Shown piece after piece: positions 1 through 64,000 of a stretch of 64,000 bases of DNA. Source of the DNA: Planctomycetota bacterium (GTDB taxonomy: Bacteria; Planctomycetota; B15-G4); contig JAJDEP010000007.1 of assembly GCA_029259715.1 (NCBI GenBank), positions 124,001 to 188,000 on the forward strand, given 5' to 3'. A model generated the notes under the pieces. The model was not told the origin of the DNA. It saw only the letters and a list, made by a program, of their open reading frames with translations, and did no database searches. The position numbers and the translations under genes were made by a program. How positions within the stretch are numbered: position 1 is the stretch's first letter; each line of letters begins with the position of its first letter.

Positions 1-1
1 G

Positions 2-556
2 ATGCGCGAGTGCAACTGGTGCGAGGGCACCGACGACGCCTTGCTCAGCACGCGCCTCAGCAACGAGCGCACCGAGTTGATGGCCCGCTGGTTCCACATG
101 GTCAAGCTGCCGGCCCATGTGCTCGAAGCGGGACATCCGTTCTCGAAGCTGTTCCCCGAGCGCAAGCCGCCGCACCTGTTCATCTGCCGCTTCGACGGGA
201 GTGAGGCCGTGGAGTTGCCCGGTGACCAGTCGCAGCAGGAGCTGTGGGCGGTCATGTTCGAGGCGCTCGAGCGCGACTACGACGGCAACGCCGAGCGCTC
301 GCTCAAGTCCCTCGCGAAGCTGCTCGACAAGTACGACGACATCGACGCCAAGGAGGCGTTGGTCGAGGCCAGGTTCGAGCAGACCATCGAGAAGCACGGC
401 CCGCAGTCCGGCAAGCTGAAGTCCCTCCGCAAGGACCTGGGCAAGCTGGCGACGCAACGGGAGAAGCTCGACGCGGAACTGGCCGAGGCTTCCGCGCTGA
501 CCCTGAAGGCGGCCGTCATGCCGGCCGACGGGCCGGTCGAGACGGCGGCACGCTAG
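2..556 (+). CDS. Hypothetical protein, possibly thioredoxin-like (ECNWC near the N-terminus); likely 5'-truncated by the window edge
   Basis: ORF runs from the window start; 'RECNWCEGTDDALLS' resembles a thioredoxin-fold CxxC neighbourhood; charged helical C-terminus. Confidence 0.5.
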   Translation: MRECNWCEGTDDALLSTRLSNERTELMARWFHMVKLPAHVLEAGHPFSKLFPERKPPHLFICRFDGSEAVELPGDQSQQELWAVMFEALERDYDGNAERSLKSLAKLLDKYDDIDAKEALVEARFEQTIEKHGPQSGKLKSLRKDLGKLATQREKLDAELAEASALTLKAAVMPADGPVETAAR

Positions 557-585
557 GCCGGTTGCTCGGCGGGGTGCCGTCGGCG

Positions 586-1836
586 ATGGATCGGACGTTG
601 CAGCAGCCATCGCAGCAGCCGTCGCGTCGGGTGCCCGCCCTACGGGCCGTCGCAGCGCGGACGCTGCTGGCCGGTTGCCTGGCCGTGGCGCTGGTGTCGG
701 CGGCCCGGCCCGTCGACGACGAGGTCGATCCCTACAGCAAGGGCGACCCGGAGCTGCTGGCCGCGGCGGGCTACCTGTCACTGGGCCCGTTCCCCTGGGC
801 CGATGGCGTCGACACCGAGGACGTCGACGCGATCCTGGGCGACGTGACCATGCGCTGGGTCGAGACGCCGCACTTCCGCATCGGCTCATCGCTGCCGGCC
901 TATCGCGTGCCCAACGCCGAGAAGGACGGCGTGCGCGAGGAGCTCAAGGCGCTCAAGCAACTCCTCCCGAAGGTGAACGTGCGCACCAAGCGCCTCGATC
1001 CCTGGCTGCGCCTGCACCTCTACGCGCTGCGCCTCGAGCGGCTTCACGCCGAGCTCTGCGAGCTGCTCGGTGTCGACGATGACGACTTCGTCCCCGCCAC
1101 CGAGGGCGGCAAGTACATGGGGGAGGGGCCGTGCCTGGGCATGCCCGGCAAACCCACGGTGCTGCTGTTCGAGAAGTCCTCGAGCCTCGGCCGCTACCGC
1201 GTCCGCTTCACCGATCAGACCGTCGATGCCGCCGTGCGCCGCTTGTTCTACGACCCGCCGAGTATGACCTTCGCCACGTCCATCGAGACCGGCAAGGGCC
1301 TGTTCGACGAGGACGTGTCGCTGCACTGTCACGTGGTGTTCAACGTCACGCACAACCTGGTCAACTCGTTCAAGTACTTCGCCTACAAGTTGCCGGTCTG
1401 GGTGCCCGAGGGCATTTCCCACTGGTTTCGCAGGCGTGTCGATCCGGTGTGGAACCAGTTCACGGCGGTGAAGGACAACGACGGGCCGGGCAAGGCGGAG
1501 CAGGACTGGGCGGTGCGCGTGCGCGCCCGCGTGGGGCACGAGTACTTCCCCGCCGCCGAAGAGCTGATGAACTGGATGGACTACGACGACCTGAGCGTCG
1601 TCGACCACATGATGATCTGGTCGCGCATCGACTTCCTCATCGACCAGGGGCCCGACCGTTTCGCCCGTTTCATGGACGTCCTCAAGGATCACCCGGGGAC
1701 GGTGGACGGACTCTTCTCGGTGGAGCAGGTCCAGGCGCGGCAGGTGCAGGCCCTGGGCGCGGCCTATCAGCTCGAGCCCGACGTCTTCGACGTCCAATGG
1801 GCCGCGTGGGTCGAGGCGACCTACCCGAAGAAGTGA
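586..1836 (+). CDS. Hypothetical secreted/anchored protein
   Basis: ATG at 586 inside the longer ORF 244..1836 gives a hydrophobic signal-like N-terminus (LAGCLAVALVSAARP). Confidence 0.65.
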   Translation: MDRTLQQPSQQPSRRVPALRAVAARTLLAGCLAVALVSAARPVDDEVDPYSKGDPELLAAAGYLSLGPFPWADGVDTEDVDAILGDVTMRWVETPHFRIGSSLPAYRVPNAEKDGVREELKALKQLLPKVNVRTKRLDPWLRLHLYALRLERLHAELCELLGVDDDDFVPATEGGKYMGEGPCLGMPGKPTVLLFEKSSSLGRYRVRFTDQTVDAAVRRLFYDPPSMTFATSIETGKGLFDEDVSLHCHVVFNVTHNLVNSFKYFAYKLPVWVPEGISHWFRRRVDPVWNQFTAVKDNDGPGKAEQDWAVRVRARVGHEYFPAAEELMNWMDYDDLSVVDHMMIWSRIDFLIDQGPDRFARFMDVLKDHPGTVDGLFSVEQVQARQVQALGAAYQLEPDVFDVQWAAWVEATYPKK

Positions 1837-1850
1837 CGCCCGCCCGGTCG

Positions 1851-1870
1851 GCCCGCCCGAATCAGCGGGC
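1851..1870. terminator. Hairpin between convergent genes (GCCCGC-ccgaatca-GCGGGC)
   Basis: 6-bp perfect stem overlapping the stop of the minus-strand gene. Confidence 0.4.
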
Positions 1871-2962
1871 GGCGAGCTCCTCGAACACGGCCAGGTGGTC
1901 GCGGGCGCAGCGCTCCCAGGTGAAGGCGTCCCGCACGCGTTCCGGTCCGCGCCGGGACAAGCTCGCGCGCAGGGTCGCGTCGTCGGCCATGCGCCGCAGC
2001 GCGGCAACGAACCCGGACTTGTCCGTCGGGTCGAACGCGAGGCCGACGTCGCCGAGCGTCTCACGCAGGGCGCCGCGGTCGCTGCTCACGACGGGCGCGC
2101 CGCAGGCCTGGGCCTCGAGCACGGGCATGCCGAAGCCCTCGTGCATGCTGGCGCAGACGTAGAAGCCCGCGCCCCCGAGCAGGGTGGGCAGGTCGTCTTC
2201 GGCGACCCAGCCGGGCAGGCGTAGGCGGTCGAGGGGCCAGCCGACGCTCTGCGCGGCCGCGCGAGCGGCGTCGGCCTTCTCGCCGCGCGGTCCGCCCATG
2301 ACCAGCAGCCAGTCGTCGGGGAGGTCGGCGGCGGCCAGGGCCGCCAGCAGGCCGGCCTGGTTCTTGCGCGGACCGAAGGGCCCGGTGGTGAGCACGTACG
2401 GTCGCTGCCCGAGGTCGAGGCGGCCGCGGAGGTCGGCGACCTGCTCCTCCGTCGGCGGCCGGAAGCGCGTGGTGTCCACGCCGTGGGGGATGACGCGCAG
2501 GCGTTCGCGGGGCAGGCCCAGGTGCTCGACCGCTGCCCGGGCGCCCTGTTCGCTGAGCACCACGACGAGGTCGGCGCGGCTGACCGTCTGACGGATGCGC
2601 CGGCCCCGCTTGCGGCGCCAGTCGGGGCGGGCCAGCTCCGGGTGCTCGAACACGTTGAGGTCGTGGAGCATGAAGGACTTGCCGAAGGCCCTGGTGTCCG
2701 GCAGCCGCACGCCGATGCCGTGGAAGGCGTCGACCTTCCCGAGCAGCAGCGCGCTGATCGGGTCGACGATGAGCCGCCGCGGCTGGGTGGGCATCAGGTC
2801 GTCGCAGCGCCGCCGGTCGAGGAAGCGCTGCGGGCGGAGACACAGCACGTAGTCGTGCTCGGGGGCGACGCGGGCGAGGGCCTGGATCAGGAAGGCCCCG
2901 TAATTGCCGATGCCCCCGCGCTGCTGCTTCGCGCAGGAGGTGACGTCGAGGGCGACGCGCAC
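1862..2962 (-). CDS. Glycosyltransferase family 4 / GT1-like
   Basis: VALDVTSCAKQQRGGIGNYGAFL N-terminus, TTGPFGPRKNQAGLL and EGFGMPVLEAQACGAPVVSSDRGALRE motifs. Confidence 0.9.
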   Translation of the reverse strand: MRVALDVTSCAKQQRGGIGNYGAFLIQALARVAPEHDYVLCLRPQRFLDRRRCDDLMPTQPRRLIVDPISALLLGKVDAFHGIGVRLPDTRAFGKSFMLHDLNVFEHPELARPDWRRKRGRRIRQTVSRADLVVVLSEQGARAAVEHLGLPRERLRVIPHGVDTTRFRPPTEEQVADLRGRLDLGQRPYVLTTGPFGPRKNQAGLLAALAAADLPDDWLLVMGGPRGEKADAARAAAQSVGWPLDRLRLPGWVAEDDLPTLLGGAGFYVCASMHEGFGMPVLEAQACGAPVVSSDRGALRETLGDVGLAFDPTDKSGFVAALRRMADDATLRASLSRRGPERVRDAFTWERCARDHLAVFEELAAR

Positions 2963-2977
2963 GGTCGCTCCCTTCGG

Positions 2978-3321
2978 CTACTGTCCGCCGCTCTTGCGGA
3001 CGAAGGCCATGCGCAGGTTGGCGAGCACGCCCGAGACGTACTCCTCCTCTTCATCCGTCCGGTTGCCGGCCGTCTTGGTCTCGAGCATGCCGATGGTGTC
3101 GATCAGGAAGCGGGCCGCGGTCAGGTCGACCTGCTTCTCCCGCGTCAGCGGGTTCTCCATCTCGCCGAGGGCCATGGACACCTGGGAGGCCAGGTGGAAC
3201 ACGTGCATCTGCAGCGTCGGGTCGGGCAGGGCGTGCTCGCCGTCGTCGGCGGGCTGCGCGTCCTGCGGCAGTTCCCCTGCTTGTTGCCCGGCGTCCGGCT
3301 GTCCAGCGCTCTCTTCGGTGC

Positions 3322-3325
<4 letters not shown>
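2978..3325 (-). CDS. DUF1844 domain-containing protein
   Basis: [24 protein letters not shown]...[22 protein letters not shown]; start overlaps the pyrG stop (ATGA). Confidence 0.85.
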
Positions 3326-4982
<1,657 letters not shown>

Positions 4983-4986
<4 letters not shown>

Positions 4987-5741
4987 GTTGCCTTCCGGGT
5001 GTCCGGGCGGTGCGCGCTGCCCATGCGCTGCACGAAGCGAGCGTAGTCCTCGGGCGTGTCGATTCCCAGGGCATCATGCTCGGTGACGACCACCGCGCAA
5101 CGCATGCCCAGCGCCAGCGCCCGCAACTGCTCGAGGCGCTCACGCTGCTCGAGAGCGGTGGGATGCGCCGCGGTGAAGGCGAGCAGGGCGTCCCGCCGCC
5201 AGGCGTAGACGCCGACATGCAGGTGGCAGCCCGCCGTATCGTCGCCCCAGGGAATCGGGCTGCGCGAGAAGTAGAGCGCGTTGCCGGCGGCGTCCATGAC
5301 GACCTTGACGGCGCTCGGGTCGTTGAGCACGTTCTTCTCGTCGGCTCGCAGCGGTCGGGCGAGGGTGGCCAGCTCGCAACCCTCTTGCGCGAGGGTCGCG
5401 ACCAGGCGGTCGAGGTCGTCGGGGTCGATCTCGGGTTCGTCGCCCTGCACGTTGACGATGAGCTCGGCGTCGAGCCCGCGGGCGACCTCCGCGACGCGGT
5501 CGCTGCCCGAGGCGTGGTCGGGCGAGGTCATCACCACCCGGGCTCCGAAGGCCTCGGCCGCAGCGAAGATGCGTTGATCGTCGGTGGCGATGACGACGGG
5601 ATCGAGGCTGCGGGCGCGGCGGACCTGCTCCCAGACGTGCTGCAGCAAGGGCTTGCCCGTCTCGTCGAGCAGCGGCTTGCCGGGCAGGCGGTGGGCAGCG
5701 TAGCGGGCCGGCACGACGGCGGCGGCCCGGGGGGCGGTCAT
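4983..5741 (-). CDS. kdsB: 3-deoxy-manno-octulosonate cytidylyltransferase
   Basis: [16 protein letters not shown]...[12 protein letters not shown]. Confidence 0.95.
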
Positions 5742-6379
5742 CGCCCCGGCTCGAAGAAGCGGTGGCCTTGCTCGTTGTCGATGAACTGCAGGCCGGCCAC
5801 GCTCTGGTAGTAGCGGGTCATGAGCAGCTTCATCTGGGCGAAGGCCCCCAGCAGGTCGGGGTCGTAGTTGCTGGTGGGCACGGCCAGGGTGAAGTCTTCG
5901 TTCCCGCGACGGACATGCAGGAAGCCCCGCACCGAAGCTGTCGCCGTGGGCGGTCCCGGGGCGGCCCGGTGCATGAAGCCCAGTTCGTCGAGCTCACCCA
6001 GCAGCGCCGCCATGGTGTCCTCGGGAGCAAGCTTCAAGGCGGCGTTGGGCTGTTGCCGGGAGTAGATGCCGGCCCAGTCGGGGTGCGACTCGTTGGCCAG
6101 GCCCAGCATGGTGCCGGCGCGGCCATCGTAGAGGTGGACTTCCACGCGGCTGCCCTCGGAGACCGAGACGGCCCCGGATGGGGAGGAGCAACCGACCAGG
6201 CCGAGGCCCGCGATCAGCAAGGCCAGGATCGGGACCAGAGAGAGAGCCGTTCCCGGAGCGGCGCGGGCGGCACCGCCTGTGCAAGAATGGCCACCCGTTG
6301 GGGCGGGTGCCGCGTGGGGCCGTCCAGCGAGGGGGAGGCTTGCCCGAGCGGCTCGTGGTCGAGTCGATGTGATCGGCAA
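5738..6379 (-). CDS. Putative lipoprotein
   Basis: Lipobox LGLVGC after a hydrophobic stretch; overlaps kdsB by 4 nt; start codon (TTG at 6379) uncertain. Confidence 0.65.
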   Translation of the reverse strand: MPITSTRPRAARASLPLAGRPHAAPAPTGGHSCTGGAARAAPGTALSLVPILALLIAGLGLVGCSSPSGAVSVSEGSRVEVHLYDGRAGTMLGLANESHPDWAGIYSRQQPNAALKLAPEDTMAALLGELDELGFMHRAAPGPPTATASVRGFLHVRRGNEDFTLAVPTSNYDPDLLGAFAQMKLLMTRYYQSVAGLQFIDNEQGHRFFEPGR

Positions 6380-6405
6380 GCGCAGAGACTATTCCAGGCC
6401 CGGAA

Positions 6406-7101
6406 ATGGTGTCAAGCAGACCAGAAACGCAGCGGGCGATCAGTCGCGAGGGCCTCGAGGCCGCGCCGGCCACGGTCCTCAAGGACGACGGCCCCGGGCG
6501 GCCCCGGGTCGTGCGTTACGACCTTTCCGAGGGCCCTGTGGTGCTCAAGGAGTGGCCGCCCGGCAAGGGGGTCCTGGCGCGCTGGTGGGCTGAGCGGGTG
6601 ATGGGGCGCGAGGCCCGCAATTACCGGCGTCTCGAGGGCGTGGTGGGGGTGCCGCGCCTGCTGACCCGGCTCGGTGAGTTCGCCTTCGTGGTCGAGTTCG
6701 TCGAGGGGCTGCCCATGCGCCGCCAGCTCGAACCGGTGCGGCTGCGGGCCGGCCTCGACAGCCTGCAGCGCACGCTCGAGGCCCTCCACGCCCGCCGATT
6801 CGCCCATCTCGACCTGCATCAGCGTCGCAACATCCTCGTCAGCGAGAGCGGCGAGGTGAACATCATCGACCTGGCCCAGGGCGTGGATTGCTCGAAGAAC
6901 TGGTTCCGGCGCCTGCTCTTCCCCTGCTTCGCCCGCTTCGACCGCAACGCGGTGCTGAAGTTCCGCGCCCGCTACGCCCCCGACACCATCGATCCCGCGC
7001 AACGCGATCGCATCGTCGCCCGTTACGGCATCCGTCATCGCCGTCCGGTGCTGGTGAGCGTCCGTCGCCTCTTCGACTGGTTGTTCGTACGTGGTGGATA
7101 A
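6406..7101 (+). CDS. Lipopolysaccharide kinase (WaaP/Kdo-kinase-like) family protein
   Basis: Kinase-like HARRFAHLDLHQRRNILVSESGEVNIIDLAQGVD (HLDLHxxN and IIDLAQ). Confidence 0.75.
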   Translation: MVSSRPETQRAISREGLEAAPATVLKDDGPGRPRVVRYDLSEGPVVLKEWPPGKGVLARWWAERVMGREARNYRRLEGVVGVPRLLTRLGEFAFVVEFVEGLPMRRQLEPVRLRAGLDSLQRTLEALHARRFAHLDLHQRRNILVSESGEVNIIDLAQGVDCSKNWFRRLLFPCFARFDRNAVLKFRARYAPDTIDPAQRDRIVARYGIRHRRPVLVSVRRLFDWLFVRGG

Positions 7102-7241
7102 CCTTGTGAAGAGTTTGGTCGGCGTGCGCGCCGGCTCTCCCGCACCCGCGCCGATGTCGTCAACTTTGCTTTGAAACGCCCACGAGGCGGGCCTAACATC
7201 GCGTGTTGGTGGTTGTTTTTGTCCCGTGGGAGGGAAAACCC

Positions 7242-8180
7242 GTGAATGGCACGGGCTCCGTCGAACGCATTCTTGTCGGTGGCATCCTCGTCGTTGTGCT
7301 CGCGATCCTCGGGATCGCAGGGTGGAACGCCACGGGATCAGGTGACGATCCCGGCTCCGTGACCGATGGCGGCACGGACGCCGGGGCGTTGCCTGTGACC
7401 GACGACGCCCGCAGCGCTGCCCGCAAGCAGGGGCCGCTGCCGGACACCGCCGGCGATCCTCCCGGCGTGCAGGAAGCGCGTCGCCAGAAGCGCGAGGCCC
7501 TCGCCCGTCACGACGCCGCGCAGGGCAAGCTGCTCGGCCGCGACCTCACCGCGAAGGCGAAGGACACCGCGTCGTCCGTCGCAGGTGAAGGCTCCGACCA
7601 CAACCCGGCGAAGTCCGGCGCACCGTCGACGGCCAAGTCCACCGGACCCCAGAGCGTTCTGCAGGAGTGGGCCGGCGATGCGAAGTCGGGGATGGCCGAA
7701 GCCGCGGGATCGGGCGTGCCGCTGAGCAAGAGCGAGACGGCCGAGGCCTCCGGGCCGAAGGGCAAGCAGAAGTCGCCCGTCGCCAAGTCCGTGCCCGACA
7801 CCTACACGGTGCAGGCCGGCGACAACCTGTGGCGCATCTCCAAGACGGTCTACGGCGACGGCGACGTGCAGCAGATGGTCGACGCCATCGTGTCCGAGAA
7901 CCCGGCCATCGACCCCGACCACATCATGCCGGGGCAGACGCTCAAGCTGCCGAACCTGGCAGCCGTGCCGGGCGTCATCACGCCGACGCCGAAGCAGCAG
8001 CTGGCCGACGGCGCCAAGCGCCTCTACGAGGTGCAGGGCGGCGACTCGCTGTTCTCCATCGCGGGCGCTGAGCTCAACTCCCGGGGTCGCTGGGAAGAGA
8101 TCTACGAGCTCAACCGCCAGCGCATCTCCGACCCCAACGTGCTGCACACCGGGACGACGCTGATCCTCCCCAAGGAGTGA
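7242..8180 (+). CDS. Membrane-anchored protein with two LysM domains
   Basis: N-terminal TM; YTVQAGDNLWRISKTVYGDGD...NPAIDPDHIMPGQTLKLP and YEVQGGDSLFSIAGAELNSRGRW...; GTG 7242 preceded by gggagg (ORF extends to 7203). Confidence 0.85.
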   Translation: MNGTGSVERILVGGILVVVLAILGIAGWNATGSGDDPGSVTDGGTDAGALPVTDDARSAARKQGPLPDTAGDPPGVQEARRQKREALARHDAAQGKLLGRDLTAKAKDTASSVAGEGSDHNPAKSGAPSTAKSTGPQSVLQEWAGDAKSGMAEAAGSGVPLSKSETAEASGPKGKQKSPVAKSVPDTYTVQAGDNLWRISKTVYGDGDVQQMVDAIVSENPAIDPDHIMPGQTLKLPNLAAVPGVITPTPKQQLADGAKRLYEVQGGDSLFSIAGAELNSRGRWEEIYELNRQRISDPNVLHTGTTLILPKE

Positions 8181-9403
8181 CCGCGCCCTCGCCCGACGTC
8201 TTCGTCGGGCTCATGTCGGGGACCTCCGCCGACGGCATCGACGCCGTCGTGGCGCGCTTCGGGCCGGCGTTGCTCGGCCGCATCCGGGGCGGGGTCGCCG
8301 GTGCGCGGAAGGCGCAGGCGCCGGAGTTCCTCGTACACCGGCACGAGCCGTTCGACGACGCCGTGCGCGCCCGCATCCTCAGCGCGCCCACCATGAACGT
8401 GGCCGCGTTGGCCCTGTTGAACGTCGAGATGGGTCGGCGCTTCGGGTCCGCGGCGGCGCAGGCCCTGGCGACGTCCGGCGTGAATCCGAGCGACGTGGGC
8501 GCGGTGGTCTCCGCGGGACTGACGGTGTGTCACCTCCCGCCGGGAGGCGTGCCCGCCCCGGTGGCCGCCGCCGCCGACAGTGCGGTGGCCGAGGATGGCG
8601 CCACCCTGGCGCTGGGCGACGGCGACGTCATCGCGGAGGAGTGCGGCCTGCTCGTGCTCTCCGACTTGCGCGCTCGGGACCGGGCGGCGGGCGGACAGGG
8701 CGCGCCCCTGGTGCCCTTCGCGGACGAGGTGTTGCTGGCGCAAACCGACCGCGTCGTCGCTGCCCTGAACCTGGGCGGTATCGCCAACGTGACGGTGCTC
8801 GACCCCGAGGCCGACGTCGCGGCCTTCGACATCGGGCCTGGCAACATGCTCATCGACGGCTGGATCGAGCGCAGCAGCGGCGGCGCCCGGCGCATGGACA
8901 CCGACGGCGCCCTCGCCGGCGCGGGCCGGGTCGACGCGCCCTGGTTGGCCGAGCTCCTCGCCGCCGATGAGTTCGTGGCGGCGCCGCCGCCCAAGAGCAC
9001 GGGGCGCGAGCGCTATGGCGCCGACTTCCTCGAGCGTCACGCCGCGCGGCTCGGTGCGCTGCCCCTCGCCGACGCCCTCGCGACCCTCACCGCCTACACG
9101 GTGGAGTGCGTCGCCCTCACGCTGACCGCGTTGCCACGCGCGCCCGACGAGCTCGTGGTCTCGGGCGGAGGCGCCCTCAACGCGACGCTGATGCAGACGT
9201 TGACCCGACGGCTGGCTCCCATGGTCGTGCGCGACAGCGCCGACGCCCTCGGCATCCCGGTGCTGGCCAAGGAGGCCCTGGCCATGGCGATCATCGGCGC
9301 GGCCTCGGTGGCCGGCGTGCCCGGCAACATTCCGGCGGTCACCGGCGCGAGACGCCGCTGCGTCCTGGGCAAGGTCTGCCTGCCTCCGGGCAGCGAGCGC
9401 TGA
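8177..9403 (+). CDS. anmK: Anhydro-N-acetylmuramic acid kinase
   Basis: FVGLMSGTSADGIDAVVARF; NLGGIANVTVL; FDIGPGNMLIDGW; GTGA overlap with LysM gene. Confidence 0.95.
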   Translation: MTAPSPDVFVGLMSGTSADGIDAVVARFGPALLGRIRGGVAGARKAQAPEFLVHRHEPFDDAVRARILSAPTMNVAALALLNVEMGRRFGSAAAQALATSGVNPSDVGAVVSAGLTVCHLPPGGVPAPVAAAADSAVAEDGATLALGDGDVIAEECGLLVLSDLRARDRAAGGQGAPLVPFADEVLLAQTDRVVAALNLGGIANVTVLDPEADVAAFDIGPGNMLIDGWIERSSGGARRMDTDGALAGAGRVDAPWLAELLAADEFVAAPPPKSTGRERYGADFLERHAARLGALPLADALATLTAYTVECVALTLTALPRAPDELVVSGGGALNATLMQTLTRRLAPMVVRDSADALGIPVLAKEALAMAIIGAASVAGVPGNIPAVTGARRRCVLGKVCLPPGSER

Positions 9404-9495
9404 CGCGCGCGCGGAGCGGAGTCGCGGCGCGTGGTGGTTGCGCGTCCCCGGGCCCGCCGTCATGCTCGGCGCCCTGACCCCGCACGGAGCACGGC

Positions 9496-10356
9496 ATGGA
9501 ACCGGTGAAGATCGCAGCCATCGGCGGCAGCGGCCTGTACGCGATGGACGGCCTCGAGCAGGTCGAGGAGATCACGCCCGACACACCGTTCGGGCCGCCC
9601 TCCGACGCCATCACCGTGGCCACCATGGCCGGCGAGCGCATCGCCTTCCTGCCGCGGCACGGTCGCGGCCACCGGCTGCTGCCCACCGAGGTGCCGTCGC
9701 GGGCGAACATCGCCGCGCTCAAGGGCCTCGGCGTCGAGAAGATCGTGGCCTTCAGCGCCGTCGGCAGCCTGTGCGAGGAGTACGCCCCGCGTCACTTCGT
9801 CGTGCCCGACCAGCTCATCGACCGCACGCGGCACCGCCCCGACACCTTCTTCGGTGACGGCGTGGTGGGCCACGTGGCCTTCGCCGACCCCTTCGCCAAC
9901 AACATCGGCGCGATCCTCTCCGAGGAGCTCGCGCAGATGGACGTCACCGCCCATGCCGGCGGCACCCTCGTGTGCATGGAGGGGCCGCTCTTCTCCACCC
10001 GGGCCGAGAGCGAGCTGTACCGCAGCTGGGGCGCGCACCTGATCAACATGTCGGCCGTCCCCGAGAGCAAGCTGGCCCGGGAGGCCGGCATCGAATACGG
10101 CCTGATCTGCATGGTCACCGACTACGACTGCTGGCACACCGAGCACGACGACGTCGACATCCAGGTGGTGCTCGAGACGCTCAAGCTCAACGCGGGCAAT
10201 GCTCAGGAGCTGCTGCGGCGGGTGGTGCCCCGGGTGGCCGCGGCCCCGCGCAACGAGAAGATCGCCAACGCGGCGCAATTCGCGGTGATCACCGACCCGG
10301 CCCTGCGCACCGAGGCGACCGTGGCGCGCTTGCGCGCCGTCATCGACGGGATGTAG
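9496..10356 (+). CDS. mtnP: S-methyl-5'-thioadenosine phosphorylase
   Basis: IGGSGLYAMDGLE; FLPRHGRGHRLLPTEVPSRANI; CMEGPLFSTRAESELYRSWGAHLINMSAVPESKLAREAGI. Confidence 0.95.
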   Translation: MEPVKIAAIGGSGLYAMDGLEQVEEITPDTPFGPPSDAITVATMAGERIAFLPRHGRGHRLLPTEVPSRANIAALKGLGVEKIVAFSAVGSLCEEYAPRHFVVPDQLIDRTRHRPDTFFGDGVVGHVAFADPFANNIGAILSEELAQMDVTAHAGGTLVCMEGPLFSTRAESELYRSWGAHLINMSAVPESKLAREAGIEYGLICMVTDYDCWHTEHDDVDIQVVLETLKLNAGNAQELLRRVVPRVAAAPRNEKIANAAQFAVITDPALRTEATVARLRAVIDGM

Positions 10357-10530
10357 GGCCGCGCGCGCCCCTCGTCCGGGCCTCGCTCCCGCCGCTCACC
10401 CGCGCGTCCCGGCCGGAGCCGTTCGGAATCGGGACGTCACGTTTGCCCCTCGCAGCCGTACTCCAAGGGACGAGGCCGGCCCTGCCGCCGACAGGTGTGC
10501 GGGCCGACGACCGTCGCGAGGAGGAGCAGC

Positions 10531-11277
10531 ATGGGGTCGAGCCGGGGGGCCGTCAGCGACGCCGTCGTCATGTGGGGGTTCGTGGTGGTGGCGGTGCTGG
10601 TCATCGCGACCTTCCGACGGCCCGCCGGAGCGGCAGAAGGTCCCGGCCCCTTCGACGGCTTCGCCATCGACGCACGCCTGAATGAATTGGGCCCCTACGA
10701 CCTGACCCACGGCGCCTTCCGGGGCGGCCCGAGCTTCGACGACTTGCCGGGGCTGGTCGTCTCCGACGGTGTGGTGCGCGCCGGGCCCCAGGGCCTGCGC
10801 ATCACCGGTCTCGAAATCGGCTACCTGGTCTCCACGCGGGAGGACGTGAGCCTGCGCCTGGTGCTCGGCGCCCGGCGGCCCGTCGACGGGACGGATCCCC
10901 ACGAGGCGCTGGGGCCCCACGAATTCTTGGAGCCCTTCGAAGAGATCCGTGAGTTCGACGCGACCCTGCGGCTGCCCGGCGCGGTGGCCGGCGTCGGGGG
11001 AGATGCCGCGACGACGCAAGCCTGTGTCGTGACCCTCGACCTGCAGGCGGACGAACGCGATTTCGTGTTGCCGCCGGGGCGCTTTCTGCGCCACGTCGAG
11101 ATGCGCGTCGGCGCGGGCCCGCTGCTCGATCCCCGCGACGTGGCCGCGCGGGTGTGGCTGCGCCTGCGTGGGACGCCCGTCGGCGTGGGCTCGGGGGAAG
11201 TGGCGAATGCGAGCGAGACGCCGGTCGCCGGCTCCTCGGGAACGGCCAGCCCGTCGCTGCGCGCGGACTCCCGCTGA
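10531..11277 (+). CDS. Hypothetical protein with N-terminal TM
   Basis: ATG 10531 preceded by gaggagg; single TM VMWGFVVVAVLVIATF. Confidence 0.7.
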   Translation: MGSSRGAVSDAVVMWGFVVVAVLVIATFRRPAGAAEGPGPFDGFAIDARLNELGPYDLTHGAFRGGPSFDDLPGLVVSDGVVRAGPQGLRITGLEIGYLVSTREDVSLRLVLGARRPVDGTDPHEALGPHEFLEPFEEIREFDATLRLPGAVAGVGGDAATTQACVVTLDLQADERDFVLPPGRFLRHVEMRVGAGPLLDPRDVAARVWLRLRGTPVGVGSGEVANASETPVAGSSGTASPSLRADSR

Positions 11278-11293
11278 CGGCCGGCCGCGCCGG

Positions 11294-12016
11294 TTACAGC
11301 AGGCCGGTGAAGCGCTTGAGCGCCAGGCCGAGACAGCTCGCGGCTCCCGAGTCGCCGCCGTGCACCTCCACGGTTCCCGAGCGGGGCGTGTAGGGGACCT
11401 CGATGGAGTCGAAGCGGCAGCCGGCCTTGCTCGCCCGCGCGAGCAGCTCGAGCTTGATGCCGTGGCCGGACTGCTTGAGCTTCTCGTGGCCGAGGGATTG
11501 CAGCGCGGCCATGGAGAAGGCGCGGAAGCCCGACTCGACGTCGTCGAGGGGAGCGCCGGCGGCGAGGCGCGCCAGACCCGACGACCGACGCCGGGGCGTG
11601 CCCGGGCCGCCGCCGGGCTCGGCGCTGCGCTGGGCCACGACGACGTCGGCGCCGCCCTTCAGCGCTTCTATGAGCGCCGGGACGAAGGTCGGGTCGTCGG
11701 TGCCGTTGCCCGCGATGATGGCCAGGTACTGGAACTCATTCTCGTTCTCGAAGGCCCAGCCGATGGCGTCGCGGATGGCCGAGCCCTGCCCCTTGTAGCG
11801 GCCGGTGCGGCGCATGAGGTAGTAGCGCGGGTTGTCGGCGGCCCAGTTGGTGCCGTAGTTGCGCCAGGTGCCGTCGACGCTGTCCTCGTCGACGAGGAGC
11901 ACGTGCAGGTGCTCGTCGCCGAGGTCGTCGAGGTCCTGCATCACGGGCTCGAAGTTCAGACGCTCGTTGAGCGTCGGCATGACCACCAGAGTGTGGCCCG
12001 ACGTTCCGGCGGTCAT
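11294..12016 (-). CDS. Glycosyltransferase family 2, polyprenol-phosphate mannosyltransferase-like
   Basis: TLVVMPTLNERLNFEPVMQDL; VLLVDEDSVDGT; GTDDPTFVPALI. Confidence 0.85.
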   Translation of the reverse strand: MTAGTSGHTLVVMPTLNERLNFEPVMQDLDDLGDEHLHVLLVDEDSVDGTWRNYGTNWAADNPRYYLMRRTGRYKGQGSAIRDAIGWAFENENEFQYLAIIAGNGTDDPTFVPALIEALKGGADVVVAQRSAEPGGGPGTPRRRSSGLARLAAGAPLDDVESGFRAFSMAALQSLGHEKLKQSGHGIKLELLARASKAGCRFDSIEVPYTPRSGTVEVHGGDSGAASCLGLALKRFTGLL

Positions 12017-12046
12017 GGGGTGGGCTCGTTCATCGGACCGGGCGGC

Positions 12047-13015
12047 TCACGAATCGAGCATGGTCCCGGTGCCCTTGGCCTCGGCGGCCCGCAGGATGTG
12101 CGCGCCCAGGGCCACGTCGAGGATGCCCAGTCCGAGGTTGGCGGTGATGACGATGGGGTCGCCGTCGGGCCGGCCGGGGTGCTTGCCGGCGACGATGGCC
12201 GGCAGGTCGGTGGTCGGGTCGGGGCAGTCCTTGAAGAAGCCCTGCCCGCGGTAGTGGGCGAACTGGGCGAGGTCGTCGGTGAGCAGCAGGTCGGCGGCCG
12301 CGAACGACTCGGGCATGAAGTAGCCGTCGAAGTCGAGGGGCACGCACAGGGTGCCGGTCTGGATCCAGTCGGGTTCGATGACCGGCTTGGGGTCGCGGCT
12401 GATGGGGCCCGACGTGACGATGATGTGCCCGCCCACGCAGCATTCCTTCGGGTCGGGCGGGACGATGGCCGCGATCTCGTGCTTGAGGGCGACCTCGTCG
12501 GCGAAGCGCGCCTGCTTCTCGGTGTCGATGTCGAAGCAGAGCATGCGTTCGGTGTCGGGGAACACCGCGAGCAGCGCCGCGATGTTGGCGCGCCCCTGCA
12601 CGCCGCAGCCGAGGATGGTCATGACCTCGGAGCCGGGGTCGGCCAGGTGGCGCGCGGCGACGGCGGTGCACCCGGCGGTGCGCTTGGCCGTGATCTCGGT
12701 GGCGTCCATGATCGCGAGAGGCGTGCCCGTCTCGGGATCGTTGAGGATGATGTTGCCCTGGACGTAGGGCAGCCCCTTGGCCGCGTTGTCGGGGCTGCCG
12801 CCGACCCACTTCATGCCGGCCATGCCCGCGACCTGGGCCGGCATGGCGTGCAGGAAGGTGGAGCCGCCGGGCGCCAGGTCGACCTTCGGGGGCATCTGTC
12901 CCGTACCGTTCCCGAGCTCCTTCAGGGCGGACTCGACGATGTCGATGATCTCGGGCCACGACGGCATCAGCGTCGCGACCTCGGCGGCGGAGAGGTGTCG
13001 GATCTGCGGGGTCAT
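12047..13015 (-). CDS. Ornithine cyclodeaminase / mu-crystallin family protein
   Basis: MPPKVDLAPGGSTFLHAMPA; MKWVGGSPDNAAKGLPYVQGNIILNDPETGTPLAIMDATEITAKRTAGCTAVAARHLA; ILGCGVQGRA. Confidence 0.92.
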   Translation of the reverse strand: MTPQIRHLSAAEVATLMPSWPEIIDIVESALKELGNGTGQMPPKVDLAPGGSTFLHAMPAQVAGMAGMKWVGGSPDNAAKGLPYVQGNIILNDPETGTPLAIMDATEITAKRTAGCTAVAARHLADPGSEVMTILGCGVQGRANIAALLAVFPDTERMLCFDIDTEKQARFADEVALKHEIAAIVPPDPKECCVGGHIIVTSGPISRDPKPVIEPDWIQTGTLCVPLDFDGYFMPESFAAADLLLTDDLAQFAHYRGQGFFKDCPDPTTDLPAIVAGKHPGRPDGDPIVITANLGLGILDVALGAHILRAAEAKGTGTMLDS

Positions 13016-13119
13016 CGCGGTTTCCAGGTCGGCCGGGCCCCGGGGGCCGGGGGCATTCGGGGCGGAGTGTAACCAAGGGCGCCGTGTCGGGGACAACGCC
13101 CCGGGCGGGCCCCGTGTGG

Positions 13120-13542
13120 TCAGCGGCTGGCCTTCATCCGCGCCCGGATGGTGGTGAGGTCGTACAGGTCGCCTTCACCGGCGCCCGGGCAGAAGGAGGC
13201 CACGTCCTTCTCCCAGGTCTCCTCGTCCACCAGCAGTTCCGGCCAGAAGGGGAAGGTGCGGCACTGCTTAGGCCGGTGTGCGTAGATCGAGCACTGGCCC
13301 TTGCCGTCGAGGAAGACGCAGGCGTTGCCCTTGTCGCGGAAGACGAACCAGCCCCGGTCCCGGCGGCACCACTCCTCCTCGAACCGGCTCAGGGACACGC
13401 CGAGGTGGCGGGCGGCGGCCTGGCGCTCGGCGCGATTGGCGTAGACGTAGCTGAAGCCGTCGCCGTGATTGCGGCAGCACTTGCCGCAGGCCGTGCACTC
13501 GAAGCGCAGGCCCTCGGCGTACCAGGGCTCGGCGGCACTCAT
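13120..13542 (-). CDS. YkgJ family cysteine cluster protein
   Basis: FECTACGKCCRNHGDGFSYVY...CVFLDGKGQCSIYAHRPKQCRTFPFWPE. Confidence 0.92.
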   Translation of the reverse strand: MSAAEPWYAEGLRFECTACGKCCRNHGDGFSYVYANRAERQAAARHLGVSLSRFEEEWCRRDRGWFVFRDKGNACVFLDGKGQCSIYAHRPKQCRTFPFWPELLVDEETWEKDVASFCPGAGEGDLYDLTTIRARMKASR

Positions 13543-13589
13543 GGCAAGACCGGGCTCATCGGGACATGGGGCTCATCAGGATGCCGGGC

Positions 13590-14981
13590 TCATGCGTCGT
13601 CCCAACTCACCGACTGGGGCCGGGTGAACTGGCGATAGCCGTCGGGGCTGCCGAGGAAGCCGAAGCCGCTCTGCTTGGCGCCGGCCCAGGGCGGATCGCC
13701 CACGCCGCCGAGTCCGCGGTTGATGCCCACCTGTCCCGACTGGACCCGCGCCGCCAGGGCGCGTCCCTGCTCGGGGTCGCCGCTCCACACGCTGGCGCCG
13801 AGCCCGAAGGGCGAGTCGTTGGCGAGGGCCAGAGCCTGCTCGGCGTCGGCCACCACCCGGATGGTCGCGACGGGGCCGAAGGTCTCCTCGTTCATGATCT
13901 CCATGGACTCGTCGACGTCGGTGATCACCGTGGGCTGCATGAAGAAGCCGATGCCGTCGACCGCAGCGCCCCCGAGCACGATGCGGGCCCCCTTGGCCGC
14001 GGCGTCGCCGAGCTGGGCGACCACGTTGTCGCGTTGGGCGAGGCTGGCCATGGGCCCGAGGTTCACGTCGTCGGTGCCGGGGCCGTACGTGAGCGCCCGG
14101 GCCTTCTCGGTGACCAGGTCGGTGAAGCGTTCGGCCGCGCCCTGCTCGACGTAGATGCGCTCGACGGAGCAGCAGACCTGTCCGGTGTTGCGCATCGACT
14201 CGCGCACGGCGTAGTCGGCGGCGGCCTCGAGGTCGGCGTCGGCGCAGACGATCATGGGGTCCTTGCCGCCCAGCTCGAGCACGAGCCGCTTCAGGCCCGC
14301 GCTGCAGGCGGCCATGATGTGCCGGCCGGCCGCCACCGAGCCCACGAAGCCGACCATGTCGATGGAACCGGCGACCAGGGCCTTGCCGGTGGTCTCATCG
14401 CCCTGCACCAGCTCCATCACGCCCGACGGGAGCTCCGCCGCGAAGACCTCGTGCAGGGCGGCGCCGCACAGGGGCACGATCTCGCTCGGCTTGAAGACCA
14501 CCGCGTTGCCGGCCATGAGCGCGGGCACGATCACCTCGCGCGCCATGGAGAGCGGGAAATTCCAGGGCGTGATGGCCGCCACCACGCCCAGGGGTTCCCG
14601 GGTGATGCGCGTGGTGGTGCCGTCCTTGCTGGTCTCGGTGGCGGCCAGGGCGGCCTCGCACGATTCGACCAGGCCGACGATGGCGGGCCCCATGCGACCG
14701 GCTTCCTGGCGCGCCGAGGCGATGGGCTTGCCCATCTCCCGCGTCACGAGTCCGGCGAGCTGTTCGATGAGGGCCTCGTCGTCGAAGCGCGCGGCGATGC
14801 GGCGCAAGACGGTGGCGCGTCCGGCGAGGCCCATGTCGGCCCAACCGGGTTGCGCCTTCCGGGCTGTCTCAATCTTGGACGAGACCTCGGAGGCGCCTGC
14901 ACAGGGGATCTGCGCAACGATTTCGCCCGTGGCCGGGTCGATGTCCGCGATCGCTTGGGCAACGGCCGTTGGGGTGGCCAT
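13590..14981 (-). CDS. Aldehyde dehydrogenase family, succinate-semialdehyde dehydrogenase-like
   Basis: ITPWNFPLSMAREVIVPALMAGNAVVFKPSE; VLELGGKDPMIVCADADLE; NTGQVCCSVERIYV; NEETFGPVA. Confidence 0.93.
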   Translation of the reverse strand: MATPTAVAQAIADIDPATGEIVAQIPCAGASEVSSKIETARKAQPGWADMGLAGRATVLRRIAARFDDEALIEQLAGLVTREMGKPIASARQEAGRMGPAIVGLVESCEAALAATETSKDGTTTRITREPLGVVAAITPWNFPLSMAREVIVPALMAGNAVVFKPSEIVPLCGAALHEVFAAELPSGVMELVQGDETTGKALVAGSIDMVGFVGSVAAGRHIMAACSAGLKRLVLELGGKDPMIVCADADLEAAADYAVRESMRNTGQVCCSVERIYVEQGAAERFTDLVTEKARALTYGPGTDDVNLGPMASLAQRDNVVAQLGDAAAKGARIVLGGAAVDGIGFFMQPTVITDVDESMEIMNEETFGPVATIRVVADAEQALALANDSPFGLGASVWSGDPEQGRALAARVQSGQVGINRGLGGVGDPPWAGAKQSGFGFLGSPDGYRQFTRPQSVSWDDA

Positions 14982-15271
14982 CGAATCCTCCAGTCAGTTC
15001 AACACGGATGATGAGGGCTCGGTATTCTACGCGAGGTTGCCTGCGTGGCGTTCACCCATCAGTCCCTGGGACTGGGTCCGGAGAATCCTTGGCATAGCTG
15101 ACTCTGCCACCGAGTGACTTGGGTGGTGCGCGGTGACAGAGTTTGCAACGGGGGCGATTCGACGGCTCTGATTCCGGGAGAGTGGCCCCCGCAGGCAGCC
15201 TTTTTTTCATTCCGGCGCGCCCGTCCCGTCTCGACGGCTGTTTTCGCGCGCGGCGTCTCTAGAATCCCGGC

Positions 15272-18200
15272 GTGAGCGTCCGCCCGCCCGCCCTCCTCGT
15301 CCTGCTCGCGACGGCGGCTCTGCTGCTCGCGCTGCTGCCCGGTGCCGTCTTCGACGGTGAGGTGCTGAGCTCCGCCGACCTGCTGCTGGCCCGCGACCCC
15401 TGGCGGGCCGTGGCCCCCGACGACTTCACGCCGCGCTTTCCGGGCATGACCGACCCGGTGGTGCAGTTCCAGCCCTGGCGGATGTACCTGCGTGAGCGCC
15501 TGGCGGAAGGCGAGCTGCCCCTCTGGAACGACCGGGCGGCGGCCGGGCAGCCCTTCATGGCCAACATGCAGAGCGGCGTGTTCAGCCCCTACGTGGCGCC
15601 GCACCTGCTGCTGCCCTTCGCCACGGCCGAGCTGGTCATGCAGTTGCTGAAGCTCATGGTGGCGGCGCTGTTCTCCGTGCTGCTCGCGTGTCGCCTCGGC
15701 GCGAGCCGCCCGGCCGCGCTGTTCGCCGCCCTGGCCTACACCTTCGGCGGCTACCAATTCCTCTGGCTGGCCTGGCCCCACAGCGCGACGGCGTCGCTGC
15801 TGCCGCTGCTGCTCTATCTGGTCGAGCGGCGGGTGGGTGGCCGCGAGGAAGCGGGCGTGGAAGCGGGGGCGGGAGCGGGAGCGGAAGCGAGGGTGGAGGC
15901 GGGCGCGAAGTCGGGAGCCGTGGCGGAGGCGGCGGACCGTGCGCAGGGCAGCGACGATCCGTCGCCGGGCGCCGCGGCGCCGTGGTGGAGCGGGCCGGCG
16001 CTGTCGCTGGGCGTGGGGGCGTTGCTGCTCACGGGCCATGTGGAGACGGCCCTGCACGTGTCGCTCGCGGTGGCGCTCTACGCGGTGCTGCGCCAGAGCG
16101 GGGACGCCCGCCGTCGGCTTACCGAGCTGTTCACCATCGGCGGGTGGTCGGTCATCGGGCTCGGCCTGTCCGCCGTGGCCGTGGTGCCCTTCGTGCAGTA
16201 CCTGGGCCTCTCCCGCGCCTACGCCGAGCGGGTGCGCTTCCAGGACCTGTGGCGCGTCGTCGAGTGGGGCGCCGCGCCGGGCTGGTTCGTGCTCGCCTTG
16301 CTGGTCGCGGGGGCCTGGCTGTTCGTGCGCCGGCTGGTGCGGGTGGAACGCCCCGCGGCCATGGTGGTGGCCATCGTGGCGCTGGCCGTGTTCGGCGCGT
16401 GGGCCTGCTCCCTCGCCGACGCGCTGGGCATGCCCGACCACTACCGCCGCCTGGTCCACCCGGACGGCCACGGCCACCCGGTGACCGCGCGGGGGCTGAC
16501 CTACGGCGCCGAGCTGGCCTACTTCGAGGTCAACGGCGGCTACGCGGGGCTGATCTCGCTGCCCCTCGCGCTGCTGGCGTGCTGCGTCGCCCGTCGGCGC
16601 GCCGTGGTCACCGCGCTGGGCGGGCTGTGGTTGGCCGCCTTCGTCGTCGGCTACGAGGTGCCGGTGCTCAGCGACCTGGCCGACCACCTGCCGTTGATGA
16701 ACATCTCGCACAACCGCCGGCTGATGCTGGTGGTGAGCTTCGCCGGGGCCATGCTGGCCGCGCTCGGGCTCGACGCCCTGGCGGGTCGACGTCCGGCGGG
16801 CGAACGCGGGGGCCTGCGCCGCTTCTGGATCCTCGCCCTCGGCCTGTCGGGAGCCCTGGCGCTGGCGCCGCACCTGCCGTGGTCGGAGTCGCTGCTCGGA
16901 TCGCTCGGCGTGCGCAGCCTGCCGCCGGCCGCCGCGCCCGACGCCCCCGCGCCCCGCGCCGGTGCGGGCCCCCCGATCGGCGACATGCTCCGGGTGACCA
17001 ACGTCATCGCACCAGGCCAGCCGCTCGTGGTCGAAGGCTGGGCGCTGACCGACGACGGTCTGCCCACCGTGTTCATCGACCTCGTCCAGGGCGAGCGGCG
17101 CGAGATCGTGACCCTGTCGCCCCTCGAGGGACGCGGGCCCGCGCTCGAGCCGCCGCCGGTCCCCGCCGACCATCCCTTCCGCGGCCTGGCGGGCTTCCGG
17201 GTGGAGGTGCCGCTCGACGGCTACGTCGCCGGTCGTCTGCACCTGCGCCTGCGCATGGCCACCACCGACCATCCGCGACAACTCGTGCGACGGCGCAGTC
17301 TGACCGTGCAGCCCGATCACCCGGTGCAGCCGCGCTGGTACGTGCTCGGCGGGCTCGGGGCGGCGCTGCTCCTGTGGGGCAGCCGGCGCCGCGGGGCGAA
17401 GCCGTCGACGCTCCTGCCGCTGGCCGGTCTGGCCCTGCTCGTCGGCGACCTGCTCCTCTTCGGGCGCGGCCTGCAGCCCACCATCCCGCCCGAGCAGTTC
17501 TATCCGCCCAACCCGGTGACGGATCACCTCGCGGCGGTGCAGCGCACCCGGGGGCCATTCCGCGTGTGGGCCCTGGGCAGCGTGATCCTGCTGCCGAACA
17601 CGGCCTCGGTCTACGGCCTGCGCGACCTGCAGAGCTACGACGCCCTCGAGGTCGACCGCATGGACATCCTGCTCGGGGCCCTGCGCCCGCAGGACCGCGA
17701 GCGCGTGGTGCTGGGCGAGGTCGTCGACGTGACGCACCCGCTCTTCTCGCTGCTCGACGTCGGGTATCTGCTCGCGCCGCTGGCGTGGGAGCCGCCCGAG
17801 GGCGCGACCCTGAGCCGGGTGCTCGACGACGGACACATCACGCTGTGGCGCAATGACGGCCCGCGCTCGCGCACGTGGCTCGCGCCGCGGGCCTTCTCCA
17901 TCAGCGAGTTCATCGACTCACCGCCGCCGGGCCGCACCGGCGACCCGGGCGTCGTGCACTTCGACCACCGCCGCGCGGTGATGCGCGGTGTGGCGCAGGC
18001 CTATCGCGAGGACTGGGACCCGCGCGACGCCATCGTCATCGACGGCCCGGGTCCGTCGATGCCCCGGGGGCCGCCGCCCGCGCCCGACGCCGTCGCCCGG
18101 GCCTTCGCGGGCGAGGCCCGCGTCGTCGAGGACGGCCCCGAACGCCTGGTCATCGAGACCGACACCAACGAGGGCGGCTGGCTCGTTGTGGGCGATGCCT

Positions 18201-18415
18201 TCTTCCCCGGCTGGCGCGCCTCGGTGAACGGCGAGGCGGCCACGATCTATCCGGCCTTCCACGCCCTGCGGGCGCTGAAGGTGCCGGCCGGTCGTTCGAC
18301 CGTGGAGATGGTCTACACCCCGGCCGCCTTCCGCATCGGCCTCGCCTTCAGCGGCGCCGCGCTCGTGGCCATGGCCGTGGCGGCGGCGCTGGCGTCGTCC
18401 CGCCGTCGGTCATGA
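15272..18415 (+). CDS. YfhO-family multi-TM membrane protein
   Basis: 1047 aa; RDPWRAVAPDDF, ALAYTFGGYQFLWLAWPHSATASLLPLLLYLVER, C-terminal VVGDAFFPGWRASVNGEAATIYPAFHALRALKVPAGRSTVEMVYTP. Confidence 0.88.
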   Translation: MSVRPPALLVLLATAALLLALLPGAVFDGEVLSSADLLLARDPWRAVAPDDFTPRFPGMTDPVVQFQPWRMYLRERLAEGELPLWNDRAAAGQPFMANMQSGVFSPYVAPHLLLPFATAELVMQLLKLMVAALFSVLLACRLGASRPAALFAALAYTFGGYQFLWLAWPHSATASLLPLLLYLVERRVGGREEAGVEAGAGAGAEARVEAGAKSGAVAEAADRAQGSDDPSPGAAAPWWSGPALSLGVGALLLTGHVETALHVSLAVALYAVLRQSGDARRRLTELFTIGGWSVIGLGLSAVAVVPFVQYLGLSRAYAERVRFQDLWRVVEWGAAPGWFVLALLVAGAWLFVRRLVRVERPAAMVVAIVALAVFGAWACSLADALGMPDHYRRLVHPDGHGHPVTARGLTYGAELAYFEVNGGYAGLISLPLALLACCVARRRAVVTALGGLWLAAFVVGYEVPVLSDLADHLPLMNISHNRRLMLVVSFAGAMLAALGLDALAGRRPAGERGGLRRFWILALGLSGALALAPHLPWSESLLGSLGVRSLPPAAAPDAPAPRAGAGPPIGDMLRVTNVIAPGQPLVVEGWALTDDGLPTVFIDLVQGERREIVTLSPLEGRGPALEPPPVPADHPFRGLAGFRVEVPLDGYVAGRLHLRLRMATTDHPRQLVRRRSLTVQPDHPVQPRWYVLGGLGAALLLWGSRRRGAKPSTLLPLAGLALLVGDLLLFGRGLQPTIPPEQFYPPNPVTDHLAAVQRTRGPFRVWALGSVILLPNTASVYGLRDLQSYDALEVDRMDILLGALRPQDRERVVLGEVVDVTHPLFSLLDVGYLLAPLAWEPPEGATLSRVLDDGHITLWRNDGPRSRTWLAPRAFSISEFIDSPPPGRTGDPGVVHFDHRRAVMRGVAQAYREDWDPRDAIVIDGPGPSMPRGPPPAPDAVARAFAGEARVVEDGPERLVIETDTNEGGWLVVGDAFFPGWRASVNGEAATIYPAFHALRALKVPAGRSTVEMVYTPAAFRIGLAFSGAALVAMAVAAALASSRRRS

Positions 18416-18488
18416 GTTGGCGGGGGCCGTGGCATGCGGGCGGCGGTGCCGTCGGATCTGTTGTGAGCCGTGAGTTCGTATTCAAGAG

Positions 18489-18857
18489 GTGTCCGTCATG
18501 AAGAACAACTCGTTGCTGCGCCGCTTCGGTTACGCCCGTTCCGGGTTGGCGGCCGCGTGGCGTTCCGAGCAGAGCTTCCGCACCGAGGTGATCCTCGGCG
18601 GCGTGTGGTTCGCCGTGCTGGTGGTCGTCGGCGCCGATCCGCTCTGGTGGCTGCTGTCGTCCGTCGCGGTGGCCTTCGTGCTGGCCACGGAGCTGATCAA
18701 CACGGCCCTCGAACAGCTGGCCGACCACCTCGAGCCGGAGCAGGTGCCGGCGGTGGAGATGGCCAAGGATTGCGCGGCCGGCGCGGTGCTCGTCGCCGTG
18801 ACGGCGTCGCTGGTGGTCGCGGCGTTCACCCTGCGGGCGACGATCTTGCAAGGGTGA
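18489..18857 (+). CDS. dgkA: Diacylglycerol kinase (DgkA family)
   Basis: SGLAAAWRSEQSFRTEV; VLATELINTALEQLADHLEPEQVPAVEMAKDCAAGAVLV. Confidence 0.92.
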   Translation: MSVMKNNSLLRRFGYARSGLAAAWRSEQSFRTEVILGGVWFAVLVVVGADPLWWLLSSVAVAFVLATELINTALEQLADHLEPEQVPAVEMAKDCAAGAVLVAVTASLVVAAFTLRATILQG

Positions 18858-18870
18858 GCCGCCCTCACCC
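18852..18870. terminator. Bidirectional hairpin GGGTGAG-ccgcc-CTCACCC at a convergent junction
   Basis: Perfect 7-bp stem; both flanking genes' stop codons lie in the arms. Confidence 0.5.
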
Positions 18871-19605
18871 GCCCAGCGTCTGTTCCACGTAGCGGGCGAT
18901 GGCCGAGCGCACGGGTTCGCTGCACCAGGCCTCGATGGTGGCGTCGAGCCCGAGGGCGTCGGCCGGGGCCAGGGCGGGGGTGTTGATCAGCGCCTTGGTG
19001 GCGGCGTAGCTGGCGGCGGGTGCCCGGGCCAGGGCCTGGGCGCGGGATTGGGCCGAGGCCGTCAGGGCGTCCGCGTCGACGAGCTCGTGCATGAGGCCTT
19101 CGGTGAGGGCGTCGTCGGCCGCGTAGAGTCCGCCGCCCAGCAGGATCGAGCGCAGGCGCGGGCGCGGGAGGGCCGACGACAAGATGCCGACCACGCTCGG
19201 GGGGAAGGGCACGCCCACGGCGAGCTCGGGCAGGCCCACGCGACCGTCGCCGCGGGCCATGACCGAGTGATCGCACGCGCACGCCAGCACCGCCCCGCCG
19301 GCGATGGCGTGACCGTTCACGGCGGCCACCGTCGGGCGGGGCAGGGTGAACACGGCGCGGAAGGCGTCGTCGAGGGCGGGCAGGAAGGCGCGGATGTAAC
19401 TCTCGCCCTCGGCCACGATGCGCTTGAGGTCGACGCCTGCCGAGAAGATCGAGCCCTGGCCGGTGAACACCACGGCGCCGGCGCCGTCGTGCAACTCACC
19501 CATGGCGTCCACGAGGGCGAGGCTGAATTCGAGGTCGAAGGCGTTGGCCTTGCGGTGGTTCAGGGTGAGCCAGGTGACGCCGTCGTTGTCGCTGCGATCG
19601 ATCAT
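18865..19605 (-). CDS. Enoyl-CoA hydratase/isomerase family protein
   Basis: VVFTGQGSIFSAGVDLKRIV; PTVAAVNGHAIAGGAVLACACDHSVMA. Confidence 0.92.
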   Translation of the reverse strand: MIDRSDNDGVTWLTLNHRKANAFDLEFSLALVDAMGELHDGAGAVVFTGQGSIFSAGVDLKRIVAEGESYIRAFLPALDDAFRAVFTLPRPTVAAVNGHAIAGGAVLACACDHSVMARGDGRVGLPELAVGVPFPPSVVGILSSALPRPRLRSILLGGGLYAADDALTEGLMHELVDADALTASAQSRAQALARAPAASYAATKALINTPALAPADALGLDATIEAWCSEPVRSAIARYVEQTLGG

Positions 19606-19612
19606 GGGCCGG

Positions 19613-21454
19613 CTACTCCTCGGCGAGGCGGGTGAAGCGGAAGACGTCGCTGCCGGGCATGTCCTCGGGCGCCTGGCCGGCGCTGCGGTCGGCCACCTCC
19701 TGGATGGTCCACAGGACTTCGGTGTCCACCGGGAGCCGGTCCCAGAAGCGGGGGGGCAGCGGCAGGCGGTCGCCGCGCAGGTCGTGGTGGAACCACTCGT
19801 AGCTCGTCACGAGGACGCGCCCGTCGGCGGTGAACATGTGCAGCGTGACGAGCGGGGGGCGGCCCGGCGGCGGCGGCGGGTCGCGGGTCCAGCGCAGCTC
19901 GGGCGGGGCGGTGAGGCGGGCTCCGTCGGCCGGTGCGAGCAGCGTATAGGGTCGCGCGGCGCGGGGCGTGGTGAGGCCGCCGGCGAGGGTCGCATGGTGC
20001 ACGGCGTGGGGTGCCGGCGCGGGGGCCAGTTCGGGGCGCAGGGCGGGACGGAACACGGTGAGGTACACGACGACGGCGATGACCAAGGGTGCATGCCGCC
20101 CGACAACCCGCAGCACGGCCGCGGCCGAACGCGGGAGCATGCGGACGAACTGGTCGAGACCGAACACGAGGACCAGCACCATCGGTCCGATGCCGGGGAA
20201 GAGGTAGCGGGCCTGGGGCTGACGGAAGACGGTGTTGAAGCGGGCCACGAGCAGGAACACGAGCGCGGCCCCGGCCACGGCGACGAGGAGCGCGCGCGGC
20301 TGGACGGTCGGCGGCGAGTCCGGTGGCGGGGTCGGCGCGGGCGGGGCGCTGGTCTTGATGAAACCGAGGAGACCCGCCCCGACGATGCCGATGTTGGCCA
20401 GCGAGACCGTGACCCAGCCGACGAGGATCAACCAATCCGGCGTGGGCACGATCCAGTAGCCGAAGCGTCCCAGCATCGACGAGAACACACGGGTCAGGAA
20501 GCCGTGCAGCATCCAGTCGAGCGCTTGCCCGTCGGGCACCTTGTTCACGGCGAAGGCCGCCTCGTGGACGGCCAGCGCGAAGGGATCGCCGTAGAGCGTC
20601 TGGTTGCGCAGAAAGAACCAGCCCGACAGCGCCACGACGACGGTCCCGCCGACGAGGGCCGAGAGCAGCACCGTGCCGCGGCGCTCGCCCGCGCGCCACC
20701 AGGCCCACAGGTAGACGCCGCCCACCAGCGGCAGCAGGGCCAGGTCGGTGAGCTTCGTCATCAGGCCCGCGCCGACGAGCAGACCGAGCAGCAGGCCGCG
20801 ACGCGCGTCGAAGCGCTCGTCCACCACGGCCACCGCGAGCACGACGAACACGGCGTGGCTGAAGACCGTGGCGAGGTTGCCGTTGTCGAGCACGCCGTGC
20901 ATGAACGACCACATCGGCAGGCACGCGAGCAACAACGCGGCGCCGTCGGCGACATGGGGACGACCCGGGAAGACGAGGCGTCCCAGGCGGTGCACGAGCA
21001 GAATGCTCACGAGGCCGCAGAGCAGCGACCACCCGCGCAGCCCGAACAGCAGCCGCACCTCCGGCGAACGGGGCGGCTGCTCGTCGAAGCCGTGGCGGTA
21101 GCGCAGGTGGCGCGAGGGCAGATCCGCGTCGGGGCTGGCGAAGTCGTCGTTGTAGAGGATCGAGGGCGTGACGTCGGGGCGCCCGGCCAGCTCCAGGGTG
21201 GCGGCGAGCAACCCGTAAAACAGCGGCGGGTGATGGGCCAGGCCGTTCTGGTCGGAAGGCAGGCGCCCCAGCCCCTTGGCCGTGCCGTCCATGACGGGGA
21301 GCGCGCCGGCGTGGGCCAGCTTGAAGGCGTAGTCGTAGTGCAGGTACTCGTCGGGCGCCTCGAACACCGGCGTGTTCACCAGGTAGAGACCCGCAAGCAC
21401 AGCGTGCAGCGCGATGGCCGCCAGCAGCATGGGGCTGAAGCGGCCCGGCTTCAC
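19613..21454 (-). CDS. Glycosyltransferase family 39-like / multi-TM dolichyl-phosphate-mannose mannosyltransferase-type protein
   Basis: NTPVFEAPDEYLHYDYAFKLA N-terminal loop; many TMs; GTG start at 21454 overlaps the upstream stop. Confidence 0.8.
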   Translation of the reverse strand: MKPGRFSPMLLAAIALHAVLAGLYLVNTPVFEAPDEYLHYDYAFKLAHAGALPVMDGTAKGLGRLPSDQNGLAHHPPLFYGLLAATLELAGRPDVTPSILYNDDFASPDADLPSRHLRYRHGFDEQPPRSPEVRLLFGLRGWSLLCGLVSILLVHRLGRLVFPGRPHVADGAALLLACLPMWSFMHGVLDNGNLATVFSHAVFVVLAVAVVDERFDARRGLLLGLLVGAGLMTKLTDLALLPLVGGVYLWAWWRAGERRGTVLLSALVGGTVVVALSGWFFLRNQTLYGDPFALAVHEAAFAVNKVPDGQALDWMLHGFLTRVFSSMLGRFGYWIVPTPDWLILVGWVTVSLANIGIVGAGLLGFIKTSAPPAPTPPPDSPPTVQPRALLVAVAGAALVFLLVARFNTVFRQPQARYLFPGIGPMVLVLVFGLDQFVRMLPRSAAAVLRVVGRHAPLVIAVVVYLTVFRPALRPELAPAPAPHAVHHATLAGGLTTPRAARPYTLLAPADGARLTAPPELRWTRDPPPPPGRPPLVTLHMFTADGRVLVTSYEWFHHDLRGDRLPLPPRFWDRLPVDTEVLWTIQEVADRSAGQAPEDMPGSDVFRFTRLAEE

Positions 21455-22203
21455 GGCCCCGGGTCGACCGGCCGACACAGGCACAGCAGCGACACGCCGA
21501 CGGGCAGGTTGCGCCGCGTGATCCACCCGGCCTCGGACGCGAACACGCCCTCGAGCAACGCCGAGAGGACGCCCGGCGAGCCCATGCCGAGGTCCGACTT
21601 GCCGCCCTCGGAGGTCCACGGCAGCAGGGGCCGCATGAGCAGGCGCACGGCGGCGATGGGCGGGAACAGCAAGGTGTTGAAGAAGGTCAGGCGTTCGATG
21701 CTGAGGCCCGCGGCCTCGACCCGCTCGCGCAACAGCCGCCGGGTGTAGCGCCGGCGGTGTTCGGCGAGGACGTCTTGCCGGCCCCACAGCAGGGGCAACG
21801 CCGGCACGGAGATGAACAGCGCGCCTCCCGGGCGCAGCACACGCCGGCACTCCCGCAGGGCCGCGTCGTCGTCGTCGAGGTGCTCGATCACGTCGAACGC
21901 GCAGACCAGATCGAAGTGACCGCTGCGGAAGGGCAGGCGCGAGGCGTCGGCGGACACGGCGCCCGGCGCGCCGGCCGCGCGGCTGGCTTCGAGCGAGGAG
22001 ACGTCGGTGTCGAGCACGGTGAGGTGGCCGCGCGACCCCAGCTCGCCGACGTTCACGCCGTGACCGGGCCCGAGCTCCAGCAGCCGGGCGCCCGGGGGCA
22101 GGCCCACCAGGTCGTCGATGAGGCGTCCGAAGATGCGCCGCCGGGCGCGGAACCACCAGTGTCCCGAGCGCGAGCGGTGCTCCTCGTGGACGACCTCCCT
22201 CAC
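21451..22203 (-). CDS. Class I SAM-dependent methyltransferase
   Basis: LLELGPGHGVNVGELG; DLVCAFDVIEHLDDDDAALRECRRVLRPGGALFISVPA; GTGA overlap with the upstream GT2 gene. Confidence 0.9.
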   Translation of the reverse strand: MREVVHEEHRSRSGHWWFRARRRIFGRLIDDLVGLPPGARLLELGPGHGVNVGELGSRGHLTVLDTDVSSLEASRAAGAPGAVSADASRLPFRSGHFDLVCAFDVIEHLDDDDAALRECRRVLRPGGALFISVPALPLLWGRQDVLAEHRRRYTRRLLRERVEAAGLSIERLTFFNTLLFPPIAAVRLLMRPLLPWTSEGGKSDLGMGSPGVLSALLEGVFASEAGWITRRNLPVGVSLLCLCRPVDPGP

Positions 22204-22949
22204 GACTTGCCGCGGCCGGCCGACTTCCCGAAGCGCAGGCGCCACCACATGCGGGCCACGGTCCACAGGGTCAGCGGGATGTGGCTGGCCCGGACGGTGG
22301 TCTTGCCCGCCTTGCGCGGGTAGTGGCGCACGCCCTGCTCCACGCTCTTGAAGCCCAGACGGGCCGTGCGCGCCACCAGCTCGGTGTCGATGAAGAAGTC
22401 GGTGGTCTCCAGCTCCAGGCGGTCGATGACGGGGCGCTTGAAGATCTTGAAGGCGCAGTCGACGTCGCGGACCTTGACCAGGAAGAGCACGCGCACGATC
22501 TGGTTGTAGGTCCAGCTCAGCAGGCAGCGCAGCACCGAGTCGTAGCGGTAGACGCGGAAGCCGAAGAGGGCGTCGGCGTCCTCCAGCAGGGGCAGGGAAT
22601 GGGCCAGCTCGCGCACGTCGAACTGGCAATCGGAGTCGGTGAAGAAGATCAGGTCGCCTTGCGCCGCGTCGAAGCCGGTGGCGATGGCCCGGCCGTAGCC
22701 CTGGTTCACCTCGTGCTTGATCAGGCGCACGCCCGGGTGCTCGGCGCTCAGCTCCTCGACGATGGCGGCCGTGCGGTCCTTGCTGCCATCGTCCACCACG
22801 AGCACCTCCCACGTGGCGAAGCAGGTCGGGAGGAAGTCGACACACTGCTGCACCGCCTCGTGGATGCACTCCTCCTCGTTGTAGGCGGGGAGGACGACGC
22901 TGAAGCAGCGCGGGTCGAGGGCGGGGCTCGTGGCCGGCGGGGTGGACAT
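22200..22949 (-). CDS. Glycosyltransferase family 2
   Basis: FSVVLPAYNEEECIHEAV; LVVDDGSKDRTAAIVEEL; FFTDSDCQFD. Confidence 0.93.
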   Translation of the reverse strand: MSTPPATSPALDPRCFSVVLPAYNEEECIHEAVQQCVDFLPTCFATWEVLVVDDGSKDRTAAIVEELSAEHPGVRLIKHEVNQGYGRAIATGFDAAQGDLIFFTDSDCQFDVRELAHSLPLLEDADALFGFRVYRYDSVLRCLLSWTYNQIVRVLFLVKVRDVDCAFKIFKRPVIDRLELETTDFFIDTELVARTARLGFKSVEQGVRHYPRKAGKTTVRASHIPLTLWTVARMWWRLRFGKSAGRGKS

Positions 22950-22956
22950 GGCCGGG

Positions 22957-22962
22957 AGTCTA
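22957..22962 (-). promoter_or_regulatory. -10-like TAGACT 7 nt before ATG 22949
   Basis: TAGACT-cccggcc-ATG on the minus strand; no Shine-Dalgarno. Confidence 0.5.
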
Positions 22963-22978
22963 ACCCGATCGGTGCTGC

Positions 22979-22984
22979 TAACCT
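22979..22984 (+). promoter_or_regulatory. -10-like TAACCT 6 nt before ATG 22991
   Basis: TAACCT-gcgtcg-ATG; no Shine-Dalgarno. Confidence 0.5.
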
Positions 22985-22990
22985 GCGTCG

Positions 22991-23590
22991 ATGCGCATCC
23001 TCATCGTCGGTTCTTCAGGAACTCTGGGACGTGCCGTCGCCGCGGCGTTGGCCGGCCGGCACGAGATCGTCAGTGCCGGCCGCCGCTCCGGCGACGTGCG
23101 GCTCGACATCACCGACCCGGCCTCCATCGAGGCAGCCTACGCGGCAGCCGGCCCCCTCGACGCCGTCGTCGCCACCGTGGGCAAGGTGACCTTCAAGCCC
23201 CTGGCCGAGATGAGCGCCGACGACTTCGCCGTCGGGCTGCGCGACAAGCTCATGGGCCAGGTCAACCTGGTGCTCGCCGGGCGGCAGGTGCTGGCGGACG
23301 GCGGATCGTTCACCCTCACCACCGGCGTGCTCGACCGCGAACCCATCGCGGCCGGTTCGTCGGCGTCGATGGTCAACGGCGCGGTCAACGCCTTCGTCAT
23401 GGCGGCGGCGGTAGAGCTGCCCCGGGGCCTGCGCATCAACGCCGTGAGTCCGGGGCTGCTGACCGAGTCGGTGGCCGACTACGACGCGTTCTTCCCCGGC
23501 TTCGAGCCGGTGCCGGCCGCGCGGGCGGCGCGGGCCTACCGCAAGAGCGTCGAGGGCGTCGCCACGGGGCAGGTCTTCCGCGTCGACTGA
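22991..23590 (+). CDS. Short-chain dehydrogenase/reductase
   Basis: ILIVGSSGTLGRAVAAAL; INAVSPGLLTES. Confidence 0.9.
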   Translation: MRILIVGSSGTLGRAVAAALAGRHEIVSAGRRSGDVRLDITDPASIEAAYAAAGPLDAVVATVGKVTFKPLAEMSADDFAVGLRDKLMGQVNLVLAGRQVLADGGSFTLTTGVLDREPIAAGSSASMVNGAVNAFVMAAAVELPRGLRINAVSPGLLTESVADYDAFFPGFEPVPAARAARAYRKSVEGVATGQVFRVD

Positions 23591-23600
23591 GCCCTTCGCG

Positions 23601-23627
23601 GCGGGCACCGCTCGCAGCGGTGCCCGC
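23601..23627. terminator. Perfect 12-bp hairpin between convergent genes
   Basis: GCGGGCACCGCT-cgc-AGCGGTGCCCGC. Confidence 0.7.
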
Positions 23628-23647
23628 AGGCTCGGGCCGGTGTGCGT

Positions 23648-24349
23648 CTAGGCCGGCGGCCGCGTGCGCCAGCGCTGCGCGAACACGATCACGGCGACGA
23701 GGCCGACGCCCAGCATCCACCAACGGTAGGTGTGCTCGGCGTTCTCACCGGCCGGGGGCATGTCGTTGACCATGAACGACGCAATGATGACGAGTCCGCC
23801 CCCGATCAGCTTGACCCAGTCGCGCGTGCGCAGGAACGACCAGTCGCGCCCCTCGGGCTCGCGGTAGACGAGGGCGCCGCAGACCACCAGCGCCACGGAC
23901 ACCAGGCACGGCGCGACCACGGGTCCGATCCACACGACGGGGATCAGGAACAGGACGTCCCAGGTGAGCAGCACGTCCTCGAACCCTCCCGCGGGCCAGT
24001 CGAGGGTGAGCTTGAGCGTGACGTAGTAGGCCAGGTCCCACAGGCCGAACAGCAGGGCGAAGGCGCCGAAGCGGCGCATGCGGTCGCGGGCGCTCAGGCA
24101 GGCCGCTCCCAGCAGCATGAACAACGTCGCCGCCTCGCGGGCGAACTCGACGCGGTAGACGTCCGGGTCGAAGGCCTTCAGCGGGAAGTCGAAGCCCTCG
24201 GGGTAGTACAGCGCGCGCAGGTACACCACCACCGCGCCCTCGAGGTAGCCGAAGGCCAGCCCGAACACCGTCAGCCAGACCAGCCCGTTCCCGCTGCCGG
24301 GCTCCCGTCGTCGCGTTGCCGTCGCTGTGGTGCTCGCCCTCGCGCCCAT
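23648..24349 (-). CDS. Hypothetical multi-TM membrane protein
   Basis: 233 aa, several hydrophobic segments (LVWLTVFGLAFGYLEGAVVVYLRALYYP). Confidence 0.75.
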   Translation of the reverse strand: MGARASTTATATRRREPGSGNGLVWLTVFGLAFGYLEGAVVVYLRALYYPEGFDFPLKAFDPDVYRVEFAREAATLFMLLGAACLSARDRMRRFGAFALLFGLWDLAYYVTLKLTLDWPAGGFEDVLLTWDVLFLIPVVWIGPVVAPCLVSVALVVCGALVYREPEGRDWSFLRTRDWVKLIGGGLVIIASFMVNDMPPAGENAEHTYRWWMLGVGLVAVIVFAQRWRTRPPA

Positions 24350-24455
24350 GGGAGCGAGGCTACGGCGCGTCCGCGCGCCAAGCCAGACTCCCCCTCACCT
24401 CCGGAGCCAACGCGGGAGTCGGAGCCCAAGCCCCCCCCCGCAGGAGCCGGCGCAA

Positions 24456-24538
24456 GCACCCCCCGGGAAACCGACGGGGGCGGAGTTCGGCCTTCTCGCT
24501 CAGACGAACGGAGCCCCCGTCGGTTTCCCGGGGGGTGC
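24456..24538. repeat. Perfect 26-bp inverted repeat with 31-nt loop (intergenic)
   Basis: Arms 24456-24481 GCACCCCCCGGGAAACCGACGGGGGC and 24513-24538 GCCCCCGTCGGTTTCCCGGGGGGTGC; inner GTTCG/CGAAC. Confidence 0.95.
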
Positions 24539-24551
24539 GTCCTCCAGGCCC

Positions 24552-25367
24552 CTAGGTCAACTCATCCATCGCCGGATCGTCGAGCACCGGCTTGATCCCC
24601 GCCGCGACGAACACGCGATGCTGCACGCGCAGAGGCTCTTGCGGGAACTTGTCCTCGATCATCACGCGCAGGGCGTCGTCGAAGCGGGCGACGAGGTCGG
24701 CATCGAGGCTGGCGGCCACGCCGGCGCTCGCGCGCACCCGTCCGCGCCAGGCCTCGCGGCTGAAGGGCACCTCGACGTCGAAGCTGAACGACTCGATGTC
24801 CTGGAAGCCGGCCTCCACGAGGTCGCGCATCCACACCGGGTGCAGGCCGGTGCCGCCGCCCAACATCCAGGTCGGGTTGTAGTTGAGGATCAGCTCCTCG
24901 GTGGCCTCGGCCACGCTGCCCGAGGAGGGCACCCAGTCGTAGGCGATGATGGCGAGGGTGCCTTCCGGCTTGAGCACGCGCATGGCCTCCTTGGCGGCGC
25001 GGGTGCCGTCGAACCAATGCCAGGCCTGGCTGGCCGTGACCGCGCCGAAGGAGGCGTCGGGCAGCCCCGTGTCCTCGGCCGTGGCCTGGATGAAGCGGAT
25101 GGCGAGGCTCTCCTCGCCGGTCATGCGCATGGCCTGCTGGATCAGCGGGCCGCTCTTGTCGAGGCCCGTCACCAGGCACGACTGCTCGGCCAGCTTGCGG
25201 GACAGCGCGCCGGTGCCCGTGCCGAGGTCGAGGATCTTCTGGCCGGCGGCGCCGACACCCACTTCGTAGAGACGCTCGAACAAGACCTTGGGGAAGGGGG
25301 GGCGAAAGCGCGCGTAGACGCGCGCGATGCGACCGAAGTCGACGTCGATGGCGGTGGCGGAACTCAT
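24552..25367 (-). CDS. Class I SAM-dependent methyltransferase
   Basis: ILDLGTGTGALSRKLAEQSCLVTGLDKSGPLIQQA; FGAVTASQAWHWFDGTRAAKEAMRVLKPEGTLAII. Confidence 0.92.
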   Translation of the reverse strand: MSSATAIDVDFGRIARVYARFRPPFPKVLFERLYEVGVGAAGQKILDLGTGTGALSRKLAEQSCLVTGLDKSGPLIQQAMRMTGEESLAIRFIQATAEDTGLPDASFGAVTASQAWHWFDGTRAAKEAMRVLKPEGTLAIIAYDWVPSSGSVAEATEELILNYNPTWMLGGGTGLHPVWMRDLVEAGFQDIESFSFDVEVPFSREAWRGRVRASAGVAASLDADLVARFDDALRVMIEDKFPQEPLRVQHRVFVAAGIKPVLDDPAMDELT

Positions 25368-25501
25368 GGGTGCGTCCGAGGAGGAAAGGAGGACGCCGAC
25401 GGCCGCGCGCAGGGCGGGGTGATAGGCAGGGAGGAGGAAGTGCAGCGCGACGGCCGTGGCGTCTCCGATCCCCGTAAATTCGTCGCCTTCGCCGAGCGAC
25501 T

Positions 25502-25518
25502 GTAGCGGTGTCCGCTAC
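25502..25518. repeat. Operator-like inverted repeat GTAGCGG-tgt-CCGCTAC
   Basis: Perfect 7-bp arms upstream of the methyltransferase gene. Confidence 0.6.
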
Positions 25519-25626
25519 GGGGGCCTGGCGGGCCGAATTCGATGACCTGCCCGATCACCGGTTCGCGGGAACTCCCGCAGGGGTCGCCGCGCGAGGGTGC
25601 GGCAGGAGTGTGCGGGCCCCGGGCGG

Positions 25627-26499
25627 CTAGTTCCTGCGGCTGATCATGTCGGCGATGAGGCCGACGAGCAGGACCTGCAACGCCGCGAGCAGGAACAACA
25701 CCGGCGCGTCGCCGATGCCGCCCATCTGCGAGATCTGTCGCGCGCCCCACAGCACGCCGACGACCGCGAGCCCGCCCGTCACGGGCAGGAACACCTTGAG
25801 CGGTTCGAAGTAGACGCACGCGCGCAGCATCAACACCAGGAAGTTGAGCGTGTCGGCGATGGGGCGGATCTTGCTGCTGCCCGTGCGCTCGTGATAGTCG
25901 ATGGGCTCGTAAGCGACGATGCGGTGGCGCACGAGCAGGGCCAGGGTCACGGTGGTGGTGAAGCTGAACCCGTCGCTGATCAGGTTGAAGCGCTCCTCCA
26001 CCGGCGCGCGTCGGAAGACCCGCAGCCCCGAGTTGAGATCGGGGATGCGCCGGCCGGTGATGTAGTTGGCGAGCAGGCGCATGAACGCCTTGGCCGGACG
26101 GCGGATGGCGGGGATGTGCACGTCGGCGCCGGTGCGCGAGCCCACCACCATGTCGGCGCCCTCGTCGACGAGGCGGCGATAAAGGCCGGGGAGCCGGTCG
26201 GCGGGGTAGGTGCCGTCGGCGTCGGTGATGGCGATGACGTCGGCCGTGGCGGCGCGGATGCCGGTCTTGAGGGCGGCGCCGTAGCCGCGGTTGGTGCCGT
26301 GGCGCACGACGCGCACGCCGGGCAGGCGCTCGGCCAGCTCCTCGATGCGCTCGGCCGTGCCGTCGGTGCTGCCGTCGTCCACCACCACCACCTCGTGGTC
26401 GATGCCGGCATCCGTCAGCGCGGCCACGACCTCCTCCAGGGAGGGGGTGATGCCCGCGGCCTCGTTGTAGGCGGGAATGACGAGTGAGAGATCGACCAC
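25627..26499 (-). CDS. Glycosyltransferase family 2 with C-terminal TM region (polyprenol-phosphate type)
   Basis: DLSLVIPAYNEAAGITPSLEEVV; VVVDDGSTDGTAERI; ITDADGTYPADRLPGLYR; start moved from ATG 26511 to GTG 26499 because ATG 26511 lies inside a TATGAT -10-like box. Confidence 0.9.
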   Translation of the reverse strand: MVDLSLVIPAYNEAAGITPSLEEVVAALTDAGIDHEVVVVDDGSTDGTAERIEELAERLPGVRVVRHGTNRGYGAALKTGIRAATADVIAITDADGTYPADRLPGLYRRLVDEGADMVVGSRTGADVHIPAIRRPAKAFMRLLANYITGRRIPDLNSGLRVFRRAPVEERFNLISDGFSFTTTVTLALLVRHRIVAYEPIDYHERTGSSKIRPIADTLNFLVLMLRACVYFEPLKVFLPVTGGLAVVGVLWGARQISQMGGIGDAPVLFLLAALQVLLVGLIADMISRRN

Positions 26500-26506
26500 G
26501 GGGGGG

Positions 26507-26512
26507 ATCATA
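26507..26512 (-). promoter_or_regulatory. -10-like TATGAT 7 nt before GTG 26499
   Basis: TATGAT-ccccccc-GTG on the minus strand. Confidence 0.5.
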
Positions 26513-26721
26513 TCCCGGAGAGGACCCGTGTCCGACCGCAGCCTCGGCGTCCCTCAGCGATTAAGCTGGGCCCGAGGTGGGACGACCGGCCGCGCGTGGC
26601 TCGTCCAAGCGTGGCGCCCCGTCGGACGCCGGCCCCTCACCGTCGAGGATGCATGCACCACCACCGCTCCCACCGCCGATCGCCGGTCCGACCCTCGGGT
26701 CGTGAGCGCGGCCCTGCGCCG

Positions 26722-28287
26722 ATGACGGGCCCCGGGCTGGTCACCGGCCCCGCGCCGGCACGCCAGGCGGGCACCACCATGGTGCTCGTCATGCTGGCCA
26801 TGCTGATCATGATGACGGTGGCGTACCACCTGACCATTGCCGCGCTTGTGGAGTTCGAACACAGCCAGTTCCGGCTGGTCCACGGGCGCCTCGAGCACAT
26901 CTCCCGGGCGGCCACCCGGCAGGCCGAGTCGGTGCTGCTGCTGGATCTCGAGGAGGCGGCGGCCCAGGGCGACTCGGGCAACGCGGGCACGCCGGGAGCG
27001 GCCAGCGCCCTGAGCGGCGCGGCGTCCCCGACCGCCGAGGGAGGGGACGGCGGCGAGACCGACGTGACCGCGGTCACCGCCACCACCGACTCCATGCTCG
27101 ACGAGTGGATGAACCCCGAGGCCCTCTCGCCGGCCATGGGCGAGGGGCTGCAGATCTTCGTCGAAATCGTGGACGAGGACTCCAAGATCAACCTGCTGGG
27201 GATCTTCAGCTCCCAGGAGGACGAGGCCGAGGAGACCCGCGAGATCGTCAAGCGCCTCATCGACGTGGCCTTCGAGGGGACCACGCACGACATCGACTTC
27301 GGCGAGGCCACCGACTTCCTCGACAGCCTCGACGAGTGGGCGCGCGGCAGCCGCGGCTCGGGGACGCCGGTGCCCACGCCGGAGCTCAAGCCCACCGACG
27401 CCCAGGAGTCCGACGAGACCTACCAGCTCGAGACCGCGCTGTTCGATGACGACGAGAACAACTACCCCCTGTCCCTCGATGAGCTGGTGCTCATGGGCGC
27501 CGTCGAGCGGCATCACCTCGACGGCTTCGTGGAGAACGGCGAGCACTTCCCCGGTCTGCGCGAGTACCTGACGCTCTACAGCCACCTCGAGCTGAAGGCG
27601 GAGCCCGAGGAGGAGTCGGAATTCGCGGCCAGCCCCTTCGGTCAGCCGCCGGCCGAGGAGGACGAGGACGCCGACGAAGACGAGATCACCGCCGCTTCGA
27701 CCCACCAGGGGCTGATCAACGTGAACACGGCCCCGCTGGCCGTGCTGCGCGCGGTGGCCGGCGACGAGATCCCGCGCTCGGCGCTGGAGCTGGTGGTCGA
27801 GTTCCGCGAGAAGATCCACGAATTCGACGACGAGGGCTTCAGCGGGTCCGACTCCATGTTCTCGGGCGGGGGCTTCGGGTTCGGCGACGGCGGCGATGGC
27901 GGGGCGACCGGCGGAACCGACGACGAGGAGGACGTCACCGACTTCGTCTTCTCCGACCCCAGCGAGGTCTTCACCAAGATCGAGCGGGAGTTCAGCGTCC
28001 AGGTGAACGCCGACAGCCTGGCCCGGGAGGCCTTCGAGAAGTGGTTCTGGGTGGAGAGTCAGGTGTTCACGATCAAGGTGCTCGTGCGCGAGCCGACCCT
28101 GGGGGTCCACCGCAACTACCGCAGCATGGTCTGGCGCATGAATGCCTCGGACCGCCCCCGAATCGTGATCCTGCGGCCCCTGGAGCCCTACACCGACTCC
28201 CGCCGCATGGAGGACTACCCCGGCGGGGGCCTCGACGAGAGCCGGTTGGAGGAAATGGCCACCGACCGGATGATCGGCACCCGTTGA
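26722..28287 (+). CDS. GspK-like general secretion pathway / type II secretion minor pseudopilin-type protein
   Basis: QAGTTMVLVMLAMLIMMTVAYHLTIAALVEFEHSQFRLVHGR N-terminal helix; LINVNTAPLAVLRAVAGDEI helix-hairpin-like motif; start uncertain (ORF opens at 26596). Confidence 0.75.
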   Translation: MTGPGLVTGPAPARQAGTTMVLVMLAMLIMMTVAYHLTIAALVEFEHSQFRLVHGRLEHISRAATRQAESVLLLDLEEAAAQGDSGNAGTPGAASALSGAASPTAEGGDGGETDVTAVTATTDSMLDEWMNPEALSPAMGEGLQIFVEIVDEDSKINLLGIFSSQEDEAEETREIVKRLIDVAFEGTTHDIDFGEATDFLDSLDEWARGSRGSGTPVPTPELKPTDAQESDETYQLETALFDDDENNYPLSLDELVLMGAVERHHLDGFVENGEHFPGLREYLTLYSHLELKAEPEEESEFAASPFGQPPAEEDEDADEDEITAASTHQGLINVNTAPLAVLRAVAGDEIPRSALELVVEFREKIHEFDDEGFSGSDSMFSGGGFGFGDGGDGGATGGTDDEEDVTDFVFSDPSEVFTKIEREFSVQVNADSLAREAFEKWFWVESQVFTIKVLVREPTLGVHRNYRSMVWRMNASDRPRIVILRPLEPYTDSRRMEDYPGGGLDESRLEEMATDRMIGTR

Positions 28288-28374
28288 CCGCCACCGCAGC
28301 GATTCCCTACGCTACGGGGCTCTTTTAGGGCCCGAAACGGCGGCCCGGAGGTCATCACGCGGGGTGGCCATCCC

Positions 28375-29463
28375 TTGATCATCCTTCTTCATCTGGACGC
28401 CGGACCGGCCCAACGGGCCGCGGTGCGCGAGGCCCTGGAAGGCTTCGGGATGTCGGTGTCGGAAGTCAGCCTGGGCGCGCGAACAGCCCTGGTGACCGAA
28501 GGCGACGGACACCCGGCCGCCAGTCTGGCCCGCCTGCCCGCGGTTGAGCAGGTGATCCAGACCGAGACACCGGCGCCCCTGGCCGCGGCGACCCTCGCCG
28601 GCGGCGGCCGCCCGGTGTCCGTGGGGACGACGCTCTTCAGCGCCGAGACCCTCACCATCGTGGCCGGCCCGTGCACCATCGAGGACGCCGGCACCCTGCG
28701 CGAGATCGCCGGGCTCGTGAAGCAGGCGGGCGCCGACGCGCTGCGCGGCGGCGCGTACAAGGTGCGCACCTCGCCGCACCAGTTCCAGGGCGGCGGAATC
28801 GAGGCGTTGCAGGAGCTGCGCGCCGTCTCCCGCGAGTGCGGGCTGCCGTTCTTCACCGAGCTCAACGACCCGCGCCAGGTGAGCGCGGTGGCCGACCTGG
28901 TGGACGGCGTGCAGATCGGTGCGCGGCACATGCAGAACTTCCCGCTGCTCACCGAGGCGGCCAAGCTGGGCAAGCCGATCCTGCTCAAGCGGCACATGTC
29001 CGCCGACCTCGACGAGTTCCTGCTGGCGGCCGAGTACATCCTCGACGCGGGCAACGAACAGGTGATCCTGTGCGAGCGGGGCATCAAGAGCGCCGAGCGC
29101 CACGTGCGTTACCTGCTCGACGTGGGCGCCGTGCCCTGGCTCAAGGAGCGGGTCGGGCTGCCGGTGATCGTCGATCCCAGCCACGCGGCCGGTCATCACC
29201 GGCTGGTGCCGGCCCTCGCCCGGGCGGCCGTGGCGGCGGGCGCCGACGGCCTGATCATCGAGGTCCACCCGCGCCCCGAGGAGACGCGCTGCGACGCGCT
29301 GCAGGCCCTCTCGCCGACGACGTTCGCCCAGCTCGTCACCGACGTGAGGCGGCTCGCCGCGCTCACCGGCCGCCGGGCCGGCAAGGTCGCGTCCGACGGC
29401 GGCGCGGCTGAAACGGGCGCCTCCGGCGACGGCCCGGTCTTGCGTACGGCGGCGGAGGCCTGA
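28375..29463 (+). CDS. aroF: 3-deoxy-7-phosphoheptulonate synthase (AroA/KDO8P-synthase-type, with N-terminal ferredoxin-like domain)
   Basis: TIVAGPCTIED; GGAYKVRTSPHQFQG; VQIGARHMQNFPLL; VIVDPSHAAGHH. Confidence 0.93.
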   Translation: MIILLHLDAGPAQRAAVREALEGFGMSVSEVSLGARTALVTEGDGHPAASLARLPAVEQVIQTETPAPLAAATLAGGGRPVSVGTTLFSAETLTIVAGPCTIEDAGTLREIAGLVKQAGADALRGGAYKVRTSPHQFQGGGIEALQELRAVSRECGLPFFTELNDPRQVSAVADLVDGVQIGARHMQNFPLLTEAAKLGKPILLKRHMSADLDEFLLAAEYILDAGNEQVILCERGIKSAERHVRYLLDVGAVPWLKERVGLPVIVDPSHAAGHHRLVPALARAAVAAGADGLIIEVHPRPEETRCDALQALSPTTFAQLVTDVRRLAALTGRRAGKVASDGGAAETGASGDGPVLRTAAEA

Positions 29464-29467
29464 CGCC

Positions 29468-30271
29468 ATGACCCGCACCCCCTTCATGGCGGCGAACTGG
29501 AAGATGCACCTGCGTGCTGCCGACATCGACGACTTCTGCGCCGAGGTGCGCGACGCCCTCGCCGGCAGCACCACCGCCCAGCGCGGCGTGCGCGTGGGCC
29601 TGTTCCCGCCCTTCGTCTACCTGCCGCGCGTGGTGGAGGCCCTCGCGGGCGTCGACGTCACCGTGGGCAGCCAGACCGCGCGTCCCGAGGCCAAGGGCGC
29701 GTTCACCGGCGAGGTCAACGTCGAGATGGTCAAGGACGTGGGCGCGACCTGCGTCATCGTGGGCCACAGCGAACGACGCCACGTCTTCGGCGAGACCGAC
29801 GCTGACGTCCGGGCGCGTCTCGACGCGGTGCTCGCCGCGGGACTCGACGTGATCCTGTGCATCGGCGAGACCCTCGACGAGCGCCAGGCCGACCAGACCC
29901 TCGCGGTGGTCGGGCGCCAGCTGCAGGCGGGCCTCGCGGGCCTCGAGGGCGACGTCGTCGCGCATCGGGTGACCGTGGCCTACGAACCCGTGTGGGCCAT
30001 CGGCACCGGGCTCACCGCCACGCCGGCCCAGGCCCAGGAGGTGCACGCCGAGGTGCGCCGGCAGGTCGGCGCGCTGCTCGACGACGACACGGCCGCGCGC
30101 CTGGTGATTCAATATGGGGGCAGCGTCAAGCCGGAGAACGTCTCCGAGCTCATGGCTTGCCCCGACGTGGACGGCGCCCTGGTGGGCGGCGCGTCCCTCG
30201 CCTTTTCATCTTTCGGGTCCATCGTCGATTTCGACAAGCAGGGCTCGGGGAACACAGGAGTCGATCGATGA
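29468..30271 (+). CDS. tpiA: Triosephosphate isomerase
   Basis: FMAANWKMHL; VIVGHSERRHVFGETDADV; AYEPVWAIGTG; IQYGGSVKPEN. Confidence 0.98.
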   Translation: MTRTPFMAANWKMHLRAADIDDFCAEVRDALAGSTTAQRGVRVGLFPPFVYLPRVVEALAGVDVTVGSQTARPEAKGAFTGEVNVEMVKDVGATCVIVGHSERRHVFGETDADVRARLDAVLAAGLDVILCIGETLDERQADQTLAVVGRQLQAGLAGLEGDVVAHRVTVAYEPVWAIGTGLTATPAQAQEVHAEVRRQVGALLDDDTAARLVIQYGGSVKPENVSELMACPDVDGALVGGASLAFSSFGSIVDFDKQGSGNTGVDR

Positions 30272-30651
30272 TCGAGAGCATTCTCTGGGTGCTGTTCATC
30301 CTGGTCTGTCTGGTGGTGTCCGCGGTGGTCCTGCTGCAGGACTCCAAGGGCGGCGGGCTGGGCGAGGCTTTCGGCGGCACCGGTCAGGCGGCGTTCGGCG
30401 TCGACAACCGTGGCATCGCCAAGTTCACCGGTTACCTCTGCGCGGCCCTGGTGCTGCTCGCGGTGAGCATCACCAAGATGCGCTCGACCGAGTCGGTCAT
30501 CGACCTCGGTGACGGGTCGGCGATCCCGACCAGTGTCGATGGGGCGCCGGTCGACGCGGGTGACGCCAACGGCGCGCCTGCCGGCGACGCGAGCGGCGCG
30601 CCTGCGGGCGGCGACACCTCGACGCCCGAACCGGAAGAGAAGGACGGCTGA
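30268..30651 (+). CDS. secG: Preprotein translocase subunit SecG
   Basis: VVLLQDSKGGGLGEAFGGTGQAAFGVDNRG; ATGA overlap with tpiA. Confidence 0.92.
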   Translation: MIESILWVLFILVCLVVSAVVLLQDSKGGGLGEAFGGTGQAAFGVDNRGIAKFTGYLCAALVLLAVSITKMRSTESVIDLGDGSAIPTSVDGAPVDAGDANGAPAGDASGAPAGGDTSTPEPEEKDG

Positions 30652-31280
30652 TGAGCGACGCGACCATGCAAACAGGAGACATCACCGGCGGCCGCAACCA
30701 AGGCGACGCCGTCGCCGACGACCTGCTGGCGCGGCTGAAGTCGGCGAGCGCCCTGCTCGAGGGGCACTTCCTGCTCTCGTCGGGGTTGCACAGCAACCGT
30801 TACATCCAGTGCGCGCGCCTGCTGGCTCATCCCGAGCACGCCGAGGTGGCCTGCAAGGCCCTCGCCGACCGCATGCGCAGCTACTCGCCCGACCTGGTGG
30901 TGGGGCCGGCCATTGGCGGCATCGTGGTGGCCTACGAGACCGCGAAGCACCTGGGCACGCCGTCGATCTTCGCCGAGCGCCAGCAGGGTGAGATGACGCT
31001 TCGCCGGGGATTCGCGATCGAGGCCGGGCAGCGCGTGGTCGTCATCGAGGACGTGGTCACCACGGGCAAGTCGGTGAAAGAAGTCATCGCGCTGCTCACC
31101 GGGCTCGGCGCCGAGGTCGTGGCGGTGGGTTCGCTGGTGTGCCGCGCCGAAGAGTCGCCCTTCGAGCAGCCCTTCGAGACGTTGCTGAAGGTGAAGGTCG
31201 AGACCTGGGACCCCTCCGATCCGCCCGCGTGGGCCAAGGATTCAGTGCCCGTGAAGCCCGGCAGCCGGCCCGGGGCCTGA
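30651..31280 (+). CDS. pyrE: Orotate phosphoribosyltransferase
   Basis: FLLSSGLHSNRYIQCARLL; VVGPAIGGIVVAYETAKHLG; VVVIEDVVTTGKSVKE. Confidence 0.95.
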   Translation: MSDATMQTGDITGGRNQGDAVADDLLARLKSASALLEGHFLLSSGLHSNRYIQCARLLAHPEHAEVACKALADRMRSYSPDLVVGPAIGGIVVAYETAKHLGTPSIFAERQQGEMTLRRGFAIEAGQRVVVIEDVVTTGKSVKEVIALLTGLGAEVVAVGSLVCRAEESPFEQPFETLLKVKVETWDPSDPPAWAKDSVPVKPGSRPGA

Positions 31281-31318
31281 GGACCACCGCGCTCCGACGA
31301 GCCGCACCACTCCCGCCC

Positions 31319-32197
31319 ATGACACCTTCCAAGGCGAACACGTTGCGCAGCATGACGGGCTACGGCCACGGCACCTCGTCGCAGGGCGAGCTGGTGGCCG
31401 AGGTCGAGATGCGCGCCGTCAACGGTCGCCACCTGGGGGTCAAGTGCCGCCTGCCCGGCGACATGCTGCGGCTCGAGCCGCAGGTCGAGGGCATGGTGCG
31501 CAAGGCCGTCGCGCGGGGGCGCGTCGACGTGCACTGCTCGGTGAAGACGGGCAAGCCGCGGCGACGGCCGCGCATCGACCGCGACGTGCTGGGCATCTAC
31601 CGCAAGGAGTTGACCGCGCTGGGCGGAGAGCCGAGCGCCGCGCTGCTGCAGCTCCCCGGCGTGGTGACCCTGGCCGAGGACGGCCCCTCGCCGAAGACCG
31701 TCGAGCGGCTGTTGCTCAAGGCCGCGCGGGATGCGGTGACATCATTGAACGCGGCCCGGGCCGCGGAGGGCGCGCGACTGATGCAGGTGCTGCGTCGTGA
31801 GCTCGCGGCGCTCGAGCGCCTGGCGTCCCGCGTCGCCAAGCGCGTGCCGGGGTTGGTGGCGCGCCACCACCGGCAGTTGCGCGAGCGCGTCGGCAAGTTG
31901 CTCGACGAACGCCTGGCGAGCGACGACGCGATCCTGCGGCGGGAGCTGGCCGTGCTCGCCGACCGCGGCGACGTGACCGAGGAACTCGATCGCCTGCACA
32001 GCCACCTCGCGGCCCTCGACGACCGGCTCGCGGCGCGGGGCCCGGCCGGTCGCGAACTCGACTTCCTGCTGCAGGAGGTCGGGCGCGAGGTGAACACCTT
32101 GGGCGCCAAGAGCGCCGACGCCGTCACCGCGCGGGACGTGGTGCAGCTCAAGTCCGCCGTGGAGCGACTGCGCGAGCAGGCGGCCAACATCGAATGA
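31319..32197 (+). CDS. YicC family protein
   Basis: SMTGYGHGTS N-terminus; RAVNGRHLGVKCRLP; ELDFLLQEVGREVNTLGAKSAD; KSAVERLREQAANIE. Confidence 0.93.
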   Translation: MTPSKANTLRSMTGYGHGTSSQGELVAEVEMRAVNGRHLGVKCRLPGDMLRLEPQVEGMVRKAVARGRVDVHCSVKTGKPRRRPRIDRDVLGIYRKELTALGGEPSAALLQLPGVVTLAEDGPSPKTVERLLLKAARDAVTSLNAARAAEGARLMQVLRRELAALERLASRVAKRVPGLVARHHRQLRERVGKLLDERLASDDAILRRELAVLADRGDVTEELDRLHSHLAALDDRLAARGPAGRELDFLLQEVGREVNTLGAKSADAVTARDVVQLKSAVERLREQAANIE

Positions 32198-32847
32198 CGA
32201 CCCCGGCGACGCATCCCGCGCGTAAGGGCCGCCTGGTGGTCATCTGCGGACCGAGCGGGTCCGGCAAGACCACCGTCATCGAGCGCCTGCGGGCCGAGCC
32301 CCGCGTGCGCGTCTCGGTGTCGCACACCACGCGGCCGCCGCGAGCCGACGAGGTCGACGGCCGCGACTACCACTTCGTGGACCGCGAGGCCTTCCTCGCG
32401 ATGAAGGCCGCTGACGACTTCATCGAGACCAACGATGTCTTCAGCGACGGGCACCTCTACGGCTCGACCTGGGCCGACCTCGACGCTGCTCTCGCTGACG
32501 AGTCGTGCGTGTACATCATGGAGGTCGACGTCATCGGCGCGGCGAACTTGAAGGCGGCCGGCCTCGACATGGAGCTGATCTTCATCCGTCCGCCGTCGAT
32601 GGAGGTGCTCGAGCGGCGCCTGCGCGACCGCGGCACCGACGACGACGCCGCCATCGAGCGCCGCCTCGGGCGGGCGCGGGACGAGATGCGTCAGGCCGAG
32701 GAGGCCGGCGCGTTCATGGTCACCAACGAATCACTGGATCGGTGCGTCGACGAGGTCCGTCGTCGCATCGGCCTGTCCGACACCTCGCCCTCGACGACGG
32801 GCGCCGGCAGCGGCAACGACTGCGGCGCACCGGAGGCGGGGGGGTAG
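32194..32847 (+). CDS. gmk: Guanylate kinase
   Basis: LVVICGPSGSGKTTVIERL; VSVSHTTRPPRADEVDGRDYHFVDREAF. Confidence 0.95.
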   Translation: MTTPATHPARKGRLVVICGPSGSGKTTVIERLRAEPRVRVSVSHTTRPPRADEVDGRDYHFVDREAFLAMKAADDFIETNDVFSDGHLYGSTWADLDAALADESCVYIMEVDVIGAANLKAAGLDMELIFIRPPSMEVLERRLRDRGTDDDAAIERRLGRARDEMRQAEEAGAFMVTNESLDRCVDEVRRRIGLSDTSPSTTGAGSGNDCGAPEAGG

Positions 32848-32869
32848 CGCGAACCACAGGAGAAACGTC

Positions 32870-33262
32870 ATGGATCGTACGAAGGTCATGGAGTTGGCTG
32901 AGAGGGTGGGCGGACTGTTCCGCCTGACGGTGTTGTTGCAGAAGCGAGTGAGCGAACTCGTCAACGGCGCGCCCCGCCTGATCAAGACCGACGAGGACGA
33001 CCCGATCAACATCGCCATGCTCGAGGTCGAGGCGAACGCCATCGAGCTCGTGGATCTCTCGGAAGCCGAGCTCGCCGCGCTCCAGAAGGAGACCAAGATG
33101 GCGACCGAGGAGGCCGAGATCCTCGAGGCCCTGCGCTCGCGCGTGGGCGACGGGGGACCGGCCGACGGGGCCGCTCCGGTCGAGCCGGCAGCCGCCGCGA
33201 AGGTCTCGAAGACCACGAAGGTCGCAAAGACCGCGGACACCGCGTCCGACGACAAGAAGTAG
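32870..33262 (+). CDS. rpoZ: DNA-directed RNA polymerase subunit omega-like
   Basis: VGGLFRLTVLLQKRVSELVNGAPRL...DDPINIAMLEVEANAIEL; located directly after gmk. Confidence 0.82.
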   Translation: MDRTKVMELAERVGGLFRLTVLLQKRVSELVNGAPRLIKTDEDDPINIAMLEVEANAIELVDLSEAELAALQKETKMATEEAEILEALRSRVGDGGPADGAAPVEPAAAAKVSKTTKVAKTADTASDDKK

Positions 33263-33265
33263 CGG

Positions 33266-33326
33266 ACCCGCGGGGCCCGGTGTCGTGCTCGCCTTGGGCG
33301 GCGGGACGCCGGGCGCCGCCGCGGGT
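33266..33326. terminator. Nested hairpin between convergent genes (ACCCGCGG...CCGCGGGT with inner GGCGGCG/CGCCGCC)
   Basis: Complementary arms at 33266-33273 and 33319-33326. Confidence 0.5.
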
Positions 33327-34508
33327 TCAGCCGTTCGCGGGCGGTGCCGTCACCTGCTGGCGGTGGCGCGCGGTGATGCGCCGCACCAGCCCGGCCACCG
33401 CGACGCGCTCCTTGAGGCGCATGGCGCAGAAGCGCGCGCCCGCCTGGAGTCGTCCGCCGGCGCCTGAGCGCAGGTTGACGATCTCGACCAGCGGCAGCAC
33501 GGCGATGCGTTGGCGTTCGCCGAAGCCCCGGCGCCAGCCCGATTCGCCGGCCTGACCGGGATCGCCGGGCCGCTCGTCGTCGGCCGGGAGGATCACGAAG
33601 AAGCGATCGCCCACGACCACCTCGTGATCGACCGAGAGCCCGACGCCGTCGGGGGAGAGGTCCTCGATGGTGACGTGGTGGCGGTCGACCCAGCCGTCGG
33701 TCTTCTTGAGCTTGCCGACCAGCAGGCGGTCGCCGCGGCGGAGCCGCTCGCGCAGGGCGCCGACCCGCTCGGTGGCGGACAGGGCCCAGGTGTCGATGCG
33801 CACCGGCACGCGGGGGCTTGTGCGGCGGTTGGCGAGGTCGCCGGCGAGACCGTGGGAGAGGGTCCACTCGTGGGCGCCGGGCATGGGCCGCAGCAGCAAC
33901 ACCACCTCGAAGGGTGCGGGCTCGGACTCGAACGCCGTGACCAGCAGGGAGCGACGCGTGGGCCACGGGCAGCGGTCCGTCGACACGATCGTGAGGGACT
34001 CGCCGTCGATGGCCGTCACGTAGCCGCAGACCACCGGCGCGTCGGGCTGGGTGGGATCGCTGAGCGCGATGCCCTGGAACAGCTGCGGCGCGCCGTCCAG
34101 CTCGGCATCGGCCACCGAACGCGTGTCGATGGGGGAGAGCTGTCCGCCCATCTCGGCGAGCAGGGTCGCCGCTCGTTCGGCGAAGCGGGCCGCCGCCTGG
34201 GTGCGTCCGATGCTCTTCAGTCGCTCGACCAGCAGGTCGGCCAGCAGTTCCCGCCCGTGGAGCAGTTCGCGGGCCGCGACGAGGGACCCGGAGGCGATCT
34301 GGTGGGAGACGAAGCGGGCGGACGCCGGGCTCAGGCCCATCTGCTGGGCCTCGCACTGGATCACGCCCTCCCGACGACGGCGCCTCAGGAAGCGGTAGGC
34401 CCCCCACAGCATCAGCGCCACCCCCAGGAAGGCGAAGGGCAGGATCGCCTGGACGTAGACCCGCGCAGGCAGGGGAAAGAGATTGATGAGCCAGGTAGGT
34501 ATGGACAC
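33327..34508 (-). CDS. PilZ-like domain membrane protein
   Basis: N-terminal TM; NRRTSPRVPVRIDTW...TIEDLSPDGVGLSVDHEVVVGDRFFVILP. Confidence 0.75.
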   Translation of the reverse strand: MSIPTWLINLFPLPARVYVQAILPFAFLGVALMLWGAYRFLRRRRREGVIQCEAQQMGLSPASARFVSHQIASGSLVAARELLHGRELLADLLVERLKSIGRTQAAARFAERAATLLAEMGGQLSPIDTRSVADAELDGAPQLFQGIALSDPTQPDAPVVCGYVTAIDGESLTIVSTDRCPWPTRRSLLVTAFESEPAPFEVVLLLRPMPGAHEWTLSHGLAGDLANRRTSPRVPVRIDTWALSATERVGALRERLRRGDRLLVGKLKKTDGWVDRHHVTIEDLSPDGVGLSVDHEVVVGDRFFVILPADDERPGDPGQAGESGWRRGFGERQRIAVLPLVEIVNLRSGAGGRLQAGARFCAMRLKERVAVAGLVRRITARHRQQVTAPPANG

Positions 34509-34619
34509 GATGTCTTCTTCGGCCTGTGGCGGGTCGGCCCTTGAGAGAGGGAACGGACGGACGGAATCGGCCCTGAACGGCTGAAATCGACCGCGGACGA
34601 GGGGGAGGACGGCTCCGAG

Positions 34620-37418
<2,799 letters not shown>

Positions 37419-37441
37419 TCGTCCCCTCCAGGAGCGTGCCC

Positions 37442-37837
37442 ATGGGCAAGCTGACCCTGCTCGCCCGAGTCCTGCTCGGGCTCGTGTTCTTCGTCTTCGG
37501 ACTCAACGGCTTCTTCGAGTTCCTGGAGGAGCCGACCCACAACCCTGAGGCCACGGTGTTCCTCACCGGCATCGGCACGGGCGACTACATGTGGCCGATG
37601 ATCAAGGCGGTGGAGACAGTCTGCGGCTTTGCGCTGCTCGTGGGCCTGTTCGTGCCGCTCGCGCTGACCGTGCTCGCGCCCATCGTGGTGAACATCCTGG
37701 CCTTCCACATCTTCCTGGCGCCCGATCCCCAGGCGCAGGGCATCGCCATCGCCGTCACCGGCCTCACGCTGTTCCTGGCGTTCAGCTACCGCGGCAACTT
37801 CAAGCCCATGCTGAATCCCAAGGCGGCGCCCTGCTGA
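37442..37837 (+). CDS. DoxX family membrane protein
   Basis: LARVLLGLVFFVFGLNGFFEFL...TGIGTGDYMWPMIKAVETVCGFALLVGLFVPLAL. Confidence 0.85.
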   Translation: MGKLTLLARVLLGLVFFVFGLNGFFEFLEEPTHNPEATVFLTGIGTGDYMWPMIKAVETVCGFALLVGLFVPLALTVLAPIVVNILAFHIFLAPDPQAQGIAIAVTGLTLFLAFSYRGNFKPMLNPKAAPC

Positions 37838-37847
37838 GCCCTCTGAC

Positions 37848-37865
37848 GGCCCGGGGTCCCGGGCC
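37848..37865. terminator. Hairpin GGCCCGGG-gt-CCCGGGCC after the DoxX gene
   Basis: Perfect 8-bp stem. Confidence 0.45.
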
Positions 37866-37932
37866 TGTCCGACGGGCGACGCGTCGCGGGGGGCGTCGGC
37901 TCGCAACCGCGCTCCGCCGCGGCCGGGCCTGA

Positions 37933-37938
37933 TACGAT
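37933..37938 (+). promoter_or_regulatory. -10-like TACGAT 7 nt before ATG 37946
   Basis: TACGAT-ccgcacg-ATG; no Shine-Dalgarno. Confidence 0.5.
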
Positions 37939-37945
37939 CCGCACG

Positions 37946-40297
37946 ATGCGCGCGTCCCTCGTCGTCCTCGTGGTGGCCCTCGTCTGCGCGGCCTGCGGCG
38001 GCGCGACGGCGGAGGGCCTGGAACTGGCGCCGGGCGACGACCTCGTGGCGCGGCTGCGACCCGAACACATCGTCGCCGCGTCGCCGGGCAACGTGCCGGC
38101 CGCCTTGCTGGCCGACCGCGAGCAACGGCAGGCCGAGCGGGTGATCTTGCCGGCCGACCTCTGGCGTGACGCGGGTCCCGCCGACCCCGCGGTGAGTCGC
38201 TTCGCCCAGCGCTGGGGCGTCACCGGCGGCATGCGCCGCTGGACCGCGCCGGACGCGCCGCCCCCGCCGGGCGCCGATGACGTGCTGCGCCTGGTCCACG
38301 AGGGCCGCGACCTGCGGCGCTTCCTGATGGGCGGCAGCAAGCCCCGGGCCGCGGGCGTCGAGATCGCCGACGATGAGGAGAAGGGCCTCACCGCCCCCGA
38401 CGAGGACGGACCCAGCACCTGGGTCGACCGCACCGGCAAGGCCATGTTCTGGTGGGAGGGGACGCCGCCGGTGCTGCACGCCGTGGCGCCCGACGCTCCC
38501 GGACCGTTGAACGTGGGCGCCGGGTCGGTGGCCCTCGACGACATGCTGAAGTGGGAGCTGCCGCCGGACGATCCGGCCGCGCGGGTGCGGCGCGTCTCTC
38601 CGGACGGTGAACGGCAGCGGACCCGGGTGGCACTGTTGCTCGCGGCCCCGGGAATCGCCGAGGTGCCCGTGGGCGTGCTGCACGGGGACGGTCTCTCGGT
38701 GCAGGTCTCCGTGCTCGACCACTCCTTCGCCATGGCCAAGACCCGGGTCGTGCGCGAGCCGGCGTTGAGCGACGGCGTGGTCTGCGCCGTGGACGTGGTG
38801 CGGGGAGGCGTCACCGAGCGGCGTTGGAGCGAGCGCGTCAGGCCCGGTGAGGCCCCGGTGGTGGCTGCGGTCGATTTGTCCGACCTGCAGGGGAGCGGCT
38901 TCCTGCTGCGGTTGGTGACGGAGCCCGGCCCGGCGGGGGACAGCGACTGGGACTACGCCGCCTGGAGTCGCGTGGCGGTGACGGGAGCGCCGCGCCGACC
39001 GCCGTCCCGGCCCCACGTGGTGCTGATCGACATCGACACCCTGCGCGCCGACCGCCTGGGGCTGTACGGCCACGACCGCAACACCTCGCCGCGGCTGGAC
39101 GCCTGGGCGGCGCGCGAGGCGGTGGTCTACCGCGATGCCGTGGCCACCTCGAGCTGGACCATTCCGTCGACGGCCTCGATCCTCACCGGACTGGCCGTGC
39201 ACCAGCACCGCATCGCCGAACAGATCCAATCGCTCACGGCGGAGGTCCGGCCCCTCTCGGTGCGCCTGCGCGCGGTGGGCTACGAGACCCGCGCGGTGAG
39301 CGAGCTGGGCATGCTCTCGGTGAACAACGGCTTCGACGTGGGCTTCGACGAGTTCGAGGCCCTGCCCCGGGTGTACGACCGCCCGGCCGTGCCCGACTGG
39401 TCGGGTCTGGTGGACTGGGTCGCGACGCGGGACAGCGAGCGCCCCTTCTTCCTGTTCCTGCAGACCTACATGGTCCACGCGCCGTTCCACGACGGCGGCC
39501 GCTTCCCCGAGCCCGACCCGCAGGCCCTGGCGTCCCTCGACGACGGGTTGATCGGGTACCAGAACGTGATCCTGCCCTTCATCCACGGGCTGCTCCCGTT
39601 GGACGGCGCGCAACGCGCGACGGTGGACCGCGTCTACGACGAGGGCGTCGCCCGCATGGACGACGTGGTGGCCGACTTCCTGGAGGGCCTCGAACAGGCC
39701 CTCGACGGAGAGGACTGCCTGATCATCTTCACCTCCGACCACGGTGAGGAGCTGTTCGAGCACGAGGGCCTGGGCCACGGGCACACGCTGCACAGCGAAC
39801 TGCTCCAGGTGCCGCTCATCGTGGCCTACCCCGGCGACGGACCGACCGGAACCGACGAGCGTGTCGCCTCGATCCTCGACATCGTCCCCACCGTGTTGGC
39901 CGAAGCGGGGCTGCCCATCGAGGACGGCCTGCCGGGCCGGCCCCTGCGCGCGCCGGCGGGGCCGCCGCGGCCGCGGGTGTCCATGCTCGGCAACGAGGTG
40001 GCCGTGGACTTCCAGGGCTTCAAGCTCATGCGGCGGGAGGGGGCCGGGCTCGGTGACGCCGCCGACGTGCCCGACGATCAGGTGCGCACGCTGCTCTTCG
40101 ATCGGGCGCGCGATCGGGCCGAGCGCAACGACCTGTCCGCGGACGTCGAGCGGGTCGACCAGCTGCTCACGGTGCTGGCCGACTACCTGCTGCGCTTCCC
40201 GTCGCAGGGCACGGGGCCCGGCGAGGCCGGCGCCATGGATGATGCGCTGCTCGAGCAGCTCCGCGAGTTGGGGTACGTGAACGGCGGCGACGGCTGA
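37946..40297 (+). CDS. Sulfatase-like hydrolase (alkaline phosphatase superfamily), lipoprotein
   Basis: Lipobox VCAAC; PHVVLIDIDTLRADRLGLYGHDRNTSPRLDAWA; FTSDHGEELFEHEGLGHGHTLHSELLQVPLIV. Confidence 0.9.
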   Translation: MRASLVVLVVALVCAACGGATAEGLELAPGDDLVARLRPEHIVAASPGNVPAALLADREQRQAERVILPADLWRDAGPADPAVSRFAQRWGVTGGMRRWTAPDAPPPPGADDVLRLVHEGRDLRRFLMGGSKPRAAGVEIADDEEKGLTAPDEDGPSTWVDRTGKAMFWWEGTPPVLHAVAPDAPGPLNVGAGSVALDDMLKWELPPDDPAARVRRVSPDGERQRTRVALLLAAPGIAEVPVGVLHGDGLSVQVSVLDHSFAMAKTRVVREPALSDGVVCAVDVVRGGVTERRWSERVRPGEAPVVAAVDLSDLQGSGFLLRLVTEPGPAGDSDWDYAAWSRVAVTGAPRRPPSRPHVVLIDIDTLRADRLGLYGHDRNTSPRLDAWAAREAVVYRDAVATSSWTIPSTASILTGLAVHQHRIAEQIQSLTAEVRPLSVRLRAVGYETRAVSELGMLSVNNGFDVGFDEFEALPRVYDRPAVPDWSGLVDWVATRDSERPFFLFLQTYMVHAPFHDGGRFPEPDPQALASLDDGLIGYQNVILPFIHGLLPLDGAQRATVDRVYDEGVARMDDVVADFLEGLEQALDGEDCLIIFTSDHGEELFEHEGLGHGHTLHSELLQVPLIVAYPGDGPTGTDERVASILDIVPTVLAEAGLPIEDGLPGRPLRAPAGPPRPRVSMLGNEVAVDFQGFKLMRREGAGLGDAADVPDDQVRTLLFDRARDRAERNDLSADVERVDQLLTVLADYLLRFPSQGTGPGEAGAMDDALLEQLRELGYVNGGDG

Positions 40298-41889
40298 TGG
40301 GCAAGCCGCCGTTCGGCGGGACCACGATCATCCGCCCCGGCGCGCCCGAGGTCGCGCCCTTCCTGCGGCGCCACGCGCTGGGCGTCACGGCGGCGGCGCC
40401 GCTGGTGGCCGCCGTCGTCGGGAGCCTGTTCAACATCTGGTACAACCTCGCCCACGTGCAGCCGCTGCTCAGCGACGGGCAGCAGGCGCACCTGCGTGAC
40501 GTCATCACCGTCTACAACGCGGTGGTCTACCCGCTCGGCGTCGGCCTGTGGTTGTGGACCGTGTTCTCCGTCGGCGGTGCCTTCCGCGACGCGTGGCAGG
40601 GGCGCACTCCCGACCCCGCGGCCCTGGCCCGCGCCCGGGTCCGCGCGATCAACCTGCCCTGGCACATCTCCGCGATCATGACCGTGGCCTGGACCCTGTG
40701 CATCCCGGTGTTCTGGGGCGCGCTGGCGTGGGAGGGCGAGGTCCTCGACCCCGAATTCCTGCCGCACCTGTCGATCTCGATCATCCTCGGCGCGCTCATC
40801 ACCGTGACCTACGGCTTCTTCGCCACCGAGTATGCGGCGTGCAAGCTGCTCTTCCCGGTGCTGTTCACCGACGTCCATCCGGCCGGCATCCCCGGCACGA
40901 TCACCATGACCCTGCGGCGGCGCGGGCTCATGTGGGCCATCTCCATCGGCGCGTGTCCCATCGTGGCGCTGCTGCTGGTGGCCCACGACGTCGAGCCGGT
41001 CACGCGCAACTTCCTCTTCGCGGTGGGCGCGCTGGGCATCGCCTTCGGCCTGATGGGGTCGTTGCTCATCAGCCGGCTGGTGGCCGAGCCCGTCGACGTG
41101 CTCAAGCGCGCGGCCCAGACCGTGGCCGGCGGCGACCTCGACGTGGAGATCGACCTGCTGCGCGCGGACGAGTTCGGCCCGCTCATCGACGAGTTCAACC
41201 GCATGGTGGCGGAGATGCGCAACAAGGAGCGGCTGCGACGCACCTTCGGACTCCACGTGGGGGAAGCGGCGGCCGAACAGATCCTGGCCAGCGACCCGGG
41301 ACTCGGCGGGCGCGAGTGCGTGGTGACGGTGATGTTCTGCGACATCCGCGACTTCACCGCGCGGTGCTCGCGGTGCAGCGCCGACGAGGCCGTGTCGATG
41401 CTCAACGAGTTCCTCACGGTGATGGTGGGAATTGTCGAGCGGCGCCACGGCGGCATGGTCAACAAGTTCCTGGGCGACGGGTTCATGGCCGTGTTCGGCG
41501 CGGCCCGCGTGGAGGGTCACGAGGGCGTGGCGGTGACGGCGGCGGGTGACATGCTCGCCAGCATCGGGGCGCTCAACGAGCGGCTCTCGGGGCGGGGTCT
41601 CGAGCCGCTGGCCATCGGCATCGGCATCCACACCGGGCCGGCCATCGTGGGCAACGTCGGCTCCGACGAACGCCTCGAGTACACCGTCATCGGCGACACG
41701 GTGAATCTGGCCAGCCGCGTGGAGGGCCTGACCAAGGCCGTGGGTCGGCCGCTGCTCTTCACCGAGGGCACGCGTCGCGGCCTTTCCGCCGACCTGAGCG
41801 TGGAGAGGCTGGAGGCCCGCCGCGTGAAGGGCCGGGAGGAGCCCTTGGACCTGTTCACCGTTGCGGACTCGGGCGCCCCAGTTCGCTAA
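40297..41889 (+). CDS. Membrane HAMP domain adenylate/guanylate cyclase (class III)
   Basis: HAMP segment; VTVMFCDIRDFTARCS; NKFLGDGFMAVFGA; HTGPAIVGNVGSDERLEYTVIGDTVNLASRVEGLTK. Confidence 0.93.
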   Translation: MGKPPFGGTTIIRPGAPEVAPFLRRHALGVTAAAPLVAAVVGSLFNIWYNLAHVQPLLSDGQQAHLRDVITVYNAVVYPLGVGLWLWTVFSVGGAFRDAWQGRTPDPAALARARVRAINLPWHISAIMTVAWTLCIPVFWGALAWEGEVLDPEFLPHLSISIILGALITVTYGFFATEYAACKLLFPVLFTDVHPAGIPGTITMTLRRRGLMWAISIGACPIVALLLVAHDVEPVTRNFLFAVGALGIAFGLMGSLLISRLVAEPVDVLKRAAQTVAGGDLDVEIDLLRADEFGPLIDEFNRMVAEMRNKERLRRTFGLHVGEAAAEQILASDPGLGGRECVVTVMFCDIRDFTARCSRCSADEAVSMLNEFLTVMVGIVERRHGGMVNKFLGDGFMAVFGAARVEGHEGVAVTAAGDMLASIGALNERLSGRGLEPLAIGIGIHTGPAIVGNVGSDERLEYTVIGDTVNLASRVEGLTKAVGRPLLFTEGTRRGLSADLSVERLEARRVKGREEPLDLFTVADSGAPVR

Positions 41890-41938
41890 AGTCGCTCCCG
41901 GTCGACGCCGAAGGGGGCAAGTGCAATCTCTCTTCGGA

Positions 41939-41974
41939 GCCCGGGGCCCTCCGCATCGAGCCGCCGCCCCGGGC
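41939..41974 (+). promoter_or_regulatory. 9-bp stem-loop in the 5' leader of the beta-helix gene
   Basis: GCCCGGGGC (41939-41947) / GCCCCGGGC (41966-41974), 18-nt loop, upstream of GTG 42001. Confidence 0.5.
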
Positions 41975-42000
41975 GCCGACCGCCAACAGGGAAGGACACC

Positions 42001-43758
42001 GTGACGAATCGCAATCCCGCCCCCGCGCGTCGGGGACTCGCGCTCGCCTTTGCCGGCGCGACCCTCTTCGCCTCCGCCGGCCTGGCGCTCTGCGTCGACT
42101 GGCAAGCCGCTCCCACGGCCGCCGCCCGCGTCTCCCACGCGGGCGCTTCTGATGCTGCCGGCCCCCTCGACCCCTGGTCGACGGGCTCCGCGGACGAGCC
42201 GGCGGGTGCGGCGGTCACGCGCTCGGCCTCCTCGCCCCACGCCTTCGAACTGCCGGAGCCGGTGCGTGCGCCGGTGCGGCGCAGCCCCGTGGCGGCCGCC
42301 TTCGGCGACGACTGGTGGGAGCAGACCGCCGGCGGAACGCTCTACGGCGACGGCGATGCGGTGCCGCCCGGAGCGAGTGTGCCGGCGGGGCTCAACCGCA
42401 GTCTCAAGGTGCCGCGCGGTGTGCTGCAGGTGCCCGATGGCACTTCGGTGGTCCCGCCGACGCAGGCGCTCGGTCCCTACGACCCGACCTGGGGCGACGC
42501 GACGCCGGTGCGCACCCTCGACCATGCCTACGACGGCGGCCTCACCGATGCGCAGAACGGCGCCCTGCTCGACGCCGCGGTGGCGGCCTTGCTGCCGGGT
42601 GACAAGCTCGTGGTCGCCGCCGGCGCGTACGAGCTGACCAGCCCCATGAGCATCCTGCACATCGCCGCCGCCGACCTGCCCATCGTCATCGAGGGCGAGA
42701 GCGGCTCTCCCCCGCACCTCTACCGCAGCGACATCCTCGACGGCGTGGTCGAGATCGGTGGAGAGGGCACGGGCACGCCCATCGCGGCCTACGTCGTGCT
42801 GCGCGGTTTCGAGCTCAGCGGCGGCGACGCGGCGGTCCGTCTGCACAAGGTGGCAGACGTCTGGATCGACGCCAACGAGATGCGCGACACGGGCGGCGGC
42901 GTGGCCGCCACCACCGAACATGCGGGCTTCGTGCACATCACGCGCAACGACATCCACGACACCCAGAGCTGGGGCGAAGGCATCCAGCTCGGCAAGAACT
43001 CGCCCAACCGCATCTTCCACGACTCGGTCGTGGCGCTGAACCACATCCACGACACCCAGGCCGCCCTGCAGGGCGAGGGCATCGACATGAAGTGGCGCAG
43101 CAACGCCAACTGGATCGTCGAGAACGTGATCCACGGCACCAACTTCCCGAGCATCAAGTTCGAGGCCACCGACAACCGGCCGCTGAACGTGGTCGAGCGC
43201 AACGTGTGCTGGGACTCGGGCGACAACGTGATCCAGGCCGAGGGCGGCGAGGCGGTGGTGCGCAACAACGTGCTGGCCTCGCCGGCGGGCAACAAGCTGT
43301 TCGACAGCTCGCACAACTCGGCCACGCTCAAGAAGCTGTATGTGACCCACAACACGATGATCAGCAAGAACGGCTACGGCGCCGGCTTGTGGGCCTGGAA
43401 CGGCCAGCAGGGTCTGGTGTTCGCGAACAACGCCGTCTACATCAACGACTACAGCGCCAACACCTACGCCATCGCCATCGGCACGGAGCAGCTCGGCGGC
43501 ACCATCGCGGGCAACACGATCTTCGGCAAGGCGCGCAACCTGACCTACGGCTGGGTCACCGGCAACGGGCTGACGGACCTCGCGGGGCAGTCGACCTGGG
43601 CCGCCTACGCCTTCGACGGTGACGTCTCCGACCTGTGGCCCGGCGTGGGCAGCGCCCTCGACGCCAGCGCCGATCCCAACCACGTCGACGACGACGACTT
43701 CTACGGCGTGGAGCGGACCATGCCGACCGAGTCCGGCGCCTTCGTGATGCCGGACTGA
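42001..43758 (+). CDS. Secreted right-handed parallel beta-helix repeat protein
   Basis: Signal-like N-terminus; repeated IxxNxI rungs (VLRGFELSGGDAAVRLHKVADVWIDANEMRDTGGGVAATTEHAGFVHITRNDIHDTQ). Confidence 0.88.
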   Translation: MTNRNPAPARRGLALAFAGATLFASAGLALCVDWQAAPTAAARVSHAGASDAAGPLDPWSTGSADEPAGAAVTRSASSPHAFELPEPVRAPVRRSPVAAAFGDDWWEQTAGGTLYGDGDAVPPGASVPAGLNRSLKVPRGVLQVPDGTSVVPPTQALGPYDPTWGDATPVRTLDHAYDGGLTDAQNGALLDAAVAALLPGDKLVVAAGAYELTSPMSILHIAAADLPIVIEGESGSPPHLYRSDILDGVVEIGGEGTGTPIAAYVVLRGFELSGGDAAVRLHKVADVWIDANEMRDTGGGVAATTEHAGFVHITRNDIHDTQSWGEGIQLGKNSPNRIFHDSVVALNHIHDTQAALQGEGIDMKWRSNANWIVENVIHGTNFPSIKFEATDNRPLNVVERNVCWDSGDNVIQAEGGEAVVRNNVLASPAGNKLFDSSHNSATLKKLYVTHNTMISKNGYGAGLWAWNGQQGLVFANNAVYINDYSANTYAIAIGTEQLGGTIAGNTIFGKARNLTYGWVTGNGLTDLAGQSTWAAYAFDGDVSDLWPGVGSALDASADPNHVDDDDFYGVERTMPTESGAFVMPD

Positions 43759-43763
43759 CCGGT

Positions 43764-43809
43764 CCGGCCGGGGGAAGCTGCCCCAGCGCTGCCACTCCCC
43801 AACGGCCGG
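43764..43809. terminator. Hairpin CCGGCCG...CGGCCGG after the beta-helix gene
   Basis: Perfect 7-bp outer stem with adjacent GGGG/CCCC. Confidence 0.45.
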
Positions 43810-43833
43810 CGGCCCGGCTGCGTCTGGGAGCTC

Positions 43834-44295
43834 GTGGGAGATTGCCGCCATCAAGCGACCGGGTTGCTGCGAGCCGCACTGAGAGCCGTGCCGAGTGCCG
43901 TGCTCATCGTTGCGACGCTGCTCGGAAGCCCGGCGGTCTGGTGCTCGCTGGCCCTGACGGACGGGGTCGCCGCGAGCGGATGTGAAGCCTCCGCGCAAGG
44001 CGCCGGGGCCGGATGCGACGCGGGCGTCCCCACCCCTACCTGCCCCACCGAATCCCCCTGTCCCACCGACCCCGGATCTCCGGACGACCCGGGGTCTCCA
44101 AACGACCCGTCTGATCCGGTCGAGGGCGGCGACCCGTGCAGCGCCTGTTGCGTGCCGTGCTCGGCGGCCCTGCTGATCGCCGGCCCCGTGCTGCCGGATC
44201 CGCTCCCGGGCGGCCGCCTGCCCGAACGCCCCGAGGTCCTCGTCGGCCATGCGATCGATGTGCCGTCGCCGCCACCGCAGACGCGGTGCCCGTGA
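43834..44295 (+). CDS. Hypothetical secreted Cys/Pro-rich protein
   Basis: Hydrophobic N-terminus followed by C-rich and DPGSPDDPGSPNDPSDP linker, then CSACCVPC; start uncertain. Confidence 0.5.
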   Translation: MGDCRHQATGLLRAALRAVPSAVLIVATLLGSPAVWCSLALTDGVAASGCEASAQGAGAGCDAGVPTPTCPTESPCPTDPGSPDDPGSPNDPSDPVEGGDPCSACCVPCSAALLIAGPVLPDPLPGGRLPERPEVLVGHAIDVPSPPPQTRCP

Positions 44296-44362
44296 CCGAC
44301 GGCCGCCCGCCGCTGCACCGCGGGCGGATGACGAACGAACTCCTCGAACCAAGGAGGGAGTC

Positions 44363-44491
44363 ATGCTGACTCTCAATGCCTTCGCCGCCTCGTCGGTGGC
44401 CACGATCCTCGTGGCCCTGGCCAGCGCTGTAGAGGTGGCCTGCGACTGCGCCGCGTGTGGCGGCGGTTGCTGCCCCTGCTGCTGCTGCTGA
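44363..44491 (+). CDS. 42-aa putative small membrane peptide with Cys-cluster C-terminus
   Basis: ATG preceded by aaggaggg; MLTLNAFAASSVATILVALASAVEVACDCAACGGGCCPCCCC; followed by a strong hairpin. Confidence 0.65.
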   Translation: MLTLNAFAASSVATILVALASAVEVACDCAACGGGCCPCCCC

Positions 44492-44508
44492 TCGCGGCCT
44501 GAAGTACA

Positions 44509-44542
44509 GGGGCCCGTCACGCTCGCGAGCGTGGCGGGCCCC
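44509..44542 (+). terminator. 34-nt near-perfect palindrome (17 bp, one G.T pair)
   Basis: ggggcccgtcacgctcgcgagcgtggcgggcccc. Confidence 0.75.
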
Positions 44543-44547
44543 ATCGC

Positions 44548-44553
44548 TATGGT
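44548..44553 (+). promoter_or_regulatory. -10-like TATGGT 6 nt before ATG 44560
   Basis: TATGGT-gggggg-ATG. Confidence 0.45.
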
Positions 44554-44559
44554 GGGGGG

Positions 44560-45510
44560 ATGGCCTGCCACGATTCACGTCCGGACGCGGCGACAGGCTC
44601 TTGCCCGGCCGTCCTGGCCGGCGCCCTGCTGCCACTCCTCCTGCTCTTGTCGGTGCCCGGATGCGGGTTGATGAGCTGGGCCCTCGATCCGGCTGTGACC
44701 GTCGGTGACGCGCTCGTGCCGGGGGCCAGCCTGCACTACGAGCTCGCGGGCGAACCCGCGGGGTCGAGCAGCGCCGTCGTGCTGTTGCACGGGGGCGAGA
44801 CCGACCGGCGCCTGTGGGACGACCAGTTCCTGCCCTTCGCGCAACGCCATCGGGTGCTGCGCTTCGACGCCCGGGGCCGCGGCCGCTCGTCGGGGGTGTC
44901 GACGCCCTACCGCGCCCACGACGACCTGACCGCCCTGCTCGACGCCCTCGGGCTGGACCGGGTCCACCTCGTGGGCCTTTCGCTGGGCTCGCGGGTGGCG
45001 GTGGACTTCGCCCTGGCCCACCCCGAGCGGGTCGCCTCGCTGGTGCTGGTCTCCCCCTCGATCAGCGGATGGAACTGGAACCCCGCCGAGCTGGGTTGGA
45101 TGGTGCCGCTGTTCCAGGCGGCGTTGGAGGGGCGTCCCGAGCGGGCCACGGAGCTGTGGTTGGGCAGCGCCTACCTGGCGCCGGCGATGGCCGACGCTGA
45201 CGTGGCCGAGCGCTTGCGCAAGATCGCCTTGGACAACGCGCACATCTGGAGCACGACGGACCGGGAGGTGGAGCCGTGGCCGTCGGCCCGCCGGCGCCTC
45301 GACGAACTTTCGGGCCCGCTGCTGATCATCGTGGGCGAGCACGATGTGCCCGACACGCGACGGATCGCCGAGGCCTTGCAGGCCGAGGCAGGCGACGTGC
45401 GCCGGACCGACTGGCCGGGGGTGGGTCACCTCCCCAACATGGAGCGCCCCGACGCCTTCAACGACCTCGTCCTGCAATTCCTGGCGAAAGTGGACGCCGC
45501 CGTTGGGTAA
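44560..45510 (+). CDS. Alpha/beta hydrolase, lipoprotein-like
   Basis: SVPGCG lipobox; VVLLHGGETDRRLWDDQF; VHLVGLSLGSRVAVDFALAHPERVASLVLVSP. Confidence 0.9.
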   Translation: MACHDSRPDAATGSCPAVLAGALLPLLLLLSVPGCGLMSWALDPAVTVGDALVPGASLHYELAGEPAGSSSAVVLLHGGETDRRLWDDQFLPFAQRHRVLRFDARGRGRSSGVSTPYRAHDDLTALLDALGLDRVHLVGLSLGSRVAVDFALAHPERVASLVLVSPSISGWNWNPAELGWMVPLFQAALEGRPERATELWLGSAYLAPAMADADVAERLRKIALDNAHIWSTTDREVEPWPSARRRLDELSGPLLIIVGEHDVPDTRRIAEALQAEAGDVRRTDWPGVGHLPNMERPDAFNDLVLQFLAKVDAAVG

Positions 45511-45636
45511 TGCCGCCATTGGATGATGCTTCTGGCGGGTGATGCTGGCTGCCAGCGCGGCTGTCTGCGGTTGAAGCCGTGTGCGGTCGAATCGGCTCCG
45601 CACGGCGCAGGCCTGTTCGAATCGCGCTGTTCGCGG

Positions 45637-45642
45637 TAGGTT
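45637..45642 (+). promoter_or_regulatory. -10-like TAGGTT 6 nt before ATG 45649
   Basis: TAGGTT-tgcggc-ATG. Confidence 0.45.
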
Positions 45643-45648
45643 TGCGGC

Positions 45649-47541
45649 ATGTCCCCCCGCCCCCTGGCGCGCACGCGGAGCGTGTTCGCCCTCATCTTGG
45701 TCGCCATCATGTGCGCGCCGGCAGCGCCGGCAGCGCTGGCAGCGCCGGCCGTTGTCGGTGGCGTGATGCAGGTGACGTCCGTCATCCCCTCGCGCTTCTC
45801 GGTGGGGGCCTCGCCGGCGGTGGCGATCACCGTCGACTTCGACAAGCGGGTGCAAGCGTCCACCCTCGACGCCCAGTCCTTCGCGGTGTGGGGACGTTGG
45901 AGCGGCGTGGTGGACGGCACGCGCACCCTCGAGAACGGTGAGACCCGGGTGGTGTTCAAGCCCGACCGCCCCTTCTTCCCGGGCGAGCAGGTGACCGTCT
46001 CGCTCTCGTCCGCCCTCACGAGCTTGCAGAACGACCCGCTCGCGGGCGGGCACGCGTTCTCCTTCCGGGTGCGCACCGCGACCGCGCCGGCGGTGTTCAC
46101 GTGGGCCGGCGACCTCGACACGCGCTCACCGGGCGAAGGCCTGGCCCAGACCTACGGCGCCTACGCCGGCGACTTCGACGGCGACGGCGCGCCCGACCTG
46201 GCCCTGCCCACCGAGGTGGGGGACGACGTGCGCATGGTCATGAACGACGGCTGCGGCAACTTCTCCTCGCCGCCCGTGCAGTGGAACCTCGGGCAGGACA
46301 CGTCGCCGAGCGCCAACGAGGGCGCCGACTTCAACGGCGACGGGCTGATCGACATCGCCGTGGCCAACAACGTCGGCGACAGCATCGCCGTGCTCCTGGG
46401 CGACGGGACGGGCGGCTTCTCGACGGTGACCCTGTATCCGTCCGGCGCGCAGCCGCGGGGCCTGTGCGTGCTCGACGCCGAAGGGGACGGCGACGTCGAC
46501 ATCGTCACGGCGCACCGGGGCTCGTCCGACCTCGGCCTGTTCCTCAACCAGGGCGACGGCACCTTCGGGGCGATGATGGCTTTCGAGGGCGGCGGGGGCG
46601 GCGAGACCTCCGTGGCCGCCGCCGACGCCAACGGCGACGGCTGGACCGACCTGTTCGTGGCCCACTTCACCTCGAGCCAGTTGACCGTGCTGCTGAACGA
46701 CGGGGCGGGCGGCTTCGCCGTGTCGGCCACGCGACCCATCGCCAACGGCCCGTGGAGCATCGCGCTGGGCGACGTCGACAACGACGGGGCCGTCGACGCC
46801 GTGAGCTGCGGCAGCACGGCGGGCCGCGTCTCGGTGCTGCTCGGTGATGGCGCGGGCGGCCTGGCGCCGCACTTCCAGCTCGATGTGGGCAACTTCCCCA
46901 TCGCGGCGGACCTGGGCGACCTCGATGGCGACACCGACCTCGACCTCGTGTGCAGCAACTTCGCCACCGACGACTGGACCGTCTACCTGAATCAGGGCAA
47001 CGCCGTGTTCGGCGGCCGCTTCGAGCTGCCGGCGATCCTGGCCGGGTCGTGCGCCGTGCTCGTCGACTACGACCGCAACGGCATGCTCGACATCCTCGGC
47101 ATCGACGAGCTGGCCGACGTCGTACGCATCTGGAAGCAGGAGCCGGTGTCGCTGCCCCTGGTGGCCGAGGCGACCTGCACCGCGACGCTGCGCCTCAACA
47201 ACTTCGCCGTCCGCACGGGCTACGGCGGACGGCCGCCGCTCATCGTGCGCGGTGGTGACGTCATGTTCCTCGGCGTGACCGCGCCGCCGGGTGCCCTGTT
47301 CGGCATCGGAGTCGGCAGCCAGGTCAACCCGGGCACGCAGACCCTCGGCGGGCCGCTGCACCTGGGCGCGCCCATCGTCGTGCCCTTCCTGGGCTTCGCC
47401 GATGCGAACGGCGAGGCGTCCTTCCAGGTGCCCGTGCCCACCTCGGTGACGCCCGGCGTGACCGTCACGCTGCAGTTGGTGGTCGAGCAGCCTTTCGCGC
47501 TGGTGATGGGCAACTCCGAGGTGATCCAGACCGCGCCTTGA
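45649..47541 (+). CDS. Secreted FG-GAP/VCBS repeat protein with N-terminal bacterial Ig-like domain
   Basis: Repeated GDFDGDGAPDLALP, ADFNGDGLIDIAVANNVGDSIAVLLGDGTGGF units. Confidence 0.92.
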   Translation: MSPRPLARTRSVFALILVAIMCAPAAPAALAAPAVVGGVMQVTSVIPSRFSVGASPAVAITVDFDKRVQASTLDAQSFAVWGRWSGVVDGTRTLENGETRVVFKPDRPFFPGEQVTVSLSSALTSLQNDPLAGGHAFSFRVRTATAPAVFTWAGDLDTRSPGEGLAQTYGAYAGDFDGDGAPDLALPTEVGDDVRMVMNDGCGNFSSPPVQWNLGQDTSPSANEGADFNGDGLIDIAVANNVGDSIAVLLGDGTGGFSTVTLYPSGAQPRGLCVLDAEGDGDVDIVTAHRGSSDLGLFLNQGDGTFGAMMAFEGGGGGETSVAAADANGDGWTDLFVAHFTSSQLTVLLNDGAGGFAVSATRPIANGPWSIALGDVDNDGAVDAVSCGSTAGRVSVLLGDGAGGLAPHFQLDVGNFPIAADLGDLDGDTDLDLVCSNFATDDWTVYLNQGNAVFGGRFELPAILAGSCAVLVDYDRNGMLDILGIDELADVVRIWKQEPVSLPLVAEATCTATLRLNNFAVRTGYGGRPPLIVRGGDVMFLGVTAPPGALFGIGVGSQVNPGTQTLGGPLHLGAPIVVPFLGFADANGEASFQVPVPTSVTPGVTVTLQLVVEQPFALVMGNSEVIQTAP

Positions 47542-47596
47542 GGGCGCGGCGGACCCGTCGTTCGAGGGGCCCGCGCGGTGGTCTGGCGGACCCGGG

Positions 47597-50371
47597 CTAG
47601 GGACGCAGCGTCGGCACGGCGGACGTCGAATCGATGCCGTAGGCGAAGCCGTCGCTGCGGACGGCGGCGCCGAGCGCGCCCGGGCGCGCGTCACCCGTCA
47701 CCGTCACCGTGATCGTGTGCCAACCGGAGGCGCCGAAGTCGTGGGTGAACACGGGTTGTTCGTAGAGCGGCAAAGGCGCCCAGAGGTCCACCGTCTGGGG
47801 GGGCGAGCCGTCGAGGGCGATCTCGGCGAAACCCGACCCCGGCTCACGCAGGGCGAACCAGGTCACGGAGTGGCCGTAGAAGGTGGTGGTGGTGAAGTCG
47901 CCGGCGCTGTCGGACCAGAGGGTGCCCCGGCCGAACGAGCGGGGCGCGTGGGGCAGCGTCGCGGCGAGCGGGACGCCGTCGGCGTGCGCGAGCGGGGCGG
48001 CCGGCGACAGGGCGTCGAGCCCGCGGGGCGGCAGGTCGGGCGCCATGCCCGGCGCCGTCTCCTCCGCCGTGTGCCCGGAGCAGCCGGCGGCGGCCAGGGC
48101 GTCGGCGCCCAGGTTTCCGGCGAGGGCCACGTCGGGCGTCCAGGTGCCGACGTGCTCGACCACCTGGTGCACCTCGTCGGCGCGCACGATGGTCGGCACG
48201 GGCGACCAGTCCGCGCCGCCGTTGGTCGACCGCCACAGGCCGGCGTGGTTGGTGAGGAACACCGTGCGATCGAAGCGGTAGGCGGGCGATACGGCCAGCA
48301 CGCGCGGCGCATCGCGGGGCAGGCCGTCGCTCGCGGGCGCCCAGGTGTCGCCGCCGTTGGTCGTGCGGAAGACCCCGTGGTAGAGGCTGACGAGGAAGGC
48401 GACGCGGGGGTTCGTGAAGCGGGGCGCGGTGGCGATGCTCTCGATGACCAAGGGCGCGTCGGTGGGCAGGCCGGTGTTCACGGCCTGGAAGCTCTGTCCG
48501 CCGTCGAGGGAGCGCCAGACGCCGTCGCCGGCCGTGCCGAGGAAGGCCGTGCCGTCGTCGGCCACCTCGACCCAGCGGTTTTCGACGTCGGGCGGTCCGG
48601 TGGGCACGAAGCTCCAGCCCCCGTCGGTGCTCACCCACAGCCCGTGGTCGGGTGAGCCGGCGTAGAGCGTGCCGTCGTCGACGAAGTTCGGTGAGAAGTC
48701 GAGCTGGGTCACCACGGCCTCGAAGGGGATGCCGTTGAGCGGCGACCAGCCGGCGCCGCCGTCGTCGCTGCGCCAGGCGCCGCCGTCCGCGGTGCCGATG
48801 ACCACCAGCCGGTCGTCGGCGAAGCGCGGCGACAGGGCGATGGAGCGGATCACCGTGGCGCCGGGCGGCTTGGGGATGTGCTGCCACCGACGCCCGCCAT
48901 CGTGGGAGCGATACAGCTGGATGTGCGCGTAGAACAGCGTGCGGTCGCTGCTGTACTGGGGCGACACGGCCATGGACGCCGAGAAGGTGGAGAGGACGCC
49001 GGCGCCGAGGGCGGTCCATGCGGGCAGCGGCTCGGGAGCGGGCAGCGGTGTGTGCGGGTCGACGTGAGCGGGGGGCGTCGCGCCCGACGGTGCGCCCAGG
49101 AGTGACCCCGACAGGGCGCCGGACACCGCGTCGTCGAGCCCGAGCTCTCCGCCGGCGCCTTGGCCCGGGGCCGGAACCTCGTCGTGCGTCGGGAAGGGGT
49201 CGATGACCGGCGTTTCGGTGAGCCGCCCGCGGATCAGGCCTGCGCCGTAGTTGCCCATGAAGACCAGGCCGTCGTCGCCGAAGGTGCGGGTGAGCTCGAG
49301 GGCGCGATTGACCCGCATGGAGTAGACGTCCTGCTGTCGCCAGGTCAGGCCGCGGTCGTCCGAGAGGAAGAAGCCCTCGAACATGGCCAGCAGCACGCGC
49401 CCGCTCGTGGCGAAGTCGGGCGCGGGCACGACGTCGCGGTAGTGCACGCTGGAGAGGTTGGAGAGAGCCTCGATGCCCACGTTGCTCACGACCCAGGGCG
49501 CGAAGGAGGTGTCGGACCGGTAGCAGCCGCCCTGCTGGCCGATGCTCAACAGCGTGCCGTCATCGGCGTAGCGCACCTGGGTGATGATCGGGTCGGCGAG
49601 CCCGTCGAGGTGGAAGGTGAAGCGGGCGCCGCCGTCGATGCTGAGCGCGACGCCGAGGCCGGAGCGCCCGAAGCACACGGCCAGGGTGTCGCCCGTGGGA
49701 TCGAGCGGCGAGACGGCCACCGCGTCGACCCGCTGGGGGAAGGACGCCAGGGGCGTCCAGCTGTCGCCGTTGTCCGTCGAGCGGTGCACTACCTGGGTGC
49801 CCGCGTAGATCACGGTGCCGTCGCCGCTCACGTCGATGAAGCGGATGTCGACCTCGGTCAGGTTGGTGAGCTCGGTCCACGCGTCGCCGCGGTCGCCGGT
49901 GCGCTGCACGCCCGAGGCGGTGGCGGCGAGCAGCCGGCCGTCGATGGCGAAGTCCGGCGAGATGGCGAGGTCGAACACCAGGACGTCGGCGAGGACCTTC
50001 TGCCAGGTGTCGCCGCGGTCGACGCTGCGCCAGACGCCGTCCTGGGTGGCGGCGAAGGCCGTGTCGTCGTTGGCGTAGTCGGGGGAGAAGGCGAAGGTGC
50101 GCACGCCCTCGTCGATCATGGGCAGGCCGTAGCTCTGCCAGGTGAGGCCGCCGTCCACCGAGCGGGCGAACAGGCGGTGCCGCGTCATCACCGTGGAGAG
50201 GAAGACCGTGCCGTCGGTCTCGTAGGCGGGGGACACGCCGACGGCATTGATCACGTCGTGGGGCGAATGGGCCGCGGCGCCGGGGGCCAGCCCGAGGAGC
50301 AGCCCCAGCACCAGGGCGAAGGCCAGCCCGTGCCGGCTGCCACTGCGCTGGTTTCTCCCGTCGTCCTGCAT
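47597..50371 (-). CDS. Secreted BNR/YCF48-like beta-propeller (sialidase-type repeat) protein
   Basis: Many RSVDGGLTW, RSTDNGDSW, RSDDGGAGW, RSLDGGQSF repeats; ATG 50371 has an upstream SD-like gggag (ORF extends to 50404). Confidence 0.9.
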   Translation of the reverse strand: MQDDGRNQRSGSRHGLAFALVLGLLLGLAPGAAAHSPHDVINAVGVSPAYETDGTVFLSTVMTRHRLFARSVDGGLTWQSYGLPMIDEGVRTFAFSPDYANDDTAFAATQDGVWRSVDRGDTWQKVLADVLVFDLAISPDFAIDGRLLAATASGVQRTGDRGDAWTELTNLTEVDIRFIDVSGDGTVIYAGTQVVHRSTDNGDSWTPLASFPQRVDAVAVSPLDPTGDTLAVCFGRSGLGVALSIDGGARFTFHLDGLADPIITQVRYADDGTLLSIGQQGGCYRSDTSFAPWVVSNVGIEALSNLSSVHYRDVVPAPDFATSGRVLLAMFEGFFLSDDRGLTWRQQDVYSMRVNRALELTRTFGDDGLVFMGNYGAGLIRGRLTETPVIDPFPTHDEVPAPGQGAGGELGLDDAVSGALSGSLLGAPSGATPPAHVDPHTPLPAPEPLPAWTALGAGVLSTFSASMAVSPQYSSDRTLFYAHIQLYRSHDGGRRWQHIPKPPGATVIRSIALSPRFADDRLVVIGTADGGAWRSDDGGAGWSPLNGIPFEAVVTQLDFSPNFVDDGTLYAGSPDHGLWVSTDGGWSFVPTGPPDVENRWVEVADDGTAFLGTAGDGVWRSLDGGQSFQAVNTGLPTDAPLVIESIATAPRFTNPRVAFLVSLYHGVFRTTNGGDTWAPASDGLPRDAPRVLAVSPAYRFDRTVFLTNHAGLWRSTNGGADWSPVPTIVRADEVHQVVEHVGTWTPDVALAGNLGADALAAAGCSGHTAEETAPGMAPDLPPRGLDALSPAAPLAHADGVPLAATLPHAPRSFGRGTLWSDSAGDFTTTTFYGHSVTWFALREPGSGFAEIALDGSPPQTVDLWAPLPLYEQPVFTHDFGASGWHTITVTVTGDARPGALGAAVRSDGFAYGIDSTSAVPTLRP

Positions 50372-50487
50372 CTCGCTCCCTGCCCTCGTGTCGGCCCGAT
50401 TCATGCCTGGATGCGCAGCGCGTGCCGACCGGGCAGTTTAGCCCGCCTCCGTTCTCCCGGGGGGCCGACTGCTAGAATCTGCCGCCC

Positions 50488-51954
50488 ATGTCCGCGCCCC
50501 CCCAACCACCCGCCACGGCGACCGAAGACGGCCCCTCCGAGCCCAAGGTGGCCGGTCGCGCGGTGTGCCTGGTGTCCCTGGGCTGCAGCAAGAACCTCGT
50601 CGACAGCGAGGTCATGGCGGGTCACCTGGGCCGCGCGGGGCTCGAGCTGGTGGCCGATCCCGCCGAGTCGGACCTGGTCATCGTGAACACCTGCGGCTTC
50701 ATCGACGCCGCTCGCGAGGAGTCCATCGACACGATCCTCGAGTATGTCGAGATGAAGGAGCGCGGCGAGCTGGCGGGCGTGGTGGTGACGGGCTGTCTCG
50801 TGCAGTTGCATGCCGACGCCCTGTCGGCCGAGCTGCCCGAGGTCGACGCCTTCCTGCCGCTGTCCGATTATTCGGGCGTGCCGTCCATCGTGAACGCGGT
50901 GCTCGGCGGGACGCCCAGCGAGGTCTGCCCCGCGGGCGAGGCCCCGGGCGGCGCGCCCAAGGCGGCGGACAACGACCTCGGGCGGGCGTTGCTGACCCCG
51001 GCCCACACGGCCTACCTGCGCCTCGGCGAAGGCTGCGACCACATCTGCGCGTTCTGCGCCATCCCGCACATCCGCGGCAAGCTCAAGAGCAAGCCCATGG
51101 AGGTGCTGCTGGAGGAGGCCGGGGCCCTGGCGACCCTGGGCGCGCGGGAGCTGACCCTCATCGCCGAGGACACGACGGACTACGGCAAGGACCTCAAGGC
51201 GGGTTACGGCCTGGCCGACCTGCTCACCGGCCTCGGCGACGTCGACGGCCTGGAGTGGGTGCGGGTGATGTACGCCCACCCGGCGACCATGGACCAGCGC
51301 CTGATCGAGACCATGGCCCGGGTCGACAAGGTCGTGCCCTACCTCGACATGCCGGTGCAACACGGCGACGCCGACGTGCTGCGCGCCATGCGCCGGGGCA
51401 CCAGCCCCGATCGCATCCGCAAGGTGGTGGGCTGGCTGCGCGCGTCGATCCCCGACCTGGTCCTGCGCACGACGATCCTGGTGGGCTTCCCGGGCGAGAC
51501 GGAGCAGGCCTACGCCCGCCTGCTCGAGCTGCTCGACGAGCTGGCCTTCGACCGCCTGGGCTGCTTCGTCTACTCGGCCGAGCCGGGCACCGAGGCGGAC
51601 GGCCTGCCCGGCGAGGTGTCGCGGGAGGTGGCCGAGGAGCGTCGCGCTGAGGTGATGCGGCGTCAGCGGCAGCGCGTCACGGCGGCCCATCAACGGCGGG
51701 TGGGCTCCATCGAACGGGTGCTCGTGGACGCCGTGGAGGCGCTGGACGACCGCCCGGACGCCGACAGCGGTCTGCGGGCCATCGGCCGCACCCGCTTCGA
51801 CGCGCCCGAGGTCGACGGCCGGGTCCTGGTGGAGTTGCCCAGCCCGAACAGCGCCGCGGCCCGCGCCCTCGGCGACATCGGCCCCGGCGACTTCCTGTCG
51901 GTGCGCATGACAGGGGTGAAGGGCTACGACCTCACCGGTACCCTCGCTCCATGA
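50488..51954 (+). CDS. rimO: Ribosomal protein S12 methylthiotransferase
   Basis: VSLGCSKNLVDSEVMAG; GCDHICAFCAIPHIRGK; C-terminal TRAM-like region. Confidence 0.97.
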   Translation: MSAPPQPPATATEDGPSEPKVAGRAVCLVSLGCSKNLVDSEVMAGHLGRAGLELVADPAESDLVIVNTCGFIDAAREESIDTILEYVEMKERGELAGVVVTGCLVQLHADALSAELPEVDAFLPLSDYSGVPSIVNAVLGGTPSEVCPAGEAPGGAPKAADNDLGRALLTPAHTAYLRLGEGCDHICAFCAIPHIRGKLKSKPMEVLLEEAGALATLGARELTLIAEDTTDYGKDLKAGYGLADLLTGLGDVDGLEWVRVMYAHPATMDQRLIETMARVDKVVPYLDMPVQHGDADVLRAMRRGTSPDRIRKVVGWLRASIPDLVLRTTILVGFPGETEQAYARLLELLDELAFDRLGCFVYSAEPGTEADGLPGEVSREVAEERRAEVMRRQRQRVTAAHQRRVGSIERVLVDAVEALDDRPDADSGLRAIGRTRFDAPEVDGRVLVELPSPNSAAARALGDIGPGDFLSVRMTGVKGYDLTGTLAP

Positions 51955-52565
51955 ATCTGCCGAACACCATCACCATGGGTCGATTCGCGCTGGCCCTGGT
52001 GCTGTTCGGCTACCTGTTCGGCACCGACGTGTGCGCCGGCCCCGAGTGGTGGCCGCCGGCCATCGCCGGCATCGGATTCATCCTGGTGGTGATCACCGAC
52101 GCCCTCGACGGGTACTACGCCCGCAAGCTCAACCAGATGACCGCCTTCGGCCGCATCGCCGACCCGGTGGTCGACAAGGTGCTCGTGAGCGGCGCGCTGA
52201 TCTTCCTCTCGTCGGCGGCGTGGGCTCGTTCGATGCACCCCTTCCTGGTGCTCATCACGGTGGTGGTGGTCGGGCGGGAATTCATGGTGAGCGGCCTGCG
52301 CGGCTTCATCGAGGCCCGCGGCGTGGCCTTCCCCGCCCGCTGGGACGGCAAACTCAAGATGGTGTTGCAGTGCATCGCCGTGCCGGCGTTGTTCTTTCAG
52401 CGCATGAACGACCTCGGCTGGCCCGGGACGACCTGGCTGGTGCAGTCGATGAACGTGATCGCGGTGGGTTCGTTGTGGCTCATGTTCCTGGTGACGCTCA
52501 GCTCGGGCGCCCGTTACGTCGTCGCGGCGGCGCGCGAGCTGCGCGCCGACGGCGCGAACGTCTGA
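51951..52565 (+). CDS. pgsA: CDP-diacylglycerol-glycerol-3-phosphate 3-phosphatidyltransferase
   Basis: NLPNTITMGRFALA; DALDGYYARKLNQMTAFGRIADPVVDKVL. Confidence 0.95.
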   Translation: MNLPNTITMGRFALALVLFGYLFGTDVCAGPEWWPPAIAGIGFILVVITDALDGYYARKLNQMTAFGRIADPVVDKVLVSGALIFLSSAAWARSMHPFLVLITVVVVGREFMVSGLRGFIEARGVAFPARWDGKLKMVLQCIAVPALFFQRMNDLGWPGTTWLVQSMNVIAVGSLWLMFLVTLSSGARYVVAAARELRADGANV

Positions 52566-52582
52566 CATGAGGACGGCCTGAC

Positions 52583-53170
52583 ATGGGCGCCGGCGCCGCA
52601 GGGGACGCTCCCGTCGGCGCGCCCCGCCAGACTCCGGGCGCCGCCTTGCGTCGGCTGCTCGGCACGGGCTTCGGCTCGGGCTGGCTGCCCCTGGCCCCGG
52701 GCACCTGGGGCAGCCTGGCCGCGCTGCTCCTGCTGGCGCTGGCCTTCGGCGTCGAGGGCCTGGGGGAAGGGCTCGTCGGCGGCGCCGTCGTCGATCGCCC
52801 GCCCGAATTCCTGCCGTCGTCCGCCCTCGGCATGCTCGTCCTGGTCACGCTCATCACCGCGCTGGTGGGCTGGAAGCTGGCCGCCTCGGCCGAAGCCGAC
52901 TATGGGCGCCCCGACCCGCCGGCCTTCGTGCTCGACGAGTGGGTGGGACAGGCCATCGCCGTCATGCCCCTGGTCTCGGGGCCGTTCCATGCGCCCAGGC
53001 CCCTGTCCGCGCTCGGGCTGGTGGTGGCCTTCGGGGTCTTCCGGGTTCTCGATGCGGGCAAACCCTGGCCGGTGTCCCGTTTCGATCGCCTGCCGGGGGG
53101 CGTCGGTATCATGTCCGACGATGTGGTGGCCGGCGGACTCGCGGCCCTGGTGGTGATGGCCGTCGCCTGA
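52583..53170 (+). CDS. pgpA: Phosphatidylglycerophosphatase A
   Basis: GTGFGSGWLPLAPGTWGSLAAL; VLDEWVGQAIA; FRVLDAGKPWPVSRFDRLPGGVGIMSDDVVAG. Confidence 0.92.
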   Translation: MGAGAAGDAPVGAPRQTPGAALRRLLGTGFGSGWLPLAPGTWGSLAALLLLALAFGVEGLGEGLVGGAVVDRPPEFLPSSALGMLVLVTLITALVGWKLAASAEADYGRPDPPAFVLDEWVGQAIAVMPLVSGPFHAPRPLSALGLVVAFGVFRVLDAGKPWPVSRFDRLPGGVGIMSDDVVAGGLAALVVMAVA

Positions 53171-53267
53171 GCCTCGGGAGGCCTGACCCGCCGAACACCG
53201 CCTCGCGGGCCGCGGCCCCGGGGAGCGGATCAGTCACCGCGTGGTGGCGGCGAGGGTAGGGAGGGGC

Positions 53268-54905
53268 ATGGGACAGATCCCCGTGAGCGAGGGGCGGCAC
53301 GTCAAGGGGACCTCCCTGGCGATCAAGCTGTCGGTCGCCATCACCATGCTCGTGCTGGTGTTCATGCTGGTGTTCGCGCTGTTCCTGCGCAGCTTCGTGC
53401 ACGACACCATGCGCGATCAGGTCATCCGCACGGCCAAGGAGGCCGCGCGCGCCGGGGCCCAGGCCGAGCTGGCGGCGTGGGAGCTGTACTACGGCACGCC
53501 CTACCAGGGCATGGCCAAGGCCGAGATCCAGGCCATCGTCGACCAGTGGACGCCCGAGCAGTACGAGAACCGCTTCCTGACCCCCGACCAACGCCAGCAG
53601 CTCGAGTGGAACCGCAAGCGGCTGCAGCGCTTCAGCGACGAGAACAGCCTGATCCTCGAGGTGGACATCGTGTCGCAGGACCGCCGCACGATCCTGGCCA
53701 CGTCGATGGTGGGGGGCAGCACCAAGTACGAGCCCACGAAGGAATCGGCCCGCGACGACGACGAGTTCGCCGAGGAGGGCTACCTCACCTACCCGGGCAC
53801 CCAGCGTCTGTTCGTGGTGCGCGGCCAGGCGCCCGTGCTCGACAAGTCGGGCCACGTGGCCGGCTACTTCGGGGTCTACATCGACGCGCGCAACATCGTG
53901 GACGCGACGAGCGCGTTCATGCTCACGGTGAGCTACGCCGCGGCCCTGTTCATCCTGCTGGGCGCCGCGCTCTCCTTCGTCATGGGGCGGCGCATCACGC
54001 GGCCGTTGACGAAGCTGCAGGAGGACATCCGGGTGGTGGCCGGCGGCGACCTCGAACACCACACCGTGCCGCACTCCAGCGACGAGATCGGACAGCTCGC
54101 GCGGACCTTCGACCACATGACCAAGACCCTGCGCGTCGCCCAGGAGCAGGAGCGCGAGACCGCGGCGGCCCAGCACCAGATGACCGTGGCGGGCGAGGTC
54201 ACCGACCGGCTCTTCCCCGACGACATGCCCATGGTGCCGGGCTACGACATGGGCGGGCACCACGAGGTGGCGGGGGCCGTGGGCGGCGAATACTACGACG
54301 TGCTCGTCATGGACGGGGGGCGCATCGGCTTCCTCATCGCCGCCGCCTCGGGCACCGGCATCCCGGCGGCCATGGTCATGGCCATGACGCGCAGCTACCT
54401 CAAGGAGGTGGCGCATCACGAGCAGGACCCCGGGGTCGTGCTGCGCCGGGTCAACGAGCTCATGGCGGGCGAGCTGCGCGAGGGCATGTACGTGAGCGTG
54501 CTGCTCGCGGTGCTCGATCCCGACACCGGCAGGGTCTGCGTGGCCAACGCCGGCCACGCGCCGCTGATCACGTGGCGCCGGTCCACGGGCAAGATCGCCG
54601 CGCAACACAGCGAGGGCATCGCCCTGGGCTTCGACTCGGGGCCCGTGTTCGACCGCACGCTGAAGGTGCTGGACGTCGACCTCGAACCCGGCGACCGCAT
54701 CGTGCTGCTGTGCGCGGGGGTGGGTGGGCTGCAGGGCGCCGAAGGGGGCGAGCTCGGTGATCGTCGCTTCCTCGGCCTGATCCAGCACGAGGCCGAGCAC
54801 CCCTCGGGGCAGTTCGTCAAACGGGTTGCGGCCCTGCTGGCGAAGTTCCGCGGCAAGCAGCCCTTGTCGGTCGACGTGACCCTGCTCACACTGAGGCGTC
54901 AGTAG
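53268..54905 (+). CDS. Membrane HAMP-domain SpoIIE-type PP2C serine phosphatase
   Basis: HAMP region RRITRPLTKLQEDIRVVAGGDLEHH; MVPGYDMGGHHEVAGAVGGEYYDVLVMDGGRIGFLIAAASGTGIPAAMVMAM; ANAGHAPLI. Confidence 0.92.
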   Translation: MGQIPVSEGRHVKGTSLAIKLSVAITMLVLVFMLVFALFLRSFVHDTMRDQVIRTAKEAARAGAQAELAAWELYYGTPYQGMAKAEIQAIVDQWTPEQYENRFLTPDQRQQLEWNRKRLQRFSDENSLILEVDIVSQDRRTILATSMVGGSTKYEPTKESARDDDEFAEEGYLTYPGTQRLFVVRGQAPVLDKSGHVAGYFGVYIDARNIVDATSAFMLTVSYAAALFILLGAALSFVMGRRITRPLTKLQEDIRVVAGGDLEHHTVPHSSDEIGQLARTFDHMTKTLRVAQEQERETAAAQHQMTVAGEVTDRLFPDDMPMVPGYDMGGHHEVAGAVGGEYYDVLVMDGGRIGFLIAAASGTGIPAAMVMAMTRSYLKEVAHHEQDPGVVLRRVNELMAGELREGMYVSVLLAVLDPDTGRVCVANAGHAPLITWRRSTGKIAAQHSEGIALGFDSGPVFDRTLKVLDVDLEPGDRIVLLCAGVGGLQGAEGGELGDRRFLGLIQHEAEHPSGQFVKRVAALLAKFRGKQPLSVDVTLLTLRRQ

Positions 54906-54938
54906 ACGGGGCGCCCGTCGCCCGGGGAGGAGCAGGCC

Positions 54939-55319
54939 GTGATCGACAGCGACGCGAAGATCAGCGAGTTCCAGCGCCACATCGAGGAACTCTACGGCGA
55001 GAAGGACATGGCCCGGGGCACGGCCGGCACCTTCATGTGGTTCGTCGAGGAGGTGGGCGAGCTCTCCCGGGCGCTCAAGAAGGGCGACCGCGGCAACCTC
55101 GAGGAGGAATTCGCCGACGTCTTCGCCTGGATGACCACGCTGGCGTCGATGCACGGGGTCGAGCTCGATCAGGCCGTGCTCAAGAAGTACGGGCCGGGCA
55201 CGCCGCGGTACGAGGAGGCCATGGCCGAGAAGCGCGCCCGCGGAGCGGCGGCCGGGGGCCCCATGGCCGGCGACCCCATGCCCGGCGACTCAGCAGCCGG
55301 CGACCCCGCCTCGGCGTGA
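54939..55319 (+). CDS. MazG-like nucleotide pyrophosphohydrolase domain protein
   Basis: TFMWFVEEVGELSRALKKGDRGNLEEEFADVFAWMTTLA; GPMAGDPMPGDSAAGDPASA low-complexity tail. Confidence 0.88.
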   Translation: MIDSDAKISEFQRHIEELYGEKDMARGTAGTFMWFVEEVGELSRALKKGDRGNLEEEFADVFAWMTTLASMHGVELDQAVLKKYGPGTPRYEEAMAEKRARGAAAGGPMAGDPMPGDSAAGDPASA

Positions 55320-55339
55320 GGTGACGGCGACGCCTTGAG

Positions 55340-57922
55340 ATGACGTCGACGGAGCCAGGCCGCCCGGGGTCGGAGCGAGAGGAGCCGACCCACGGGGCGG
55401 AGACCGCGCCGCGCTACGCGCGGGTGGCGCCGCCGTTGCCGGTGGACGGGCTGTTCACCTACGCCATCCCGCCCGCGCTGGTGGGCCGGGTCCAGCCGGG
55501 CGTGCGGGTGCGCGTGCCCTTCGGCGGTCGGCAGCTCACCGCCATGTGCGTGGGCGTCGACACCACGGCGCCCCCCGGCGTGCGCCTCAAACCCCTGATC
55601 GACCTGGTGGAGGAGGAGCCCCTCGCGAGCGAGGACATCCTTGCGCTCGCCGCGTGGGTGGCGCGGCAGAGCGGGTGCTCGGTGGGCGAGGCCCTCGACG
55701 CGGCTCTGCCGGCGGCGATCAAGAAGGGCCGTCGCACGCGCACCGTGGAGCAGGCGCATCTCGCGGCCGGCCTGCAGGACGATCAACGGCAGGTCCAGCC
55801 CGCCGTCGACGCGCTGCAGGAGAAGCGGCCCAAGCAGGCGCGGGCCCTGCGCATCCTGGCCGACCGCGGCGGCATGCTCGCCGTGCGCGAGCTCATGACC
55901 CTGGCCCACATCAGCCGCTCGCCCCTGCAGAGCCTGGTGAAGGCCGGGCTGGTGACGCTGGCGAAGGTGCCGGTGTCCCACGACCCGCTGGCTGCGCCGG
56001 TGCAGCCCACCGATCCGCTGACCCTCACCGACGAGCAGCGCGCGGCCCACGACCGCATCATGGAGGTGGTCGAAGAGACCTTCGCCGCAGGAGACACGTG
56101 GGACGCTGATGGTGCGGGAGGTGCGCACGCTGCCGCCGCCACCGCCGCCACCGCCGCTGAGGGCGCTCCGGGCGGTCACACCTTCGTGCTGCAGGGTGTG
56201 ACGGGCAGCGGCAAGACCGAGGTCTACCTGCAGGTGCTGCGCAAGGTCGTCGACAGCGGCCGGCAGGGCATCGTGCTGGTGCCCGAGATCAGCCTCACGC
56301 CCCAGACGGTCAAGCGCTTCCGCCAGCGTTTCGAACGGGTGGCCGTGTTGCACAGCCACCTCACCGACGCCGAGCGTCACGACCAGTGGCGCGCTATTCG
56401 CCGCGGCGACGCCGACGTGGTGGTGGGCGCGCGCTCGGCCATCTTCGCGCCGGTGCCGAAGCTCGGCTGCATCATCCTCGACGAGGAGCACGAGACCTCG
56501 TTCAAGCAGCAGAACGTGCCGCGCTACCACGCGCGGGAGGTGGCCGTGGAGCGGGCGCGGCTGGCCGGCGCGGTGACCATCCTGGGCACGGCCACGCCGT
56601 CCCTCGAGGCGTGCGAGCGGGCCGACCGGGGGATCTACGAGCGCCTGCTGCTGCACGAACGCGTGGGCGGCGGCCGCAACCCCGAGGTCATGCTGGTCGA
56701 TCTCACGGTGGAGGAGAAGCGCAAGAGCTACTCCTTCCTCACCGACCCGCTGCGGGCCGCCATGGACGACGCGTTGGCGCGGGGCGGGCAGATCATGCTG
56801 TTCCTCAACCGGCGCGGTTGGTCGTCGGTGATGATCTGCCGCACCTGCCGCGCGACCCTGCACTGCCCGCACTGCGAAGTGTCGATGACCGTGCACAAGC
56901 GGGTGCACCGGGTGCTGTGCCACTACTGCGGCCACGAGACGCCCATCCCGCGCCTGTGCCCCACGCCCGGCTGCGGCAAGCCGCTCTCGCCGTTGGGCTT
57001 CGGCACCGAGAAGGTCGAGCACGAGGTGCGCCAGTCGTTCCTGCACGCGTCCGTCGCGCGCATGGACACCGACACCATGTCGGGGCGCGGCGCCCACGAG
57101 GCGGTGCTGTCCGACTTCGCGGAAGGCCGCGCTCAGGTGCTCATCGGCACGCAGATGATCGCCAAGGGCCTCGACTTCCCCAACGTGCTGCTGGTGGGGG
57201 TGATCTGCGCCGACTCGGCGTTGTTCCTGCCGGATTACCGGGCCGCGGAGCGCACCTTCCAACTGCTGGCCCAGGTCATCGGGCGCACGGGTCGCGGGCC
57301 CAAGGGCGGGCGCGTCGTGGTGCAGGCCTACAACCCGCGCCACTTCGCGATCAAGATGGGCGTGGCCCAGGACTACGAGTCGTTCGCGCGTCACGAGCTG
57401 AAGCAGCGGCACGACGCCGGCTACCCGCCCTACACGCGCCTGGTGCGCGCGGTGGTCCAGGCCAAGAACCGCACCGACGCCGAGACCCGCGCCGCCGAGA
57501 TCGCCGCCGACCTGCGCGCGGTGTTCGATGTGCCGTTGGCCGGGGCGGGTGTGGCGCTGGGTGGGGTACCGGGCGCGGCGCCGGGCGGCCCATCGGGTGG
57601 CGTGCCAGGTGGGACACCGAGCGGAACGCCGGGAAGGTCCGGCGAACTGTTCGGCGCCGACCCGACTCCCGAGACGCCGATCGAGTCGCCTGTCGATGTG
57701 CCGATCGAGTTGCCGGAAGCCGCGGACTACGGCGAGGTCGTCATCCTCGGCCCGGCCATCGCGCCCATCGCGCGGCTCAACGACCGCCACCGCTACCACG
57801 TGGTGGTGAAGTGCCCCGACGACGAGGCGGTGCAGGCCGTGCTCAAGTGCCTCAAGCCCCACGCGCCGCCGTCGAAGAACGTGCGCGTGCTCATCGACGT
57901 CGATCCCATTGCGATGATGTGA
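55340..57922 (+). CDS. priA: Primosomal protein N' (replication restart helicase)
   Basis: LQGVTGSGKTEVYLQVL; ILDEEHETSFKQQNVPRYHAREVA; zinc-binding CRTCRATLHCPHCE...CHYCGHETPIPRLCP. Confidence 0.97.
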   Translation: MTSTEPGRPGSEREEPTHGAETAPRYARVAPPLPVDGLFTYAIPPALVGRVQPGVRVRVPFGGRQLTAMCVGVDTTAPPGVRLKPLIDLVEEEPLASEDILALAAWVARQSGCSVGEALDAALPAAIKKGRRTRTVEQAHLAAGLQDDQRQVQPAVDALQEKRPKQARALRILADRGGMLAVRELMTLAHISRSPLQSLVKAGLVTLAKVPVSHDPLAAPVQPTDPLTLTDEQRAAHDRIMEVVEETFAAGDTWDADGAGGAHAAAATAATAAEGAPGGHTFVLQGVTGSGKTEVYLQVLRKVVDSGRQGIVLVPEISLTPQTVKRFRQRFERVAVLHSHLTDAERHDQWRAIRRGDADVVVGARSAIFAPVPKLGCIILDEEHETSFKQQNVPRYHAREVAVERARLAGAVTILGTATPSLEACERADRGIYERLLLHERVGGGRNPEVMLVDLTVEEKRKSYSFLTDPLRAAMDDALARGGQIMLFLNRRGWSSVMICRTCRATLHCPHCEVSMTVHKRVHRVLCHYCGHETPIPRLCPTPGCGKPLSPLGFGTEKVEHEVRQSFLHASVARMDTDTMSGRGAHEAVLSDFAEGRAQVLIGTQMIAKGLDFPNVLLVGVICADSALFLPDYRAAERTFQLLAQVIGRTGRGPKGGRVVVQAYNPRHFAIKMGVAQDYESFARHELKQRHDAGYPPYTRLVRAVVQAKNRTDAETRAAEIAADLRAVFDVPLAGAGVALGGVPGAAPGGPSGGVPGGTPSGTPGRSGELFGADPTPETPIESPVDVPIELPEAADYGEVVILGPAIAPIARLNDRHRYHVVVKCPDDEAVQAVLKCLKPHAPPSKNVRVLIDVDPIAMM

Positions 57923-57925
57923 ACC

Positions 57926-58504
57926 ATGCAGGCGCGCATTGACCTGACTGCCTTCGACACGGTCCTCGGGCCGGTGGAGCTCGCGTCCTGCGAGCGCGGA
58001 GTGGTCCGCTGCACCCTCCCGGGCGCCGCGCCCGGGTCGGCGCGCGCGTGGATCGAGAAGCACCTGCCCGACGCATCCGTCATCGAGAGCTCGGACTCCG
58101 ATGAGTCGCAAGGCGACGGGTCGCACGTCGAGGGGCAGCACACCGGCGGCTTGCACGCCGAGGCCATCGCCGCCGTGCAGGCCTACGCACAAGGCGACCG
58201 CACCGCCCTCGACGCCATCCCCCTCGACCTGCGCGGCACGCCGTTCCAGCAGGAGGTGTGGGCGCAGCTGCGGGCCATCCCCTACGGCGAGCTGATCAGC
58301 TACGGCGAACTCGCGCGGCGCGTCGGCCGCCCGGGGGCGTCGCGTGCGTGCGGGGCGGCCAACGGCGCGAACCCCGTGCCGCTCTTCGTGCCGTGCCATC
58401 GTGTCATCGCGAGCGACGGAACGCTGGGTGGTTTTGGCGGCGGACGGGCGCTGAAGGTGCGCCTGCTGCAACTCGAGGGGAGCTACGCCGCGACCAAAGG
58501 GTGA
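57926..58504 (+). CDS. ogt: Methylated-DNA-[protein]-cysteine S-methyltransferase
   Basis: GTPFQQEVWAQLRAIPYGELISYGELARRVGRPGASRACGAANGANPVPLFVPCHRVIASDGTLGGFGGG. Confidence 0.95.
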   Translation: MQARIDLTAFDTVLGPVELASCERGVVRCTLPGAAPGSARAWIEKHLPDASVIESSDSDESQGDGSHVEGQHTGGLHAEAIAAVQAYAQGDRTALDAIPLDLRGTPFQQEVWAQLRAIPYGELISYGELARRVGRPGASRACGAANGANPVPLFVPCHRVIASDGTLGGFGGGRALKVRLLQLEGSYAATKG

Positions 58505-58680
58505 CGCGCGCGGTGCCTACGCACTCGTTCGCAGATGCGAACTACGGTGCGTGCGCGACGACTCCGTGCGGCTTTCGTTGCTGTTCGACATGACGGCACT
58601 TTCATGTGGCAGCAGCGCGACCTGCATTAGGTTGTGGAGCCGCGCGCCGGTCCAGGCGTGCCGACACCGGAGCTCGCCCC

Positions 58681-60636
58681 ATGCCCCTCTTCACGCTGAT
58701 CATCCTGACCCTGCTCTGCTCCCCCCTTGCGGCGCAGGTGACCTACGTGGATGTCAGTGCGACGGGCTCCTCCGACGGCACGTCCTGGGCCGACGCTTTT
58801 CCCGACCTGCAGTCCGGCCTGGCCGGCGCGGCCTCCGGCGAGGTCTGGGTCGCTCGAGGCACCTACCACCCGGGGCTCCCCGGTGATCGCGCGGCGACGT
58901 TCGCGTTGCAGAGCGGCGTCGCCGTCTACGGCGGCTTCGACGGGACGGAGACGAGCCTTTCGCAGCGCGATGTCGACGCGCATCCGACCATCCTCAGCGG
59001 CGACATCGACGACGACGACACCTACGGCGCCGGCCTCAACTGGTGGCAATTCGGCTGGACCGGCAGCCTGAACAACAGCTACCACGTGGTGACGGGGTCG
59101 GGCGCCGACGCCACGGCGCTGCTCGACGGCGTCACGATCCTCGCGGGGCGCGGGGACGACCCGGCCCTGCGCGGCGGCGCCGGCCTGCTCGTCGACGGCG
59201 GCAGCCCGACGTTTCGTCGGGTGACCTTCCAGTACAACGCGGTGGGCTACGGATCGTCGGCCTACCTGGTCGACTGCGCCTCGACATTCGAGCGCTGCGT
59301 CATCAAGGACGCCTACACCTGCAACTGCGGCAACGGCGGCTGGACCAGCGGCATCATCGCGACGGGCACGTCGGACGTGATGTTCGCCGACTGCGATTTT
59401 CTGAATCACTACTACGTGTCGTCCATGAGCCAGGGTCGCGGTGCGGCGCTCAACATCGACCTCGGCGCGCGGGCCACGCTGCTGGGCTGCCGCTTCATCG
59501 GCAACCAGACCGGCAACTTCTATCCCATCGGCGGGGGCACGGCGTACGGCGCCGGCGTGTTCGCCTTCGGTGACGTCGTCGTCGACCGCTGTGAATTCAT
59601 CGACAACTTCGCCCACGCCGGCGCGGGCCTCACCGTGTGGAACGACGCCGTCATCACCAACAGCCTCTTCGCTCGCAACGAGGCGGTCCCGCATGACAAT
59701 GGGGCCGGGTTCGAGGACGGCGACTACGGCGCGGGCCTGCTGACCCTGAGCACCGGTACGGCGCCCGTCGAGGTGACCAACTGCACCTTCGTCGACAACA
59801 ACAGCGAGAAGGGCGCCGGCATCGCGGCCCTCGGAACCCTTGGCGTGACGTTGCGCAACACCGTCATCTACGACAACTACGCCGACCCGTGGTTGCCGAG
59901 CGAAGACCCGGTGTTCATCCTCAAGCAGAACCTCACCGGCAACTACGACGTCGAACACTGCATCGTCGAGGGCCTGCTGCAGACCGAGCCCGGTGAGGAC
60001 CCGCCCGAGCCCGAGAAGTTCCCCGGCTGCCTCGACACCAGCCCGCTGCTGGTGGACATGGCCGGCGGCGACTACCGCCTGAGCGCCGTCTCGCCCGGCA
60101 TCGACGCGGGCGACGCCGACGCGCTGGGTGCCGGCGTCTTGCTCGACCTGGCCGGCGCGCCGCGCCCCTTCGACGATGCGGGCACCGTCGACACCGGCAT
60201 CGGTGCCCAGGCGTTCATGGACATGGGCGCCTACGAGTTCGGCAGCGCACCCGACGGGCCGTGGACCGATCTCGGCTTCGCGCTGGGCGGCGTGCACGGC
60301 GACCCGTCGCTGCTCGGCACCGGCCCGCTCACCGCCGGTACGGCCATGTCCGCCGAGCTGACCAGCGCCCGCGAGAGCGCGCCCGCCTTCCTGTTCGTGG
60401 GCTTCTCCGCGCTCAACCTGAGTGGCTTCTACGGCGGCACGCTGGTGCCCGACTTCAACCCGCCGGGACTGCTGGTCGTCGTGGTCACCGACCCGACGGG
60501 GGAGCTGGCCCTCGGCACCACCTGGCCGGCGGGCATCCCCTCGGGCCTGCAGCTCTTCCTGCAGTACTGGATCGACGATCCGGCGGCGCCCTTCGGCTTC
60601 GCGGCGAGCAACGCGGTGCGGGGGCTGGTGCCGTAG
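58681..60636 (+). CDS. Secreted right-handed beta-helix protein with choice-of-anchor-like C-terminus
   Basis: Signal peptide LFTLIILTLLCSPLAAQ; VYGGFDGTETSLSQRDVDAHPTILSGDID; C-terminal WIDDPAAPFGFAASNAVRGLVP. Confidence 0.88.
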   Translation: MPLFTLIILTLLCSPLAAQVTYVDVSATGSSDGTSWADAFPDLQSGLAGAASGEVWVARGTYHPGLPGDRAATFALQSGVAVYGGFDGTETSLSQRDVDAHPTILSGDIDDDDTYGAGLNWWQFGWTGSLNNSYHVVTGSGADATALLDGVTILAGRGDDPALRGGAGLLVDGGSPTFRRVTFQYNAVGYGSSAYLVDCASTFERCVIKDAYTCNCGNGGWTSGIIATGTSDVMFADCDFLNHYYVSSMSQGRGAALNIDLGARATLLGCRFIGNQTGNFYPIGGGTAYGAGVFAFGDVVVDRCEFIDNFAHAGAGLTVWNDAVITNSLFARNEAVPHDNGAGFEDGDYGAGLLTLSTGTAPVEVTNCTFVDNNSEKGAGIAALGTLGVTLRNTVIYDNYADPWLPSEDPVFILKQNLTGNYDVEHCIVEGLLQTEPGEDPPEPEKFPGCLDTSPLLVDMAGGDYRLSAVSPGIDAGDADALGAGVLLDLAGAPRPFDDAGTVDTGIGAQAFMDMGAYEFGSAPDGPWTDLGFALGGVHGDPSLLGTGPLTAGTAMSAELTSARESAPAFLFVGFSALNLSGFYGGTLVPDFNPPGLLVVVVTDPTGELALGTTWPAGIPSGLQLFLQYWIDDPAAPFGFAASNAVRGLVP

Positions 60637-60642
60637 CGGAGA

Positions 60643-60673
60643 GGGCGACCTGACGACGTCCTGACGGTCGCCC
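60643..60673 (+). terminator. Hairpin GGGCGACC...GGTCGCCC after the beta-helix gene
   Basis: Perfect 8-bp stem, 15-nt loop. Confidence 0.55.
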
Positions 60674-60753
60674 GACGCTGCGTCCCTCCACCCTGTAGGA
60701 TGGCGCGGTCGGGCGGGGGCCCGGCATCACGATCCAATGGGGGGGAAGGATCC

Positions 60754-61125
60754 ATGGGACGCCGTCTCGGCTTGCTCGTCCTGACCGTCTTGCTCGGTCT
60801 CGGCACCACCGCGTGCTCGGTGCGCATGGGCGACCTCACCGTCGCCTCGCCGCGCCTGGTCAACCTCGACTCAATCGACCTCGACACCCTGCCCACCAAC
60901 CGCCGGGTCGAGGGCGAGGACAAGGTCTGGGTGATCCTGTTCATCCCTCTGGGGTTGCCCCGCCTCGACGAGGCCATCGAGAACGCCCTCGACCGGGGCG
61001 GCGGTGACGTGATGACCGATATCTCGATCCACCGTGAAGCCTGGTGGTTCTTCATCGGCAAGTCGGGGTTCAAGGTCGTGGGCGATGTGGTCGACACGCG
61101 TCAGCGTTCGGGGATCCAGTCATGA
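60754..61125 (+). CDS. Small lipoprotein A of a tandem paralogous pair
   Basis: Lipobox GTTAC; similar to the next ORF; SD-like gggggaagga upstream. Confidence 0.8.
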   Translation: MGRRLGLLVLTVLLGLGTTACSVRMGDLTVASPRLVNLDSIDLDTLPTNRRVEGEDKVWVILFIPLGLPRLDEAIENALDRGGGDVMTDISIHREAWWFFIGKSGFKVVGDVVDTRQRSGIQS

Positions 61126-61484
61126 AGACCCTCAACCTGATCGCCCTGGCCGTCATGCTCGCGCTCACGCCGGCATGCGTCATCAACCACGGTGACTACA
61201 CGGTGCTCTCGAGCAAGCTCGTCGACACCAAGGACTTCGACCTCAGCAAGGCCGAGCGCGCGCGCGGGGTCGTCGGCGAGGACTACGTCGAGATCATCAT
61301 CTTCTTCCCCTTCGGGAAGCTGAATCCCACGGTGGAGGGGGCTCTCGACGCGGCCCTGTCCCAGCACGGCGGTGACCTCATGACGGACGTCACGCTGGAG
61401 TACTTCAGCTGGTACATCCCGCTCATCTACGGGCGGGAGGGCTGGCGGGTGAAGGGCGACGTCGTGAGGACGCGCGAGCGCTAG
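61122..61484 (+). CDS. Small lipoprotein B of a tandem paralogous pair
   Basis: Lipobox LTPAC; ATGA overlap with lipoprotein A; shared GDxTVxSxxLV...VGED and GGDxMTDV motifs. Confidence 0.8.
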   Translation: MKTLNLIALAVMLALTPACVINHGDYTVLSSKLVDTKDFDLSKAERARGVVGEDYVEIIIFFPFGKLNPTVEGALDAALSQHGGDLMTDVTLEYFSWYIPLIYGREGWRVKGDVVRTRER

Positions 61485-62065
61485 GCGGCCGGTAGGTTGT
61501 CGCCCAAACGCACGAGGGCGCGGCTGTGCAGGAGTTGCGCTGCGTTCTCGCTGCGACCGAGTCGTGCGCCGATCTCGCGGAAGGAGAGCTGCTCGAAGTG
61601 GCGCAGCTCGATCGCGGTGCGCAGGTCGTCGGGCAGGCGCTCGATGGCTTCGGCCAGCCGGTGCTGGTCGTCGCGCTGTTCCGCGACCGACGCCGGGGAG
61701 GGCCGCCCCTGATCAGGCGTGGCGCTGCCTGCCAGGGACTCCGAGAATTCGGAGAAGACCCGTTCGCGCTTGCGGCGCACCGCGTCGCGGATGTTGTTGC
61801 GAGCGATCTCCGTCATCCAGCGCAGCAGCTGGGCCTCGCTGCCGACCCGCACCTGGTCGATGTCACGCGCCGCTTCGATCAAGGCGCCCTGGAGGAAGTC
61901 GGCCGACTCGGCCACGCGTCGCGCGGGTTTGCCCATCATGATGCGGATGCGAGCGAGCAGGCGCTCCTGGTAACGCGCAAGCAGCGGGTCGAGGTGGGTG
62001 CGATCGCCGGCGTGGACACGACGCAGCAGCTCGAGACTCTCGGCGAGTTGGGTGTCGTCGCTCAT
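61481..62065 (-). CDS. ECF-like RNA polymerase sigma factor (sigma-70 family)
   Basis: Sigma2-like LLRWMTEIARNNIRDAVRRKRER; sigma4-like RLPDDLRTAIELRHFEQLSFREIGARLGRSENAAQLLHSRALVRL. Confidence 0.88.
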   Translation of the reverse strand: MSDDTQLAESLELLRRVHAGDRTHLDPLLARYQERLLARIRIMMGKPARRVAESADFLQGALIEAARDIDQVRVGSEAQLLRWMTEIARNNIRDAVRRKRERVFSEFSESLAGSATPDQGRPSPASVAEQRDDQHRLAEAIERLPDDLRTAIELRHFEQLSFREIGARLGRSENAAQLLHSRALVRLGDNLPAA

Positions 62066-64000
62066 GGCTTGCTGGGCGTCCACGGAGTCGCGTCCCACCA
62101 GGCGGCGAAACCTCCCGCCGTGGTGCCGAACACCGTCTGGCCATCACGGGAGATGTCGAAGATGCCCGTGTTGGCATCCACTGTCTCGAAACTCAGGACG
62201 CGTTCGCCTGTGTCGACCTCGTAGACGTCGAGGAGCCCGTTGGCCCCGCCGATCAAGCGGGAACCATCGGGTGTGAACAGTCGCGGCGAACTGAGCTTGT
62301 TCTCCCACTCGAAGCGTTCCTCGGACAGGTTCCAGAGCGAGGTCCTGCGCCCCACGATGAGCAGCCGCTTGCCGTCCGGCGAGAAGTGGACCACGCCGCA
62401 CTTGCCCTGGGTCGTCCAACGTCTCAGCTCGCGTCCGGTCACCGCGTCGAGCAGGTAGGCCCGGCGTGCCTCGAAGCCCGCGACTGCTACGAGCGATTCG
62501 TCGGAAGAGACATCCGCCCAGACGATGCGGGCCCCCGGGTACTCGGCGTTCCAGATCGTCGAGCCGGTGCCCACATCGCGGCAGACGACATGATCGGCAT
62601 TGCTCGGGAGGACCATCTTGCGGTCGTCGTCGAAGAAGGCGATGCGGTCGATGCGTCCGCCGGCGGCATGGATCTCCCGCGGCTCGGACAGGTCATCGGC
62701 GGGGTAGATGCGCACACGACCATGGTCTGTGCCCACCGCGATGCGGGTCCCGTCCCGCGTCCACGAAACCGAGAGCAGCTCGTGCTCGCCCGTGACCGAG
62801 TCGAGCACGTCTCCGGTCGCAATGTCGACGATGGCGAGGCGACCATCGAGGGCCACCGTGGCAAGGCGGGTCTGGTCGGGAGAGAGGGCGACGTGGCGCA
62901 CCTGCGTCTGAGACAGTTGGACGCGATTCAGCCGCTCGAAGCGCTCGAGGTCCCACAGCTTGACCTCGGCGATCTGGGCGTCGGCGGTGGTGGATCCGCT
63001 GTGGGATGCCGTGGCGAGCCAGCCCCCATCCGGCGCGTAGGCTGCCGCTGACTGACGGGAGGCGGCCAGTGTGACCGGCCGCTCCCACTGGTCGTCCTCG
63101 CGATACAGGCGCATGAGGCTCCCGGTGCGGACGACGCACTCGCGTCCATCGGGGCGCCACGCGAAAAGATGGCTGTTGTGGATCCCATTCGAGATCGCGA
63201 CGTCTCCGTTGCCATCGCCGAGATCCCGGAGGACGATGGACCCGTCGATGCCCACGGCGAGCCGGCGACCGCCGGGCGCCAGCATCAAGAATCGAAGGTT
63301 CGGCGCCGGCTCGGACAGGTGTGCCAGGCGCGCGCCGGTGCCGTCGTGGACGGAGAGGGTCCAGTCGTCGTGAATGACGACGGCGCGCTCTCCGTCGACC
63401 GACACGGCCTGGAGTGGCCGCTCGAAGCGGAACACGTGTGAGAAGGTGAAGTCGCTGTGGATCGGCGCGGCGGGCATCCCGGGAAGGGGCAAGGGCGGGT
63501 CCGGGAGGCGCTCGCCGGTCTTGAGGTCCCAGGCGCGATTGCCGCCGTCGAGCCCGGACACCTGCAGCGTGCGTCCGTCGGACCACGACAGACCGCTGGT
63601 GCCGAGTTCGATCCATTGCAGGCACTCGGCGCCCTCGCCATCCCAGAGGCCGGCGCGGTTGCCGGAATCGACCGTGACGAGCTTGCCGTCCGGGAGGAAC
63701 ACCACGCTCATGGGACGGTTGCCGACGTTCACCCGGTAGGGCTCGGCGTTGAGGTCGGCGAGCGACCAGACCAGGAGTGAGCCCTGGGCCGTTCCCGCCG
63801 CGAGGCGCGTGCCGTCCGGCGACCATTGCGCCATCAGCACCTCTTCGAACGGCACGACCGGGAGGGACACGTCGCTCTCGTTCAGTCGGCGATGCAGGAA
63901 CGCCCACTCCCAGTTGCGGAATTCGACGGGCGCGCCGGCCAGCCGATCCAGGGCGCGTGAGACGTCGCCGTCCTTGAGTGCCCGCTCGGACATGGCGATG
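62062..64000 (-). CDS. WD40-repeat protein, C-terminal part (probably of a WD40 Ser/Thr protein kinase); 5' end outside window
   Basis: Repeated propeller blades (AQWSPDGTRLAAGTAQGSLLVWSL, VSWTRDGTRIAVGTDHGRVRIY); linker 'FRNWEWAFLHRRLNES' typical of planctomycete kinase-WD40 fusions; frame stays open to the window end. Confidence 0.85.
   Translation of the reverse strand, partial: IAMSERALKDGDVSRALDRLAGAPVEFRNWEWAFLHRRLNESDVSLPVVPFEEVLMAQWSPDGTRLAAGTAQGSLLVWSLADLNAEPYRVNVGNRPMSVVFLPDGKLVTVDSGNRAGLWDGEGAECLQWIELGTSGLSWSDGRTLQVSGLDGGNRAWDLKTGERLPDPPLPLPGMPAAPIHSDFTFSHVFRFERPLQAVSVDGERAVVIHDDWTLSVHDGTGARLAHLSEPAPNLRFLMLAPGGRRLAVGIDGSIVLRDLGDGNGDVAISNGIHNSHLFAWRPDGRECVVRTGSLMRLYREDDQWERPVTLAASRQSAAAYAPDGGWLATASHSGSTTADAQIAEVKLWDLERFERLNRVQLSQTQVRHVALSPDQTRLATVALDGRLAIVDIATGDVLDSVTGEHELLSVSWTRDGTRIAVGTDHGRVRIYPADDLSEPREIHAAGGRIDRIAFFDDDRKMVLPSNADHVVCRDVGTGSTIWNAEYPGARIVWADVSSDESLVAVAGFEARRAYLLDAVTGRELRRWTTQGKCGVVHFSPDGKRLLIVGRRTSLWNLSEERFEWENKLSSPRLFTPDGSRLIGGANGLLDVYEVDTGERVLSFETVDANTGIFDISRDGQTVFGTTAGGFAAWWDATPWTPSKP

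Follow-up and report, generated by a model that had tools for sequence, protein, structure and literature searches.

A 64,000-nucleotide stretch of Planctomycetota DNA (the window, here meaning the whole stretch that was analysed) carries on its forward strand a small gene, 44363..44491, which is very probably genuine and whose 42-aa product, MLTLNAFAASSVATILVALASAVEVACDCAACGGGCCPCCCC, contains nine cysteine residues. Taken together with the sequence around it, the gene is read here, at a probability of about one half, as part of a metal-response operon of two cistrons, a leader of the CutF/CruR type followed by the gene itself, which would encode an exported metallothionein-like micro-peptide. 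The metal-sensing-leader reading fits best because the layout of the window is that of the CutF/CruR leader anatomy. If it is true, some PVC bacteria buffer extracytoplasmic metal with a peptide which is small enough to escape gene callers and which is controlled by translation of a leader, and the leader-plus-spacer signature becomes a route to more such easily overlooked small genes.

The nine-cysteine peptide gene

The encoded peptide consists of a hydrophobic export or anchor segment (residues 7-26, 44381..44440 on the forward strand, mean hydropathy 2.19 over 15 residues) and the tail CDCAACGGGCCPCCCC (residues 27-42, 44441..44488, same strand), a candidate metal-thiolate cluster in which all nine cysteines fall within the final 16 residues of the peptide and form CxC, CxxC and CC motifs. 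By inspection a likely signal peptidase I site follows the residues ASA, and the mature tail would have about 20 residues; VEVACDCAACGGGCCPCCCC and KEACKCTDCGGQCCPCDCAAGCC are the predicted mature peptides. The peptide is acidic, its number of cysteines is odd and it has no lysine or arginine, an absence which in the n-region is unusual for a Sec signal. An earlier sequence-only reading of this DNA had given the open reading frame, the hydrophobic segment and the nine terminal cysteines exactly as we find them. The peptide matched neither Pfam nor the known metallothionein families, no credible relative was found among solved structures, and a comparison for phage or plasmid origin gave no match.

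The Shine-Dalgarno (SD) sequence AAGGAGGG (44351-44358, forward strand) lies 4 nt 5' of the ATG. Statistics for codons, SD sequences, stems and ORFs were drawn from a background of 464 kb, made up of the window and 400 kb of its own genome, an assembly of 20 contigs totalling 4.2 Mb at 70% GC. The SD had been called strong and this was confirmed, since a match of at least 7 nt at such spacing was found before approximately 0.1% of 10,230 ATGs in this background and before one of the 189 long genes taken from this genome. The synonymous codon score of the peptide ORF was +0.23, while real genes scored +0.22 and wrong frames -0.42, and 2.4% of wrong-frame stretches reached the score of the peptide ORF. 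The gene is probably real because it combines an SD seen at 0.1% of ATGs with the codon choice of real genes.

By itself the cysteine tail does not argue for a gene, because chance Cys-rich tails do arise in this 70% GC genome from CTG/GCT-rich DNA read in a different frame. Besides the peptide gene one ORF with 8 cysteines in its last 16 residues was present in the 464 kb, the chance ORF SPSCCCSLPRAACCCSRCRCCACCWASP (L075, 9823-9910, forward strand), which serves as a negative control for searches based on such tails in GC-rich genomes. An antisense frame of 1462 codons (window 40183-44571, reverse strand) is open over several forward-strand genes and is apparently a by-product of the same 70% GC content.

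The gene is followed by a hairpin with a 15-bp stem and a 4-nt loop (44509-44542, forward strand), a probable terminator which begins 17 nt past the stop codon, as had been stated; the stem had been given as 17 bp and is 2 bp shorter. The stretch holding it (44489-44560) has a folding energy of -43 kcal/mol (z -3.6), the hairpin is one of 21 stems of at least 13 bp, G-U pairs allowed, in the 464 kb, and no U-tract was found at it. It separates the peptide gene from the gene starting at 44560 (44560-45510, forward strand), which encodes an alpha/beta hydrolase whose N-terminus (LSVPGC) is of the lipoprotein type; no peptide was found near relatives of this hydrolase in the same phylum. Selenocysteine read-through of a TGA, with the hairpin acting as a SECIS element, was considered and rejected because the Verrucomicrobial peptides stop with TAA or TGA directly after Cys-Cys.

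A peptide family in Verrucomicrobiota

No homologue of the 42-aa peptide was found in 391 other Planctomycetota genomes, five of the same family among them, in a sample that held no second genome of its own genus. A single-sequence search of 58 relatives returned matches at E values of 0.06-0.9 which on full reading were noise, as were the matches at 0.003-0.05 from an own-phylum profile search of 392 genomes, one of which was a longer thioredoxin-like protein. A search centred on L066, a Phycisphaerae MAG, hit identical places at identical E values to those of the own-phylum search, which puts the window in the phylum that includes Phycisphaerae, Planctomycetota. Another Cys-rich C-terminal tail does occur in the phylum, on a protein ending in NPCNPCGGKK repeats (L017, near 1501-1599, reverse strand).

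The degenerate DNA pattern C.C..CGG.CCPC was scanned across 84,980 species and gave 16 loci, six of which, all from Verrucomicrobiota MAGs (two uncultured Verrucomicrobia, the other four under the title Chthoniobacter or Chthoniobacterales), code for 43-aa peptides that have a signal peptide and carry the motif at their extreme C-terminus. The Verrucomicrobial order yielded a seventh in a profile search, and the Chthoniobacterales family thus comprises L057, L058, L063, L067, L070, L122 and L126. The remaining ten pattern loci (Rugamonas, Chromobacterium, Cryobacterium, Elioraea, Butyrivibrio and others) lacked the shared architecture and were set aside, and the candidate G881/L127 (E 4e-4) proved to be a different small exported peptide. 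Within the Verrucomicrobial order the family was present in 7 of 197 genomes, and in a 388-genome sample of Verrucomicrobiota it was present in the centre genome only. The literature search for metallothionein together with Verrucomicrobia found nothing relevant.

The Verrucomicrobial peptides read CxCTDCGGxCCPCxCxxGCC up to the stop, with nine cysteines, as in MKKFLFAILAVLALSFTVTAKEACKCTDCGGQCCPCDCAAGCC-stop. In nearly all of the Verrucomicrobial pairs, including the more distant ones, dN was lower than dS (0.19 vs 0.74 for L070 and L126). By inspection the n-region of these peptides is of the classical MKK kind and their signal peptidase I site is of the ATA type, and the membrane peptide proposed in the sequence-only reading is now less likely than an exported one; we consider that the window peptide is probably exported.

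A profile built from the Verrucomicrobial peptides alone placed the window ORF at the top of 8209 ORFs (E 0.007, the next being 0.11) and hhalign aligned the window peptide with the family at an E value of 3.5e-10 over 30 columns, but the tail match, the profile ranking and the hhalign result are partly circular because the search pattern fixed nine of the 16 tail residues. The window peptide has the features of the family, namely C.C..CGG.CCPC at the C-terminus (partly fixed by the search), nine cysteines in all, a hydrophobic export segment, a length of 42-43 aa and an ATG with an SD. Of what is shared, the pattern did not force the hydrophobic N-terminus, the length (42 vs 43 aa), the count of nine cysteines, the cysteine as last residue, the hairpin 3' of the gene, or the small Cys/Pro-rich exported protein encoded upstream and its spacing. 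The Chthoniobacterales members differ in their MKK-type n-region, in a tail which ends in CxxxGCC or similar where the window has CCCC, in a leader ending in PPVPPPRA and, in several loci, in a CitMHS_2-type transporter gene upstream. On balance it is likely that the window peptide and the Verrucomicrobial peptides belong to the same family. Because the same two-gene layout occurs in another phylum, the frame probably belongs to a real gene and is not due to chance. The idea that a separate small gene with a putative thiol- or metal-binding tail had been overlooked is supported, and the Verrucomicrobial architecture and context strengthen it; conservation of the reading frame in relatives, whose absence would by the sequence-only reading refute the gene, was found only at a distance in Verrucomicrobiota, whereas the sampled genomes of the same family do not have the gene.

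The upstream ORF and the spacer

Immediately upstream of the peptide gene we found a leader-like ORF and, between the two cistrons, a stem-loop, neither of which the sequence-only reading had pointed out. The ORF, a putative metal-sensing leader cistron (43834..44295, forward strand), encodes 153 aa from a GTG, with alternative starts possible at TTG 43862 and GTG 43888. It has a Sec-like hydrophobic N-terminus (mean hydropathy 2.0) and a Pro/Cys-rich middle in which the residues CSACCVPC (44137..44160, forward strand) form two CxxC and two CxxxC, a candidate metal-sensing motif. The ORF ends VPSPPPQTRCP-stop, and the codons for PSPPPQTRCP (44263..44292, forward strand) form a candidate ribosome-arrest motif which parallels PPVPPPRA of the Verrucomicrobial leaders and RAPP of CruR, the PPP lying 36 residues past the last cysteine of CSACCVPC. 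When CutF-like rules (a hydrophobic N-terminus, CxxC or CxxxC, and PP within the final 12 residues) were applied to the 3338 ORFs of at least 70 codons in the 464 kb, two ORFs satisfied them, this one and an apparent chance ORF. In terms of the rule set of PMC9973294, it is shorter than 170 aa, has no Pfam domain and contains both CxxxC and a PP motif. It had no match in Pfam or NCBIfam, and DUF2946 (PF11162) gave no match in the window leader, in the Verrucomicrobial leaders or in the whole genome. The codon signal of the leader ORF is weak, though frame 0 is the best of the six, and no strong SD was found for it.

The spacer from the leader stop to the peptide gene is 67 nt and includes an 8-bp stem-loop, CCGCCCGC...GCGGGCGG (44303..44327, forward strand). 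We have to note that the structure of the spacer is no better than that of shuffled sequence (z -1.4) and that stem-loops are common at 70% GC. The ribosome-binding site of the peptide gene (44340..44373, forward strand) is predicted to be sequestered, with CTCCT (44340-44344) on its 5' side and the early codons, to 44373, on its 3' side; the predicted pairing of the SD is about 0.8, a suggestive value, and 13% of 30 SD-bearing genes are equally paired.

In all seven Verrucomicrobial loci a gene for an exported Cys protein of 102-117 aa lies directly upstream, and all seven of these leaders end exactly in PPVPPPRA-stop while their bodies share just 37-60% identity with the sequence in the alignment's first row. 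CxxxC is present in six, the exception being L122, which has CC..CC. The published description of CutF-like proteins (short, with a signal, CxxxC, PP near the C-terminus and a spacer of less than 100 nt; PMC9973294) fits six of the seven and, with a Sec-like hydrophobic N-terminus as its putative signal, the window ORF. The Verrucomicrobial spacer extends 69-84 nt past the leader stop and holds a stem-loop in which, at several loci, the two arms vary in concert (CTTCCGCC/GGCGGAAG, CTTCCGTCC/GGACGGAAG, CCTCCGTCC/GGACGGAGG), and the peptide is followed by a GC-rich hairpin that in most cases has a T-run. The window shows the same order and spacing, with leader ORF, stem-loop spacer, peptide and hairpin. 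The window leader could not be aligned with the Verrucomicrobial leaders (hhalign probability 0.2) and a profile search of its own DNA missed it; because the leaders are not alignable, their relation is a matter of features and position, not of sequence.

Further genes were observed around the Verrucomicrobial pair. A transporter gene stands just upstream of the leader-like gene in L057, L122 and L126; the one tested, in L057, is CitMHS_2 (PF16980) and lies approximately 9 nt from the leader-like gene, which suggests a three-gene unit of transporter, leader and peptide in Verrucomicrobia. In L058, L067, L070 and L126 a convergent gene lies beyond the terminator, that of L070 being DUF3108, with similar-looking DNA in the other three. 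In L070 an ORF ending GGHCCGGGCGCG-stop (3797-4330, forward strand) lies beside the pair on the strand opposite to the leader-like gene.

The metal-response reading and known systems

In the proposed operon the Cys motif of the leader would sample extracytoplasmic metal, most likely copper, during synthesis and export, while its C-terminal proline motif would slow or stall the ribosome. The state of the ribosome on the leader would then set the opening of the stem-loop and of the sequestered ribosome-binding site, and the second cistron would yield the 42-aa peptide, exported by way of its hydrophobic N-terminus. Outside the cytoplasm the nine thiolates of the mature tail would wrap a small metal cluster, which would make the peptide a minimal exported metallothionein. 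The beta domain of mammalian metallothionein has nine cysteines and three divalent ions, and an extracytoplasmic metallothionein needs its thiols kept reduced or metallated. Metal binding by the peptide is reasonably likely judging from its tail, and by analogy the balance tips slightly towards leader-type control; copper as the metal, also by analogy, is a tentative choice. We put forward with similar reserve that a nascent-chain metal-sensor leader having an exported nine-Cys micro-metallothionein as its sole output is common to Planctomycetota and Verrucomicrobiota. No metal genes were present among the Pfam-scanned neighbours of the peptide gene in the window, and the roles of redox buffer or Fe-S ligand suggested earlier gained no specific support.

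The two ORFs might instead form an exported Cys-rich pair that binds metal or is redox-active, in which case no regulation by a leader would be involved and the proline tail and stem-loop would be incidental. Both indeed look exported and Cys-rich, the frequency of stem-loops at this GC content suits such a pair, and in the Verrucomicrobial loci examined the leader-like gene closely trails a transporter and does not clearly open an operon. A constant PPVPPPRA-stop on bodies of such divergence is, however, what is expected of an arrest motif and not of a binding protein, and an unregulated pair appears unlikely. Convergence, in which unrelated window and Verrucomicrobial peptides were matched by pattern selection and the window gene is still real, is favoured by the nine pattern-fixed tail residues, by leaders that do not align and by the lack of intermediates among 392 genomes of its own phylum and 388 of Verrucomicrobiota; set against this, the nine cysteines, the length, the C-terminal position, the upstream leader-like gene and the spacing were not forced, and we find convergence doubtful.

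That the cysteine run is merely CTG-rich DNA read out of frame, with no protein made, would accord with the tail in frame +2, LRLRRVWRRLLPLLLLIAA-stop, which has typical GC-rich codon positions, with the existence of another chance ORF having 8 cysteines in 16 and with the lack of conservation within the same family. When frame +2 (LLPLLLLIAA) was itself tried as the true gene it had no convincing start and stopped at once, and the SD, the codon choice, the hydrophobic N-terminus, the 3' hairpin and the Verrucomicrobial family also argue against a chance ORF, which we judge improbable. A RiPP precursor or a disulfide-rich antimicrobial or toxin peptide would likewise be small, exported and Cys-rich, but no modification enzyme was found among the Pfam-scanned neighbours, the sole radical-SAM gene (50488-51951) being UPF0004/TRAM of the tRNA/S12 methylthiotransferase type, and an acidic peptide without Lys or Arg, with an odd number of cysteines and no family match, makes this highly improbable.

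For the metal-response operon that we favour, the closest anatomy is that of CutF, encoded in the cutFOG operon of Rhodobacter capsulatus. CutF is short and exported, contains CxxxC and is rich in proline at its C-terminus; copper on nascent CutF delays its export and the ribosome unfolds an SD-hiding stem-loop, so that the next gene is translated (PMC9973294). The window leader is likewise a short, apparently exported ORF with CxxxC and a proline-rich C-terminus, followed by a spacer of less than 100 nt with a stem-loop and a downstream SD predicted to be sequestered, but it has no DUF2946 match and no metal genes nearby. CutF-like genes mostly lie 5' of metal-homeostasis genes with spacers of less than 100 nt, and those leaders that have Cys motifs mostly lie 5' of copper-homeostasis genes. 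The gene downstream of CutF encodes a multicopper oxidase, while that of the window encodes a 42-aa Cys peptide whose control is suggested by anatomy. CruR, the copper-responsive uORF of Bordetella pertussis, resembles the window leader in its CxxC, its C-terminal proline motif and its place at the head of a small operon, and the Cys-to-Pro spacing is similar (36-40 residues in the window, 45 in CruR; PMC9426467). The window lacks RAPP and a Pfam DUF2946 match and its spacer is short, and CruR controls a TonB-dependent transporter through Rho (PMC9426467). So far, leaders of the CutF type have been described upstream of pumps, oxidases, transporters or chaperones, and the peptide is best read as an effector type outside those given for CutF/CruR-type leaders in the literature consulted.

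The bacterial metallothioneins SmtA and MymT (PMC7558416) resemble the window peptide in being tiny and Cys-rich with CxC, CxxC and CC. The review cited counts metallothioneins among the cytosolic copper binders, whereas the window peptide looks exported and has no Pfam match. Copper storage proteins of the Csp1 type are exported, contain many cysteines and are thought to hold extracytoplasmic copper; compared with the window peptide, Csp1 is a far larger, Tat-exported four-helix bundle (PMC7558416).
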